Source: an uncultured Bacteroidales bacterium
Lineage (GTDB): Bacteria; Bacteroidota; Bacteroidia; Bacteroidales; WCHB1-69
Direction: 5' to 3'
DNA: 53,588 nt
Assembly: GCA_900319925.1 (NCBI GenBank)
Contig: ONQE01000013.1
Coordinates: 1-53,588 of the forward strand
A program made the translations under genes and the position numbers. The notes beneath the pieces were generated by a model. It ran no database searches. It saw only the letters and a program-made list of their open reading frames with translations, and was not told where the DNA came from. Of the stretch, positions 1-53,588 are shown piece after piece (the first letter of the stretch is position 1; each line of letters begins with the position of its first letter).

Positions 1-1
1 T

Positions 2-3000
2 ATGGCTTGGTATATCATTGACCCGTTATTCTATAACGGCGGCTCCGCGGTTCCGTCCAACCTGAGCAAGGACGACCTTTCGCAGCCGTATGCCCGTGCG
101 GTCTATGAGCCGGAGTTGTTCCCCTTCAAGGAGCAGGCGACCACGCAGCTCTCCACGTTGATGACGGTCTTCAATATGGCCTTCTATCCTTCGGAGCGCG
201 GTGCCTACAACTACGATGTGGACGGTTCGGAAGGCCTTTCCAGCGGTTTGAACGAGGATGGTACCCTGAAAGACCCCGAAACCCGTTGGGGCGGTATCAT
301 GCGTAAGTTCGACCAGACCGATTTCGAGTCCTCCAACTACGAGTACATTGAGTTCTGGATGATGGATCCGTTCATCGACAATCCCGAGCACAAGGGCGGT
401 AAACTGTACTTCAACCTTGGTGATATCTCTGAGGATATTCTTCGAGACGGCCAGAAGTTCTTCGAGAACGGTCTGCCCGAAGACGGTTCCGACAGTAATG
501 TGGACTTCACGGCATGGGGTCGTGTGCCCACCAAACAGTTGATTGTGAATTCCTTCGACAACCAGGACGGTTCCCGCCAACACCAGGATGTGGGTTACGA
601 CGGTTTGCCGAGCACGCGTGAGCGGGAGTATTTCGACGAAACTTACGTGCAGCGGGTGGGTGCCGCTTTCGGATTGGGATCGCAGGCCTACCAGAATGCG
701 GTCAACGACCCGTCCGCCGATGACTACCACTACTTCCGGGGCAGTGACTATGACCAGGAAGACCTCAAGGTGGTGGAGCGCTACAAGTACTACAACAATG
801 CGGAAGGCAACTCTCCCACCGACGACCAGAGTCCGGAGAACTACCCCACCGCCGCCACCAACCTCCCGAATATGGAGGATATGAACAACGACAACACGTT
901 GAGCGAGGAAGAGCGTTACTATCAGTATGTTATCGACCTCTCTCCCGACAAGATGGTCGTGGGTGAGAACTATATCAACGACGTGTACGAAGGACACCCG
1001 AACATCCTGCCCAACGGCGAGCGTCCGGCCACGAAATGGTATCAGTTCCGCATCCCGATCCATAATCCCGACAAGGTCGTGAACAACATTTCGGGGTTCA
1101 ACTCCATCCGTTTCATGCGTATCTTCATGCGTGACTTCGAGGAGCCGATTGTCTGCCGTTTAGCCACGTTCGAGTTGGTGCGCAGCAGCTGGCGTACTTA
1201 CTCCCTCAGTCTTCGCGAGGACGGCGACTACCAGCCGACGCAGGACGACGGCGAGAGCTCCTTCTACGTTGGGACGGTGAGCTATGAGGAGAACGCCAAC
1301 CGATCGCCGATTCCCTACGTGCTGCCTCCGGGCATTATCCGTGAGACCGCCTACGGTATGACCGCCCAGGCCTATCAGGAGAACGAGCAGTCGGTGACGA
1401 TGAAGGTGGTCGATTTGCCCGATGGTGATTCCCGTGCCATCTACAAGAGCACGTCGTATGACCTCCGTCAGTTCAACAACCTGCAGATGTACATCCACGC
1501 GGAGGATGTCTTCTCCTCCGGTGACCTGCGTCCCGGTGATGTGACGGCGTTCATCCGTTTGGGTTCCGACTTCAAAGAGAACTACTACGAGTACGAGCTC
1601 CCGATCGCCATCACGCCGTGGGGTGTCGGTCGCGATACCAACGCCATCTGGCCTGAGCAGAACATGGTCTATATCACTTTGGATTCGTTGGTCTCCTTGA
1701 AGATGCAGCGTAACCGCGCCGTCCGCGAGGGACGACATCCGAGCCTCTTTGTTCCTTATACGATGTTGCCTGCTTCCGACACGGATCCGCGCTATACGGT
1801 GGTCGGTAACCCGAATTTGGGCGAGGTGACCACCATTATGATCGGTATCCGCAACCCCAAGAAGCGAACGCTGAACGACGGCGACGACATGAAGCCCAAA
1901 TCGGTGGAGATGTGGGTCAACGAGTTGCGCTTGAGCGGCTTTGACGACCGGCAGGGATTCGCCGCCTTGCTCCGCGCCCGTACGACGCTCGCCGACGTGG
2001 GTGATTTGACGGTGTCGGGCACCTACTCCACGCCTGGTTTCGGCGGTCTGGAAGAGTCTATCACGCAGCGGTCGCACGAGACCAACATCAACTTCGACCT
2101 CGCCACCAACATCGACGGTGGCAAGATCCTCTTCCCGGAGAAATGGAACATCCGCATCCCGGTGCACTACGACTACTCGTTGGCCGTTGTGCAGCCGGAG
2201 TACAACCCGTTGAATCCCGACGTGAAGATGAAGGACGAGTTGGCTGACCTGCCCACAGCGGAGGCACGCGACTCTCTCCGCTTCATGACCAATAAGGTTA
2301 CCCGCCGCCAGAATGTGAACCTTATGAATGTCCGTAAGGAGCGCGACTTCTCGAAGGGCAGCAAGATGCACGTCTGGGACATCGAGAACCTTGACTTCTC
2401 TTACTCTTATTCCGAATTGGTGCAGCGCGATGAGGATTTGGAGATGAACAACGAATACATCCATAATGGAGAAATCGGTTATACGTTCAGTACGAATCCG
2501 AAGAACTATCGTCCGTTATCGAAGGTCAAATGGTTGAACAACAAATGGTTGCAGATCATCAAGGACTTCAACATCACTCCGATGCCGAAGAACCTCGTGT
2601 TCCGCACCACCCTCCACCGCGACATGCAGGAGTTCAAGTATCGGCCTAAGAGCAGGGGCAATATCATCATCGACACCAACTACGTGAAGTCGTTCGACTG
2701 GACACGTAACTATGCCATCAACTGGGATATTTTCCAGAGTTTGCGGTTGGAGTTCAAGGCTGACGCTTCCGCGCGCATCGACGAGCCGGACGGCCGTATT
2801 GACACGCGTGTCGAGCGCGACTCCGTGTGGCACTGCCTCGGCAGGGGCGGCCGCACCACCGACTACCGCCAGAACTTCAGCGCCACCTACCAGGTGCCTA
2901 TCAACAAGATTCCGCTCTTCAAGTTCGTATCCGCCAACGTGCGCTACACCTCTATGTATCAGTACCAAGCCTCCGCGCTTTCCCTCTCTTACTTGGGCAA

Positions 3001-4615
3001 CACCATCCAGAACTCGCAGAATGTTCAGGGTAACGCCTCTTTGAACTTTGTGACGCTGTACAATTCGGTTCCTTATCTCAAGAAGGTGAACCAGGGCGTC
3101 TTGCAGAAGAACAGCGGTAACAATAAGAAGGCCGACAAGAAGGGTAAGGGAGGCAAGGACAAGGATGCCGAGGATGAGCTGACCGAAGAGGTGGAAAAGG
3201 GCAAGAAGAAACGGGGTAAGAATGACTCTATCGACAAGCCGAATGTCGGCCGTATCATTTTGGACGGTACGGTGCGCCTGCTGATGTCGTTGCGCAACGT
3301 GTCGGCCACCTACTCCCAGGGCCGCGGTACGGTGCTGCCCGGTTATATGTATTCGGCCACGTTGGTCGGCCATACCAAGGAGAGCAGCGGACCCGGATTC
3401 CTGTTCATGTTCGGCGGACAGCCCGATATTTTGGACATCGGTGCACGCAACGGCTGGCTGACCACCGACTCCCTGATGAACACGGCCTACCAGCGTACCA
3501 ACAACCAGGTGATTAACTTCCGTGCCACTGTTGAGCCGTTCAAGGACTTCCGTATCGATGTCTCGGCCAACCGCAATTTCACCGCGAATTACTCCGAGTA
3601 CTTCCACGTGGACGAGCTCGGCAACGTGTCGCATTACACGCCGCAGCGTAACGGTTCCTTCAGTATGACCTACTGCGCATTGGGGACCTTCTTCAAGGAT
3701 CATGACGATTTGTTCGAGGACTTCCGTGCCGTGCGCGAATTGCTGGCACAACGCTATGCGGAGCACAACCCCAACTCCACGGGTGATATCGATCCCGAGA
3801 CGGGATTCCCGGCCGGTTATAGCGCCATCTCCCAGGATGTGTTGATGGGTGCCTTCATGACCACCTACTTGGGCAAGAGTACCCAATCCAACGACATCTT
3901 CTCCCCGTTCTTGAAGATTCCGTTGCCCAACTGGCGTCTCACCTACAACGGCCTGACCAAGATCAAGGGTATGGAGCGGGTCTTCCAGAGCTTCTCGCTG
4001 ACGCACAACTATACCAGCAGCTATAACGTCGGCAGCTATAGTACCAATATTGCCTACAGAGAGGATCCCAACGGATTCCCCACCGCTTATAACACATTAG
4101 GTGACTTCATCCCCACCAGCGAGTTGAGCCAGATGGCCCTGACCGAGCAGTTCGCCCCGTTGATTGGTTTCGATATGACGTTGAAGAACAGTATGTTGCT
4201 GAAGATTGAGTATCGTCAGTCGCGCAACATCTCCCTCAGCTTCGCCAACACGCAGATTACGGAGACCACCAGCAAGGAGGTTGCCGTTTCCGCCGGTTAT
4301 CGTTTCAAGGACATCAAGATCGGCTTGGTCTTCTCCGGTATGAAGCGTCAGTTTGTCAGCGACCTGAATGTCACCGCCGGTTTCGGTCTGAAGGACAATC
4401 AGACGATGTTGCGTCGTATCACCGAGGATGACGACCAGGTTACCTCCGGTGCGTTGAACATCACCATCAATGCGGCTGCCGATTACCAGTTCAGCCGTTT
4501 GGTCGGACTGAAGTTCTACTACAACCAGGCCATCAACAAGCCGAAGAACAAGAACCAGTACAACAACATGAACTTCGAGACTGGTATCGAGCTGAAGTTG
4601 ATGCTGTCGCAGTAG
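2..4615 (+). CDS. sprA: SprA, type IX secretion outer-membrane translocon (C-terminal part)
   Basis: The frame is open to the left edge, so the ATG at base 2 is internal. About 1,537 residues are present of a protein that is usually around 2,400. The first residues contain the SprA-type AWYIIDPLFY motif, and the rest is long alternating beta-strand sequence typical of the giant single-chain barrel, ending in a short strand (ELKLMLSQ). In the family, SprA is the outer-membrane pore through which type IX cargo with folded C-terminal domains leaves the cell. A lysine-rich low-complexity stretch near residues 1035-1080 (KKADKKGKGGKDKD) looks like a loop insertion. Two likely cargo proteins lie in this window, at 7556 and 44710. 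The next gene converges from the other strand, with a hairpin between them. Identity is firm; the missing N-terminus cannot be assessed. Confidence 0.93.
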   Translation: MAWYIIDPLFYNGGSAVPSNLSKDDLSQPYARAVYEPELFPFKEQATTQLSTLMTVFNMAFYPSERGAYNYDVDGSEGLSSGLNEDGTLKDPETRWGGIMRKFDQTDFESSNYEYIEFWMMDPFIDNPEHKGGKLYFNLGDISEDILRDGQKFFENGLPEDGSDSNVDFTAWGRVPTKQLIVNSFDNQDGSRQHQDVGYDGLPSTREREYFDETYVQRVGAAFGLGSQAYQNAVNDPSADDYHYFRGSDYDQEDLKVVERYKYYNNAEGNSPTDDQSPENYPTAATNLPNMEDMNNDNTLSEEERYYQYVIDLSPDKMVVGENYINDVYEGHPNILPNGERPATKWYQFRIPIHNPDKVVNNISGFNSIRFMRIFMRDFEEPIVCRLATFELVRSSWRTYSLSLREDGDYQPTQDDGESSFYVGTVSYEENANRSPIPYVLPPGIIRETAYGMTAQAYQENEQSVTMKVVDLPDGDSRAIYKSTSYDLRQFNNLQMYIHAEDVFSSGDLRPGDVTAFIRLGSDFKENYYEYELPIAITPWGVGRDTNAIWPEQNMVYITLDSLVSLKMQRNRAVREGRHPSLFVPYTMLPASDTDPRYTVVGNPNLGEVTTIMIGIRNPKKRTLNDGDDMKPKSVEMWVNELRLSGFDDRQGFAALLRARTTLADVGDLTVSGTYSTPGFGGLEESITQRSHETNINFDLATNIDGGKILFPEKWNIRIPVHYDYSLAVVQPEYNPLNPDVKMKDELADLPTAEARDSLRFMTNKVTRRQNVNLMNVRKERDFSKGSKMHVWDIENLDFSYSYSELVQRDEDLEMNNEYIHNGEIGYTFSTNPKNYRPLSKVKWLNNKWLQIIKDFNITPMPKNLVFRTTLHRDMQEFKYRPKSRGNIIIDTNYVKSFDWTRNYAINWDIFQSLRLEFKADASARIDEPDGRIDTRVERDSVWHCLGRGGRTTDYRQNFSATYQVPINKIPLFKFVSANVRYTSMYQYQASALSLSYLGNTIQNSQNVQGNASLNFVTLYNSVPYLKKVNQGVLQKNSGNNKKADKKGKGGKDKDAEDELTEEVEKGKKKRGKNDSIDKPNVGRIILDGTVRLLMSLRNVSATYSQGRGTVLPGYMYSATLVGHTKESSGPGFLFMFGGQPDILDIGARNGWLTTDSLMNTAYQRTNNQVINFRATVEPFKDFRIDVSANRNFTANYSEYFHVDELGNVSHYTPQRNGSFSMTYCALGTFFKDHDDLFEDFRAVRELLAQRYAEHNPNSTGDIDPETGFPAGYSAISQDVLMGAFMTTYLGKSTQSNDIFSPFLKIPLPNWRLTYNGLTKIKGMERVFQSFSLTHNYTSSYNVGSYSTNIAYREDPNGFPTAYNTLGDFIPTSELSQMALTEQFAPLIGFDMTLKNSMLLKIEYRQSRNISLSFANTQITETTSKEVAVSAGYRFKDIKIGLVFSGMKRQFVSDLNVTAGFGLKDNQTMLRRITEDDDQVTSGALNITINAAADYQFSRLVGLKFYYNQAINKPKNKNQYNNMNFETGIELKLMLSQ

Positions 4616-4680
4616 TGGTTCGGGTGTTCGTAATGCTACGGGGTTGAGGTGATTTAACCACAATTTTGAATACGGAGGAT

Positions 4681-4712
4681 ATTCTGTCAGTGGCTGTTGT
4701 TACTGGCAGAAT
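4681..4712 (+). terminator. Hairpin between convergent sprA and SSS transporter genes
   Basis: An 11-bp stem (ATTCTGTCAGT pairing with ACTGGCAGAAT, one G-T pair) closes a 10-base loop and is followed by a moderately T-rich stretch. It sits in the 134-bp gap between two convergent genes and probably ends the sprA transcript. Confidence 0.6.
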
Positions 4713-4749
4713 ACGTTTTGCGTTTGTCCTTTCGTTTCGGTAGCGGTTT

Positions 4750-6393
4750 TTACCAGAAGACTGTGTAAATCACCACTAAAAGAATGAGGATTGCGTACGC
4801 TGCGATGTGAAAGTCGCGTTTGGTCTGGAACATGCTGGACGTCAACGAAATGGCTTTCACGTCATCGTCATTCTCGCAGGTGCACAGGCTCACCATCACG
4901 ATGATGGCCATCGTGAGCAGACAGGTGTAGAACATCTGGTCGATGAAGGGCATGTCGATGGGCAAAAACTTGAGTGCCAAGGCGATGGGAATCGAAAGCA
5001 GCACGCCGGTGACGGCTCCTTTGTTGGTGGTTTTCTTCCAGAACAGTCCTAACAGGAACAGCGCGAGGATGCCCGGGCTCACCAATCCGGTGTATTCCTG
5101 GATGTATTGGAACATCTGTCCGATGCTGCCGAGTGCGGGGGCGATGAGGATGGCGATGATGAGGAAGAGGGCTGCTGAGATTTGTCCCACGAGCACCAGA
5201 CTTACATCCTTGCCGGTCTTCTCCTTCACCTTGGGGGCGATGTAGGGTTTGTAGATGTCCATGGTGTAGATGGTGGAGGCGGAGTTGAGCATGGAGGCCA
5301 GGGAGGAGATGATGGCGGCGGCCAACGCGGCGAGTACCAGCCCTTTAAGTCCTGTCGGGATGAAGGAGCTGATGAGCCACGGGTAGGCGTTGTCATTGTT
5401 GAGTGCGCCGTTTGCTTTGGTGAGAGCTTCCACGGCCCCGAAATGGCCTTCGGTGTACATCACGTAGGCGACGATGCCGGGGATGACCACGATGAAGGGG
5501 ATGAGCAGCTTGAGGAAGGCTGCGAAGGCCAAGCCTTTCTGTGCTTCGGGCAGCGACTTGGCCGCGAAGGCCCGCTGGATGATATACTGGTTGAAGCCCC
5601 AGTAGTAGAGGTTGGCAACCCACAGTCCGCCGATGAGCATGGCGATGCCGGGCAGGTTGTGGGATCCGGGATTGTCTTTGGGCAAGATCAGGTGCATGCG
5701 GTCGCCGGCCGCCTCGGTGAGGTGGCGTATGCCGTGCGAGATGGTGCCGTCGGGGCTGATGACTTGCAGCGCGACCACCGTGGTGATGAGTCCGCCGAGC
5801 ACGAGCAGGACGACCTGCAGGATGTCGGTCCACGCCACGGAGGAGAGACCGCCAGTGATGGAGTAGAGGGCGGCGATGAGGCCCAAACCGATGATGGCGG
5901 GCATGATGAGCGAGCCGTCGCCGGTGCCGATGATGGTGTCGATGGCTTTGGCACCGAGATAGAGCACGGAGGTGAGGTTCACGAAGATGAAGAGGCCCAG
6001 CCAGAAGACGGCAAGGATGGTCTTGAGCTGCCGCGAGTAGCGCTGCTCCACGAATTGCGGGATGGTGTAGATGCCCTGTTTCACGAACACCGGCATGAAG
6101 AACTTGGCCACGATGATGAGGGTGAGCGCGGCCATGAACTCGTAGGAGGCCACCGCGAAGCCGCCCGCGAAACCTGAGCCGGACATTCCGATGAACTGCT
6201 CGGCGGAGATGTTCGCGGCGATCAGCGACGCGCCGATCGTCCACCACGGCAGCGACTTGCCCGCGAGGAAGTAGTCCTCGGCGGTCTTGTCCTTGTTCTT
6301 CTTGCGGTGGGAAATCCAGATGCCCAGTCCGACGATTACCAGCAGATATGCGGCGAAAATGATGATGTCTAAGGTGTGAAAAGCAGGGTTCAT
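4750..6393 (-). CDS. Sodium:solute symporter, SSS family (vSGLT-like)
   Basis: This 547-residue protein has 13-14 hydrophobic segments and SSS signatures: an N-terminal helix followed by a basic loop (HRKKNKDKTAEDYFLAGKS), the SAEQFIGMSG helix, GGLSSVAWTDILQ in the middle and NQYIIQRAFAAKS further on. These match the sodium/glucose-galactose branch of the family, which imports a sugar or similar small solute with Na+ across the inner membrane. The substrate cannot be read from sequence. The start follows an A-rich leader 24 bases downstream of a TAnnTTTG promoter on the minus strand. It stands alone and converges on sprA. Confidence 0.9.
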   Translation of the reverse strand: MNPAFHTLDIIIFAAYLLVIVGLGIWISHRKKNKDKTAEDYFLAGKSLPWWTIGASLIAANISAEQFIGMSGSGFAGGFAVASYEFMAALTLIIVAKFFMPVFVKQGIYTIPQFVEQRYSRQLKTILAVFWLGLFIFVNLTSVLYLGAKAIDTIIGTGDGSLIMPAIIGLGLIAALYSITGGLSSVAWTDILQVVLLVLGGLITTVVALQVISPDGTISHGIRHLTEAAGDRMHLILPKDNPGSHNLPGIAMLIGGLWVANLYYWGFNQYIIQRAFAAKSLPEAQKGLAFAAFLKLLIPFIVVIPGIVAYVMYTEGHFGAVEALTKANGALNNDNAYPWLISSFIPTGLKGLVLAALAAAIISSLASMLNSASTIYTMDIYKPYIAPKVKEKTGKDVSLVLVGQISAALFLIIAILIAPALGSIGQMFQYIQEYTGLVSPGILALFLLGLFWKKTTNKGAVTGVLLSIPIALALKFLPIDMPFIDQMFYTCLLTMAIIVMVSLCTCENDDDVKAISLTSSMFQTKRDFHIAAYAILILLVVIYTVFW

Positions 6394-6416
6394 TTTTTAA
6401 TAGTTTTATTCGGGGG

Positions 6417-6424
6417 CAAAAGTA
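6417..6424 (-). promoter_or_regulatory. Bacteroidetes -7 element (TACTTTTG) for the SSS gene
   Basis: On the minus strand TACTTTTG followed by CC lies 24 bases before the SSS start codon, matching the TAnnTTTG consensus. No clear -33 element is visible. Confidence 0.65.
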
Positions 6425-6433
6425 CGATTTTTA

Positions 6434-6478
6434 GGTGAATGGTGAACAGTGAATAGTGAACAGAGATTCGTGAACAGC
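6434..6478 (+). repeat. Degenerate 7-bp tandem array, GGTGAAY type
   Basis: Four clean heptamers (GGTGAAT, GGTGAAC, AGTGAAT, AGTGAAC) and a decayed fifth unit fill the space between the divergent SSS and BASS promoters. It belongs to a family of intergenic heptamer arrays seen throughout the window. Confidence 0.75.
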
Positions 6479-6501
6479 GGTCGGGAGAGTCTAAAAATGG
6501 C

Positions 6502-6509
6502 TATTTTTG
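6502..6509 (+). promoter_or_regulatory. Bacteroidetes -7 element (TATTTTTG) for the BASS gene
   Basis: TATTTTTGC occurs 43 bases before the ATG at 6553 and fits TAnnTTTG. It is divergent from the SSS promoter. Confidence 0.6.
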
Positions 6510-6552
6510 CAGCCCTAAAGAGATTGTCAGTTGAAAAGAGTAAGTTATTGTC

Positions 6553-7452
6553 ATGCAGAAGTATAGAAGCTATGTGCTCCCCGTTGCCATCCTGTTGGGA
6601 TTCCTGTTCCACGGCTTTAGTGCGCGCATAGCCTTTTTGGTTCCGTGGTTTCTTTTCGCTATCCTGTTGCTGAATTTCGTGACGGTGGATTTGCGCCGAC
6701 TGCGCTTCTCGATGCTCCATTTCTGGCTGATGCTTTTCCAGTTGGTGGTCAGTGCGGGACTCTATCTGTCGGTCAGGGCGCTGTCGCATAACGAGACGTT
6801 GGCGCAGGGTTTCATGATGTGTGCCCTCTGCCCCGTGGCCTCCTCCGTGGTGGTCATCTCGTCGATGCTCGGTGCCGACCGTATGACGACCACGGCTTAC
6901 ACCATGCTTTGTAACCTGGTGATTTCCGTGGCCGCGCCGCTCGCCTTCACCGTCATCGGAGTGCATCCGGAGCTTACCTTTTGGCAGTCGTTCCTGATGA
7001 TCCTGCGGCGCATCACCCCTACGTTGGCGCTGCCGTTCTTCACAGCGTTGGCATTGCAGCTGTGGGCCCCGAAGGCCAATGACTGGCTCTGCCGCTATAA
7101 GAACGTGTCGTTCTACCTGTGGGCCATTGCGCTCTTCATGACGTTGGGCCGCACTATTGACTATATCTTCCTGCAAGGACGTGGCAATGAGCGCGTTATC
7201 GTCCTCGGTGCAATATTCTCGGCGGTGATGTGTGCGGTGCAGTTCGGTTTCGGTAAGTGGTTAGGACACCGCTACGGCGACACCGTGGCGGGCGGCCAGC
7301 TCCTCGGACAGAAGAACACTGCGATGGGCATCTGGATGTCCAACACCTACCTGCAGCCGCTGTCGTCGGTGTTCTTGGCCTTCTACATCATCTGGCAGAA
7401 CATGTTCAACAGTCTGCAGCTGTGGTGGCACGACAGAAGAGTTAGCAGTTAG
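6553..7452 (+). CDS. Bile acid:sodium symporter (BASS) family transporter
   Basis: The 299-residue protein has about nine or ten membrane segments. The region CALCPVASSVVVISSMLGAD matches the conserved crossing region of the BASS/SBF fold, and the segment around GGQLLGQKNTAMGIWMS matches its second crossing helix, where Gln/Asn residues coordinate sodium. Family members carry bile acids, pantothenate, keto acids or other organic anions; substrate is unknown. The gene ends inside a heptamer array: its last codons (GTT AGC AGT TAG) are two repeat units, so the repeat has set the C-terminus and stop. Confidence 0.85.
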   Translation: MQKYRSYVLPVAILLGFLFHGFSARIAFLVPWFLFAILLLNFVTVDLRRLRFSMLHFWLMLFQLVVSAGLYLSVRALSHNETLAQGFMMCALCPVASSVVVISSMLGADRMTTTAYTMLCNLVISVAAPLAFTVIGVHPELTFWQSFLMILRRITPTLALPFFTALALQLWAPKANDWLCRYKNVSFYLWAIALFMTLGRTIDYIFLQGRGNERVIVLGAIFSAVMCAVQFGFGKWLGHRYGDTVAGGQLLGQKNTAMGIWMSNTYLQPLSSVFLAFYIIWQNMFNSLQLWWHDRRVSS

Positions 7453-7468
7453 TAGTTAGTAGTTAGTA
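7441..7468 (+). repeat. 7-bp tandem array, GTTAGYA x4, overlapping a stop codon
   Basis: Units GTTAGCA, GTTAGTA, GTTAGTA, GTTAGTA. The first two lie inside the BASS reading frame and provide its TAG stop. The same unit in reverse complement forms the array at 31263. Confidence 0.9.
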
Positions 7469-7555
7469 ATAGGAGAGGCTTTTAGGAAAAATTTCAGCGC
7501 CATTGTAACAAAATGAGGGCTTCGTGCGACAAAGAAGGGCGAAAGAGAACATTTT

Positions 7556-8698
7556 ATGAATTATGGTGTAGAAATAGTGAATCTAAGGTGCTCTCTAAAA
7601 GTGTTTTTATGCACTCTCATAGAGTTGGCAATTCTTGTTTTCGGTTTACGGTTGCCCGTCTTCGCGCAGGATTGCCCGCCGAAAGTGTTGCCGTATTATG
7701 AAGATTTCGACAATGATGACTGGACCTTCTTTACCCAACTCGCTCCTTTTGTTGTGGACAATTGTTGGCGGGAGAATGGCGACGATTTTTACGCTTGCAT
7801 TGCCAATTCGCAAGATGCTTTATTTCCTGACAATCCTCCCGGCAACTGTGCGTGCTGTGGATCCAGCTACAAATGGCCTAATACTTACTCTGGTGGTACC
7901 TACGAAGGTTATGTGATGCTGCTGATCAGCCCCGAGCTGGAGTCCCCGCCGTCGAGCATTAGCTTTAGCATCTTTTCATACGGCCTTTACGCTCCTTTTT
8001 ATGCGGGTGACAGTGTGCGGAAAAGGCTTGTGGTGGGTTACATTGCCGACACCAATGATTGGAAAGGCAGTTTTGTGGGGGTCGATACCGTTGAGCTCAC
8101 CCGCGAACGCCTTACTTGGGAACGCTTCACTGTGGCGGGGTTCGAAGACATGCCCGCACCCTATTTCGTGGCTTTTTACAACGACACGCTACTCCAATAT
8201 CCGGCATGGCCGCTTCCCCAATTCAGTGTTTATACCACCAACCCCGTCGCTATAGATTACCGTTTCTACATTGACAGTGTCCTCTTCGACAAAGTTCCCG
8301 TGAATCCCGACCCCGACCCCGATCCTGATCCCGATCCTGATCCCGATCCTGACCCTGACCCTGACCCTGACCCTGATCCTGGCACAGTAGAGCCGCCTGT
8401 CACGCTGGTGCCGGACACGCTCGCTTCGGTCCGGCTCTATCTCCCCAACGCCTTCACGCCCGGGGGTAACCAGCTCAATCCGGAGTTCCGGCCTGTCTTC
8501 AGCGACCCCGACGAAGTCGAGTACTACCGGATGATGATTTACAACCGATGGGGCAATCTGCTGTTCTACACCGAGGACCTGTCGCGGGGCTGGGACGGCG
8601 ATCACTGTCCGGAAGGCGTGTATGTGGCTCTCGTATGCTACAAACCGCGAGGGGAGAAGGAGCGAACCGCAAGGGGCACCGTGACGCTGATACGGTAA
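7556..8698 (+). CDS. Secreted protein with type B (gliding-type) T9SS sorting domain
   Basis: The 380-residue protein has a signal peptide (hydrophobic stretch at residues 14-36, cleavage likely after VFAQ), a Cys-containing domain at 38-245 with a jelly-roll-like look (ISPELESPPSSISFSIFSYG), a Pro-Asp linker at about 251-275, and a C-terminal gliding-motility-associated domain of about 90 residues. The last contains the hallmarks LPNAFTPGG, YNRWGNLLF, GWDGDHCPEGVY and a final GTVTLIR. This domain directs export by the type IX system, whose pore SprA is encoded at the left edge. The cargo function is unknown. No TAnnTTTG promoter is obvious just upstream. The chosen ATG gives a long but acceptable n-region; an internal start is possible. 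Confidence 0.85.
   Translation: MNYGVEIVNLRCSLKVFLCTLIELAILVFGLRLPVFAQDCPPKVLPYYEDFDNDDWTFFTQLAPFVVDNCWRENGDDFYACIANSQDALFPDNPPGNCACCGSSYKWPNTYSGGTYEGYVMLLISPELESPPSSISFSIFSYGLYAPFYAGDSVRKRLVVGYIADTNDWKGSFVGVDTVELTRERLTWERFTVAGFEDMPAPYFVAFYNDTLLQYPAWPLPQFSVYTTNPVAIDYRFYIDSVLFDKVPVNPDPDPDPDPDPDPDPDPDPDPDPDPGTVEPPVTLVPDTLASVRLYLPNAFTPGGNQLNPEFRPVFSDPDEVEYYRMMIYNRWGNLLFYTEDLSRGWDGDHCPEGVYVALVCYKPRGEKERTARGTVTLIR
8306..8380 (+). repeat. In-frame hexamer repeat encoding a (Pro-Asp)n linker
   Basis: Twenty-five codons alternate Pro and Asp (13 Pro, 12 Asp), from a CCYGAY hexamer with only third-base C/T changes. Unit number can vary without breaking the frame, so linker length is probably variable between strains. 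Confidence 0.9.
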
Positions 8699-8713
8699 TG
8701 TGTCGTTTTTTTG

Positions 8714-8721
8714 TATTTTTG
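8714..8721 (+). promoter_or_regulatory. -7 element (TATTTTTG) before the small membrane protein
   Basis: TATTTTTGCC lies 20 bases before ATG 8741. This shows that an upstream TTG at 8711 in the same frame is not the start, since it lies in the promoter. Confidence 0.65.
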
Positions 8722-8740
8722 CCTTTTGAAATATAAAGTT

Positions 8741-8950
8741 ATGTCGAGTATAAGTGAACTTTTCAAATCAAATGGATACAAGCACTTTATGAGAAAACTG
8801 CTTTTGTGGTCCGCTATTGTGTTTGTTTTCGGAATCCTATTTCTGCTCATGCACCAGCCTGGCGGAAACGTCATGACCATAGCGGGAGGAGGCTGTTTAA
8901 TCGTTGTGATGGTCCTTTTCATCATTGAGAAAATTGTGACCCGCGAATGA
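8741..8950 (+). CDS. Small two-helix membrane protein, function unknown
   Basis: A 69-residue protein with two hydrophobic helices (about residues 19-36 and 43-61) joined by a short GGN-containing turn, and basic residues (K, R) before the first helix. I do not recognise a named family. It begins just after a promoter and overlaps the phosphatase gene by four bases (GAATGA), so the two are probably co-translated. It may be a membrane partner of the phosphatase, but nothing in the sequence proves that. Confidence 0.7.
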   Translation: MSSISELFKSNGYKHFMRKLLLWSAIVFVFGILFLLMHQPGGNVMTIAGGGCLIVVMVLFIIEKIVTRE

Positions 8951-9405
8951 AGAAGATCCGGATTCTCTTTGTGTGCCACGGCAACATCTGCCGCAGTCCT
9001 ATGGCCGAGTTCGTGATGAAGCAGAAGGTGGCCGAGCGGGGACTCTCCGCGCAGTTCGAGATTGCCTCTGCCGCGACGAGCCGCGAGGAGATCGGCAACC
9101 CCGTCTATCCGCCGGCCCGCAGGATGCTGGCGTCGCACGGCATCTCCTGCGCCGGCAAGACCGCCCGCCAGATGACCCGCGCCGACTACGACTATTACGA
9201 CTACATCATCATTATGGACCAGAACAATCGGCGGAACATCCAGCGCATTGTCGGGCAAGACTTGGACGGCAAGATTTCGCTGTTGATGGACTACACCGAC
9301 CACCCGCGAGACGTGGCCGACCCGTGGTACACCGGCGACTTCCAAGCCACCTGGGACGACGTGCAGGAGGGTTGCGATGGCTTGCTGTCGGCGATGGGGT
9401 GTTGA
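8947..9405 (+). CDS. Low-molecular-weight protein tyrosine phosphatase
   Basis: This 152-residue cytoplasmic enzyme has the N-terminal P-loop VCHGNICRS, a CX5R catalytic motif in which Cys is the nucleophile, and the downstream general-acid motif DPWYTGDF. Length and motif order are standard. Family members remove phosphate from protein tyrosines (or arginines) and in bacteria often act with capsule kinases; no tyrosine kinase gene is visible here. It overlaps the preceding small membrane protein by 4 bp. Confidence 0.93.
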   Translation: MKKIRILFVCHGNICRSPMAEFVMKQKVAERGLSAQFEIASAATSREEIGNPVYPPARRMLASHGISCAGKTARQMTRADYDYYDYIIIMDQNNRRNIQRIVGQDLDGKISLLMDYTDHPRDVADPWYTGDFQATWDDVQEGCDGLLSAMGC

Positions 9406-9406
9406 C

Positions 9407-9420
9407 TGCTCACCATTCAC
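9407..9420 (-). repeat. Two-unit remnant of a GTGAATG-type heptamer array
   Basis: TGCTCAC and CATTCAC (reverse complement GTGAATG GTGAGCA) begin one base after the phosphatase stop codon. The type matches the array at 6434. Confidence 0.5.
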
Positions 9421-9430
9421 TAAAAAAGTG

Positions 9431-9438
9431 TATCTTTG
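9431..9438 (+). promoter_or_regulatory. -7 element (TATCTTTG) for mrp
   Basis: GTATCTTTGCC is preceded by an A-run and lies 36 bases before ATG 9474. It is a near-perfect TAnnTTTG match. Confidence 0.75.
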
Positions 9439-9473
9439 CCGCTCAGATTCATATATAAAATATAGAAGAGAAT

Positions 9474-10295
9474 ATGAGCGAATGTAATCACAATTGTCAG
9501 GAATGCAGCCAGAAAGACTGCGGAAGCAGAGATTTGCACGAGAAACCGAATGCATTAAGCGATATCAAGAAAGTCATCGGCGTGGTGAGCGGCAAAGGCG
9601 GCGTGGGCAAAAGCTCCGTCACCTCGTTGTTAGCCGTGGCGTTGCGCCGCAAGGGCTACCGCGTGGGTATCCTCGACGCTGACGTCACCGGTCCCTCCAT
9701 CCCGAAAATGTTCAACCTCCACGAGATGGTGCGCGGCAGCGAGCAAGGTGTCTATCCCGCCGTTACCGAGACTGGCATTGAGGTGATTTCCAGCAACTTG
9801 TTGATTGCCGACGAGAAGTCGCCCGTGCTGTGGCGCGGTCCGCTGGTCGCTGGTATGGTGAAGCAGTTCTGGACCGATGTGATTTGGGAACACATTGATT
9901 TCCTGCTGATTGACATGCCTCCCGGAACCGGAGACGTGCCGTTGACCGTCTTCCAAACCATCACCCTCGACGGTATCCTGATGATCACCTCCCCGCAGGA
10001 GCTGGTCTCCCTCATCGTGAGCAAGGCCGTGAATATGGCCGGCATGATGAACATCCCCATTCTCGGCCTCATCGAGAACTACAGCTACATCACCTGTCCG
10101 CACTGCGGCGAAAAGATCTCCGTGTTCGGCAAGAGCAACGCTGAGGAGGTTGCCAAGGAGTTCAACATCAAGCTGTTGGATAGACTGCCCATCGATCCCG
10201 AGATGGCCACCCTCTGCGACCAAGGCCAAATTGAGAAAGTCAAGGAGACCCGCTTGGAGAATGTGCTGGATGTGCTGGAGAGCTTGGAAGCGTAA
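9474..10295 (+). CDS. mrp: Mrp/ApbC-type iron-sulfur cluster carrier ATPase
   Basis: The 273-residue protein has a deviant Walker A motif (GKGGVGKSS, about residues 42-50), the second motif ILDADVTGPSIPKMF and the third LIDMPPGTGD, all diagnostic of Mrp/NBP35 P-loop ATPases that carry and deliver 4Fe-4S clusters. The CxxC pair expected to bridge the dimer cluster is present (CPHCGEK). The extreme N-terminus adds four closely spaced cysteines (CX3CX2CX4C), a short version of the NBP35-like N-terminal cluster site and unlike the DUF59 front end of many bacterial homologues. Such a carrier suits a genome with the Fe-S-rich enzymes seen here. It has its own promoter and may run into thyA through a palindromic element. 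Confidence 0.92.
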   Translation: MSECNHNCQECSQKDCGSRDLHEKPNALSDIKKVIGVVSGKGGVGKSSVTSLLAVALRRKGYRVGILDADVTGPSIPKMFNLHEMVRGSEQGVYPAVTETGIEVISSNLLIADEKSPVLWRGPLVAGMVKQFWTDVIWEHIDFLLIDMPPGTGDVPLTVFQTITLDGILMITSPQELVSLIVSKAVNMAGMMNIPILGLIENYSYITCPHCGEKISVFGKSNAEEVAKEFNIKLLDRLPIDPEMATLCDQGQIEKVKETRLENVLDVLESLEA

Positions 10296-10339
10296 GAGAA
10301 GAAACGAACAGAAATGGTATATTTCTGAAGATTATTCCT

Positions 10340-10416
10340 TAAACAGTCCCGGAGGGACAAAACGCACGAAGTGCTAATAACCCCACACAAGCGACGAAGG
10401 AGCGTAGTGTGGGGGT
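10340..10416 (+). repeat. REP-like element with three nested hairpins
   Basis: Three palindromes in a row: GTCCC-GGA-GGGAC (10346-10358), GCAC-GAA-GTGC (10364-10374) and CCCCACAC...GTGTGGGG (10381-10414). The first 25 bases (CTTAAACAGTCCCGGAGGGAC and on) closely match a second copy at 51169. It fills most of the 144-bp gap between mrp and thyA; no thyA promoter is seen there. Confidence 0.65.
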
Positions 10417-10439
10417 AGTCAAAGACAAAGCGATATAAA

Positions 10440-11234
10440 ATGAAGCAATACCTTGATCTAATGCGCACGATCCTCGATGAGGGTCACTATAAAGCCGACC
10501 GCACGGGTACGGGGACGTACAGCATTTTCGGCTACCAGATGCGGTTCGACTTGCAGAAGGGATTCCCGCTGCTGACGACCAAGAAGTTGCATCTGCGTTC
10601 CATCATCTACGAGCTGTTGTGGTTCCTGCGCGGCGACACGAACATCCAGTACCTGCACGACCACAACGTGACGATTTGGGACGAGTGGGCGGACGAGCAC
10701 GGCGACCTCGGGCCGGTCTATGGCAAGCAGTGGCGGTCGTGGGAGGCTCCCGACGGCCGTGTCATTGACCAGATCACCAACCTAATCGAGCAACTCAAAC
10801 GCAATCCTGACTCCCGCCGACTGATTGTGAGCGCGTGGAATCCGGCGGATGTCGATCAGATGGCGTTGCCGCCGTGCCACACGATGTTCCAGTTCTACGC
10901 CAACGACGGACAGCTCTCGTGCCAGCTCTACCAGCGTAGCGCGGACGTCTTCCTCGGCGTGCCCTTCAACATCGCCTCCTACGCACTGCTGACCATGATG
11001 GTGGCGCAGGTCTGCGGACTGAAGGCCAAGGACTTCGTACACACCTTCGGCGATGCGCACATCTACTCCAACCACGTGGAGCAGGCTAAGTTACAGCTTT
11101 CCCGTGAGCCGCGCCCGCTGCCGCAGATGCGTATCAACCCGGAAGTCAAGAGCATCTTCGACTTCCAATACGAGGATTTTACGTTAGAGAACTACGACCC
11201 GCACCCGCACATCAAGGCGGAGGTGGCTGTGTAG
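10440..11234 (+). CDS. thyA: Thymidylate synthase
   Basis: A 264-residue cytoplasmic enzyme, the standard length for ThyA. It makes dTMP from dUMP using methylene-tetrahydrofolate. The active-site segment [12 protein letters not shown] holds the catalytic Cys, followed by the dUMP-binding [20 protein letters not shown] and the near-C-terminal HIYSNHVEQ. The N-terminal arginine loop (DRTGTGT) is present. The usual partner gene for dihydrofolate reductase is not next to it; pgk follows after 63 bp. Confidence 0.96.
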
Positions 11235-11297
11235 CAGCCATCTGCGTCCCGCGGACGAAAATATCGAAATATTTTACTCACCAAAATACCAAGCATT

Positions 11298-12491
11298 ATG
11301 AAATCCATTCAAGAACATAATTTCAGCGGCGAAAGAGCCCTGATCCGCGTTGACTACAACGTGCCGTTGGACGAGCAGTTCAACGTGACCGATGTCACCC
11401 GCATCGTGCGCACGAAAGAGACCATCGGCAAGATTTTGGCCGACGGCGGTTCCGCCATCCTGCTCTCCCACCTCGGCCGTCCGAAAGGCGAGGCGAAGGA
11501 CGAGTTCTCCTTGCGTCACATCGTGAAGACGGTGTCCGAGATCCTCGGCAAAGAGGTCGTTTTCGGCGGCGACGTGTTGACTGCCGAGGCCGAAACCCTC
11601 TGCAAGAACCTCAAACCCGGCAGCATCGTGCTGATGGAGAACCTGCGCTTCCACAAGGAAGAGGAAAAGGGCGATGTCGATTTCGCCAAGGCACTTGCAC
11701 GCTTGGGCGATGTCTATGTGAACGACGCGTTCGGCACCGCGCACCGCGAGCATGCCTCCACGGCCACCGTGGCCCGCTGCTTCCCGGGCAAGGCTTTCGC
11801 CGGCTACCTGCTCTACAACGAGGTGATGAACCTCGAAAAGACCCTCAACGGTCAGGAGCGCCCCTTCACGGCCATCATCGGCGGTTCGAAGGTCTCCACG
11901 AAGATCAACATCCTCAAGAACCTCATCCCCAAGGTCGATAACCTCGTGGTGGGCGGCGGTCTGAGCTACACCTTCCTGAAAGCCATGGGCTTCACCATCG
12001 GCAACTCGCTCTACGAGCCAGACATGCTGCCCGTGGCACACGAAATCCTCGACCAGGTGAAGGCTTCCGGCGTGAATTTCGTCTGCCGTGTCGATAGCGT
12101 CTGTGCTGACAAGTTCAGCAACGATGCCAACATCTTGGTGACCGAGGATAACAACATCCCCGACAACTGGGAGGCCCTCGACATCGGTCCGAAGAGCCGC
12201 GTGAATATCGCGAAGGTCATCAAGGATTCCAAGACGATTCTGTGGAACGGTCCTGTGGGCGTGTTCGAGCTGGAGAAGTTCAGCGAGGGCACACGTGCCG
12301 TGGCGTTGAGCGTGGCGGCCACCACCCTGGCCGGCGCGTACTCCATCGTGGGCGGCGGCGACTCCATCGCGGCGGTCAACAAGTACGACCTCGGCAACTA
12401 CATCTCCTACATCAGCACCGGCGGCGGCGCCATGCTGGAGTACCTTGAAGGTAAGGAATTGCCGGGCGTCAAGGCGTTGAACGAGAATTAA
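11298..12491 (+). CDS. pgk: Phosphoglycerate kinase
   Basis: At 397 residues this is a standard-length glycolytic enzyme, interconverting 1,3-bisphosphoglycerate + ADP and 3-phosphoglycerate + ATP. Visible motifs are RVDYNVPLD near the N-terminus, LLSHLGRP, ENLRFHKEEE, and the nucleotide-binding region NGPVGVFELEKF followed by VGGGDS and STGGGAMLEYLEG. The gene sits 25 bp upstream of manC, so the two are probably co-transcribed, linking glycolysis and GDP-mannose supply only by position. Confidence 0.97.
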   Translation: MKSIQEHNFSGERALIRVDYNVPLDEQFNVTDVTRIVRTKETIGKILADGGSAILLSHLGRPKGEAKDEFSLRHIVKTVSEILGKEVVFGGDVLTAEAETLCKNLKPGSIVLMENLRFHKEEEKGDVDFAKALARLGDVYVNDAFGTAHREHASTATVARCFPGKAFAGYLLYNEVMNLEKTLNGQERPFTAIIGGSKVSTKINILKNLIPKVDNLVVGGGLSYTFLKAMGFTIGNSLYEPDMLPVAHEILDQVKASGVNFVCRVDSVCADKFSNDANILVTEDNNIPDNWEALDIGPKSRVNIAKVIKDSKTILWNGPVGVFELEKFSEGTRAVALSVAATTLAGAYSIVGGGDSIAAVNKYDLGNYISYISTGGGAMLEYLEGKELPGVKALNEN

Positions 12492-12516
12492 TTGAAATAC
12501 CAACAAAAAAACATAC

Positions 12517-13611
12517 ATGCTTAACAACAATTATTACTGTGTCATCATGGCCGGAGGCGTGGGCGCACGCTTCTGGCCGATGAGCAACAGCACCACTCCC
12601 AAACAGTTCATCGATGTGTTGGGTGACGGCCAGACCTTGATTCAGAAGACGTTCAACCGTTTCGCCAGGGTCTGCCCGAAAGAAAATATCTACATCGTCA
12701 CCAACAAGGCGTATCACGACCAGACCCGGGAGCAGCTTCCTGAGATTGCCGACGAGCAGATTATTCTGGAACCTTACCGTCGCAACACCGCCCCCTGCAT
12801 CGCCTACGCCAACTATAAAATCAAAGCCAAGAACCCCAACGCCGTGATTGTGGTGGCCCCTTCCGACCACTACATCCAGAAAGAGGACGTCTTTGTGGAT
12901 GTCATCAGCAAGGGACTCGGTGTGGTCTCCCAAAACCCTTGCCTGCTCACCATCGGCATCCGTCCGACCTTTCCCAACACGGGTTACGGTTACATCCAAT
13001 ATAATGAGGATGAAGGGTTTATGGGCAATCCTTCCATCTATTCCGTCAAGACATTCACGGAGAAACCGGAGTTGGAGATGGCGAAGAGTTTCCTCGAGAG
13101 CGGCGACTTCCTTTGGAATGCCGGCATCTTCATGTGGTCGTTAGACACCATTGACAAGGCTTTCGAAGAGTTTCTGCCCGACATCAACGACCTTTTCAAG
13201 CAGGGTGAAGGTCTCTACAACACCCCGCAAGAAGAGGAGTTCATCGACCGTATCTATCAAGTTTGTAGAAAGATATCCATCGACTACGGGGTGATGGAGA
13301 AGGCTGCCAACGTGAAGGTCTATGCTGCCGACTTCGGATGGTCGGACCTTGGCACGTGGGGTTCCCTTTACGATCTCCGCAAGAAGGACGACAAGCTGAA
13401 CACGGTGGTCGGCAATCACGTGAAAATGTACGATTCCGAGAAATGCATCGTCAACATGCCGCGCAACAAAGTGGTCGTCATCCAAGGGTTAGAGGACTAC
13501 ATTGTGGTGGAAAACAACGATATGCTGCTCATCTGCAAGAAGTCCGAGGAGCAGCAAATCCGACAGTACGTCACGGACATTCAAGTCGATTTCGGAAAAG
13601 AGTTTGTGTAA
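12517..13611 (+). CDS. manC: Mannose-1-phosphate guanylyltransferase
   Basis: The 364-residue protein has the nucleotidyltransferase signature GGVGARFWPMSNSTTPKQF at its N-terminus, the sugar-binding EKP segment (TFTEKPELEMAK) and WNAGIFMW. It lacks the C-terminal isomerase domain of bifunctional ManC/AlgA, so it should only convert mannose-1-phosphate + GTP to GDP-mannose in the cytoplasm. The probable upstream enzyme, a phosphohexomutase, is at 21337. GDP-mannose feeds glycan and GDP-fucose synthesis. A strong bidirectional terminator follows immediately. Confidence 0.93.
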   Translation: MLNNNYYCVIMAGGVGARFWPMSNSTTPKQFIDVLGDGQTLIQKTFNRFARVCPKENIYIVTNKAYHDQTREQLPEIADEQIILEPYRRNTAPCIAYANYKIKAKNPNAVIVVAPSDHYIQKEDVFVDVISKGLGVVSQNPCLLTIGIRPTFPNTGYGYIQYNEDEGFMGNPSIYSVKTFTEKPELEMAKSFLESGDFLWNAGIFMWSLDTIDKAFEEFLPDINDLFKQGEGLYNTPQEEEFIDRIYQVCRKISIDYGVMEKAANVKVYAADFGWSDLGTWGSLYDLRKKDDKLNTVVGNHVKMYDSEKCIVNMPRNKVVVIQGLEDYIVVENNDMLLICKKSEEQQIRQYVTDIQVDFGKEFV

Positions 13612-13642
13612 AAAAAAGCCCCGCGTCGCGGGGCCTTTTTTT
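13612..13642 (+). terminator. Bidirectional rho-independent terminator
   Basis: A GC-rich stem (GCCCCG/CGGGGC) is flanked by seven A on the left and seven T on the right, between the convergent manC and SIMPL genes. The symmetry allows it to stop transcription from both sides. Confidence 0.9.
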
Positions 13643-14375
13643 ACTTCACGTAATACGTTAGTCGCATGTTGATGCTGGCGCGTTTCTCCTTGGAGGAGGT
13701 GTTGAAGGCGCCGCCCCAGGTGTAATCTTCCTCGGAAGAGTTGGGCTTGGTGATCTGGAACACGCCCATGTTGGCGCTCTTGAGGTCGCCGAGTTTCGCA
13801 CCAGCGTTCTTGGTAATGGTTTCGGCGCGGTTTTTCGCATCCTGCGAGGCTTCAGCCAGCATTTGGATTTTCAAATCCGAAAGCTTCGTATAGTAGTATT
13901 CAGGATTGTTATTGTTAATCATGATGTTCTGATCGTACAGTTCGGCAATGTCGCGGGTGAGCGCTTCGATTTTCTCGATGTCGCGGGACTCGATGCGGAC
14001 GGTCTGCGAGGCTTCGTAGCCGTCGAAGTCTTCCACCCAATGGCCGTTGGAGTAGTAGCTGTTGTACGTCGGACGAGTGGTGATTTTCTTGAAGTCAACC
14101 TCTTTGTCGGGGATGCCGGCGTTTTTGAGGTAGGCCTTCACAATCTCGTTCTGCGCTTTGAGTTTGGCGTAGGACTGCTTCATGTCCATGTCCTTGGTGG
14201 CGTAGTCGAACTCCCAGACGATGAGGTCGGAAGTGAAGTCCTTTTCCACGAGGCCGACGACGGAGACGGTTTTCTGGGGCTTTTTGGACATGTAATAGGC
14301 GATGCCGACGGCTATGGCCGCCAAAAAGAACCCGATGCTGGCGATGATCGCGATGACAACTGCTTTGTTTTTCAT
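13641..14375 (-). CDS. SIMPL domain (DUF541) envelope protein
   Basis: The 244-residue protein has an N-terminal membrane anchor (residues 6-28, uncleaved or signal peptide) followed by a SIMPL-type domain: VVGLVEKDFTSDLIVWEF, a YxxxxAQNEIVKAYLKNAGI-like helix, and repeated alpha-beta segments with EALTRDIAELYDQNI and ASQDAKNRAETI. SIMPL proteins are periplasmic or surface proteins of unclear molecular role, some tied to stress resistance. It is monocistronic and faces away from the arylsulfotransferase-like gene. Confidence 0.8.
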   Translation of the reverse strand: MKNKAVVIAIIASIGFFLAAIAVGIAYYMSKKPQKTVSVVGLVEKDFTSDLIVWEFDYATKDMDMKQSYAKLKAQNEIVKAYLKNAGIPDKEVDFKKITTRPTYNSYYSNGHWVEDFDGYEASQTVRIESRDIEKIEALTRDIAELYDQNIMINNNNPEYYYTKLSDLKIQMLAEASQDAKNRAETITKNAGAKLGDLKSANMGVFQITKPNSSEEDYTWGGAFNTSSKEKRASINMRLTYYVK

Positions 14376-14438
14376 ATTCGGTGGATTTTTAAGTTTGAAT
14401 TTTCCAGCGCAAATAACGCATAGACATTATAATTATTG

Positions 14439-14446
14439 TATTTTTG
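14439..14446 (+). promoter_or_regulatory. -7 element (TATTTTTG) for the arylsulfotransferase-like gene
   Basis: TTGTATTTTTGCCG lies 33 bases before ATG 14480 and fits TAnnTTTG. Confidence 0.7.
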
Positions 14447-14479
14447 CCGTAGATTTTTTAACCCAAAATTGAATATATT

Positions 14480-15901
14480 ATGAAACACTTTTTCTCTCTT
14501 GCCATAGTGGTTTTGACCGTCATCGTGATGACGGGATGTAAACACGATGAGACGGATGTGCTGAACATCACGATTAACGGGGAACGCTATTCTATCTCCT
14601 TGCAAAAAGACACAGTAGTCAATCTTGTCACGCTGAACACCGAATTTGACGCTGAATTTGAAGTGGAGAACGCCTCAATGTTTCAGGAACTTACCATTGC
14701 CGGGAAGTCGGCGACCGGCGGTTTCGTGAAGGTGCCGGTAGCGAAGATCGCGGCGGGCGTGCAGATTCCCATCGTCTATCGCAGCGGCGACTACCAAGGC
14801 ACCATCCTGATCAACACATTGAACGCCCAGATACCGCCCATGGCCGTCACGGGAAAGGCCATTTCCGAGGGCGACTTCTATCTTTCGTTCGTCCATACGC
14901 GGTTGGTCATAAAGATGGACAACGACGGCAACATCCTCTTTTACCGTTGCAACTCCGACGACTTCCAATCCACCAACAACACCGGTTGGTGGGATTTCAA
15001 GAAGCACAACATTGGCGGACAGACCTACTACAGCTACCACGCCAACGACCCCAAGTTCAGCTATTTGGTGATTTCGGGCTACGACCCTGGCATGCGTGTT
15101 ATTCTGGATGACCATTATAAAGTGGTGAAAACCATCCAGTTATTAGCGTCTGGCCCCTACGTGCATAATGGCGACCCAATTGATGGGCATGATTTTTACA
15201 TGTACGACCTCGACCACTACATCGTCTCCAGCTACATCGACCGCAATATCGGCGACAGAACCGTGGCGTCGGCCTATTTGCAGGAGGTGGACCACGGCAA
15301 GGTGGTTTTCGACTGGTGGAGCGTGAATCATTCCGAGATGGAGGGCTGGTTCGATGAGACCTTCAGCAGTACGGCGGGCAAGGATTACGTGCATTTCAAC
15401 GCCATCCAGGTGCTGCCCGACGGCAACTGGCTCTGCTCGTTCCGCAACATCAGCTCGGTGTTGAAGATTGACCGGTCGGACACCGCTGGCAACATCCTTT
15501 GGCGCATCTCTGGCGAGGCTCAGCCCAGTGCATACAGCTTCTGCGGACAGCATTATGCGCGGCTCAACGGCACCACGCTGACATTATTCGACAACGGCAA
15601 CGGTCATCCCACGCCGGCCTCTCGCCCGCTACAGCTGACCATCAACCCTTCAACAGGAGATGTCTCCAATGGCGGGGAACTCGTACACGGGGGCGAATAC
15701 TTCACCCAAGCGTGCGGTTCGGTATGCAAGAGCGGCAACAACTACATCGTGGGCTGGGGTTTCCCCGGCGGCGCGACGGTCAACGACCGTATCGTAATCG
15801 AGTATGACGCCTCCGGCAACGAGATTTTTGGCCTCCGCAATACCGGCAACGACCTGAGTACAAACGCCTATAGGTGTTCGTACAGGTGTGTGAAGATGTG
15901 A
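14480..15901 (+). CDS. Arylsulfotransferase-like lipoprotein
   Basis: This 473-residue protein starts with a lipoprotein signal (hydrophobic stretch then MTGCKHDE, Cys at residue 21). After an N-terminal beta-rich domain come propeller-like repeats that match arylsulfotransferase (ASST) proteins: LVIKMDNDGNILFYR, DGHDFYMYDLDHYIVSSY, the His-containing DYVHFNAIQVLPDGNWLCSF, LKIDRSDTAGNILWRISG and a late FCGQHYARL. ASST enzymes move sulfate between phenolic compounds without PAPS, using a catalytic His. The conserved HFNA and GQHYAR histidines are consistent with activity, but many lipoprotein homologues are uncharacterised. It would act at the outer or inner membrane surface. It converges closely (7 bp) on the next gene. 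Confidence 0.75.
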   Translation: MKHFFSLAIVVLTVIVMTGCKHDETDVLNITINGERYSISLQKDTVVNLVTLNTEFDAEFEVENASMFQELTIAGKSATGGFVKVPVAKIAAGVQIPIVYRSGDYQGTILINTLNAQIPPMAVTGKAISEGDFYLSFVHTRLVIKMDNDGNILFYRCNSDDFQSTNNTGWWDFKKHNIGGQTYYSYHANDPKFSYLVISGYDPGMRVILDDHYKVVKTIQLLASGPYVHNGDPIDGHDFYMYDLDHYIVSSYIDRNIGDRTVASAYLQEVDHGKVVFDWWSVNHSEMEGWFDETFSSTAGKDYVHFNAIQVLPDGNWLCSFRNISSVLKIDRSDTAGNILWRISGEAQPSAYSFCGQHYARLNGTTLTLFDNGNGHPTPASRPLQLTINPSTGDVSNGGELVHGGEYFTQACGSVCKSGNNYIVGWGFPGGATVNDRIVIEYDASGNEIFGLRNTGNDLSTNAYRCSYRCVKM

Positions 15902-15908
15902 CACGTCC

Positions 15909-16310
15909 TCAAGCGTACACTTCCGTCGGAATCAGCGCAGCACAGCGGTCGATAATGGCGTTCGCATTCTCGAAGCCCGCATCGCAGACTTTCTTGTTCC
16001 TGGTGCCGTCATAGCCCATAGACAGGTGCATAACGTCATAACCAGACACGATGGCCGCAAGCAGTTTGCGGTCACGCTTGCCAGCGGCCTCCTTGTATTT
16101 CTCTATCGAAGGCCTGCCTTTGCCTTTCCGTATGCCCAATGCGGCATCCAGTGCAATCAGGCATCCTTTCCAGAGAGTGTCACCCGCCATTTTGACGTAT
16201 TTTCCATCAGTATAAATTTTCAGTTCAGGGTCATAGTTGGCATTCACGATGACCATTTCTGCATTGGCCACATATCTTCTGGCCTCTTCAATGGGATTTT
16301 TCACTTCCAT
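15909..16310 (-). CDS. DUF5618-like small protein, function unknown
   Basis: A 133-residue, mostly helical cytoplasmic protein with an ARRYVANAEMVIV start, a central KGCLIALDAALGIRKGKGRP stretch and a terminal helix (ENANAIIDRCAALI). It resembles proteins assigned to DUF5618, whose helical HEPN-like look is suggestive but not proof of nuclease activity; I see no RX4-6H HEPN motif. It has a separate promoter, divergent from the hydrogenase operon. Confidence 0.65.
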   Translation of the reverse strand: MEVKNPIEEARRYVANAEMVIVNANYDPELKIYTDGKYVKMAGDTLWKGCLIALDAALGIRKGKGRPSIEKYKEAAGKRDRKLLAAIVSGYDVMHLSMGYDGTRNKKVCDAGFENANAIIDRCAALIPTEVYA

Positions 16311-16378
16311 AGTTTTAAGGATTAAGGGTTAAAATCAATAGTCTTAAGTTTAATGTCAAACGTATTATTTTCTGGAGG

Positions 16379-16386
16379 CAAAAATA
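16379..16386 (-). promoter_or_regulatory. -7 element (TATTTTTG) for the DUF5618-like gene
   Basis: On the minus strand TTGTATTTTTGCC lies 68 bases before the start at 16310. Confidence 0.65.
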
Positions 16387-16460
16387 CAACAAAATAACAC
16401 ATTTGTCAAGGGTTTTGCGATTTTTTTATATCACTGAGAATCAGAAGATTGAAAAAATCA

Positions 16461-16490
16461 ATTTAACTATTCGGCTTTGAATAGTTAAAT
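16461..16490 (+). promoter_or_regulatory. Perfect 12-bp inverted repeat upstream of hydrogenase operon
   Basis: ATTTAACTATTC, a six-base spacer (GGCTTT), then GAATAGTTAAAT. The arms are a perfect inverted repeat and end 9 bases before a possible -7 element (TATTTTCG, 16500-16507). Position and symmetry suit a dimeric regulator; the AT-rich arms do not match Crp or Rex consensus well enough to name a protein. Confidence 0.55.
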
Positions 16491-16511
16491 ATTGAGTTGT
16501 ATTTTCGCAGG

Positions 16512-16563
16512 AAAACGGGCGTTTGTGTCGCGATTCCGACCCCCGAAAAACACCCCGTTTTTT
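16512..16563 (+). other. Structured leader or small RNA with terminator-like end
   Basis: AAAACGGG (16512-16519) pairs with CCCGTTTT (from 16554) and encloses GTCG-CGATTC-CGAC; the right arm runs into six or more T. It starts about 5 bases after a possible -7 element and ends 27 bases before the main hydrogenase promoter. This could be a short terminated transcript or an attenuator. The 365-bp gap 16311-16675 otherwise holds only the elements listed here. Confidence 0.4.
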
Positions 16564-16589
16564 CCATACGGGCGTATCACTTTTTTTTG

Positions 16590-16597
16590 TACCTTTG
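16590..16597 (+). promoter_or_regulatory. -7 element (TACCTTTG) of the hydrogenase operon
   Basis: A T8 run then GTACCTTTGCCG matches the strongest promoters in this window. It predicts an mRNA leader of about 70 bases before ATG 16676. Confidence 0.8.
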
Positions 16598-16675
16598 CCG
16601 CGCTAAAAAAAGAGAGTGGTTTTATCGTAAATATCGACAAAACAATAAAATAAATCTACAACCAAATTTTATCGT

Positions 16676-17071
16676 ATGGAAAAAATTAAATCATTGGCAG
16701 ATCTCAAGAAAAAGAGAGAAGAGTTGCAGTCAAAGATTGATTTGCGCGAAGGCGGCGAAAACGTCGAGAACCTGGTGCAGGTCAAGGTGGCCATGGCAAC
16801 CTGCGGTATCGCTTCTGGCGCAAAGCAGACCATGGAGGCCATCATCGACGAGTGCAACAAGCAGAACGTCAAGGCCGTCGTCACCCAGACCGGCTGCATG
16901 GGCTACTGCTACGCTGAACCCACCGTTGAGGTGAAGAAACCCGGTCAAGACCCCATCGTCTTCGGTCACGTGGACACGAAGAAGGGTCAGGAGCTCGTCT
17001 CCAAATACATCATGCAGGGCGAAATCCTGGAGGGTGTCATCCCGGTGAACTACGAAAAAATCGACAAATAA
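16676..17071 (+). CDS. Thioredoxin-like [2Fe-2S] ferredoxin subunit of hydrogenase operon
   Basis: The 131-residue protein has a charged helical N-terminus (residues 1-30) and a thioredoxin-like [2Fe-2S] fold with cysteines in ATCGIASGAK and TGCMGYCYAEPTVEV. The N-terminal pair has one Cys where four-Cys family members have two, so cluster ligation may differ. It is first in an operon with HydB, HydA and HydC, 18 bp upstream of hydB, and most likely is an additional electron-transfer component of the complex. The domain resembles the N-terminal domain of HydB and the NuoE fold. Confidence 0.85.
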   Translation: MEKIKSLADLKKKREELQSKIDLREGGENVENLVQVKVAMATCGIASGAKQTMEAIIDECNKQNVKAVVTQTGCMGYCYAEPTVEVKKPGQDPIVFGHVDTKKGQELVSKYIMQGEILEGVIPVNYEKIDK

Positions 17072-17089
17072 CCAGTAAGAAGAACCGTT

Positions 17090-18883
17090 ATGGCAAGTTA
17101 CAAATACCACATTCTGCTCTGCGGCGGTACGGGATGTACGGCCTCGGAAAGCCCCAAAATCAGAGAAAATTTCAAACAAATCCTGGCGGAAAAGAACCTT
17201 TCCGACGATGTGCAGGTCGTGACCACCGGTTGCTTCGGCTTCTGCGAAAAAGGCCCCATCGTGAAGATTCTGCCCGACAACACTTTCTATACCCAGGTGA
17301 AGCCCGAAGACGCCCTCGAAATCGTCAACGAGCACATTATCAAAGGTAGAAAAGTGACCCGTCTGCTCTATGAGAACCCCGAGGACAAGGAGCACATCTC
17401 CGACTCCAAGCACATGGGTTTCTACAAGAAACAGATGCGTATCGCCCTGCGTAACTGCGGTTTCATCGATCCCGAGAACATCGACGAATACATCGCCCGC
17501 GACGGTTACAAGGCGTTGGCCAGCGTTCTGGAACAGCATGATCCCGCTGCCACCATCGACATCATCAAGAAGTCCGGTCTTCGCGGCCGCGGCGGCGCCG
17601 GCTTCCCCACCGGTTTGAAGTGGGAGCTCTGCGCCAAGAACGCTGCCGACCAGAAATACATCATCTGTAATGCTGACGAGGGTGACCCCGGCGCATTCAT
17701 GGATCGTTCCATCTTGGAAGGCGACCCGCACTCCATCATCGAGGCTATGGCCATCGGCGGCTTCTGTATCGGCGCCACCATCGGTCTGGTCTATATCCGC
17801 GCTGAGTACCCGCTGGCCATCCACCGCCTGCAAGTCGCTATCGACCAGGCCCGTGAGTACGGCCTCCTCGGCAAGAACATCTTCGGCACGGACTTCGATT
17901 TCGACATCATCCTCCGCTACGGTGCCGGCGCATTCGTTTGCGGTGAGGAGACCGCTCTGATCCACTCCATGGAAGGCCAGCGCGGTGAGCCCACCTTCAA
18001 ACCCCCGTTCCCGGCCGTTTCGGGTTACATGAAGAAACCCTCCAACGTGAACAACGTTGAGACCTACGCCAACATCCCCGTCATCATCAACAAGGGCTGG
18101 GAGTGGTTCTCCTCCATCGGCACGGAGAAATCCAAAGGCACGAAAGTGTTCGCTCTCGCCGGCCAGATCAACAACGTCGGTCTGATCGAGGTGCCTATGG
18201 GTATCACCCTTCGTGAGGTCATCTACGAAATCGGCGGTGGCATCAAGGGCGGCAAGAAGTTCAAAGCCGTGCAAACCGGCGGTCCTTCCGGCGGCTGCTT
18301 GACCGAGAAGTTCCTCGACACCCCGATCGACTACGACAACCTCGTGGCTGCCGGCTCCATGATGGGCTCCGGCGGTATGATCGTCATGGACGAGACCTCC
18401 TGCATGGTCTCCGTCGCCAAGTTCTACCTCGACTTCACCGTGGAGGAATCCTGCGGTAAGTGCACCCCGTGCCGTATCGGTAACAAGCGCCTGAGCGAAA
18501 TCCTCGGCCGCATTACCAAGGGTAACGGCACTATGGAAGACCTCGCCTTGCTGAAGAACCTCAGCCACGTCATTAAAGACACGGCACTCTGCGGCCTTGG
18601 TCAGACCTCCCCGAACCCCGTGTTGTCCACCATCGACAACTTCTGGGATGAATACGTGGCCCACGTCACCGAAAAGAAATGTCCCGCCGGACAATGCAAG
18701 GCCCTCAAACAGTATGTCATCGACGCTGAAAAATGTAAAGGTTGTACGGCTTGCGCCCGCAACTGCCCCGTCGGCGCCATCAAGGGCACCGTCAAGATGC
18801 CTCACGAAATCAACCAAGAGCTCTGTATCAAGTGCGGTACGTGTATTGAGAAATGTAAATTCGGTGCAATCAGTATTATTTAG
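17090..18883 (+). CDS. hydB: HydB: NuoF-like NADH/flavin subunit of trimeric [FeFe] hydrogenase
   Basis: The 597-residue protein has, in order: a thioredoxin-like 2Fe-2S domain (LCGGTGCTASES and TTGCFGFCEKGP), the NuoF core with FMN/NADH motifs (GLRGRGGAGFPTGLKWE, NADEGDPGAFMDRSILEGDP), a SLBB segment, the N3-type cluster motif ESCGKCTPCRIG, and a C-terminal two-cluster ferredoxin (CKGCTACARNCPVGAI and CIKCGTCIEKCKFGAI). This domain order is that of HydB in electron-bifurcating hydrogenases, which couple NAD(H) and ferredoxin to H2. It is 6-15 bp upstream of hydA, with the coupling expected of complex subunits. Whether this complex bifurcates cannot be told from sequence. Confidence 0.93.
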   Translation: MASYKYHILLCGGTGCTASESPKIRENFKQILAEKNLSDDVQVVTTGCFGFCEKGPIVKILPDNTFYTQVKPEDALEIVNEHIIKGRKVTRLLYENPEDKEHISDSKHMGFYKKQMRIALRNCGFIDPENIDEYIARDGYKALASVLEQHDPAATIDIIKKSGLRGRGGAGFPTGLKWELCAKNAADQKYIICNADEGDPGAFMDRSILEGDPHSIIEAMAIGGFCIGATIGLVYIRAEYPLAIHRLQVAIDQAREYGLLGKNIFGTDFDFDIILRYGAGAFVCGEETALIHSMEGQRGEPTFKPPFPAVSGYMKKPSNVNNVETYANIPVIINKGWEWFSSIGTEKSKGTKVFALAGQINNVGLIEVPMGITLREVIYEIGGGIKGGKKFKAVQTGGPSGGCLTEKFLDTPIDYDNLVAAGSMMGSGGMIVMDETSCMVSVAKFYLDFTVEESCGKCTPCRIGNKRLSEILGRITKGNGTMEDLALLKNLSHVIKDTALCGLGQTSPNPVLSTIDNFWDEYVAHVTEKKCPAGQCKALKQYVIDAEKCKGCTACARNCPVGAIKGTVKMPHEINQELCIKCGTCIEKCKFGAISII

Positions 18884-18898
18884 TCAAAGGTGAACAAT

Positions 18899-20686
18899 AT
18901 GGATACAATTAAATTAACAATAGACAATAGAGAAGTTGAAGTGCCGAAAGGTACTACGATTCTTAACGCCGCAAAGCAGCTGGGTATTTCCATTCCCACC
19001 CTTTGCCACTTTGAATTCAAGGGCATGGACGTCCACAACAAACCCGGTGGATGCCGTATCTGTGTCGTGGAGGTCGCCGGCCGTCGTAACCTGGCTCCCG
19101 CCTGCGTCACCGAATGTATGCCCGACATGGTGGTCCGCACCAACTCGATGCGCGTGATCAACGCCCGTCGCACGGTGCTCGAGCTCATGCTCTCCGACCA
19201 CCCGAATGACTGTCTGCAGTGCTCCAAGAGCGGCAAGTGCGAGCTTCAGGCTCTCGCCATCCGTTTCGGCATTCGCAGCAACCCGTTCGTCGGTCCCGAC
19301 CACGCACAATCCAGCTACCAGATCGAGGTTTCTCCCTCTATCATCCGCGACATGAACAAGTGCGTCATGTGCCGTCGTTGCGAAATGATGTGTAACGAGA
19401 TGCAGACCGTGGGTGCCCTCTCCGCCATCGAGCGCGGCTTCCCGGCAGTCGTCTCCACCGCTTTCAACCAGCACCTCGACCACTCACCCTGTACGTTCTG
19501 CGGCCAGTGCGTCGCCGTTTGTCCCGTGGGTGCTCTTACCGAAGTCGACAACACCGCCAAGGTCATCCGCGCCATCGTGGATCCCAGCAAGAAGACGGTT
19601 GTCCAAGTGGCTCCCGCCGTGCGTGTGGCTCTCGGTGAGGAATTCGGCATGAAGCCCGGCTCCATCGTGACTGGCAAGCTCACCGCCGCCCTCAAGGCCC
19701 TCGGCTTCGACTATGTGTTCGACACTGACTGGAGCGCCGACTTGACGATCATGGAAGAGGGTACCGAGCTTCTCGGCCGCCTCAAGAGATTCCTCGGTGG
19801 CGACAAGGATGTCAAGCTGCCTATCCTGACCTCCTGCTGCCCGGCATGGGTGAATTTCTTCGAGCACCAGTTCCCGGAACTGAAGGAACTGCCCTCCACC
19901 GCGAAGTCCCCGCAACAGATGTTCGGCGCCATGGCAAAGAGCTACTTCGCCGAGAAGATCAACTGCAAACGCGAAGACATGGTCTGCATCTCTGTGATGC
20001 CCTGCCTCGCCAAGAAGTACGAGTGCGGTCGTGACGAGTTCAAGGTGAACGGCAATCCTGATGTCGATTTCTCCATCACCACCCGCGAGCTGGCCGCCCT
20101 CATTAAACAGGCCAACATCGACTTCACGAAACTTCCCGAGGAAGAGTTCGACAGCCCGCTCGGCGAATCCACTGGCGCTGCCGTCATCTTCGGCACCACC
20201 GGCGGCGTGATCGAGGCTGCTGTGCGTACCGCCTACGAAGTCTATACCGGAAAACAGTGTCCGAAAATCGACTTCGAGGAACTGCGCGGTCTGGAAGGCA
20301 TCCGTTCCGCCACCATCGACTTCGACGGCCTGCCGATCAATATCGGTATCGCCCACGGTTTGAAGAACGCCCGTAAGCTGCTCGAAGACATCAAGGCTGG
20401 CAAGTGCAACTTCCACGCTATCGAGATTATGGCTTGCCCCGGCGGTTGTATCGACGGCGGTGGTCAACCTCTGCACCACGGCAACGGCGATATCATCAAA
20501 GCCCGTTGGGAAGCTATCTATCAAGCAGACAAGGAAATGCCGATCCGTAAATCCCACGAGAACCCGTCCATCCAAACTCTCTACAAGGAATATCTGGGCG
20601 AGCCGTGCGGCCACAAATCGCATGAACTGTTGCACACCCACTATTTCGACAGACAAACGACCGTTGAAGTGGATTTGAACAAATAA
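18899..20686 (+). CDS. hydA: HydA: catalytic [FeFe] hydrogenase subunit
   Basis: The protein has an N-terminal 2Fe-2S domain (VEVPKGTTILNAA, GGCRICVVEV), the His-Cys 4Fe-4S motif (HPNDCLQCSKSGKCELQ), a two-cluster ferredoxin (CVMCRRCEMMC, CTFCGQCVAVCPVGAL) and the H-cluster domain with all three signatures: L1 TSCCPAWVNFF, L2 MPCLAKKYECGR and L3 MACPGGCIDGGGQP. All H-cluster cysteines are present, so it should be active, making or oxidising H2. The start is placed at ATG 18899 because an AAAGG lies 8 bases before it; a GTG three codons upstream is the alternative. HydEFG maturation genes are not in the window. It lacks an extra C-terminal 2Fe-2S domain. Confidence 0.95.
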   Translation: MDTIKLTIDNREVEVPKGTTILNAAKQLGISIPTLCHFEFKGMDVHNKPGGCRICVVEVAGRRNLAPACVTECMPDMVVRTNSMRVINARRTVLELMLSDHPNDCLQCSKSGKCELQALAIRFGIRSNPFVGPDHAQSSYQIEVSPSIIRDMNKCVMCRRCEMMCNEMQTVGALSAIERGFPAVVSTAFNQHLDHSPCTFCGQCVAVCPVGALTEVDNTAKVIRAIVDPSKKTVVQVAPAVRVALGEEFGMKPGSIVTGKLTAALKALGFDYVFDTDWSADLTIMEEGTELLGRLKRFLGGDKDVKLPILTSCCPAWVNFFEHQFPELKELPSTAKSPQQMFGAMAKSYFAEKINCKREDMVCISVMPCLAKKYECGRDEFKVNGNPDVDFSITTRELAALIKQANIDFTKLPEEEFDSPLGESTGAAVIFGTTGGVIEAAVRTAYEVYTGKQCPKIDFEELRGLEGIRSATIDFDGLPINIGIAHGLKNARKLLEDIKAGKCNFHAIEIMACPGGCIDGGGQPLHHGNGDIIKARWEAIYQADKEMPIRKSHENPSIQTLYKEYLGEPCGHKSHELLHTHYFDRQTTVEVDLNK

Positions 20687-20726
20687 TTCTGTTTCAGTAT
20701 TCATCAATAATTAAAAAAACACCATT

Positions 20727-21224
20727 ATGGATAAGATAATTATCAAAATGAAAAAGGAAGTCAGCGACAAGATTATTGAGATCTGCGACAGATTCAATAA
20801 TGCTCCTGGCGAATTGATTAACGTTTTGCACCAGACGCAGGATTTCCTGGGTTACCTTCCCGCTGAGGCCCAGGAGCTGATCGCCGAGCGTCTGCACATC
20901 CCCACCGCCAAGGTTTATGGCGTTGTCTCCTTCTACTCCTTCTTCACCATGCAGCCGAAGGGTAAATACCCGGTGTCTGTGTGTATGGGTACGGCTTGCT
21001 ACGTGCGCGGTGCCGAGAAGATTCTGGATGCGTTCGAGAAAGAGCTGGGCATCATGCCCGGTGAAACGGACAAAGCCGGTCTCTTCTCCCTCACCTCCCT
21101 GCGTTGCGTCGGTGCCTGCGGTCTTGCCCCCGTGGCTTTGGTTGACGGCAAGGTCTTCGGCCGCCTCGCTCCCGCGAACGTGAAGAGCATCGTGAACGAG
21201 TACAGAGAGATGGATAAACAATAA
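20727..21224 (+). CDS. hydC: HydC: NuoE-like [2Fe-2S] subunit of the hydrogenase
   Basis: The 165-residue protein matches NuoE/HydC: helical N-terminus with HQTQDFLGYLPAEAQELIA, then the thioredoxin-like 2Fe-2S domain with CMGTACYVRGAEKIL and RCVGACGLAPVALVDG (CX4C and CX3C ligands). In the complex it lies next to HydB and passes electrons to or from the FMN. Here it closes the operon after hydA, whereas it often comes first in related operons. A strong terminator follows 22 bp later. Confidence 0.92.
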   Translation: MDKIIIKMKKEVSDKIIEICDRFNNAPGELINVLHQTQDFLGYLPAEAQELIAERLHIPTAKVYGVVSFYSFFTMQPKGKYPVSVCMGTACYVRGAEKILDAFEKELGIMPGETDKAGLFSLTSLRCVGACGLAPVALVDGKVFGRLAPANVKSIVNEYREMDKQ

Positions 21225-21246
21225 TTCCTGATCTGTAGGATATGAG

Positions 21247-21276
21247 AAAAGGCACTCGGAAACGGGTGCCTTTTTT
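21247..21276 (+). terminator. Rho-independent terminator of the hydrogenase operon
   Basis: AAAAGGCACTCG, loop GAAA, CGGGTGCC and six T: an 8-bp GC-rich stem (one G-T pair) with a tetraloop and T tail. Confidence 0.92.
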
Positions 21277-21331
21277 GTCGTCGAATTGAATCATAACCGT
21301 GTCAGGGTAACCGCGTAACCATTAAAAATCG

Positions 21332-21339
21332 TATCTTTG
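21332..21339 (+). promoter_or_regulatory. -7 element (TATCTTTG) abutting the phosphohexomutase frame
   Basis: CGTATCTTTGCCGCTC is a near-perfect match, preceded by two GTAACC octamers (21309-21320). Its predicted transcription start falls at about 21343, inside the first codons of the downstream frame. Confidence 0.75.
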
Positions 21340-22695
21340 CCGCTCGTAATCAAAGCATACGACTTTCGCGGAATCTTCGGCAAAGATTTCGATCTGGAGA
21401 CCATCTACAAGTTCGGGTTCTTCCTGCCTTCGCTGCTACATGCCGACAAGGTGCTGATTGGCAGGGATATGCGGCTGACCTCCGACGATATGTTCCACGC
21501 CCTCGCACGCGGCATCACCGACGCGGGCGCGGATGTCTATGATATGGGGCTCACCACCACCCCGATGGTCTATTACTTTACCGCGAAACACGGGTTCGAT
21601 GCTTCTGTGATGATTACCGCGTCCCATAACCCCAAGGAATACAACGGGTTGAAGGTCTCCCGGAAGGATGCGCTGCCCGTGGGCTTCGACACCGGTCTCG
21701 GGGAACTGGAACAGAAAGTGCTGCACGAGAAGGTGGTCATCACTAACCCCCAAGGCAAGATTGTCGATTACCCCGTAAAGGAGGAATACTTGCAATTCCA
21801 ATCGCAGTATCATTATAATATAGACAACCTGAACTTGGTGATGGACTGCTCCAACGGCATGGCTTCTATCCTCGTCAAGGAGATCTTCGGGAACCAGCCG
21901 CTCTACCTGTTCGACACGCTGGACGGCACCTTCCCGAACCACGAGGCGAATCCGTTGGAACCGGAAAACATTGTCGCGCTACAGGAAAAGGTGCGTGAAA
22001 CCAAGGCCGACATCGGTGTGGTCTTCGATGGTGACGCCGACCGCGTGATGTTCGTCGATGAGCACGGCGACTTCATCCCCCCGGATTTGATGATTGCCGT
22101 GTTGGGACATTACTTCATCGAAGAGAAAAATATCCAAGGTCTTGTCATTCAGGATATTCGGACCTCCAAATCGGTGGCGGAATACTTGGAGAAGATGGGC
22201 CGCGAGATGTACATCTGGCGGGTGGGTCGTGCTTACGCCGCCATGAAGCTGCGCGAGATTGATGGCGCGTTCGGCGGAGAATATGCCGGCCATTACTATT
22301 TCCGCGACTTCTTCTACTCCGACTCTGCGATGATTGCCGCCCAAGTGCTGCTGCACGTCTTCGCTGAAATGAAAAAGAAAGGTGTGTCCGTGTCACAATT
22401 AATCGGCCGCATCAGACGTTATGCCAATTCCGGCGAGATCAACTTCACCATCGAGGAGAAAAAAGCGGCGATGGAGGCGGTGGTGAAGACGGCTGTCGCG
22501 CAAGAGAAGCCTGAGAGAATCCTCGACTTCGACGGTTACCGCGTGGAGTTCCCCGACTGGTGGTTCAACATCCGCCCGTCGAACACGGAACCTTACCTGC
22601 GGTTGCTGATGGAGGCGCGGACAGAGGCGTTACTGGCAGAGAAAAGGGCGTTTATTGAAGGAATTCTGAAACCCTATATGACCCTTAAACCTTAA
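21337..22695 (+). CDS. Phosphomannomutase/phosphoglucomutase; start codon unclear
   Basis: The frame encodes an alpha-D-phosphohexomutase of about 450 residues. Motifs are AYDFRGIFGKDF at the N-terminus, the phosphoserine loop TASHNPKEYNG, the Mg site FDGDADR, the sugar-binding GGEYAGHYYF and the phosphate-binding RPSNTEPYLRL. It would interconvert hexose 6- and 1-phosphates; with manC (12517) it could supply GDP-mannose. The start is odd: no ATG or GTG lies between the last upstream stop and AYDF. The only candidate, TTG at 21337, lies inside the -7 promoter element, so it would not be transcribed from that promoter. The frame ends in a heptamer array that supplies its TAA and runs into the next start codon. 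Confidence 0.85.
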   Translation: MPLVIKAYDFRGIFGKDFDLETIYKFGFFLPSLLHADKVLIGRDMRLTSDDMFHALARGITDAGADVYDMGLTTTPMVYYFTAKHGFDASVMITASHNPKEYNGLKVSRKDALPVGFDTGLGELEQKVLHEKVVITNPQGKIVDYPVKEEYLQFQSQYHYNIDNLNLVMDCSNGMASILVKEIFGNQPLYLFDTLDGTFPNHEANPLEPENIVALQEKVRETKADIGVVFDGDADRVMFVDEHGDFIPPDLMIAVLGHYFIEEKNIQGLVIQDIRTSKSVAEYLEKMGREMYIWRVGRAYAAMKLREIDGAFGGEYAGHYYFRDFFYSDSAMIAAQVLLHVFAEMKKKGVSVSQLIGRIRRYANSGEINFTIEEKKAAMEAVVKTAVAQEKPERILDFDGYRVEFPDWWFNIRPSNTEPYLRLLMEARTEALLAEKRAFIEGILKPYMTLKP

Positions 22696-22702
22696 ATCTT
22701 AA
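22681..22702 (+). repeat. ACCTTAA heptamers joining a stop codon to a start codon
   Basis: ACCCTTAA, ACCTTAA, ATCTTAA. The second unit holds the TAA stop of the mutase and the last A is the first base of the ATG of the next gene. Confidence 0.8.
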
Positions 22703-25700
22703 TGCAAACAGGAACCAAACGCAGAACCCCATTCCAATCGCTGTTGCGAAAAACCGCAGCGGTGTTGGTCTTCTTGTGTCTGTGTTTGACCTCCCATGCC
22801 CAGTTCTACAACGGCTCGCAGCTCACCTTCGGGAAGAACCGCGTGCAACACCAGAACTTCAACTGGCAATACCTTCGGGCGGAACAGTATGACGTCTATT
22901 ACTATCCCACCGGACGTGCGTTGGCGCAGTACGTCTTCTACAAAACGCCCGAAATTATGGAGGAGATTGAAAAACTGCTGAATTATACCTCCAAAAAGAA
23001 GCTGCAGATTATCGTCTATAACACGCAGTCGGACTTTCGCGAGTCGAACTTCGCCTATGATTACGCGGATTTCTACAACCAGGGCGGTGTGACCAACATT
23101 TACGGTACCAAGATATACATCTATTTCGACGGCAACCGAGCCCATTTGGACAAGATGATTCGCGCCGGCATTATGAACGTCTATGCCCATTGGGTGGTGC
23201 AGGGTGCGACGGTCAGCTCCAACATCTCCTACGACTACCTGATGAATGTCCCGTCGTGGTACTACAGCGGGTTGGCCTCCTATTTCGGTGAACATTGGAA
23301 CAGCGATATTGAGACGCACGTCAAAGACGGCATTCTCACAGGCAGTTACCAGCGTCTGGAGGAGCTCTCGCCGGTGGATGCCACCTACGCGGGGCACTCG
23401 TTCTGGAAGTATCTCGTCGATGTCTATGGCGAGGAAGTTATCGCCAAAACCCTCTACTACACGCGTTCCAGCAAGACGCTCGAAAACGGCATGGCGCGTG
23501 CCACGACGACCCCGTTCCAGGCGTTGGCCACACAATGGTACAAGTACTATATGGTGATGTTTCACCCAGATATGAGCAAGTCAATGCCCGCGGGTGACGA
23601 TATCCTGCGAAAGCCGAACCCCAAACGCGACTACGCCCGTTTCTGCTTCGCCCCCGACGGTGAAAAGTACGCCTACGTCACCAATGAGGCTGGTCAGGTG
23701 CGCGTTTGGTTGAAACGTCCGGAATGGAAGTCACCGCGATGCATCCTTCGGAAGTATGCCAAGACCGAGGACAATCCCGACCTCTCCTTCCCGCTCATCG
23801 CATGGCATCCCTCCGGTGACATCCTCGGCCTCACCCTCGAATCCAAGGGCGACTGCCTCTTCATGCCTTACGACCTGGAAAAGCGACGTTGGGGCAAGAA
23901 ACTGCTGGTGGATGTGGAGAAAATCACCTCGTGGCAGTACTCCCCCGACGGGCAGCTGATGCTCTTTTCCGGATTCAAGAACGGGCAGTCCGACCTGTTC
24001 CTCTACAGCTTTATGGCCCGCTCATTCCAAAACCTCACCAACGACTTCTACGATGATTACAACCCTGTCTTCATGAACCCGCAGCAGGTGGTGTTCGCCT
24101 CCAACCGTCCGGTTGACTCCATCTTGCTGAAAGACAATATGATGGATGCGTCCAGAGATCGCAAATACAATCTGTTCGTCTATAATTACAAAACGAAAGA
24201 CACCGCCTTGTTGCGCGTAACCGATTCGCCATACGCCGACGAGTACGATATTCAAGCCGTTGACAAACAGCGTGTTCTGTTTTTGAGCGATGACGGTGGT
24301 GTGGTCAATCGTTACGAGGCCGTGTTCGACAGTAGCATCAGCCGAATCGATACGGCGGTGCATTATATGTATTACACCACTACGCATCCGCTTACCGACC
24401 GCGCCTACAACATTGTGGAGCAGGCCTACAATCCAGCCACCAACACTTTGGCAGATATCTCACTGAAAGACAAGGCGAAACACATCTGGTTCACCGATCT
24501 GCACACGCTCTATCACCCTGAAATCATCATGTCCAAGTTTCATCAGCAGAACCGTTTGGAGCAGTCGCTGTTGAAGGAGAAACAGGCGGCCAAAGACAGT
24601 GTCCGGAATACTGGGGAGGGGGAACCGCAACACGGGTTCGTTCTCTCTAACGAGCGAAATGCGCCGGTGCCGGATCAGGATGATTTCGACGGCGACACGA
24701 CCTACACCTCCGCCAAGTCGGGCCGAGAATTCCAGATACCCGTTGGCTTGCCTTATAGAGTACAATATTCTATCGACCAGGTGATTACGCAGGCCGACTT
24801 CAGCTTCCTGAATACCTCCTACCAGCAATTTGAAGGGGGCAGTTCGCCCATCTACCTGAACACTGGGTTCAATGCACTCTTCATGTTGGGTATCAACGAT
24901 CTTTTTGAAGATTACAGAATCACAGGAGGATTCCGAATTGGTTGGAACTTAAGGACATACGAGTTTATGTTCAGCTACGAGAACCTGTCGCGTCGTTTGG
25001 ACCGACAGATTACGCTTTATCGGCAGTCCATCAGCTCGGAGGTGGGTGGCTATGTCTATAAGCAGAATAACAACAGCCTGTTCTACACGTTGAAGCTCCC
25101 GTTCAACAAGACCAACAGTGTGCGGTTGACGCTCAAGGGCCGTTACGAGACGAATGTCACGGCCGCGCTCAACGACCAGACGCTTCAGGCTGGCGATGCG
25201 CGTCACGTCTGGACGGGTGCGAAGTTGGAGTATATCCTCGACACTTCCAAGGAACTTTACACGAACCTTTGGCGCGGCACCAAGCTGAAACTTTTCGCCG
25301 AATACGACCAGCGTCTCGAACGCGAAACCCTTAACCTGTTCGTCATAGGTATTGACGCGAGGCGGTCGTTCAAGCTGTATCGCAACATGACCCTCGCATT
25401 GCGGTTCGCGGGCAGCACCAATGTTGGCTCGGCGCGGTTGGTCTATTATATGGGCGGTGTCGATAACTGGATCGGGGCGAAGTTCAACAGCGACATCTCG
25501 GTCGATCCGACGAAAAACTACACCTACCAGACCTTGGCGACCAATATGCGCGGTTTCCGGCAAAACATCCGCAACGGTACATCATTCATGCTCTTCAACG
25601 GGGAGCTGCGCGTGCCTATCGTGCAGCTCATCGCCGGTCACAAAGTGGCGTGGAATCTGCTCAATTCGTTACAACTCAATCTGTTCGGCGATATCGGTAC

Positions 25701-25944
25701 CGCCTGGACCGGTATCACGCCCTATTCGGAAGATAACTGCCTCTACACCCGCTACATCGACAGCGGTCCCATCCATGCGGAGGTCAAACGGCAGACAGAT
25801 CCCTGGGTCGGCGGATTCGGCATCGGGGCGCGCTTCTCCGTGCTTGGCTACTTCCTCCGCTTCGACTACGCTTGGGGCGTCGAAGATTGGGAAATCGCCA
25901 ACAAGAAGGGCACGTTTATGTTCTCCCTGGGCACCGATTTTTAG
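22702..25944 (+). CDS. Large envelope protein: protease-like fold, beta-propeller and BamA-like barrel
   Basis: The 1,080-residue protein begins with a signal peptide ending near TSHAQFYN. Residues about 35-290 resemble an M1/gluzincin-like peptidase domain (YDVYYYPTGRALAQYVF, NVPSWYYSGLASYFGEHW) but the zinc HEXXH motif is replaced by YAHWV, so it is probably inactive. Residues about 300-600 are TolB-like WD40/PD40 repeats (FAPDGEKYAYVTN, YSPDGQLMLFSG, ASNRPVD). The last 350 residues look like an outer-membrane barrel of the bacterial surface antigen/Omp85 type with the key RGF motif (TNMRGFRQNI) and YMGGVDNW. Such proteins are common in Bacteroidota, often labelled TolB-like, and their function is unknown. 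Its start codon is part of a heptamer array shared with the upstream stop. Confidence 0.8.
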   Translation: MQTGTKRRTPFQSLLRKTAAVLVFLCLCLTSHAQFYNGSQLTFGKNRVQHQNFNWQYLRAEQYDVYYYPTGRALAQYVFYKTPEIMEEIEKLLNYTSKKKLQIIVYNTQSDFRESNFAYDYADFYNQGGVTNIYGTKIYIYFDGNRAHLDKMIRAGIMNVYAHWVVQGATVSSNISYDYLMNVPSWYYSGLASYFGEHWNSDIETHVKDGILTGSYQRLEELSPVDATYAGHSFWKYLVDVYGEEVIAKTLYYTRSSKTLENGMARATTTPFQALATQWYKYYMVMFHPDMSKSMPAGDDILRKPNPKRDYARFCFAPDGEKYAYVTNEAGQVRVWLKRPEWKSPRCILRKYAKTEDNPDLSFPLIAWHPSGDILGLTLESKGDCLFMPYDLEKRRWGKKLLVDVEKITSWQYSPDGQLMLFSGFKNGQSDLFLYSFMARSFQNLTNDFYDDYNPVFMNPQQVVFASNRPVDSILLKDNMMDASRDRKYNLFVYNYKTKDTALLRVTDSPYADEYDIQAVDKQRVLFLSDDGGVVNRYEAVFDSSISRIDTAVHYMYYTTTHPLTDRAYNIVEQAYNPATNTLADISLKDKAKHIWFTDLHTLYHPEIIMSKFHQQNRLEQSLLKEKQAAKDSVRNTGEGEPQHGFVLSNERNAPVPDQDDFDGDTTYTSAKSGREFQIPVGLPYRVQYSIDQVITQADFSFLNTSYQQFEGGSSPIYLNTGFNALFMLGINDLFEDYRITGGFRIGWNLRTYEFMFSYENLSRRLDRQITLYRQSISSEVGGYVYKQNNNSLFYTLKLPFNKTNSVRLTLKGRYETNVTAALNDQTLQAGDARHVWTGAKLEYILDTSKELYTNLWRGTKLKLFAEYDQRLERETLNLFVIGIDARRSFKLYRNMTLALRFAGSTNVGSARLVYYMGGVDNWIGAKFNSDISVDPTKNYTYQTLATNMRGFRQNIRNGTSFMLFNGELRVPIVQLIAGHKVAWNLLNSLQLNLFGDIGTAWTGITPYSEDNCLYTRYIDSGPIHAEVKRQTDPWVGGFGIGARFSVLGYFLRFDYAWGVEDWEIANKKGTFMFSLGTDF

Positions 25945-25979
25945 CAGTTAACCAACGAACTGAGTAAGCAAAAAAAAGC

Positions 25980-25987
25980 TACCTTTG
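25980..25987 (+). promoter_or_regulatory. -7 element (TACCTTTG) for the HdrD-like gene
   Basis: An A-run then GCTACCTTTGCACC, 24 bases before ATG 26012. It excludes the upstream in-frame TTG at 25985 as a start. Confidence 0.75.
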
Positions 25988-26011
25988 CACCCTGAATCAA
26001 AACGAGCGAAT

Positions 26012-27304
26012 ATGAAAGAGATTTCCCCCGATAGCAAACGGAAAGCCATTGATATCCTGACCAAATTCACCGACAGCAAATTACTCACGCACCTCAACGC
26101 CTGCGTGCATTGCGGGTTGTGCGAGACCAGCTGTCTGTTTTTCAAGACATTCCAGGAACCGAAATACATACCTGGGAAGAAGGTCGATATGGTGTCTTCG
26201 ATTTATCGTCGTTACTGCACCTTTTTGGGCAAAACTGCGCCTAAATTGACGAATGCCAAGGAGTTGACGGATGATTATATTGCGGAGATGGTGGATTCGC
26301 TGTATGGTGCCTGCACGATGTGCGGTCGTTGCGTGAAGCACTGCTCCATCGGGGTCGATATCCCGTTCGTGGTGCGCACGGGTCGCCGGATGCTGGCTGC
26401 CATGGACTGTGTGCCCGCCTCGCTGCAGGCCACCGTCGATGCCGCCCTCAATACCAAGAACAACATGGCCATCCCCAAGGAGGATTTTGTGGATACGATC
26501 GATTGGATGCAGGAGGAACTGCAGGACGAGCTGGAAACGGAGGAGACTTTGATCCCGCTTAACAAGGAGACTGCGGAGATTCTCTACACGTTGAATCCTC
26601 GTGAGCCGAAGTTTTTCCCGCTCTCCATCGCCGCCGCCGCCAAGATCTTTCACGTGGCCGGCGCCGACTGGACGCTCTCCGACGAAATGTACGATGTGAC
26701 CAACTACGGCTATTTCTCTGGCAACGATGCGCACGCCAAGCAAATCGCGCAGCACATGTACGACGAGATGGCGAAGCTGAAATGCAAAACGTTGGTGTTG
26801 GGTGAGTGCGGACACGGCACGCGCGCTCTTCGGTGGGAAGCACCCAACTATATGGGACAACATCCTGATTTTAAGATGATTTCGCTCGTGGAGCTGATTG
26901 AAGATTACATCAAATCCGGAAAAATAAAGCTGGACAAAACCTTAAACACGAAAAAATACACGATTCACGATCCGTGTAACATTGTGCGTAATGGAGGGTT
27001 GTTCAATTCGTTGCGTTATGTGGTGAAGCAGGCGGTGCCGGAACTGATCGAGATGGATCCGTTTGGTAGCGACAATTTCTGCTGCGGTGGCGGCGGTGGT
27101 ATGTTGGCCATGAGCGAATTCAATGAACGTCGCCTGAAGATTGGCAAAATCAAGGCCGACCAAATCAAGGCGACGGGTGCTTCTGTGGTTATTACGCCGT
27201 GCCACAACTGCGCTGACCAGCTTACGCAGATCAACCACGAGTATAAGCTCGGTGTGGAGATTAAATCCGTGGCTGAGGTCGTGGCCGATGCGATAGTGCT
27301 ATAA
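26012..27304 (+). CDS. HdrD/DsrK-like iron-sulfur protein (CCG-domain reductase)
   Basis: The 430-residue protein has two N-terminal 4Fe-4S motifs (CVHCGLCETSC and CTMCGRCVKHC) followed by two CCG domains: the first reads LGECGHGTR, the second DPCNIVRNGG and NFCCGGGGGM, with CHNCADQL near the end. This architecture is that of HdrD, GlpC, TmcB and DsrK. In DsrMK and Hdr complexes the second CCG domain holds a special 4Fe-4S cluster that reduces a disulfide such as that of DsrC. The first CCG domain lacks a paired CC, as in several DsrK-like proteins. A DsrC and a DsrM-like membrane protein are encoded 9-10 kb away (36109, 36555) and are good candidate partners. It appears to be a single-gene unit with its own promoter. 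Confidence 0.85.
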   Translation: MKEISPDSKRKAIDILTKFTDSKLLTHLNACVHCGLCETSCLFFKTFQEPKYIPGKKVDMVSSIYRRYCTFLGKTAPKLTNAKELTDDYIAEMVDSLYGACTMCGRCVKHCSIGVDIPFVVRTGRRMLAAMDCVPASLQATVDAALNTKNNMAIPKEDFVDTIDWMQEELQDELETEETLIPLNKETAEILYTLNPREPKFFPLSIAAAAKIFHVAGADWTLSDEMYDVTNYGYFSGNDAHAKQIAQHMYDEMAKLKCKTLVLGECGHGTRALRWEAPNYMGQHPDFKMISLVELIEDYIKSGKIKLDKTLNTKKYTIHDPCNIVRNGGLFNSLRYVVKQAVPELIEMDPFGSDNFCCGGGGGMLAMSEFNERRLKIGKIKADQIKATGASVVITPCHNCADQLTQINHEYKLGVEIKSVAEVVADAIVL

Positions 27305-27347
27305 TGGCAGATGATGTTAACTGTTTGATTACCTATTGTATGGGTGA

Positions 27348-27863
27348 TTAGTCCTCTTTACCTCTTGGTCTTGGGGGTACTTCACCTTTCTTGCCGCCAA
27401 GTTGTACCTTGCCGCGATACTTTTCGTCCAGCTCCTTGCTGTCCACCTCATGGGTGATTTTTAGCACTTCTGGGATTTCAATGAGGACTTGCGCCTTCCA
27501 TTCCTTGCCCCGTTTGACCAAGTCCAACGTTCCGTCCTGCACTTGGATGGGCGTCGTTTTCACATACTTCACCTCTGCAGTGGTGTCATCCACCTGTTTG
27601 ACTTCTTTGATTTCAATCGTTGCGGGCGTATTCTGCCGGAGGTAAGTGGAGTCCATATTCGGCATGATGGTTTCCTCGATGAAATGCAAGGTCTTCTCTA
27701 TAGTCTCTTCTGTGGCATACGCTTCGGCTTCCACTATGTGATAGTTTCCCATAGCCGTGAGGTATCCGAGTGCCGCTTCCTCTATCAAGCTTTGCTCGCT
27801 TTTGCAGGACACAAAGAGGGTGCTGGCAATGGCTACGATAATCCAACCAAAACTTTTTTTCAT
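27348..27863 (-). CDS. Small lipoprotein, DUF4878-like
   Basis: A 171-residue protein with a lipoprotein signal (STLFVSCKSEQ, Cys at 20) followed by a single alpha+beta domain: a helical start (EEAALGYLTAMGNYHIVEAEAYA) then strands including TAEVKYVKTTP and GKEWKAQVLIE. This pattern resembles the cystatin/NTF2-like DUF4878 group of lipoproteins. A charged tail rich in Lys, Arg and Pro closes it. Function unknown. It is downstream of another lipoprotein gene on the same strand but separated by a strong terminator. Confidence 0.7.
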   Translation of the reverse strand: MKKSFGWIIVAIASTLFVSCKSEQSLIEEAALGYLTAMGNYHIVEAEAYATEETIEKTLHFIEETIMPNMDSTYLRQNTPATIEIKEVKQVDDTTAEVKYVKTTPIQVQDGTLDLVKRGKEWKAQVLIEIPEVLKITHEVDSKELDEKYRGKVQLGGKKGEVPPRPRGKED

Positions 27864-27883
27864 TTTTGTTAATTCAAAATGGA

Positions 27884-27919
27884 TAAAAATAATGCTCCCG
27901 TACGAATCGGGAGCATTAT
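27884..27919 (-). terminator. Perfect 12-bp terminator hairpin
   Basis: ATAATGCTCCCG, a 7-base loop and CGGGAGCATTAT form a perfect stem; on the minus strand it is followed by TTTTTATCC. It ends the transcript of the lipoprotein at 27942. Confidence 0.85.
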
Positions 27920-27941
27920 CAGTTTCATAATCATAAGAAGA

Positions 27942-28754
27942 TTATCTGGTGGCCAGCGTCACATTGCCGTTGGCACCTTTCTTCTTGTTGACAACGTTCT
28001 TGGAGGAGTTAAGGGAAACATTGGTGATCTTAACCTTCATTTGAGCGGTGGAAGCGGCGTCAACACCAACCTGGTTGAAACCATTCTCAGGGCTATTCAC
28101 GAAAGCCTCGGCGGAGGAGAACATATTGGCGTCCACATCAGCAGTGAGTTTGAGGGCGGTGGCGTCGAAAGAGGAAATATTCACAGTGGCGCTCTTTGCC
28201 CACCAGTCACCGTAAGGGTTCTCTTGGATGGTCAAATAGAATTGTTCATAGTATTCAACCCACTGGAAATCATCAGAGTTCAGGGCACCAACGCTATCGG
28301 CGGTAGCGAACGTGCTGCCAGCGGTTTGCTTGTTCATGGCCACGTCAGCGACGGGGAAAGTACCATCCTCTTTCATGGAATAGACATCCCAGTAGTGATA
28401 AGTGGTGTTGAGAATTCCGTCAACGACACCGGCATTCCAGTTCTCGCTCTTGAACGTCACTTTCACGCCAGGAGTAGCGGCTTTGAAGTAAGCAGTGTAG
28501 GTTTCGTCAGCAGAAACGGTGATAGTACGAGGATTCTGAGTGTTACCATCCTGCCATTTTTCGAATTCATAACCAGCATTAGGAGTAGCGGTCAGAGTAG
28601 CGGTGGCTTGATCGTTGAATGTACCACCGCCAGTCACGGTGCCCCATGCATCGTTGTTGGAATTAACCGTGATGGTGAAGGTTTTCGTACAAGAGGTGAA
28701 AATCATACCTCCGGCCAGAAGGGCCATGCACAATACGCTTAATACTTTTTTCAT
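27942..28754 (-). CDS. Lipoprotein with InlB B-repeat-like domain
   Basis: This 270-residue lipoprotein (GGMIFTSCTKTF, Cys near residue 23) begins with one divergent InlB B-repeat-like module: TVTGGGTFNDQATATLTATP, then GYEFEKWQDG and a YTAYFK end, the usual ATPNAGYxFxxW pattern. The rest (about residues 95-270) is beta-rich with no family I recognise (WNAGVVDGILNTTYHYWD, KMKVKITNVSLNSSKN). Such modules are found in cell-surface and adhesion proteins. Codon use is like its neighbours. Its role is unknown. Confidence 0.75.
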   Translation of the reverse strand: MKKVLSVLCMALLAGGMIFTSCTKTFTITVNSNNDAWGTVTGGGTFNDQATATLTATPNAGYEFEKWQDGNTQNPRTITVSADETYTAYFKAATPGVKVTFKSENWNAGVVDGILNTTYHYWDVYSMKEDGTFPVADVAMNKQTAGSTFATADSVGALNSDDFQWVEYYEQFYLTIQENPYGDWWAKSATVNISSFDATALKLTADVDANMFSSAEAFVNSPENGFNQVGVDAASTAQMKVKITNVSLNSSKNVVNKKKGANGNVTLATR

Positions 28755-28844
28755 AATACTTTTTAATTTAAAAGGTGAATAAATAAGTTTCTTTCAAAAC
28801 GTCGTAATAGACAGACTATTTATGATAACGTTTAATACTGTGTT

Positions 28845-29939
28845 TTATTGTTCATCGTTCTGGTGTTCGCGCACGAGCTTGTCGTCGATGAAGATACGTC
28901 CGCAGGCTTCGCAAACGATGATTTTCTTATGCAAGCAGATGTCGAGTTGGCGTTGCGGGGGAATCTTGCTGAAGCAGCCGCCGCATGCGTCGCGCTCGAT
29001 TTTCACAATGGCGAGGCCATTGTGGGCGTTCTTACGGATGCGCTCGAAAGCGGTGAGCAGACGGTCATCGACCTTGGCGCGAAGCTCTTCGGCTTTCACC
29101 AATAGTTCGTCTTCCTCCTTCTGGGTGTCCGCGACAATGACTTCCAACTCCGCTTTTTTCTGCTCCAAGACCTCCTCAAGCTCTTTCATGCGCTCGTTGG
29201 TCTCGGCGATTTTAGCCTGCTTGTCCAGAATTTCCGCCTCGTGTTTCTCTTTGTGCTTCTCGGCGATTTGGATTTGCAGCTGCTGGAATTCGATCTCCTT
29301 GCTCAACGCCTCGTATTCGCGGTTGTTGCGGACGGAATTCTGTTGCTCTTCGTATTTCTTGATGGTTGCGCGGGCCTCTTCGGCATTGGTGTTCTCGGAG
29401 GCGATTTTGAGTTTCAAGTTCTTGATGTCATCCGTGAACTTGTTGATACGGGTGTTCAGACCCTCGCACTCGTCTTCGTTGTCGCGGATCTCTTCGGGCA
29501 GCTCGCCGCGGATCATCCGGATGTCGTCGATTTTGGTGCAGATTTGCTGAAGATTGTACAGGGAAAGCAGCTTCTGTTCGATGGAAAGTTCTTCGGCAGT
29601 GGTCTGGTTGGACTCGTGCTTCTTCACCTCCACGACGCCGTCGGAGGTTTTCTCCACGGTGACGTCATCGTCTTCGATGATGGTCTCCACAACCGTCTTC
29701 TTGGCCGCTTTCTGTTTCGGTTTCGGGGCCTCCTCCGTCACGATCGTCTCCACATTCTCCACAACGGTCTCTTCAACCACTTCGACGGGCTCCTCTTTCA
29801 CCTCTTCCTTCACCTCCTCCGTTTGAGGGACCTTCACCCGTTTCGGGGTGATTTTTTTCATTTTGGGGACGATTTTTTCAACTTTCACTTTCTTTGCGCC
29901 GTTTTCAACCTCTTCTTCAGTTACTTTTTTCTTGGCCAT
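28845..29939 (-). CDS. Coiled-coil protein with C-terminal C4 zinc ribbon (zf-RING_7 type)
   Basis: A 364-residue protein in three parts: a Lys/Glu/Val-rich low-complexity N-terminus (residues 1-110, KEEVKEEPVEVVEETV), a long coiled coil (about 125-300, rich in Glu, Lys, Gln, Leu) and a zinc ribbon with two CxxC knuckles (CGGCFSKIP and CEACGRIF). The coiled coil plus ribbon matches the CT398/zf-RING_7 family, whose exact role is unresolved. It is 30 bp downstream of a Nif3 gene; this pairing is widely conserved in bacteria and supports a shared function. The acidic-basic N-terminal extension is longer than in most family members. Confidence 0.88.
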   Translation of the reverse strand: MAKKKVTEEEVENGAKKVKVEKIVPKMKKITPKRVKVPQTEEVKEEVKEEPVEVVEETVVENVETIVTEEAPKPKQKAAKKTVVETIIEDDDVTVEKTSDGVVEVKKHESNQTTAEELSIEQKLLSLYNLQQICTKIDDIRMIRGELPEEIRDNEDECEGLNTRINKFTDDIKNLKLKIASENTNAEEARATIKKYEEQQNSVRNNREYEALSKEIEFQQLQIQIAEKHKEKHEAEILDKQAKIAETNERMKELEEVLEQKKAELEVIVADTQKEEDELLVKAEELRAKVDDRLLTAFERIRKNAHNGLAIVKIERDACGGCFSKIPPQRQLDICLHKKIIVCEACGRIFIDDKLVREHQNDEQ

Positions 29940-29969
29940 ATTTGATTTATCTATTTGATTGTCAATATC

Positions 29970-31067
29970 TTAAAAATATTTAACTTCTACCTTTTCCATC
30001 TTAGAAATCAAAGTTGCAAATGTAGTAAATTTTTCGTTGAGTAAGTCAAAAATAATATTTTTGATGAAACATTCACCCTCATAGTGTCCGATGTCCACCA
30101 ACAGGGTGCCGGAATGGGACTTGAAGAAGTCGTGGTACTTGAAATCGCCTGAGATGTAGGCATCTGCGCCGGAAGCGATGGCCAGGTCGATGAAACCCGC
30201 GCCCCCGCCGCCGCAGACGGCCACTTTGCGAACAAAACAGTCTTTTTGGCCGCTGTAGCGCAGGTGTTCGATCTTGAGTTTCTCTTTCAAGAATTCCATA
30301 AAGTCGTAACCGAACATGCCGTCGGACAGTGTTCCGATGCGCCCAAGTCCGATGGTGCGGCTCTCGTTCTCCAACGGCAGCAGGTCGAAGGCGGGTTCCT
30401 CGTAGGGATGGTTGTCGTAAACAGCCTGCACCACAGCGCGTTGCAACCCTGTCGGGTAGATCATCTCGATTCGTTCCTCCGCCACGTGCTCAAGTTTGTG
30501 TCCGACGCCGATGAAAGGGTTGGCCCCGTCCATCGGGCGGAATTGCCCTTGCCCCTCCATGGTGTAGGCGCAAGCGTCGTAACGGCCTTGCTCGCCGCAC
30601 CCGACGGCAAACAACGCGGACTTGAGTTTTTCGGCGTGGTCGGCGGGTACAAACACGACGAGTTTGCGGTAGAGACCCTTGTGCGGCTCCAGCACCTTCA
30701 CATTCTTCAGTCCGAGTTTCTCCGCGAAAGCGTCGTTGCCGCCGCCCTCTCCGCTGTCGATGTTGGTGTGCATCGAATAGAGCACCATATTGTGGGCCAG
30801 CGCCTTGCAGATCATGCCGCCCACACGGTCGCGGGGCTCAATCTTGCAGATGCCGCGCTTGAGCATCAGCGGATGGTGCGAAATCACGAGGTTGCAGCCG
30901 TTGGCCCAGGCCTCGTCGATGACCTGCTCCGACATCTCGAAACAGACCATCGCGCCGGTGATCTCCTGCCGCACGTCGCCGCACTGCACCCCGCAGTTGT
31001 CGAAGTCCTCTTGCAAGTATAACGGGAACTTTTTCTCTAAATATTGGGTTACTTCTTTGATCGTCAT
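29970..31067 (-). CDS. Nif3-like dinuclear metal-centre protein
   Basis: The 365-residue protein is the long form of the NIF3/YbgI family, with an inserted PII-like domain in the middle (about 125-235, KLVVFVPADHAEKLKSALF). Metal-binding motifs are ISHHPLML near the N-terminus, SMHTNIDSGEGG, and GDFKYHDFF with DIGHYEGE near the C-terminus. Family members form toroidal hexamers with a two-metal site; the annotated GTP cyclohydrolase II-type activity is uncertain. It is co-directional with the zinc-ribbon gene. The leader is filled by a 25-unit heptamer array that ends 5 bases before the start codon, and I see no TAnnTTTG promoter between it and the pnp terminator. Confidence 0.92.
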   Translation of the reverse strand: MTIKEVTQYLEKKFPLYLQEDFDNCGVQCGDVRQEITGAMVCFEMSEQVIDEAWANGCNLVISHHPLMLKRGICKIEPRDRVGGMICKALAHNMVLYSMHTNIDSGEGGGNDAFAEKLGLKNVKVLEPHKGLYRKLVVFVPADHAEKLKSALFAVGCGEQGRYDACAYTMEGQGQFRPMDGANPFIGVGHKLEHVAEERIEMIYPTGLQRAVVQAVYDNHPYEEPAFDLLPLENESRTIGLGRIGTLSDGMFGYDFMEFLKEKLKIEHLRYSGQKDCFVRKVAVCGGGGAGFIDLAIASGADAYISGDFKYHDFFKSHSGTLLVDIGHYEGECFIKNIIFDLLNEKFTTFATLISKMEKVEVKYF

Positions 31068-31072
31068 CGGTT

Positions 31073-31247
31073 TTGTGACTTGTGATTTGTGACTTGTGAT
31101 TTGTGACTTGTGACTTGTGATTTGTGATTTGTGATTTGTGATTTGTGACTTGTGATTTGTGACTTGTGATTTGTGATTTGTGACTTGTGATTTGTGATTT
31201 GTGACTTGTGATTTGTGATTTGTGACTTGTGACTTGTGATTTGTGAC
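31073..31247 (+). repeat. 25-unit array of the heptamer TTGTGAY
   Basis: The array has exactly 25 contiguous 7-bp units (175 bp). All have TTGTGA and differ only at base 7: C in 11 units, T in 14. It has no spacers, so it is not a CRISPR. It fills the leader of the minus-strand nif3 gene, 5 bases from its ATG. Confidence 0.97.
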
Positions 31248-31262
31248 TATCTGCGCTTTCGG

Positions 31263-31304
31263 CTAACTACTAACTGCTAACTGCTAACTACTAACTGCTA
31301 ACCG
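31263..31304 (+). repeat. Six-unit CTAACTR heptamer array
   Basis: CTAACTA, CTAACTG, CTAACTG, CTAACTA, CTAACTG, CTAACCG. It is the reverse complement type of the array at 7441 and lies next to the pnp terminator. Confidence 0.93.
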
Positions 31305-31339
31305 AAAAGAAGAGCGCCGTGGATTGCGCGGCGCTCTTC
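31305..31339 (-). terminator. Terminator of pnp
   Basis: An 11-bp stem (GAAGAGCGCCG with CGGCGCTCTTC) closes a 9-base loop, followed on the minus strand by TTTTCGG. It lies 12 bases past the pnp stop codon. Confidence 0.85.
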
Positions 31340-31350
31340 GTATGCTGATT

Positions 31351-33717
31351 TTAGTCCATTTCCGGGAAGTCAGGGAGTTCGCGGCGCTCCTGGCGGTGAC
31401 GGTGGCCGTCATGCTGGTTGCTGTTGCCGCGGTGGGGGTTGTTGCCGCCGCCGTTGTTGCGGTTGCGGTCTCCGCCGCCCTGACGATTGCGGTCGCCTCC
31501 GCGGTCACCTCCACGGTCACCTCCACGGTCACGGCCTCCGCGGTCGCGACCTCCGCCGCCACCGCTGCGACGCGGCTTCTCATCCTCGTAGCCTTCGGGC
31601 TTCGGGAGCAGTGCGCGGTGCGAGAGGCGGTACTTGCCGGTCTTTTCGTCGATCTCGATGAGCTTCACCTTGATCTTGTCGCCCACGCTGAGCACCTCGT
31701 TCACGTCCTCGATGCGGCGGTAGGCGATTTCCGACACGTGCAGCAGACCGTCGGTGTTGGGCAGGAACTCCACGAAAGCGCCGAAATCGGTGATGGTCTT
31801 GACCGTGCCTTCGTAAACTTCACCCACCTCGGGCAGCGTGGTGATGAGCTTGATGCGAGCCATGGCGGCGTTGATGTCATCGACGTTGGCGGCGGCGATG
31901 TCGATAATGCCGAATTCGCCGACCTCCTCAATGTTGATGACAGTGTTGGTCTCACGCTGCATCTCTTGGATGATCTTGCCTCCGGGTCCGATGACCGCGC
32001 CGATGAAGTCGCGCGGGATTTGCATTTGGACGATGCGCGGCACGAACGGACGGTAGTCCTCTCTCGGAGCCGGCATAGCCTCTTTGATCTTACCCAAGAT
32101 GAACATTCTGCCGCGGTGAGCCTGGGCCAGAGCCTCGGCCATCACTTCGGAAGAAAGACCCTTGACCTTGATGTCCATCTGGCAGGCGGTGATACCGTCT
32201 TCGGTACCGCAGACCTTGAAGTCCATATCGCCGAGATGGTCCTCGTCGCCGAGGATGTCGGACAGGATGGCGTAGCGGCCGGTGGCCTCGTCAGTGATCA
32301 GACCCATGGCGATACCGGAAACGGGCTTCTTCATCTTCACACCGCAGTCGAGCAGCGCGAGCGTGCCAGCGCAAACGGTTGCCATAGAGGAACTTCCGTT
32401 GGATTCGAGGATGTCGGAAACCAAGCGGACGGTATAGGGGAACGTCGGATCGTCGAACGGAATCATCGGTTTGAGGGCGCGTTTGGCCAGATTGCCGTGA
32501 CCGACCTCACGACGGGAGGTGCTGCCGATACGTTTCACCTCACCCACGCTGTAGGGCGGGAAGTTGTAGTGCAGCAGGAAACGGTTGGTGCCCTCGACCA
32601 CGGCGCCGTCGATGATCTGCTCGTCGAGCTTGGTGCCGAGCGTGCAGGTGGTCAGCGACTGCGTTTCGCCGCGAGTGAAGATGGCGGAACCGTGTGCGGA
32701 CGGCAGGTAGCCAGTCTCAATCCAGATGGGACGGATGTCCTCGGTGTGGCGGCCGTCGAGACGGATGCGCTCGTCGAGGATCATGTTGCGCATGGCGTGC
32801 CAGAGGATTTCGTCGTAGTAGCGTTTCACCATCACGGCCTTCTCGTCGCGCTCCTCCTCGGGGATGGTCTCGATGAAGTCGGCGAGAATCTGGTCGAAGT
32901 CGGCGTTGCGCTCCTGTTTGCCCTTGAAGGACTTGGCGACGGCATACACCTTGTCGTAGAGTTCGCTGTTCATGCGTTCGCGGATGGCCTCGTCGTCGGT
33001 CTCATGGCAGTATTCGCGTTTCGGGTTGGCGGTGGGCACCTGTGCGGCGAGATCCAACTGCGCCTGGCACTGCACCTTGATGGCTTCCTTGGCGAAGTTG
33101 AGGGCGGCAACCATGTCGTCCTCGGAAATCTCCTTCATTTCGCCTTCCACCATCATGATGTTGTCCATGGAGGCGGCCACGATCATGTCGATGTCGGAGC
33201 GTTCCATATCCTCGACGGTGGGGTTCACCACGAGCTGTCCGTCAACGCGGCCCACGCGCACCTCGGAAATGGGGCACTCAAAGGGGATGTTGGAGACGGC
33301 GATGGCGGAAGAGGCGGCCAGACAGGCGAGGCAGTCGGGCAGGAAGTTCTTGTCGCCGGAGATGAGGGTCACGACGACCTGGGTCTCGGCGTGGAAGTTC
33401 TTGGGGAAGAGGGGACGGATGGCGCGGTCCACTAAACGGGCGATGAGAATCTCATACTCCGAGGGACGGGCCTCACGTTTGAAGAAACCGCCGGGGAAAC
33501 GACCCACGGCACCATATTTTTCCTGGTATTCCACCTGCAGGGGCATGAAGTCGGTGCCCTCCACGGCCTCTTTTTTGCAACACACCGTTGCGAGGAGCAT
33601 GGTGTTGCCCATAGTGACGACAGCGGCGCCGTCGGCCTGCTTCGCCAGCTTGCCGGTTTCAATCGTAACCATACGACCGTCGCCGATATCAAAAGTTGTT
33701 CTAACTCCTAAATTCAT
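31351..33717 (-). CDS. pnp: Polynucleotide phosphorylase
   Basis: The 788-residue enzyme carries two RNase PH domains (first with [16 protein letters not shown], second with [16 protein letters not shown], and the catalytic region [15 protein letters not shown]), a KH domain ([20 protein letters not shown]) and an S1 domain ([20 protein letters not shown]). It degrades RNA 3' to 5' using phosphate in the cytoplasm. After S1 there is a long Gly/Arg/Asp-rich tail ([16 protein letters not shown] type, then HRHRQERR), an RGG-like RNA-binding extension found in some Bacteroidota but not in E. coli PNPase. It follows rpsO, the classic order, with an 18-bp hairpin between. Confidence 0.97.
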
Positions 33718-33768
33718 AATTCTTTGATTATTTGATAAGTTGATACGAGATTACAGAGAATAACAAAT

Positions 33769-33808
33769 ATTCAAAAAGGCAATTTTCTCCAAAATTGCCT
33801 TTTTGAAT
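33769..33808 (-). promoter_or_regulatory. Perfect 18-bp hairpin between rpsO and pnp
   Basis: ATTCAAAAAGGCAATTTT, loop CTCC, then the exact reverse complement. It is in the rpsO-pnp gap, where in E. coli a terminator and an RNase III processing hairpin control PNPase. An 18-bp perfect duplex is long enough for RNase III. It may also act as an rpsO terminator (run of T in the 3' arm). Confidence 0.75.
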
Positions 33809-33830
33809 GTCATTATCTTCTTGCTTGAAA

Positions 33831-34100
33831 CTATTTTCTCAGACCTAATTCCTTAATGAGGGCTCTGTAGCGCTCGATGTCTTGCTCTTTGAGGTATTCG
33901 AGCATTTTTTTGCGCTTGCCGACCAGCGTGATAAGGGCGCGTTTGGTGACCCGGTCGCCGCGGTTCTCTTTCACGTGTTCGGTCAGGTGTTTGATGCGGT
34001 GCGTAAACAGGGCGACTTGAGCCTCCGGAGAACCGGTGTCATGCTCGTTCTTGCCGTATTTCGCGAAAATCTCTTTCTTAACGTCGTTTGTCAAATACAT
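33831..34100 (-). CDS. rpsO: Ribosomal protein S15
   Basis: The 89-residue protein is full length, with the S15 motifs GSPEAQVALFTHRIKHLTEH and the C-terminal KMLEYLKEQDIERYRALI helix. It binds 16S rRNA in the 30S platform. It is the first gene of the rpsO-pnp unit. Confidence 0.97.
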   Translation of the reverse strand: MYLTNDVKKEIFAKYGKNEHDTGSPEAQVALFTHRIKHLTEHVKENRGDRVTKRALITLVGKRKKMLEYLKEQDIERYRALIKELGLRK

Positions 34101-34152
34101 AACTTCTTAACTGCTTTTATTTTACTTATTTTACCTTAAATTTTTCGGGCGG

Positions 34153-34160
34153 CAAAAATA
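34153..34160 (-). promoter_or_regulatory. -7 element (TATTTTTG) for rpsO
   Basis: On the minus strand GTGTATTTTTGCC lies 52 bases before the S15 start codon. Confidence 0.7.
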
Positions 34161-34281
34161 CACTTTTTTCGAATACTATCCGTCCCCTCTTCCATTTTAT
34201 TTGATTTTTTCCTCGCAAGCTCGATTTCCTGCGAAAGTGTCGCGAAATTTTAACTATTAATTGTTAATATTTTCCTGTTAA

Positions 34282-34348
34282 AAGAGGTTTCTATCGCTTT
34301 CAAACGGTTGATATATAAATGAATACAAAAAAAGTTTAAAAACCTCTT
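34282..34348 (+). repeat. Short inverted repeat upstream of the peptide-maturase operon
   Basis: AAGAGGTTT (34282-34290) and AAACCTCTT (34340-34348), 49 bases apart; the right arm overlaps the -33 TTG. In the gap 34101-34420 I see only this, the rpsO promoter and the peptide promoter; the rest is plain AT-rich sequence. Confidence 0.4.
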
Positions 34349-34377
34349 GACAAAGGCGTTTTCAGGTTGTATCTTTG
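34347..34377 (+). promoter_or_regulatory. Full Bacteroidetes promoter for the peptide-radical SAM operon
   Basis: TTG at 34347-34349 (TTGACA) and TATCTTTG at 34370-34377 are separated by 20 bases, the expected -33/-7 spacing. It predicts a leader of about 40 bases before the small ORF at 34421. Confidence 0.8.
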
Positions 34378-34420
34378 CCCTTGAAAAAACAGAATAAAAA
34401 CAATCTGAAAAACGAACAAA

Positions 34421-34534
34421 ATGAACAAAATGAATCTTTCCAAAAGCATCGGCAAGCTTCTTGATTCCATGAGGCAATCCGTGAAAAACAATGTGCAAAC
34501 CCCTTTGAACGCTATCCGCTTATGCAAACAGTAG
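34421..34534 (+). CDS. Candidate RiPP precursor peptide (37 residues)
   Basis: An ATG-started frame of 37 codons follows a strong promoter and an A-rich leader. It starts MNKMNLSKSIGKLL, has an amphipathic helical middle (residues 5-25) and ends TPLNAIRLCKQ with a single Cys three residues from the end. Its last 13 bases overlap the start of a radical SAM gene in another frame, so translation is probably coupled. Size, position and the maturase with a PqqD-like front domain suggest a leader-core peptide. I do not recognise the peptide family, it has no GG leader motif, and no exporter or protease gene is adjacent. It could instead be a regulatory leader peptide. Confidence 0.55.
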   Translation: MNKMNLSKSIGKLLDSMRQSVKNNVQTPLNAIRLCKQ

Positions 34535-36027
34535 ATGTCAATGTCAAGTATGTGGTCAACCCGGCTTACAAGTTCAAGGACGACCGGTGGAATGTGGTGA
34601 TTACCAACAACAACCCGGGCCGTTACGATTCCGACCGACGCCGTGACGATATCACCACCTCGTTTGTGTGGCGCACGCACCCCGATTTGGCGTACCTGTT
34701 CGGCTATTTCGACGGTGCCCGCACACTGGACGAGACCGCGAGCCTCTTTGCAGAGCGGGAAGGTGTGAGCAAGGAACGGTTCTTGGAGTCCGTGCGCCCC
34801 TGCATCTGCAACCGAGACCCGATCCTGATCCCCGCATACGAACGGCACTGGGTCTCCATCCCGAAGAACTTCCTGATCCCGAACCACGCCGGCATCGTGC
34901 GCGACAATCTCCTCCAAGGCATCGACCTTCCCTTTATCCGTGAGCACTTCGATCTGACGGAGGTGCGATTGCGCGTGCCCAACAGCATGACGCTGATGCT
35001 CAACACCGACTGCGCGACCGACTGCATCTATTGCTATGCCGACAGGCCACGCATCCTGCAGCCGATCTCCTTCAACCGGATCAAGGAACTGCTCAAGGAG
35101 GCATACGATTTGGAGATGCCCGATGTGGATGTGGACGGCGGCGACCTCTTCCTGTATCGGGATTGGCGGAAACTGCTCGATGAGATGCGCCGGTACGACT
35201 ACGTGCCCAACATCTCGACCAAATATCCCCTTACGCAAAGCATGGTGGACGACTTGAGGAGTCTGGGAATCCGCCGTATCCAGCTCTCCATCGACAGTGT
35301 GGACAATGCGGAGATGCAGCAGATGCTGTATGTGGGCGAGGAGTACCTTGGGAAAGTCCTTTGCGGTCTCCGGCTGTTGGACGAGGCCGGCATAGAAGTC
35401 ACCGTGAAACCTGTCATCACGCGGTTCAACGATTCCGAGAAATCCGTGAACGCCTTGATTGACACGCTGACGGCGTTTGGCAGCGTCAGGCGGATCGACT
35501 TCACGCCGGCCGGTTTCAGCCGGTTCAAGCCCCCCGTCTATTACAGCACCTTGGAACAGCTGGATCGGTTGAGAACTGTTGTGGAACATCGGAACAGGGA
35601 TTGCCCGGCTGATCTGACCTTTGCCGGATGTGAGGAGCCGAAGAGTGTCGGGCAACGATGCGAAGACTGGGAACAGCGGGCAATGTGTACGGGCAATGTG
35701 CACGGCTTCTTCGTCCTCCCCGACGGCAAAGCGACCCTTTGCGAGCAGCTCTACTGGCATCCTTTCTTCATTATGGGCGACCTGAGACGGCAGTCCATCA
35801 TGGAAATGTGGAATTCGGAGAAGGCATTGTCGCTGTGGAACATCTCCCGGGGCGAGGTGCGGAGCGCGAGCCCGTGCCGGATGTGCTTCCGGTTTGAGGA
35901 GTGCCGACGCGGGTTGGGAAACTGCTGGCGCAAAGCGGTTTCGGCGTATGGTCCTGAAAACTACGACTTTCCGTCGCCCGACTGCCCGAAGGCGCCACCC
36001 GTCACAAAGGACTACTACCTTATGTGA
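34522..36027 (+). CDS. Radical SAM/SPASM peptide maturase with PqqD-like domain
   Basis: The 501-residue protein has an N-terminal region of about 100 residues (VNPAYKFKDDRWNVVITN, FGYFDGARTLDETASLF) that resembles PqqD, the domain that binds RiPP leader peptides. The radical SAM core has the CX3CX2C cluster motif at Cys164, 168 and 171 (TDCATDCIYCYADRP), DGGDLFL and SIDSVDNAEM. The C-terminus is SPASM-like: Cys at 389 (AMCTGN), KATLCEQLYWH, then CRMCFRFEECRRGLGNC and a late DCP, enough for auxiliary 4Fe-4S clusters. Such enzymes form C-C, thioether or other links in peptides. The gene overlaps the 37-codon ORF by 13 bp. The exact family and modification are unknown. Confidence 0.85.
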   Translation: MQTVDVNVKYVVNPAYKFKDDRWNVVITNNNPGRYDSDRRRDDITTSFVWRTHPDLAYLFGYFDGARTLDETASLFAEREGVSKERFLESVRPCICNRDPILIPAYERHWVSIPKNFLIPNHAGIVRDNLLQGIDLPFIREHFDLTEVRLRVPNSMTLMLNTDCATDCIYCYADRPRILQPISFNRIKELLKEAYDLEMPDVDVDGGDLFLYRDWRKLLDEMRRYDYVPNISTKYPLTQSMVDDLRSLGIRRIQLSIDSVDNAEMQQMLYVGEEYLGKVLCGLRLLDEAGIEVTVKPVITRFNDSEKSVNALIDTLTAFGSVRRIDFTPAGFSRFKPPVYYSTLEQLDRLRTVVEHRNRDCPADLTFAGCEEPKSVGQRCEDWEQRAMCTGNVHGFFVLPDGKATLCEQLYWHPFFIMGDLRRQSIMEMWNSEKALSLWNISRGEVRSASPCRMCFRFEECRRGLGNCWRKAVSAYGPENYDFPSPDCPKAPPVTKDYYLM

Positions 36028-36044
36028 CAAAACGCGAGAACACC

Positions 36045-36068
36045 CCGTAACCGAGTAACCTTGTAACC
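36045..36068 (+). repeat. Three GTAACC octamers upstream of dsrC promoter
   Basis: CCGTAACC, GAGTAACC, TTGTAACC. One or two copies of GTAACC also sit just before the promoters at 21332 and 42977, so this may be part of a promoter module. Confidence 0.75.
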
Positions 36069-36079
36069 CAAAAAAAATG

Positions 36080-36087
36080 TATCTTTG
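36080..36087 (+). promoter_or_regulatory. -7 element (TATCTTTG) of dsrC
   Basis: An A8 run and TGTATCTTTGCGCC lie 22 bases before ATG 36109. The block from GTAACCC through CTTTGCGC nearly matches that at 42961. Confidence 0.8.
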
Positions 36088-36108
36088 CGCCTCTAAAAAT
36101 TCATCATT

Positions 36109-36426
36109 ATGGCAAATATTGAATTCAATAACAAGACCTACGAGATGGACGGCGACGGCTTCATGGTCCATCCTGAAGAGTGGAACAAGGAACTGGCCGC
36201 GGAGATTGCCAAGGCCGACGGCATCACGGAGATGACGGAGAACCATTGGAAAATCGTGGATTGCATCCGTGCCAACTACGAGGAAAAGGGCATCGCCCCG
36301 ATGGTCCGCACCATCTGCAAGACCGCCAACCTGAAGCTGAAGGACATCTACGAGCTCTTCCCGCTCGGCCCCGCAAGAGGCGCCTGCCGCGTCGCCGGTC
36401 TCCCGAAACCCGAAGGCTGCGTATAG
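36109..36426 (+). CDS. dsrC: DsrC/TusE family sulfur-carrier protein with both redox cysteines
   Basis: The 105-residue protein matches DsrC over its length: DGDGFMVHPEEWNKELA, TENHWKIVDCIRANYEEKGIAP and the flexible C-terminal arm GPARGACRVAGLPKPEGCV. It has both arm cysteines, Cys93 and Cys104, in the CX10C spacing of true DsrC; TusE proteins for tRNA thiolation keep only the last. In sulfate reducers DsrC carries sulfite sulfur as a trisulfide that the DsrMK membrane complex reduces. No dsrAB is in the window. A DsrM-like gene follows 128 bp downstream and an HdrD/DsrK-like gene is at 26012. The radical SAM gene ends 81 bp upstream, but dsrC has its own promoter. Confidence 0.92.
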   Translation: MANIEFNNKTYEMDGDGFMVHPEEWNKELAAEIAKADGITEMTENHWKIVDCIRANYEEKGIAPMVRTICKTANLKLKDIYELFPLGPARGACRVAGLPKPEGCV

Positions 36427-36430
36427 TAGG

Positions 36431-36550
36431 TTAAGGTTTAAGGTTTATAGTTTAAGGTTTATGGTTTAACACTTGATTCCCTAACCCCTTAAACCTTAAA
36501 CCTTAAACCATTAATCCTCTAACCCTTTAACCTTAAACCTTAAACCATTT
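36431..36550 (+). repeat. Inverted pair of heptamer arrays between dsrC and the DsrM-like gene
   Basis: TTAAGGT-type units (36431-36470) are followed by ACCTTAA-type units (36487-36550), the reverse complement. A 17-base perfect inverted repeat (36431-36447 with 36490-36506) could form a long hairpin between the two genes. The last unit ends 6 bases before ATG 36555. Confidence 0.9.
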
Positions 36551-36554
36551 TACT

Positions 36555-37202
36555 ATGAGTGTTTTACAGTATATCGCGATAGTCGCGGCGGTTTATTGCC
36601 TCGTTAGTTTATTCGTGCATTTCGTCAGGGTTGTGCGCCTCGGTGCCCCGAAAGACAAGTCGGAGCCCAGCGGCAGCGTGAAGGAGGGGGTGGTCTATGC
36701 CAACACCATCGCCATGATGCCCAATCAGAAAGAGTCGGCGTACCTGCATCTGCCGTCCTACGCCACGGGAATGCTGTTCCACATCGGTCTCTTCTGCTGT
36801 CTGCTCTTCTTTGTGCTCTCCTTCTTCCCCTTCTTCAACAACTGGATTGGCGGCTGCAACTGGCATTATGTGCTGGCCATCCCGACCGCCTTAGGCACCG
36901 TCTGTGGCATCATCCTCTTCATCAGAAGACTGGTTTCCAAGGATTTGAAGCCCTTCACCATGCCCGACGACTACATCTCTTGCGGCTTAGTGACCCTTTT
37001 CCAGCTGATGACGACGCTCTACCTGTGCTGCTCGACCTGCTGCGGATCTGTTACCATATTATATTATATAAGCAGCATCCTGCTGTTCCTCTACATGCCC
37101 CTCGGCAAACTCCGCCACGCGGTCTATTATTTCGCGGCGCGCTATCATCTGGGGTTCTTCTACGGATGGCGGAATGTGTGGCCGAACAGGGAGAAGGAAT
37201 AA
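36555..37202 (+). CDS. DsrM/TmcC-like membrane cytochrome b subunit
   Basis: A 215-residue inner-membrane protein with about five or six helices. The sequence LPSYATGMLFHIGLF, the central HYVLAIPTALGTV and a C-terminal KLRHAVYYFAARYHLGFFYGWR end match the NarI-like membrane subunits of DsrM, HmcE and TmcC, in which helix histidines ligate haem b and exchange electrons with menaquinol. The likely soluble partner is an HdrD/DsrK-like protein, present at 26012 but not adjacent. dsrC lies upstream, the same functional grouping as DsrC-DsrMK. The family match rests on motif pattern; haem content is inferred. Confidence 0.75.
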   Translation: MSVLQYIAIVAAVYCLVSLFVHFVRVVRLGAPKDKSEPSGSVKEGVVYANTIAMMPNQKESAYLHLPSYATGMLFHIGLFCCLLFFVLSFFPFFNNWIGGCNWHYVLAIPTALGTVCGIILFIRRLVSKDLKPFTMPDDYISCGLVTLFQLMTTLYLCCSTCCGSVTILYYISSILLFLYMPLGKLRHAVYYFAARYHLGFFYGWRNVWPNREKE

Positions 37203-37275
37203 CCCCTACCCCGGCCTACGGCCACCCCTTCCCCTGGGGAAGGGGAATTCCCTCGCTCCGGCACGGTGTGCCGAA
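37203..37275 (+). repeat. GC-rich palindromic REP-like element
   Basis: Three palindromes: GGCC-TAC-GGCC (37213), CCCCTTCCCC-T-GGGGAAGGGG (37225-37245) and GGCACGGTGTGCC (37260). It resembles dispersed elements of Bacteroidota intergenic regions and fills the gap after the DsrM-like gene, perhaps also ending its transcript. Confidence 0.6.
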
Positions 37276-37336
37276 GTTGGAAAGTAAAGCGTACGAAGGA
37301 TTTGATCAGTACACCAGTAATTAATAGTTCAAAACG

Positions 37337-37870
37337 ATGAAAGATACAATAGGACAACCCGAAAGAAAAAGCAGCCAATCGCTTGGTGTGTTTTATGCTA
37401 TGGTGTTGGCGGCTTTCGTCCTATTTGCCGCGTGCGAGCGGCCGGAACCGGAGCCCGAACCCGAAGTGAATCCTACTGAACAGGTTGTTCTTGTGGATGG
37501 TCCCATTCCGTTTTCAGAGATTACTACCGACTCAACAGGTTGCGGATGGCACAATATTCAATACGACAACCAGGCTGTCCTGATAAACGACACCCAATCT
37601 TTCTTTCTTTACACGGATTGTGTTGACGGACACTATCCTGAAATTAATTTCGACAGCAACAGTGTTGTATTATGGAGCGGTTGGGTTGGTGGAGGTTCTT
37701 ATTTCAACACAGCTACTATTGAATGTGTAGAAGGGGTTTTCCATATTGACTTGTTCTTTCAAGAGGATCTTACTTGTGTTGCAAGTGAGCCTTGGATAAA
37801 AGTGTTTTTACTACCAAAAATTCCGGATAGCACACCAATTTCCGTAGAGGTTCATGTCGCATCAATTTAA
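37337..37870 (+). CDS. Lipoprotein, function unknown
   Basis: A 177-residue protein with a long n-region, a hydrophobic helix and a lipobox (LFAACERPE, Cys near residue 33), then a Pro-Glu repeat linker (PEPEPEPE) and a single beta-rich domain with four Cys. No family recognised. Its second half is more AT-rich than its neighbours, hinting at acquisition. Translation may start at a later Met (residue 21, before the hydrophobic helix). No promoter is evident. Confidence 0.65.
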   Translation: MKDTIGQPERKSSQSLGVFYAMVLAAFVLFAACERPEPEPEPEVNPTEQVVLVDGPIPFSEITTDSTGCGWHNIQYDNQAVLINDTQSFFLYTDCVDGHYPEINFDSNSVVLWSGWVGGGSYFNTATIECVEGVFHIDLFFQEDLTCVASEPWIKVFLLPKIPDSTPISVEVHVASI

Positions 37871-37891
37871 AGTTATTTCAATAATAAGAGT

Positions 37892-39298
37892 ATGACATTA
37901 GACTTTTTAGGCGCGACCGAAGAGGTCACCGGCAGCAAGTTCCTGCTGACGACCAAGGACGGCATCAAGATATTGCTGGACTGCGGAATGTACCAGGGCA
38001 AGGGTTTGGAGACCGATGCCATGAACCGCGATTTGGGTTTCGACCCGACCGAGATCGACATCGTGCTGCTCTCGCACGCGCATATCGACCATGCCGGACT
38101 TATACCATATATATATAAGTTAGGATTCCGCGGCAAGGTGTTCTGCACCCCCGCCACCCGCGACCTCTGCGCCATCATGCTGGCCGACTCGGGCCGCATC
38201 CAGGAGGCCGATGCGCGGCAGTTCAACAAGAAGACCGAGCGCGTGGGCAAGACCCCCATCGAGCCCATCTACAACGAGAAGGACGCGGTGGAGTGCATGC
38301 GGCTGTTCATCAGCATCCCGCGCGGACTGCACTTCAACATCACCCCGACCGTGGCCATCGACTTCATTGACAGCGGCCACATGCTGGGCAGCAGCGCCAT
38401 TTACATCACCTTCAAGGAGGGCCGCAAGACCCGCACGCTCTGCTACACCGGCGACGTGGGCCGCTACGACAAACGCATCCTGCCCGATCCGGAACCATTC
38501 CCCTACGCCGACTACATCATCACTGAATCTACCTACGGCGATCGGCTGCACTCCACTTTGGACGAGGCCGACAAGGAGCTGATGCTCGTGGTGCGCGACG
38601 CCTGCGCGAAACGCAAGGGCAAGCTGCTCATTCCCTCGTTCGCCATCGGCAGGACACAGGAAATCGTCTATACGCTGCACCGTTTGGAACTCGCCGGCGA
38701 CCTGCCCGACATTGAGTGTTTCGTGGATAGTCCGCTGGCCTGCTCCGCCACCAACATTTTCCGGCTGCACGACGACTGCTTCAACGAGGAGATGCGGGAG
38801 TTCATGGCTGCCACCAAGGATCCTTTTGGCTTCGACAAGCTCTCCTACGTGCGCACCATCGACGACTCCAAGGCGCTGAACGAGCACAATCGTCCCTGCA
38901 TCATCATCTCCGCCTCGGGCATGATGGAGGCCGGGCGTATCAAACACCACCTAGCCAACAACATCGAGAATCCGAAGACCACCATTCTGTGTGTGGGCTA
39001 CTGCGCCCCGACCACCTTGGGCGCGAAGATCATGCGCGGCGACGAGAAGGTCTCCATCTTCGGCAACGAGTACAAGGTGCGCGCGACCCTCGCCCGCATC
39101 GACGCCTACTCCGGACATGCCGACTATAACGAACTTATCCGCTACCTCTCCTGCCAGAAGGGCAACAAGCGGTTGAAGAAGATCTTCGTCGTGCACGGCG
39201 AGAACGATGCCCGCCACGCGTATTCGAAACACCTTAAGGATGCCGGTTTCAAACAGGCCTATGTACCGAGATTCCGGGAATCTATTGAGCTAATTTAA
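37892..39298 (+). CDS. Metallo-beta-lactamase fold hydrolase with beta-CASP/RNA-specificity domain
   Basis: The 468-residue protein starts with TLDFLGATEEVTGSKFLL and has the zinc motif SHAHIDHAGLIPYI, GHMLGSSAIYI, YTGDVGRYD and STYGDR, then beta-CASP and the RMMBL tail with SASGMMEAGRIKHHL and YSGHADYNELIRYL. This domain order is that of the Ysh1/CPSF-like RNA-processing group, so RNase activity is likely though untested. It would be cytoplasmic. The stop codon directly abuts a heptamer array. Confidence 0.9.
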   Translation: MTLDFLGATEEVTGSKFLLTTKDGIKILLDCGMYQGKGLETDAMNRDLGFDPTEIDIVLLSHAHIDHAGLIPYIYKLGFRGKVFCTPATRDLCAIMLADSGRIQEADARQFNKKTERVGKTPIEPIYNEKDAVECMRLFISIPRGLHFNITPTVAIDFIDSGHMLGSSAIYITFKEGRKTRTLCYTGDVGRYDKRILPDPEPFPYADYIITESTYGDRLHSTLDEADKELMLVVRDACAKRKGKLLIPSFAIGRTQEIVYTLHRLELAGDLPDIECFVDSPLACSATNIFRLHDDCFNEEMREFMAATKDPFGFDKLSYVRTIDDSKALNEHNRPCIIISASGMMEAGRIKHHLANNIENPKTTILCVGYCAPTTLGAKIMRGDEKVSIFGNEYKVRATLARIDAYSGHADYNELIRYLSCQKGNKRLKKIFVVHGENDARHAYSKHLKDAGFKQAYVPRFRESIELI

Positions 39299-39333
39299 GA
39301 GTTAGGAGTTAAGAGTTAAGAGTTAAGAGTTAT
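39299..39333 (+). repeat. GAGTTAA heptamer array from stop codon to start codon
   Basis: Units GAGTTAG, GAGTTAA x3, GAGTTAT begin on the first base after the hydrolase TAA. The last unit contributes the AT of the next gene's ATG (GAGTTATG). Confidence 0.95.
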
Positions 39334-39694
39334 GGCGAGGCAGAGCATAGTTGGAGATAAAAGTTTGGCTTTCGCAAAAAGAATAGCAAAGCTTTATCGT
39401 TTTTTAGTTGACAAAAAGAAAGAAACAATTATGTCTAAACAAATTCTTCGATCAGGAATTAGCATAGGTGCTAACATAAGGGAAGGATTGTTTGCCCAAA
39501 GTCGTAAGGATTTCATCAGCAAAATGAATATCGCATTAAAAGAAGCAGGAGAAACAGATTACTGGATTGAAATTCTTTATTCAGCAGACTACTTAACAGA
39601 AATGGAATACAAATCATTAAAGAATGACAATGACGAACTCATCAGAATGTTATCATCTATAGTTAAAACGACTAAGGATAATACTCCGAAATAA
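39332..39694 (+). CDS. Four-helix bundle protein (23S rRNA intervening-sequence protein family)
   Basis: A 120-residue, all-helical protein with the family pattern: LAFAKRIAKLYRFL, SKQILRSGISIGANIREGL, FISKMNIALKEAGETDYWI and a final YKSLKNDNDELIRMLSSIVK. Members, first seen as ORFs in 23S rRNA intervening sequences, form pentamers of four-helix bundles whose function is unknown. It is much more AT-rich than the genes around it and is flanked on both sides by heptamer arrays, so it looks inserted. It is not inside an rRNA gene here. Confidence 0.92.
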   Translation: MARQSIVGDKSLAFAKRIAKLYRFLVDKKKETIMSKQILRSGISIGANIREGLFAQSRKDFISKMNIALKEAGETDYWIEILYSADYLTEMEYKSLKNDNDELIRMLSSIVKTTKDNTPK

Positions 39695-39701
39695 CTCTTA
39701 T

Positions 39702-39725
39702 CTATAATCTATCAACTATTAACTT
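39702..39725 (+). repeat. Degenerate CTATNAN heptamer array before rfbD
   Basis: CTATAAT, CTATCAA, CTATTAA, then CTT before ATG 39726. It occupies the gap between the four-helix protein and rfbD. Confidence 0.55.
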
Positions 39726-40589
39726 ATGAAGAACATCCTCATCACTGGTGCCAACGGGCAATTAGGAAACTGTCTGCGCGATTTGGCAGCGGATTATCAA
39801 GACAAATACAACTTTTATTATACAGATGTCGCGGAGTTAGACATCACCGATGCAGAGGCCATAGAGAAATTCGTTGTGGAAAACGGCATCGACATCATCA
39901 TCAACGCGGCGGCCTACACGGCAGTCGATAAGGCGGAGGACGACGAGGAGAACGCCTACCGGCTCAACTGCTCGGCGGTCGGGAATTTGGCGGGAGTGGC
40001 GAAGAAGCACGGGCTCGCGCTGGTACACATCTCCACGGACTACGTATTCTCCGGCGAGATGGCCACGCCTTACGTGGAGACGGACGTGCCTGCGCCGAAA
40101 TCGGTGTATGGTTCGACCAAGCTGGCGGGCGAGCGGGCGATTGTGGAGAGCGGCTGCCGGGCAGTCGTCATCCGCACGTCTTGGCTCTACTCCGAATACG
40201 GCAACAACTTCGTGAAGACGATGCTGCGGCTGGGGCGTGAGCGGGAGTTCATCCGTGTCGTGTGCGACCAGATCGGCGGGCCGACCTACGCCGGAGACTT
40301 GGCGAAGGTTGTTTTCGGGATGTTGGATCATCTGCCGGAAGGGGAGGGGACGGAGTTCTACCACTTCGCCGACGAGGGGGTTTGCAGCTGGTTCGACTTC
40401 GCGAAAGCCATCATGGAGATGGCCGGTTTGGACTGCCGTGTGGAAGCGATTCCGACATCGGATTATCCCGCAAAAGCGCGCCGTCCTGCCTTTTCTGTCT
40501 TCAATTTGGGCAAAACCAAGGGCACCCTCGGGATGGTTATTCCTTATTGGAGAGATAGTTTGAAATTGACTATCAGTAAGTTACAATGA
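39726..40589 (+). CDS. rfbD: dTDP-4-dehydrorhamnose reductase
   Basis: The 287-residue protein is a short-chain-type reductase with the NAD(P) motif ITGANGQLGNCLRDL, STDYVFSGE, the catalytic YGSTKLAGE (Tyr-X3-Lys) and GGPTYAGDLAK. It would catalyse the last step of dTDP-L-rhamnose synthesis for envelope polysaccharide. The other rhamnose genes (rfbA, B, C) are not in the window, so the pathway is split. The next element is a promoter for tRNA-Thr. Confidence 0.93.
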   Translation: MKNILITGANGQLGNCLRDLAADYQDKYNFYYTDVAELDITDAEAIEKFVVENGIDIIINAAAYTAVDKAEDDEENAYRLNCSAVGNLAGVAKKHGLALVHISTDYVFSGEMATPYVETDVPAPKSVYGSTKLAGERAIVESGCRAVVIRTSWLYSEYGNNFVKTMLRLGREREFIRVVCDQIGGPTYAGDLAKVVFGMLDHLPEGEGTEFYHFADEGVCSWFDFAKAIMEMAGLDCRVEAIPTSDYPAKARRPAFSVFNLGKTKGTLGMVIPYWRDSLKLTISKLQ

Positions 40590-40634
40590 AATAAAAAAAA
40601 ATCTCAAAGGGTGTTGCAGAATTAAAAAAAAGTG

Positions 40635-40642
40635 TATTTTTG
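40635..40642 (+). promoter_or_regulatory. -7 element (TATTTTTG) of the tRNA-tuf operon
   Basis: An A-rich run and GTGTATTTTTGCGC lie 50 bases before tRNA-Thr. Confidence 0.7.
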
Positions 40643-40651
40643 CGCACCTTA

Positions 40652-40679
40652 TTTCCCACAAGGGAAACGTTCTTTTTTT
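40652..40679 (+). terminator. Terminator-like hairpin between promoter and tRNA-Thr
   Basis: TTTCCC-ACAA-GGGAAA followed by CGTTC and T7. It lies inside the leader of the tRNA-tuf transcript and may be an attenuator or merely a processing signal. The stem is only 6 bp. Confidence 0.45.
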
Positions 40680-40692
40680 AGCAGAAAAAAAA

Positions 40693-40764
40693 GCCGTTGT
40701 AGCTCAGTGGTAGAGTACATCCTTGGTAAGGATGGGGTCATGAGTTCAACTCTCATCAACGGCT
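40693..40764 (+). tRNA. tRNA-Thr (GGT anticodon)
   Basis: Seven-base acceptor stem GCCGTTG/CAACGGC, D-arm GCTC...GAGT, anticodon loop TTGGTAA reading GGT, and a T-arm with GTTCAAC. No CCA is encoded. It is followed by T9 and then tuf. Confidence 0.95.
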
Positions 40765-40825
40765 CTTTTTTTTTTGAAATAAGGAGACATAAGGATAAAA
40801 ATTAAAAACATAAAATTTATAAAAA

Positions 40826-42013
40826 ATGGCAAAAGAAAAATTTGAACGTACTAAACCCCACGTGAACGTGGGTACCATCGGTCACATTGACCACGGTAAA
40901 ACTACTCTTACCGCTGCCATCACCACCGTGTTGGCTCAACAAGGTCTCTCCGAACTCAGATCTTTCGATTCTATCGATAACGCCCCTGAGGAAAAAGAGC
41001 GTGGTATCACCATCAACACCGCTCACATTGAGTATCAGACGGCCAACCGTCACTATGCTCACGTTGACTGTCCCGGCCACGCCGACTATGTGAAGAACAT
41101 GGTTACGGGTGCTGCCCAGATGGACGGCGCTATCCTCGTTGTGGCTGCCACCGACGGCCCGATGCCCCAAACTCGTGAGCACATCCTGCTCGCCAAGCAG
41201 GTCGGCGTTCCGAGAATGGTGGTCTTCATGAACAAGGTTGACCTTGTTGACGACCCCGAGCTTCTCGACCTCGTCGAAATGGAAATCCGTGACCTTCTCA
41301 CGTTCTACGGCTTCGACGGCGACAACACCCCCGTCATCCGCGGCTCTGCCCTCGGCGGCCTGAACAACGAACCCAAGTGGGTTGAGAAGATTATCGAGCT
41401 TATGGATGCCGTTGACACTTGGATTCCGCTGCCTCCGCGTGACGTCGATAAAGACTTCCTCATGCCCGTCGAGGACGTGTTCTCCATCACTGGCCGTGGT
41501 ACCGTTGCCACTGGTCGTATCGAGACCGGTGTCATCCACACCAGCGACCCCGTCGATATCATCGGTATGGGTGCTGAGAAACTGAAATCCGTCGTCACTG
41601 GCGTCGAGATGTTCCGCAAGATCCTTGACGAAGGTGAAGCTGGCGATAACGTGGGTCTGTTGCTCCGCGGTATCGACAAGGACGAAATCCGTCGTGGTAT
41701 GGTTATCGCGAAACCCGGTTCCATCCACCCGCACAAGAAATTCAAAGCTTCCGTGTATGTGTTGAAGAAAGAAGAAGGCGGCCGTCACACTCCGTTCGGC
41801 AACAACTATCGCCCGCAATTCTACTTCCGCACCACTGACGTTACCGGCGCCATCACCCTGCCCGCAGGTGTCGAAATGTGCATGCCTGGTGATAACGTGG
41901 AAATCACGGTCGATCTGCTCTCCGAAATCGCTCTGAACATGAACCTCCGTTTCGCTATCCGTGAGGGTGGTCGTACGGTCGGCGCTGGTCAGGTCACCGA
42001 GATCTTAGACTAA
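40826..42013 (+). CDS. tuf: Elongation factor Tu
   Basis: The 395-residue GTPase is full length: G1 [10 protein letters not shown]3 DCPGHADY, G4 NKVD and the domain 2-3 motifs ([22 protein letters not shown]). It brings aminoacyl-tRNA to the ribosome. It lies between tRNA-Thr and tRNA-Trp, the order common in Bacteroidota, but the secE-nusG-rpl genes that often follow are missing here. Confidence 0.99.
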
Positions 42014-42065
42014 TTAGTCACCACTAAATAGTAAAGAGGAGGCCCTTAACAGCCTCCTCTTTCAC

Positions 42066-42136
42066 AGGGGAATAGTTTAAGGGCAGAATAGTGGTCTCCA
42101 AAACCATTGATGGGAGTTCGAATCTCTCTTCCCCTG
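42066..42136 (+). tRNA. tRNA-Trp (CCA anticodon)
   Basis: Acceptor stem AGGGGAA/TTCCCCT, anticodon loop CTCCAAA reading CCA, and T-arm with GTTCGAATC. No 3' CCA encoded. Confidence 0.95.
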
Positions 42137-42139
42137 CTA

Positions 42140-42177
42140 AAAAGTCAGGTTCTTTCACGACCTGACTTTTCTTTTTT
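42140..42177 (+). terminator. Terminator after tRNA-Trp
   Basis: AAAAGTCAGG and CCTGACTTTT form a perfect 10-bp stem followed by CTTTTTT. It ends the tRNA-Thr-tuf-tRNA-Trp transcript. Confidence 0.9.
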
Positions 42178-42192
42178 AGAAATACCCCAGCG

Positions 42193-42918
42193 ATGATCCT
42201 GATGTACCATAACATCGATGAAAAAGCCGGTTTCAACACCGTCTCCGCCGAAAATTTCGAGCGGCAGCTCCGTTTTGTGAAACAACATTGGCAGTTCACC
42301 GATATGGACACTTACGTGCGCGAATGCCATACCAACCCTCGGCTCGCCACGCTTACCTTTGACGACGCCTACTACTGCCTCTTCACCTTCGGCCAAGACA
42401 TCCTCGGCGAACTCGATATCCCCGTTACGGTGTTCGTCCCCGTTTACCACGTGGGAAGTGATAACTGCTGGGACGAGGAAGAGCCTGAATACCAGAAGAT
42501 TGAAACCCTTTCCTGGTGGGCTATCGAACAACTGTCCCAAAACCCGCTCTTCACCTTCGGCTCTCACGGGATGACACATGTCTCTTTGCGGTACTTCAAG
42601 AAGGAGGACACCGTCAAGGATTTGCGGGAATCCAAGGAGATTCTGGAAGAGCATCTGCAAAAAGCTGTGGATTACTACGCCTTCCCGTACGGTCAGAAGC
42701 GAGATTTCGGCTATGCGACACCCGAACTGCTACAGGAAATCGGATTCAAGGCCGCCTGCACCACTTTGTGGAAACTGAACAATTTGCGGGAAAATCCCTA
42801 TAGACTTCACCGTGTGGAGGTGAGGCCGACCGATTCATTGGAGGATTTCCAACGCTATCTGACCAGTAAACCCGATTTCAGATTCCTTAAACAACAAATA
42901 AAGAATGTTCTGCGTTAA
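42193..42918 (+). CDS. Polysaccharide deacetylase (NodB-like)
   Basis: The 241-residue protein has the NodB-fold metal motif TFDDAYYCLF (first Asp pair), MYHNID at the N-terminus, SHGMTHVSL with the two metal-binding His, and FPYGQKRDFGYATPEL. Catalytic residues are present, so it should deacetylate an N-acetyl sugar polymer or intermediate. It has no signal peptide, which suggests a cytoplasmic or intermediate substrate. It lies in a group with nucleotide-sugar genes. Confidence 0.88.
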   Translation: MILMYHNIDEKAGFNTVSAENFERQLRFVKQHWQFTDMDTYVRECHTNPRLATLTFDDAYYCLFTFGQDILGELDIPVTVFVPVYHVGSDNCWDEEEPEYQKIETLSWWAIEQLSQNPLFTFGSHGMTHVSLRYFKKEDTVKDLRESKEILEEHLQKAVDYYAFPYGQKRDFGYATPELLQEIGFKAACTTLWKLNNLRENPYRLHRVEVRPTDSLEDFQRYLTSKPDFRFLKQQIKNVLR

Positions 42919-42920
42919 TC

Positions 42921-42943
42921 TAGGGACGCCGCAATGTGTCTCT
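42921..42943 (+). repeat. TAGAGACGC-type palindromic element (degenerate copy)
   Basis: AGGGACGC-CGCAAT-GTGTCTCT forms a stem with two G-T pairs. It matches the clearer copy at 47371. Confidence 0.5.
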
Positions 42944-42976
42944 ATAACACTGGATATCTCGTAACCCAAAAAAGTG

Positions 42977-42984
42977 TACCTTTG
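42977..42984 (+). promoter_or_regulatory. -7 element (TACCTTTG) for the WbpE-like gene
   Basis: CGTAACCC, an A-run and GTGTACCTTTGCGC precede the start at 43000 by 16 bases. The same module occurs upstream of dsrC. Confidence 0.78.
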
Positions 42985-42999
42985 CGCTCCAATTTGTAA

Positions 43000-44136
43000 A
43001 TGACGACGATGGAACCCATACGGATGGTCGATTTGAGAAGTCAGTATCTCCGCATCAAACCCGAAGTGGATGCGGCCATTCAGTGTGTGTTGGATTCAAC
43101 GGCATTCATACAGGGAGAGGCTGTGTCTGATTTTGAACAGCATTTGTCACAATATGTTGACTCCAAGTATGTTGTGAGCTGCGGTAATGGCACTGACGCG
43201 CTGACTGCCGCTCTGTTGGCACTGGGAATCGGCCCAGGTGACGAAGTGGTTACTGTACCGTTCACCTTCATCGCCACCGTTGAGGCCATTGCGCAGGTGG
43301 GAGCCAAACCGGTGTTGGTGGACGTTCGTGAGGACTCCTATATGATGGATTCCGACAAGTTGGAAGCGGCCATCACGCCGAAGACAAAAGCCGTCATCCC
43401 CGTGCATCTCTACGGACAATGTGCCGATATGGAGGCTATTCTGGATATTGCTAAAAAACATAATATCAGTGTAGTAGAAGATGCTTGCCAGGCAATAAGT
43501 GCGGCATACACCTTCTCCGATGGTCGCGTGAAACAGGCTGGAACGATGGGTGACATCGGCTGCCTGTCGTTCTTCCCGTCGAAGAATTTGGGCTGTTACG
43601 GCGATGGCGGCGCACTGATGACCCAAGACGAAGAACTGTCCGTGCGTCTGCGCATGATCTGCCGTCACGGTTCAAAAGAGCGCTACCGCCACGAAATCGT
43701 CGGCATAAACTCACGTCTGGACACGCTACAGGCGGCTATTCTGAACGTCAAGCTGAACCATTTGGATGCGTTTATCACGGCCCGAAAGCAAGCTGCAGAT
43801 TACTATCATTCAGCGTTATCTGGAATGGAATGGATTGTCGTGCCCCAAGCATCCCCTAACTCTACACACACCTACCACCAGTTCACGGTTGCGGTGCAGA
43901 ATGGCAGAAGGGATGCTCTCAGGCAGCATTTGGCTAGCCATAACATTCCCACCATGATCTACTACCCCGTACCTGCCCATCTGCAACCTGCCTACGCCTC
44001 CTTGAACTACCGGAAGGGAGACTTTCCCGTCGCGGAGCGGCTTTGCAGCGAGGTGCTGTCATTGCCTATGCACACAGAATTGACGGAGGAACAACTGGAA
44101 TATATCTGCCAAACAATCAAAAACTTCCCGCTATGA
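43000..44136 (+). CDS. DegT/WbpE-like PLP sugar aminotransferase
   Basis: The 378-residue PLP enzyme has [23 protein letters not shown], a [14 protein letters not shown] and EDACQAISA pocket, and the Lys-containing [16 protein letters not shown]. In the WbpE/WlbC branch it aminates UDP-2-acetamido-3-oxo-glucuronate to the 3-amino sugar. The next gene, overlapping by 4 bp, is a WbpD-like acetyltransferase, the next step of the same pathway, which supports this substrate. The start could be ATG 43000 or 43009. The dehydrogenase steps (wbpA, wbpB) are not in the window. Confidence 0.88.
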
Positions 44137-44708
44137 ATGATTATTTTGCTCATAAAACCGCGATCTTGGACGAGGGGTGCCGCATCGGTGAAGGTACGCG
44201 CATCTGGCATTTCACGCACATCATGTCGGAGGCGGTCATCGGGAAGAATTGCGTGCTCGGTCAGAATGTGATGGTCGCCAACCGCGTGACAATAGGCGAT
44301 AATGTGAAAATCCAGAATAATGTCTCTGTATATGAGGGTGTTATATGTGAAGATGACGTTTTTTTGGGACCCTCTATGGTGTTCACGAACGTCATTAACC
44401 CGAGGGCCTTCATTGAGAGGAAACACGAATTTCGTCCGACATTGGTGAAAAAGGGCGCTACCATCGGGGCGAATGCCACCATTGTATGCGGTCACACCAT
44501 CGGGCGATATGCACTCATCGGCGCGGGCGCAGTCGTGACACACGATGTTCCCGATTATGCTTTGATAACGGGAAACCCGGGGCGGCAAGCCGGCTGGGTG
44601 AGCGAGTACGGTTGTCGTTTAGTCTTCAACGAGGAGGGTATCGCGGTCTGCCCAGAAAGCGGCCAACGTTACCAACTGTCGGAAAACCAAGTCATAAGAA
44701 TCGAGTGA
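44133..44708 (+). CDS. WbpD-like UDP-sugar N-acetyltransferase (left-handed beta-helix)
   Basis: The 191-residue protein has hexapeptide repeats and the family motifs [46 protein letters not shown] and [13 protein letters not shown]. WbpD/WlbB enzymes acetylate the 3-amino group of UDP-GlcNAc(3NH2)A. The start at 44133 overlaps the aminotransferase stop (ATGA), and the stop is 1 bp from the next start. The C-terminal extension ([15 protein letters not shown]) has a short Cys-containing tail typical of the family. Confidence 0.9.
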
Positions 44709-44709
44709 A

Positions 44710-47310
44710 ATGTATCGTAAATTACTGCGTATTCTTCTGATAATCTTCGTCTTGGCCGTAACAGCAAACACGGCTAACGCCACGCACCAGCGCGCTGGCG
44801 AAATCAGCTATGTGTATATATCCGGGCTTACCTACGAGTTCACCATCACGACATATACCTACACGCCGAGTCCCGCCGACAGACCGCAGATTGAGGTGTT
44901 TTGGGGCGACGGCACCTCTTCCATTATCGACCGCAATCTCAAGGTGAACCTCGAAAACAATATCAGTCAGAATGTGTACGTCACGCAGCACACATTCACG
45001 GCCGCCGGCACCTTTCATATCACCTTCGAAGATCCGAACCGAAACGCCGGTATTGTGAACATTCCCAGTTCGGTGGAAATTCCTTTCTTCATTGAAACTA
45101 TCCTGATTATCAATCCGTTCATTGGTGGCAACTCCTCGCCTCAGCTGTTGAATCCGCCGCTGGACAACGCCTGTACCAACGTTCCCTATTACCACAATCC
45201 CGGCGCATACGATCCTGAAGGCGACAGCTTGTCGTACAGTCTTATCAACTGCCGCGGCTACGAGGGGGAGGATATTCCGGGCTACACGTTGCCTGCCGCG
45301 TCCAACTACATCGCCATCGATCCTGAGACTGGAGATCTCACGTGGGATTCTCCGTTGATGGCAGGCGAATACAACATCGCCATCCTGATTGAGGAGTGGC
45401 GCGACGGAATACTTATCGGGAGTTTGGTTCGCGACATGCAGATCACGGTTGCGTCGTGCAACAACCAACCGCCCGTGATCGAGGTGAACGACACATGTGT
45501 TATTGCCGGAAGTCGGATAGACCAGCTGGTTTGGGTGTATGACAGCACCTCTACGAAAGTCAGGTTGTCGGCCACGGGCGAACCTTTTATGGTCAATGTG
45601 TCGCCTGCGCAGTTCTCTGACATTTTCGACAGCGTTCCCTTTGGGACTCATTTCATCTGGCAAACCTTCTGCGAACACGTCAAACAAAATCCTTACGAAG
45701 TGATTTTCAAAGCAAAGGATAACGGTCCGCAGGTGGAACTCGTATCGTTCAAAACATTGCATATACGAATCATTGCTCCGGCACCGGAAAACTTGAATGC
45801 CATTCCGGAAGGAAATGTAATTCACTTGGATTGGCGGCCGGACTTCTGTTTCAACGCAATCGGGTATGACATCTATCGTCGGAACGGAGAAGATGATTTC
45901 GAGCCTGACTCTTGCCAGACCGGTCTTCCTCCCGAAGCGGGTTACACCAAAATAGGAAGCACCGACAGCTGGTCGGACACCACGTTCACCGATGATGGAT
46001 CGGTCAGACCGATTTATCATGGTAATGAGTATTGTTATCGCGTAGTAGCTTTGTTCCCAGATGGTTCCGAAAGCATTGTGTCCGAGAAGGCCTGTGCTCA
46101 CATCGCCAATGATGCGCCCGTTCTCATCAATACGGATGTAGTGACTACCGATGAAGAAAACGGAAATATCCTCATCCGCTGGCTCTTTCCGCCTGAGGTC
46201 GATTCGACCGCTTTTCCGCCTCCGTACCAATATCAACTTTTCCGTGAATTGGGTAACGGCAATCAAATTCAAATCTATCAGACTGCAGCTCCGCAAAATC
46301 CGACCGACACGCTTTCTTTCTTGGATCACGATTTAAATACATCGGATTCGTCATACGCTTATAAAGTAACGATTCTGAATTTGGATACTGTGATGGAAAA
46401 TTCCGACAAGTCCACATCGATTTTCCTGACGGTAAATTCGGCAGACAAGCGATTGGTGCTCCATTGGACGGATATGCAACCTTGGAATAATGTACTTTAC
46501 ACGGTGTTCAGATACAATGAACATACAAACGATTGGGATTCCGTAGCAACCGTTGCGGAGACTCGTTACACGGATTACAATCTCGAAAACGGGAAAACAT
46601 ATTGCTATTATATCAAGGCTGAGGGTTACTACTGGCTTCCGGACACTATCGGACCGTTATGGAACCGGTCGCAGCGGGCTTGTGGCGAACCATACGACAA
46701 CGAACCGCCGGAGTTGCCGGAAATCACCATCACCACCGATTGCCAGAACGTGGAATTCAGCTGGCTGTTCAGCTCCGACTCTGCTGCAACGGATGCCGTA
46801 CGCTATTATATCTACTATAAGCCGACCTTGGACGGCACATTCACCTGCATTGATTCTTTCCGCAATTCGGAAATCTGCTATCCTGCTCCCTGCAGCTACA
46901 ATATCAGCGTTTCGGGGTCGGAAGTGCTGGTCGGATGCTATGCCATGCGCGTCGCCGATAGCAACCGCAATATCACTCCGCTGACCGATTCCGTCTGCAT
47001 TGATGTTTTCGAGTGCCTTGATTACCAACTTCCTAACGTTTTCACGCCTAACGGTGACGGCTACAACGACCTGTACACTCCGTACATGCCGTATTCGGGT
47101 GTCACGAAGATCGAGATGGAGATATACAACCGTTGGGGCAAGCGCGTGTTCCGCACCACAGATCCGGACATCTTATGGGATGGTGCTGACGAGACCACAA
47201 AACTTCCCTCCTCAGACGGCGTTTACTACTACGGTTGTAAGTTGTATGTCAACACATTAGTGGGAGAAATTTACTATTTCCTGAACGGTTCGATTACGTT
47301 GATTCGATAG
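44710..47310 (+). CDS. Large secreted protein with FnIII-like repeats and type B T9SS sorting domain
   Basis: The 866-residue protein has a signal peptide (residues 1-24, ANATHQ), an N-terminal domain common in such cargo (GEISYVYISGLTYEFTIT, VFWGDGTSS), several fibronectin-III-like modules (about 370-740, YRVVALFPDGSES, CYYIKAEGYYWLP) and a C-terminal sorting domain with LPNVFTPNGDGYNDL, IYNRWGKRVF, WDGADE and GSITLIR. It should be exported by the type IX system through SprA. Its exact role is unknown. The start is 2 bp after the stop of the WbpD-like gene, so it belongs to that transcription unit. Confidence 0.88.
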   Translation: MYRKLLRILLIIFVLAVTANTANATHQRAGEISYVYISGLTYEFTITTYTYTPSPADRPQIEVFWGDGTSSIIDRNLKVNLENNISQNVYVTQHTFTAAGTFHITFEDPNRNAGIVNIPSSVEIPFFIETILIINPFIGGNSSPQLLNPPLDNACTNVPYYHNPGAYDPEGDSLSYSLINCRGYEGEDIPGYTLPAASNYIAIDPETGDLTWDSPLMAGEYNIAILIEEWRDGILIGSLVRDMQITVASCNNQPPVIEVNDTCVIAGSRIDQLVWVYDSTSTKVRLSATGEPFMVNVSPAQFSDIFDSVPFGTHFIWQTFCEHVKQNPYEVIFKAKDNGPQVELVSFKTLHIRIIAPAPENLNAIPEGNVIHLDWRPDFCFNAIGYDIYRRNGEDDFEPDSCQTGLPPEAGYTKIGSTDSWSDTTFTDDGSVRPIYHGNEYCYRVVALFPDGSESIVSEKACAHIANDAPVLINTDVVTTDEENGNILIRWLFPPEVDSTAFPPPYQYQLFRELGNGNQIQIYQTAAPQNPTDTLSFLDHDLNTSDSSYAYKVTILNLDTVMENSDKSTSIFLTVNSADKRLVLHWTDMQPWNNVLYTVFRYNEHTNDWDSVATVAETRYTDYNLENGKTYCYYIKAEGYYWLPDTIGPLWNRSQRACGEPYDNEPPELPEITITTDCQNVEFSWLFSSDSAATDAVRYYIYYKPTLDGTFTCIDSFRNSEICYPAPCSYNISVSGSEVLVGCYAMRVADSNRNITPLTDSVCIDVFECLDYQLPNVFTPNGDGYNDLYTPYMPYSGVTKIEMEIYNRWGKRVFRTTDPDILWDGADETTKLPSSDGVYYYGCKLYVNTLVGEIYYFLNGSITLIR

Positions 47311-47315
47311 TAAAA

Positions 47316-47344
47316 AAGGATGCCTCTTTTGGAAAGGCATCCTT
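47316..47344 (+). terminator. Terminator after the large T9SS cargo gene
   Basis: AAGGATGCCT and AGGCATCCTT form a perfect 10-bp stem with a 9-base loop, preceded by A6. The T tail is short. Confidence 0.8.
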
Positions 47345-47370
47345 CGATATTTCAGGTTTCACAAATTCAG

Positions 47371-47396
47371 TAGAGACGCGAAAATTCGTGTCTCTG
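47371..47396 (+). repeat. TAGAGACGC palindromic element
   Basis: AGAGACGCGAA, AA, TTCGTGTCTCT forms an 11-bp stem with one G-T pair. It lies between convergent genes and resembles a dispersed palindrome; a degenerate copy is at 42921. Confidence 0.7.
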
Positions 47397-47414
47397 CGTC
47401 TGATTTAAGCGTTA

Positions 47415-47915
47415 TTACTTTTTGAAAATCTTTCCCAGCAGGCCGCCGAGGACTTTTCCGGCGTTGGAGCCGCTGTTGGAGCCACCGGTAGCGCCGCCCA
47501 GCAGACCGCCCAGGATGTTGCCGATGTTGCCTGTGCCGGCACCCTTGCCCAAAACGGAGAGCAGGTTCGGGGCGATAGAGGCCAAAATGTTGTTGACCTG
47601 ATCGTTGGCAGTGCTGGTCTTCAGACCGATGGAGGAAATCACGGAACCTAAGTTGCCGCCGAAAATCTTTTGCAGAATCTTTTGGCCATCTTCGAGGTTG
47701 ATGCCGAAGCCTTGTCCTGCGTGGTTGCCGAGCGCTTGGGTCAACGCGGCGGCACCGGCAGCTGTACCGGCATTTTTCTGCATGGCACTCAAGAATTTGG
47801 GAATGGCTTCCTTAATCACATTGATGATTTTGTTCGTGTCAATGTTGAATTTTTTGGCAATTTCTCCGATAAGATTGTTGCCGGTGAGCGCGGAAATAAT
47901 ACTGTTCAGATCCAT
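47415..47915 (-). CDS. DUF937 (YidB-like) family protein
   Basis: A 166-residue protein, with an N-terminal helical domain (LNSIISALTGNNLIGEIAKKF, LSAMQKNAGTAAGAAALTQAL) and Gly-rich low-complexity tail (NILGGLLGGATGGSNSG) ending GKVLGGLLGKIFKK. It matches DUF937 proteins, whose function is unknown. No signal peptide. It has its own TAnnTTTG promoter. Confidence 0.8.
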   Translation of the reverse strand: MDLNSIISALTGNNLIGEIAKKFNIDTNKIINVIKEAIPKFLSAMQKNAGTAAGAAALTQALGNHAGQGFGINLEDGQKILQKIFGGNLGSVISSIGLKTSTANDQVNNILASIAPNLLSVLGKGAGTGNIGNILGGLLGGATGGSNSGSNAGKVLGGLLGKIFKK

Positions 47916-47951
47916 AATGATAAATTTTTAAGGTTTTGATTTTTTCGAAGG

Positions 47952-47959
47952 CAAAAGTA
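47952..47959 (-). promoter_or_regulatory. -7 element (TACTTTTG) for the DUF937 gene
   Basis: On the minus strand ATGTACTTTTGCC lies 37 bases before the start codon at 47915. Confidence 0.7.
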
Positions 47960-48021
47960 CATTTTATTCCGATATGTTGTTCCTGTAAAAATTAGTTTCA
48001 GGTTAGTATGAAATATGGTGA

Positions 48022-49557
48022 TCAGAAATTATGCGGTAACCAGGAAACCGTACCGTCGTTTTTCTCGGAATGGTAGATCCAGAGACCATCCGATTCAATG
48101 CTCAACGGGACGAACAGAACACTCTTGTAAGCTGTGTAGTCCATCAGCATCTCGGGCTCCGAAAGGTGCCCTTCGCTGTCCAGCGTCCGGTGGGCGGCAC
48201 ACTTCCCTTTGAAACTGTAGTCCTTGATCTCCAACGGTTCATTGGTGCCGTTTGTCAGGTTCGTGAGGTTATCGGTATAGATGAAATGGACGAGATTGTC
48301 CTTCATGATGGCGTGGTAGGAGAACATCTGTGAGGGAGATACCGAAAAAGAGGTAATCTGATGTTTCGTAACCATTTGGAAATCCGTAAGGTTACCGGTG
48401 TTGTCAGCCATCGACACGAGCGTGGGACCGGCCAAATTGAAAAGGGTGACCATGTTGGATTGGTAGGCATGCATTTCGCCCAGCAGTGTTATGGTGCCGT
48501 TTTCAAATGCGAACAGCTCAATGGGAACTGCTCTAAAATCCCGGATATTTTTGGTAGCTTTCGGGTGCTTGTAGGTGAAATACTCCTCGGGGAACTTCTC
48601 GTTGCTGATGTTGGTATTCGCGAACGAGGCATCTATCGTCAACAAGTAACTGCCCTCCTCCGGCTTGTGATTCTCGGGAGAGTAGTATCCGCCCAGGATC
48701 GTCTGACCGGATTGGGTGACGAGCAGTTTTCCGTTGGAGACATGCCCGAATTCCGCTGCACTGCTGGAAGAGAACACCTCATCTTCGGTTATCTTGTAGA
48801 TATGGACGGTCTCGTTCGGGTTCAATGTCACCTTTGGACTCCCCTTTTTGCCCTCATCTTCCTTTTGGGTATTGAATGAGGCAAGGGCCAAAAAGATCTC
48901 CCCGTTGTCGTCGATGGACAGGTCAAGGAACTGGAGGGTGTTGTTCTCCACATCAAACTCCAGCGGCTTCGACATTTTGATTTTGTCCCCTTCAAAGACC
49001 ATTACGGCAGAACCTTTCAACTTGTCGGATTTGTCCTTTTCAAACATCCCGGCCGTTTTGACCTGCAGCAGCAGTAGAGCGACCTTGGATTTGTCGGGAG
49101 AAACGGCGGTGCGCATTTGGAAGCCGTCGCTGAGGTCCCTCTTGAGTGTGAGGAGCTCTTTGGGTTTCCATTTGTCGATGTCGGCCTCTTTCGGCACAGT
49201 GTTGAGGTACAGGGTGAACTCCCTCGTGTAAGAGTTGCTACGCCGGTAGAGCATATAGAGGTTCTCGTTATCCTCGTAAGCGGTCATATACTTGTAATCC
49301 ATATTCCGCTCTATGTTCAGCACGTTGCTTTTGCTGCCGTCTTTGGCAACCTCCACCACTATGTCACGGCTCAGCTTGATGAAATCGCTGAGGAGTCTGT
49401 CGCGGAAGATCAGATACCGGCAGTTCCCGCTTCCATCAATACATCCGACGTATTTTTGATAGGGAGGGTCGATGTTGCGAACCGCCGTACGCAGAGGTTC
49501 CTGCGCGTAAGCCACCATCGCGAAAAGGGCGGCGAAAATCAGTAATGTTCTTTTCAT
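48022..49557 (-). CDS. Secreted protein of unknown function
   Basis: With the start at 49557 the protein is 511 residues and begins with a clean signal peptide (MKRTLLIFAALFAMVAYAQE). An upstream in-frame ATG (49620) would add 21 residues ahead of it and is less likely. The mature part is beta-rich, with propeller-like pieces (KSKVALLLLQVKTAG, LDLSIDDNGEIFLALASF, QSGQTILGGYYSPENHK) and no family I can name. It lacks a type B sorting domain and lipobox, so it is probably periplasmic or exported by another route. Confidence 0.7.
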   Translation of the reverse strand: MKRTLLIFAALFAMVAYAQEPLRTAVRNIDPPYQKYVGCIDGSGNCRYLIFRDRLLSDFIKLSRDIVVEVAKDGSKSNVLNIERNMDYKYMTAYEDNENLYMLYRRSNSYTREFTLYLNTVPKEADIDKWKPKELLTLKRDLSDGFQMRTAVSPDKSKVALLLLQVKTAGMFEKDKSDKLKGSAVMVFEGDKIKMSKPLEFDVENNTLQFLDLSIDDNGEIFLALASFNTQKEDEGKKGSPKVTLNPNETVHIYKITEDEVFSSSSAAEFGHVSNGKLLVTQSGQTILGGYYSPENHKPEEGSYLLTIDASFANTNISNEKFPEEYFTYKHPKATKNIRDFRAVPIELFAFENGTITLLGEMHAYQSNMVTLFNLAGPTLVSMADNTGNLTDFQMVTKHQITSFSVSPSQMFSYHAIMKDNLVHFIYTDNLTNLTNGTNEPLEIKDYSFKGKCAAHRTLDSEGHLSEPEMLMDYTAYKSVLFVPLSIESDGLWIYHSEKNDGTVSWLPHNF

Positions 49558-49662
49558 ATTATCATGTTTAAGGGTGAATAGTTGTTCTTTTATAAGGTCA
49601 TCGTTATGTTGGTTCATCATTCAAATCTCGCACCGTATAAACACAAAAGTCGGCGAAAAGGA

Positions 49663-50257
49663 TTAGTTCTGACGGGCACGAACCGCGCGTACAGAGAACC
49701 CGATGCAACGGTCGAAATCGTTCATTCTTTGACCTTGCGCGTCAAAGGAGAAGGCCATGGCAGATGCCGGGTAGAACGTGTACAGCGAATCCGACCAGTA
49801 ACGACCGATCTCACCTACGTAATGGAGGTCCGTGCTGCCGATACCGCCGGCGGCGGGCAGGAAGAGGGTCTTGCCGTTGGGGCCGGTCAAAAGAAGTCCG
49901 CGGACCTTGTTGCGGGTGGTCCATTTGCTGGTTGTGTTGTCTATCAGTTCTTGCCAGTCGTTATAGCTCGGCGTGCGGGCACCGTCACCGAGGCAGAACG
50001 TGGCGGCATCATCGGAAGCTTCAAGGTTGGTGAGGGAGTCCGTGTAGCCATTCCAACCGAGACCGTCGCTGCTGCAGTATTTGGTGAGCATGTTCCAGTC
50101 GTAGCCGTAGGCGTAGGTTTCCCACCCATAGACCTCTTTCGGCGTTTTTTCACCCCATGCGAAATAATCGCCGTAATCAACGGGACTTAGGGCACCCAGA
50201 TTCTGGCTGGCCCACAGCAGGCCGCTCGGATGCAAGGAATAAACCTGTTTTTTTCAT
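49663..50257 (-). pseudogene. FISUMP-type gene, frameshifted in an A7 run and lacking its front
   Basis: From about 50235 the minus strand encodes a FISUMP-like domain: PSGLLWASQNLGALSP, YGDYFAWGEKTPKEVYGW, DDAATFCLGDGARTPSYNDW, LLLTGPNGKTLFLPAAGG and RYWSDSLYTF. The domain has no start codon or signal peptide of its own. The nearest promoter-proximal ATG (50257) begins MKKTGLFLA and stops after 26 codons in another frame. Removing one A from the seven-A run after this ATG joins MKK directly to SLHPSGLLWAS. So the gene is frameshifted in a homopolymer, and even when repaired lacks a normal signal peptide. It may be a decayed or phase-variable gene, or an assembly error. Confidence 0.7.
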
Positions 50258-50354
50258 ACCGTAAATTTTGTTAAAATCCTTTATTTTACTGTTTGTTTGA
50301 ACGTTTCCATACTCCGCGAGACACTGTAACCGAAGTCTGGAAGGAACACCGTTG

Positions 50355-50362
50355 CAAAAGTA
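50355..50362 (-). promoter_or_regulatory. -7 element (TACTTTTG) before the FISUMP remnant
   Basis: On the minus strand GTGTACTTTTGCAAC, 97 bases before the ATG at 50257. A live promoter on a broken gene suggests recent decay or switching. Confidence 0.65.
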
Positions 50363-50481
50363 CACTTTTTATATATGAAACGATATGCAAAATATTTACA
50401 ATTGAATGTTGACCGACGGATAAACACAACGCGCTCCTATATTTAACATTTGGCATTCGTCGGTTCATTGCGAAAAAATTG

Positions 50482-50489
50482 TACCTTTG
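50482..50489 (+). promoter_or_regulatory. -7 element (TACCTTTG) for hypB
   Basis: A6, TTGTACCTTTGCACCC, 24 bases before ATG 50514. Confidence 0.8.
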
Positions 50490-50513
50490 CACCCAAAATA
50501 GGGAGTTGTATAA

Positions 50514-51173
50514 ATGAATGAAGTAAAGGTTATTGAAATCAAAAAGAGCGTCTTTGCGGAGAACGAAAAAGACGCCGACGATCTTCGGAACGAGCTGAGG
50601 TCCAGGGGTGTTTCCCTCCTCAACTTGATGTCCGCACCCGGCAGTGGCAAGACCACCACCCTCATCCAGCTGCTGAACCGCATCAAGGACAAGGTGCGCG
50701 TGGCGGTGATGGAAGCCGACATCGACAGCGATGTGGATGCGGTGAAAATCAAGGAGAAGACCGGCGTGCCGTCCATCCAGCTGCACACCGGCGGCATGTG
50801 CCATCTCGATGCGGAGATGACCCGCCAGGGACTCGATAACCTCGACCTCGAAGAGACGGACCTCGTCATCCTTGAGAATGTCGGCAACCTCGTTTGCCCA
50901 GCTGAGTTCGACACCGGCGCGACCTGTAACGCGATGATCCTCTCCGTGCCCGAGGGCGACGACAAACCCCTCAAGTACCCCCTCATGTTCACCGTCTGCG
51001 ACCTCGTCATCATCAACAAGATGGACGTGGTGCCCTACTTTGATTTCGACATCGAACGCTGTAAAAGGTACATCCATCTGCGCAACCCCAAAGCCCAAAT
51101 CATCCCTGTCTCTGCCAAAACCGGCTACGGAATCGACCATCTCGCCGAATGGCTTCTAAAACAACTTCCTTAA
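50514..51173 (+). CDS. hypB: HypB-like nickel incorporation GTPase
   Basis: The 219-residue SIMIBI GTPase has the P-loop SAPGSGKTTTLIQ, EADIDSDVDAVKIK, the Cys-His metal site GGMCHLDAEM, ENVGNLVCPAEFDTG and the NKMD guanine motif (INKMDVVPY). HypB delivers nickel to NiFe hydrogenase or, with partners, urease. The N-terminal CXXCGC nickel site of some members is absent. No NiFe hydrogenase or other hyp gene is in the window; the only hydrogenase here is [FeFe]. Its stop codon lies in a palindromic element that begins in CCTTAAACAG. Confidence 0.93.
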   Translation: MNEVKVIEIKKSVFAENEKDADDLRNELRSRGVSLLNLMSAPGSGKTTTLIQLLNRIKDKVRVAVMEADIDSDVDAVKIKEKTGVPSIQLHTGGMCHLDAEMTRQGLDNLDLEETDLVILENVGNLVCPAEFDTGATCNAMILSVPEGDDKPLKYPLMFTVCDLVIINKMDVVPYFDFDIERCKRYIHLRNPKAQIIPVSAKTGYGIDHLAEWLLKQLP

Positions 51174-51192
51174 ACAGCCCCGAAAGGGCAAA
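51168..51192 (+). repeat. Second copy of the CTTAAACAG-palindrome element
   Basis: TTCCTTAAACAGCCCCGAAAGGGC shares its start and its GCCC-CGAAA-GGGC hairpin with the element at 10340. The copy overlaps the hypB stop codon: TAA is inside CTTAAACAG. Confidence 0.6.
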
Positions 51193-51233
51193 AGCTCGGT
51201 AGCCATTACGAAAGTCACCAAACATATTGTAAT

Positions 51234-53588
51234 ATGCCTGAAATGTCCACCAAATTCGTCCCGAAACACAAAGGGGACAAGAACCCGAACCCCAAGCTTC
51301 TCAAGCTGGTTCGCCACATCACCGACCGTATCCCCGGCAAGATCAAGATGGATACCGATGCCCCCGAGTACTGGGGCCTCGCCTGCATCTTTGAGGACGA
51401 AATGGATGCCGTCACCCGTGAAGCCGCTCTGGATTTGATGCTGGATATGCTGCCCGGAAATCCTTTCCGAGTGCGCAAACATTGGACCAATGCGCAGCTC
51501 CACGAACTGAACAGCCAAAAACATTACACTCCAGACGACAAGTCCTTCGACGAACTGCTGGACCTGATGGCCCGCATGGGAGTCATGGAGTACGACTATG
51601 GCGACAAGTACACCAAAGACGGGCCCGTCCCCGGTACCACCTACGAAAGGAAAGACCGCGTGTATTGGGTGCCCATGTTCGTTCCCGGCAGTGCCGAATA
51701 CACCAACATGAACGAGGAACTCATGAAGAAACATCCCGAACTGGGCATGTTCTTTGAGCGTATGACCTTCCTGCCGCTGGAGAAGGTCACCCCGATGGTG
51801 CCTATGGGCGGTTCCGGTATCGGCATGCACGTGATTCCGGTGGAGAAAGCCATCTCCATGGAAAATCAATCCATTGATATAGAGCATATTTCATATTGGC
51901 TTAAACGCTACGAAGGCCACCTGGCGGTGGGCATCTGCTCCTGTCGTATTGGTCGCAAAGGACTGGATGAAGGTTGCGCCGACGATTACCACGACTGGTG
52001 TATCGGCGTGGGCGATATGGCGGAGTATCTGGCGGAGACGGGCCGAGGTCACTTCATCACCTACGATGAGTGCATGGCCATCTTGAAAAAAGCAGAGGAT
52101 CACGGTTTTGTTCACCAAATCACCAATATCGATGGTGAAGGCAAAATCTTTGCTATCTGCAACTGCAACGTAAAGATCTGCAATGCGTTGCGTACTTCAC
52201 AACTGTTCAACACGCCCAACATGAGCCGTAGTGCTTACGTGGCTAAAGTAGATCCGAAGAATTGTGTGGCTTGCGGACGTTGCGTGGAATACTGTCCTGC
52301 GGGAGCTGTCCGTCTGGGACAGAAACTCTGCACCAAGCACGGTGAGCAGACCTATCCGAAACAGGAGCTGCCCGATGCCAAGAAGTGGGGGCCGGAGAAG
52401 TGGGACGAGGACTATCGCGACAAGAACCGCATCAACTGCTATCCGACCGGCACGGCGCCTTGTAAAACGGCCTGCCCGGCGCATATTGCGGTGCAAGGTT
52501 ATCTGAAGAAGGCTGCCGAGGGCAAATATACGGAGGCGTTGGAACTGATCAAGCGTGAGAATCCATTCCCGGCGGTCTGCGGGCGTGTCTGCAACCGTCG
52601 CTGCGAGGATGCCTGCACGCGCGGCACCATCGACCAGCCCATCGCCATCGACGCGGTGAAGAAGTTCATCGCCGAACAAGACTTGAAAGCGGAGACCCGC
52701 TTCATTCCCGAGGTGAACATCTGTTCCAACGTGAAGGAATTCTGGGAGGAGAAGATCGCCATCATCGGCGGCGGTCCTGCTGGTCTGAGCTGCGCCTACT
52801 ACCTTGCCACGATGGGCTACAAGCCCACCGTGTTCGAGAAAGACGAGATCCCCGGCGGTATGCTGCAATACGGCATTCCGTCCTATAAACTCGACAAGGA
52901 GGTCATCAAAGCCGAGATCGACATCATGCGTGAAATCGGTGTGGAAATCCGTACTGGTGTGGAGGTTGGCAAAGACATTACTATACAACAACTTAGAGAT
53001 CAAGGATACAAGGGCTTCTACGTGGCCATCGGCTGTCAAGGCGGCAGATTGCCCGGCATCACCGGCGAGAATCTGCCCGGAACCACCACGGCCATCGATT
53101 TTCTGCATAACTGCAATTGCGGCACGAAGGTCAGCGGCAAGGTCGTCGTGGTCGGCGGCGGCAACGTGGCCATCGATGCGGCGCGGGTCGCCAAGCGCGG
53201 CGGTGCCGAGTCCGTCACCATGCTCTCGTTGGAGACCGAAGACATCATGCCCGCCTCCTTGGAGGAGCGCCGCGAGGCCCGCGAGGACGGCGTGGTCATC
53301 AACCCCGGCTGGGGCCCGAAAGAGGTGCTCGGCACCGACAAGGTTACCGGCATCGTCTTCAAGAAATGCACCTCCGTGTATGACAAAGATCACCGTTTTT
53401 CTCCGCAATACAATGAGGAAGAAACGATTACGCTGGATGCCGACTTGGTCATCTTCGCCATCGGTCAGACGGTCATCCTCAAGGATTTGCTCAAGGACAC
53501 GAAAGTGGAGTTCGTGCGCGGCGTCTATCCCGTGGCCGACAAGCTGACCTACCAGACCGCCGAAGAGGACATCTTCGTGGGCGGTGAC
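51234..53588 (+). CDS. Fe-S/FAD oxidoreductase, ferredoxin plus GltD-like fusion (cut at right edge)
   Basis: At least 785 residues, open to the window edge. Residues 1-320 are a helical and winged-helix-like region with a cysteine-rich part (ICSCRIGRKG, AICNCNVKICNAL), as in a set of anaerobic 4Fe-4S proteins. Then comes a ferredoxin motif (CVACGRCVEYCPAGAV), a GltD-type Fe-S domain (CKTACPAHIAVQGYL, CGRVCNRRCEDAC) and the first dinucleotide fold (IIGGGPAGLSCAYYL, FEKDEIPGGMLQYGIP), with a second (VVVVGGGNVAIDAARVA). It should move electrons between NAD(P)H and ferredoxin or a partner, like NfnB or glutamate synthase small subunit. It is the next gene after hypB and may share its transcript. 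The C-terminus cannot be seen. Confidence 0.85.
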   Translation, partial: MPEMSTKFVPKHKGDKNPNPKLLKLVRHITDRIPGKIKMDTDAPEYWGLACIFEDEMDAVTREAALDLMLDMLPGNPFRVRKHWTNAQLHELNSQKHYTPDDKSFDELLDLMARMGVMEYDYGDKYTKDGPVPGTTYERKDRVYWVPMFVPGSAEYTNMNEELMKKHPELGMFFERMTFLPLEKVTPMVPMGGSGIGMHVIPVEKAISMENQSIDIEHISYWLKRYEGHLAVGICSCRIGRKGLDEGCADDYHDWCIGVGDMAEYLAETGRGHFITYDECMAILKKAEDHGFVHQITNIDGEGKIFAICNCNVKICNALRTSQLFNTPNMSRSAYVAKVDPKNCVACGRCVEYCPAGAVRLGQKLCTKHGEQTYPKQELPDAKKWGPEKWDEDYRDKNRINCYPTGTAPCKTACPAHIAVQGYLKKAAEGKYTEALELIKRENPFPAVCGRVCNRRCEDACTRGTIDQPIAIDAVKKFIAEQDLKAETRFIPEVNICSNVKEFWEEKIAIIGGGPAGLSCAYYLATMGYKPTVFEKDEIPGGMLQYGIPSYKLDKEVIKAEIDIMREIGVEIRTGVEVGKDITIQQLRDQGYKGFYVAIGCQGGRLPGITGENLPGTTTAIDFLHNCNCGTKVSGKVVVVGGGNVAIDAARVAKRGGAESVTMLSLETEDIMPASLEERREAREDGVVINPGWGPKEVLGTDKVTGIVFKKCTSVYDKDHRFSPQYNEEETITLDADLVIFAIGQTVILKDLLKDTKVEFVRGVYPVADKLTYQTAEEDIFVGGD

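Follow-up and report, generated by a model that had tools for sequence, protein, structure and literature searches.

The window analysed here, a stretch of 53,588 nt from a Bacteroidales bacterium whose relatives are of ruminant gut origin, carries a gene predicted to encode a radical SAM/SPASM peptide maturase, located between rpsO and a dsrC/tusE-like gene and preceded by a promoter and a short ORF that runs into its start. The features of the locus are the following (coordinates in the window):

33831..34100, minus strand: rpsO, a backbone gene and the left edge of the insertion site (from locus comparison)
34346..34378, plus strand: Bacteroidota-type promoter (TTG, 20 nt, TATCTTTG), upstream of the 37-codon ORF
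34421..34534, plus strand: 37-codon ORF, probably what remains of the leader of a Cys-rich RiPP precursor of the GG type, without its core
34522..34534, plus strand: 13-bp overlap between the end of the short ORF and the start of the maturase, which forces a Cys codon, TGC, from ATGCAA
34522..36027, plus strand: putative radical SAM/SPASM peptide maturase, 501 aa (Pfam, alignments, fold)
34522..34875, plus strand: PqqD/RRE-like N-terminal domain, residues 1-118 (predicted fold; omega 0.103)
35011..35034, plus strand: CxxxCxxC radical SAM motif, C164, C168 and C171 (alignment)
35686..35886, plus strand: SPASM domain, residues 389-455, with further conserved Cys at 461, 468 and 488 (Pfam, alignment)
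36109..36426, plus strand: dsrC/tusE-like gene, backbone, right edge of the insertion site (PF04358, 4e-36)

The elements described in the initial annotation are all present, i.e. the promoter, the 37-codon ORF with a single Cys near its C-terminus, and the 13-bp overlap with the radical SAM gene in a different frame. The promoter consists of a TTG at 34347, then 20 nt, then TATCTTTG at 34370-34377; a simple promoter scan of the same region returns TTGACA-17-TATCTT (10/12). This 33-bp motif has a single exact match in the window and, when up to three mismatches are allowed, one extra site at 16378-16410 on the minus strand, with none in 100 shuffles. The short ORF would be reduced to 34 codons by a start at its second in-frame ATG. 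Since there is no ATG, GTG or TTG in the maturase frame between the start and the upstream stop, the overlap is real and does not result from a start-site error. By itself it is weak evidence, because of 30 further ORFs of the window that were counted as genes, one is also overlapped by an upstream ORF of at least 30 codons. However, it seems to be more than chance, since an ORF 54% identical to that of the window occupies the same position in G013, the closest relative. The single Cys, at the third position from the end of the peptide, is an out-of-frame reading of the ATG-CAA (Met-Gln) start of the maturase and is thus a by-product of the overlap. The 37-aa ORF contains neither a GG nor a Cys-rich core, and a search of the whole window for the GG/Cys pattern gave seven ORFs, none of them adjoining the maturase and one of them inside it in another frame. 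A chance-like parallel to the overlap is found at the start of a ParA/ApbC-like gene (9474), which is overlapped out of frame by a 36-codon ORF (9377-9487). A possible RNA element in the 5′ region was also considered; the sole Rfam match up to E 0.1 was CrcZ, at 19 bits against a gathering threshold of 95, and was taken as chance.

The proposal that the enzyme is a RiPP-type radical SAM/SPASM maturase is borne out by its domains, its Cys sets and its predicted fold. Pfam recognizes PF04055 (1.9e-10) and PF13186 (6.2e-9). C164, C168 and C171, together with seven Cys of the SPASM region, are invariant among 17 aligned sequences; in a 72-sequence alignment, C164 and C171 are invariant and C168 is found in at least 90%. 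The latter took in 71 of the 79 relatives fetched (see below), five broken or partial sequences having been dropped along with the near-copies L166 and L168 and with L155, a record from another phylum (similar records were retained). The AlphaFold model derived from the 72 sequences has a mean pLDDT of 93.7, and its best matches among solved structures include SuiB, SkfB, PqqE and CteB: SuiB (5v1s) aligns over nearly the full length (494 columns, E 3.8e-18), with SkfB (6efn) and CteB (5why) next. A PqqD-like front domain had been suggested as well, with modelling as the way to check it. For residues 1-118, folded from 48 sequences, the top match is PqqD (5sxy, probability 0.94), and ThcOx comes at ranks 2-4, TbiB1 at 6-7 and SkfB at 17; these matches are weak, with E-values of 0.12 or worse and unrelated proteins (GdmN, a methyltransferase and others) interleaved, and the Pfam PqqD model gives no match to the maturase at E 1. 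RRE domains are carried by ThcOx and SkfB. The predicted model of the domain has three strands and three helices in this order, with extra strands between and after, which agrees with the bbb-aaa definition of the RRE given in PMC12710340. It thus looks PqqD/RRE-like, as judged from a fold match with weak E-values.

The enzyme falls into none of the characterized subfamilies for which a curated NCBIfam equivalog exists (PqqE, mycofactocin, WgkB and others), as far as the matches listed go: its best score is 51.9 bits as compared to a cut-off of 381 for PqqE (25 of 43 matches listed). Likewise, no equivalog was passed by five relatives among the 25 matches listed for each, and the SPASM domain model TIGR04085 was passed by four of the five.

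Relatives were collected by scanning the contigs of GTDB-220 genomes, and 79 loci were fetched from the best 80 of 141 matches. Eight of these are the rpsO-dsrC locus. In 55 of the 71 others, an ORF adjoining the maturase, 40-110 codons long, has at least two Cys after a GG-type motif, as against 2/71 on the reverse strand and 6/37 at a distance of 4 kb on both strands. Among the 16 loci without a match in this census, L134, L142 and L156 have an ORF that resembles a precursor by eye; chance matches are possible, and one match, antisense and downstream in L099, is spurious. A C39-type ABC protein, recognized by motif, is present in 37 of the 71 loci, and in 18 of the 31 that have full 7-kb flanks. 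From these two kinds of neighbours it would follow that the genes of this family serve to make Cys-bearing peptides with a GG leader, for which a peptidase exporter is often present, a pattern that matches the GG-leader precursors with radical SAM enzymes and peptidase exporters described for Bacteroidales in PMC10352776. In five loci (L130, L139, L157, L107 and L108) there are two or three GG/Cys precursor-like ORFs per maturase, and those within L130 and within L157 are near-identical to each other. Six relatives (L129, L132, L149, L155, L166 and L170) come from records titled Aminicenantes, Lachnospiraceae, Alphaproteobacteria or Anaerolineae, which reflects either transfer beyond Bacteroidota or mis-binned contigs.

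Within the genus, the maturase is found in nine of 40 genomes, the window's own (G000) included, and in all nine it is located between rpsO and dsrC (in G007, across two contigs). The DsrC gene is present in 35 of the 40, and three genomes, G014, G020 and G006, have an empty site where rpsO directly adjoins dsrC. Among the maturase-bearing loci, identity to the window is 64-77% for the maturase, about 92-95% for pnp (in G017 the pnp match splits into two pieces, at 99% and 78%) and 98-99% for DsrC. The rpsO-dsrC maturases form a single clade with a support of 100, separate from the second copies that belong to full clusters in G017 and G013, and in the backbone tree the empty-site genomes lie outside the maturase-bearing clade with supports of 71-87. 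The constant site, the empty sites, the identities and the single clade fit one insertion followed by vertical descent, which we infer from the trees. The placement of G063 in the maturase tree has a support of only 43-48, so that the number of precursor losses is uncertain and G063 may have gained its precursor later. Full-length maturase ORFs are found in eight of the nine genomes; the exception is G007, where the gene spans the two contigs and is interrupted in frame by a TAG near residue 465; this copy may be broken, or the TAG may be a sequencing error. In G017, the last residues are replaced.

Several other features of this region deserve mention. In G013, the interval between the maturase and dsrC is occupied by a 172-aa ORF and by two others, of 449 and 481 aa, that look ATPase-like by eye (L043:7355-11834); an ORF of 183 aa related to that of 172 aa (MARILQVGI...) is found in G017 (L045:6919-8331), where it is flanked by TAAACCCTAAACTC-like repeat arrays. 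The rpsO-dsrC gap looks like an insertion hot spot. A phage or plasmid origin was considered and rejected, as no phage record was found at 1e-10 and there was one distant match only, at 29%, to a Paenibacillus plasmid. On the other side, a 215-aa membrane-like protein follows the DsrC-like gene (together 36109-37202 in the window) in every mapped dsrC locus that reaches far enough.

What precedes the maturase varies markedly among the nine loci. A Cys-rich precursor is present in one (G063), an ORF of the 37-aa type in two (the window and G013) and neither of them in six. The order in G063 is promoter, 87-aa ORF, 86-aa Cys-rich GG precursor and maturase, and a stretch of 52 residues after the maturase resembles a partner gene of the G017 cluster (36.5%, E 7e-5), which fits a decayed cassette. 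The ORF of G013, of 36 aa, is the sole homologue seen of that of the window. In G012 and G017, the promoter is followed by the maturase, and in four genomes the maturase bears an in-frame N-terminal addition, of a few residues (MKKN-like) in G003, G002 and G007 and of about 25 in G009. Promoters of the same shape, in altered form, precede the maturase at other rpsO-dsrC loci, with TTATTTTTG in G003, G002 and G007 and TAACTTTG in G017; that of G063 sits farther upstream, ahead of the 87-aa ORF. A conserved small ORF had been expected beside the homologues of the maturase: this holds in the wider family, with its 55 loci out of 71, but not at the rpsO-dsrC locus, where it is found in two genomes out of nine. 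The view that the 37-aa ORF is a precursor endowed with a core found no support, since seven of the nine orthologous loci keep the maturase without it.

What the short ORF of the window and its G013 homologue do resemble is a precursor leader, up to an LxxM motif beyond which they diverge. When compared with six leaders, the window ORF was equalled by 35 of 5000 shuffles, the G013 ORF by 1/5000 and the G009 extension by 86/5000. The likeness is weaker by profile HMM, where the window ORF, aligned over another stretch, is equalled by 75 of 2000 shuffles and the G013 ORF by 7/2000. Against single leaders the window ORF gives p-values of 0.03-0.25, and its second half matches nothing. The 87-aa ORF of G063 (L047:7130-7390), which belongs to no known family and had nothing beyond noise (E 0.35-0.48) among the fetched loci, was also tried as a source of the short ORF. 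For G013, the leader is clearly better (0/1000 shuffles against the G063 leader, p 0.144 against the 87-aa ORF); the window ORF alone remains compatible with this unrelated ORF (p 0.058), and when the scores against all six leaders are summed, the leader comes out ahead for both ORFs (p 0.009 for the window, 0/1000 for G013). With moderate confidence, from these sequence comparisons, we thus regard the 37-codon ORF as a probable leader remnant that has lost its core.

The maturases that stand without a precursor are under strong purifying selection, leader-binding domain included. Codon-based maximum likelihood gives an omega of 0.112 for the seven full-length precursor-less genes (G007 and G063 left out) and of 0.094 for those of the window, G013, G012 and G017, with values of 0.032, 0.019, 0.131 and 0.085 for the yardstick genes pnp, mbl, rfbD and m215, respectively. 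The RRE (0.103) and the remainder of the protein (0.110) hardly differ. For the window-G013 pair, the Nei-Gojobori dN/dS is 0.137 at a dS of about 1; as neither of the two loci has a core, selection has probably operated in this pair since the core was lost.

The other component that is missing is the exporter. As stated in the initial annotation, there is none beside the maturase: no peptide exporter was detected among the 23 window proteins scanned, and no C39-type exporter by motif in the eight fetched rpsO-dsrC loci, six of which extend at least 4.1 kb on both sides. Two hallmarks of the clusters of this family, a core-bearing precursor and an exporter, are thus absent from the locus. Across the nine genomes, a model of seven precursors (A3) detects the known ones of G063 (E 2.6e-32), G017 (6e-26) and G013 (2e-12), all three of which are among its build rows; it finds nothing in G000, G002 and G007 and gives chance-level matches in G012 (E 0.65), G003 (0.04) and G009 (0.04). 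A leader-only model (A6) behaves likewise; the G000 and G013 sequences that it matches strongly are rows from which it was built. Both models would fail to detect a precursor whose leader is unrelated. The GG-motif model TIGR01847 matched in none of the nine genomes, but it missed the three known precursors too and is therefore uninformative. These absences, and those of C39 proteins, are provisional, the drafts searched being 82-97% complete; this applies to G000 in particular, which is 87% complete and in 252 contigs. G013 and G017 each have another cluster elsewhere in the genome, complete and with its precursor, so that these two have a possible trans substrate.

As to export, the drafts of G012, G003, G002 and G063 contain no PF03412 (C39) match; G000 and G007 each have one C39 protein, of the same kind, G009 has another, and G013 and G017 have those of their own clusters. 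The single C39 protein of the window's genome is on another contig, within an export cassette (L091:946-8927) made of STAS-like, adaptor, C39 ABC, second ABC, second adaptor and outer-membrane-factor-like genes, of which the C39 domain alone was scored and the others were assigned by eye. We take this cassette to be NHLP-like. No precursor was seen near it in the first 2.3 kb.

The explanation that we favour, and consider probable without being strongly committed to it, is that of a cassette that entered once and lost its core and exporter, with the maturase retained for a substrate in trans. A GG-leader Cys-rich precursor and the RRE/radical SAM/SPASM maturase, probably with partners, would have inserted once at the rpsO-dsrC junction of an ancestor from which a subclade of the genus descends. 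The exporter would have been lost, and the precursor removed by what look like several different deletions; in the window, only a piece of the leader would remain, as the 37-codon ORF. The maturase has stayed intact, promoter-driven and under purifying selection, its leader-binding domain included, and this makes action on a leader-bearing peptide made elsewhere in the cell its most likely role. By analogy with the family enzymes, it should act as they do on this putative substrate, and we infer, as to the type of bond, a radical chemistry on a Cys-containing sequence. The 37-codon ORF would today probably do no more than bring ribosomes to the overlapping maturase start, i.e. provide translational coupling.

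At this point other possibilities have to be considered. One is that the 37-aa peptide is a working minimal precursor, its leader-like front being bound and its C-terminal QTPxNAxRxCKQ modified by the enzyme, with a product that stays in the cell. This would be in line with the common promoter and the tight overlap, with the RRE being under selection, and with the G013 homologue, which keeps QTP-NA outside the overlap. The signs of selection on the 37 codons are divided: the Nei-Gojobori ratio of the two ORFs before the overlap is 0.38 (Fisher p 0.053 on rounded counts) and drops to 0.18 (p 0.0025) for codons 12-33, but this stretch was chosen after looking, and conservation of residues is not above random placement of the substitutions (16 of 31 identical versus a mean of 15.3, P 0.44; 0.30 in the reverse direction). 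Given, in addition, that the ORF is confined to two loci, has no GG and no Cys-rich core, and owes its Cys to the start codons of the maturase, we regard this possibility as unlikely. The idea of a two-gene RiPP locus with a precursor of unfamiliar type is thus partly supported: its RiPP-type maturase stands, and the two-gene reading as a whole, though possible, is the weaker one. Another possibility, to which we give a similarly low probability, is that the maturase is a relic in the course of being lost, with a signal of selection that mostly predates the loss of the precursor. In its favour, most copies stand without precursor and exporter, the maturase has diverged far more than pnp and DsrC, and the G007 copy has its in-frame TAG. 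But the ORFs are full-length in all the other bearers with the catalytic Cys kept, omega is similar to that of rfbD and m215, and the window-G013 pair, in which both loci are core-less, has a low dN/dS.

The neighbour itself could be thought of as the substrate, as the two genes adjoin in the window and several relatives and DsrC ends with a Cys-bearing tail, a C-terminal arm that the enzyme would modify. This we consider highly improbable and have rejected. DsrC is far more widespread in the genus than the maturase; it is as conserved in three close empty-site genomes (99%) as in the maturase-bearing loci, and is at 80-84% in six more distant genomes devoid of the maturase. Moreover, the distance from the maturase to dsrC is 4.5 kb in G013 and 1.2-1.4 kb in G063 and G017, and DsrC was found in nine of the 96 loci searched, all of them rpsO-dsrC and none from the other relatives. 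Their adjacency is accounted for by the insertion site. Finally, the enzyme might have become uncoupled from any leader on its substrate, a core-less leader (window, G013) or a fused one (G009) activating the RRE enzyme for a leaderless peptide or protein; we view this as quite doubtful. If true, it would mean that a RiPP maturase has turned into an ordinary intracellular modifying enzyme. A model is provided by the engineered ThurKC, a leader-fused and constitutively active RiPP enzyme with precedents in LctM and YcaO (PMC10604976). The G009 maturase, with its leader-like in-frame extension, is similar in design, but the former are laboratory constructs of other enzyme classes, while the G009 extension is natural and known from its sequence alone.

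Returning to the reading that we prefer, the retained maturase can be compared with known systems. Bacteroidales have GG-motif rSAM + PCAT RiPP clusters, e.g. the rSAM-only BGC2 of Phocaeicola vulgatus, as described in PMC10352776, and the family resembles them in that the radical SAM enzyme is accompanied by GG-leader precursors and by ABC exporters with a peptidase domain. P. vulgatus ATCC 8482 has a homologue (L134) in a cluster of this type, with a C39-motif ABC protein at -3626 and, at -181, a precursor that carries GG and two Cys. The window differs from these clusters in having a lone enzyme in a housekeeping neighbourhood, with no precursor core, exporter or partner genes. SuiB (the streptide enzyme), SkfB and CteB begin with a leader-binding domain and have the same domain order as the window maturase, at 14-18% identity, a likeness seen in sequence and fold alone. 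These three enzymes adjoin their own precursors.

Orphan maturases of this kind are easily set aside in genome mining, since no precursor adjoins them, and the matches listed in a full-text literature search (mostly without subscription journals) included no description of the locus or of members of this family that lack a precursor. The series of loci described here, from the empty site through a full precursor, a leader remnant and a leader stub to no leader at all, with selection measured, suggests that a maturase can be kept by selection after the loss of its cis precursor and exporter. It offers a concrete and testable case of RiPP maturases that act in trans or are taken over for another use, and the G063 precursor provides a matched substrate for finding the chemistry of the family.

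Two further observations concern the window outside this locus. NuoF-like, [FeFe]-hydrogenase and NuoE-like genes lie in tandem at 17090-21221, a set presumably of the electron-bifurcating hydrogenase type, and a gene for a CCG/4Fe-4S protein is found at 25985-27304.
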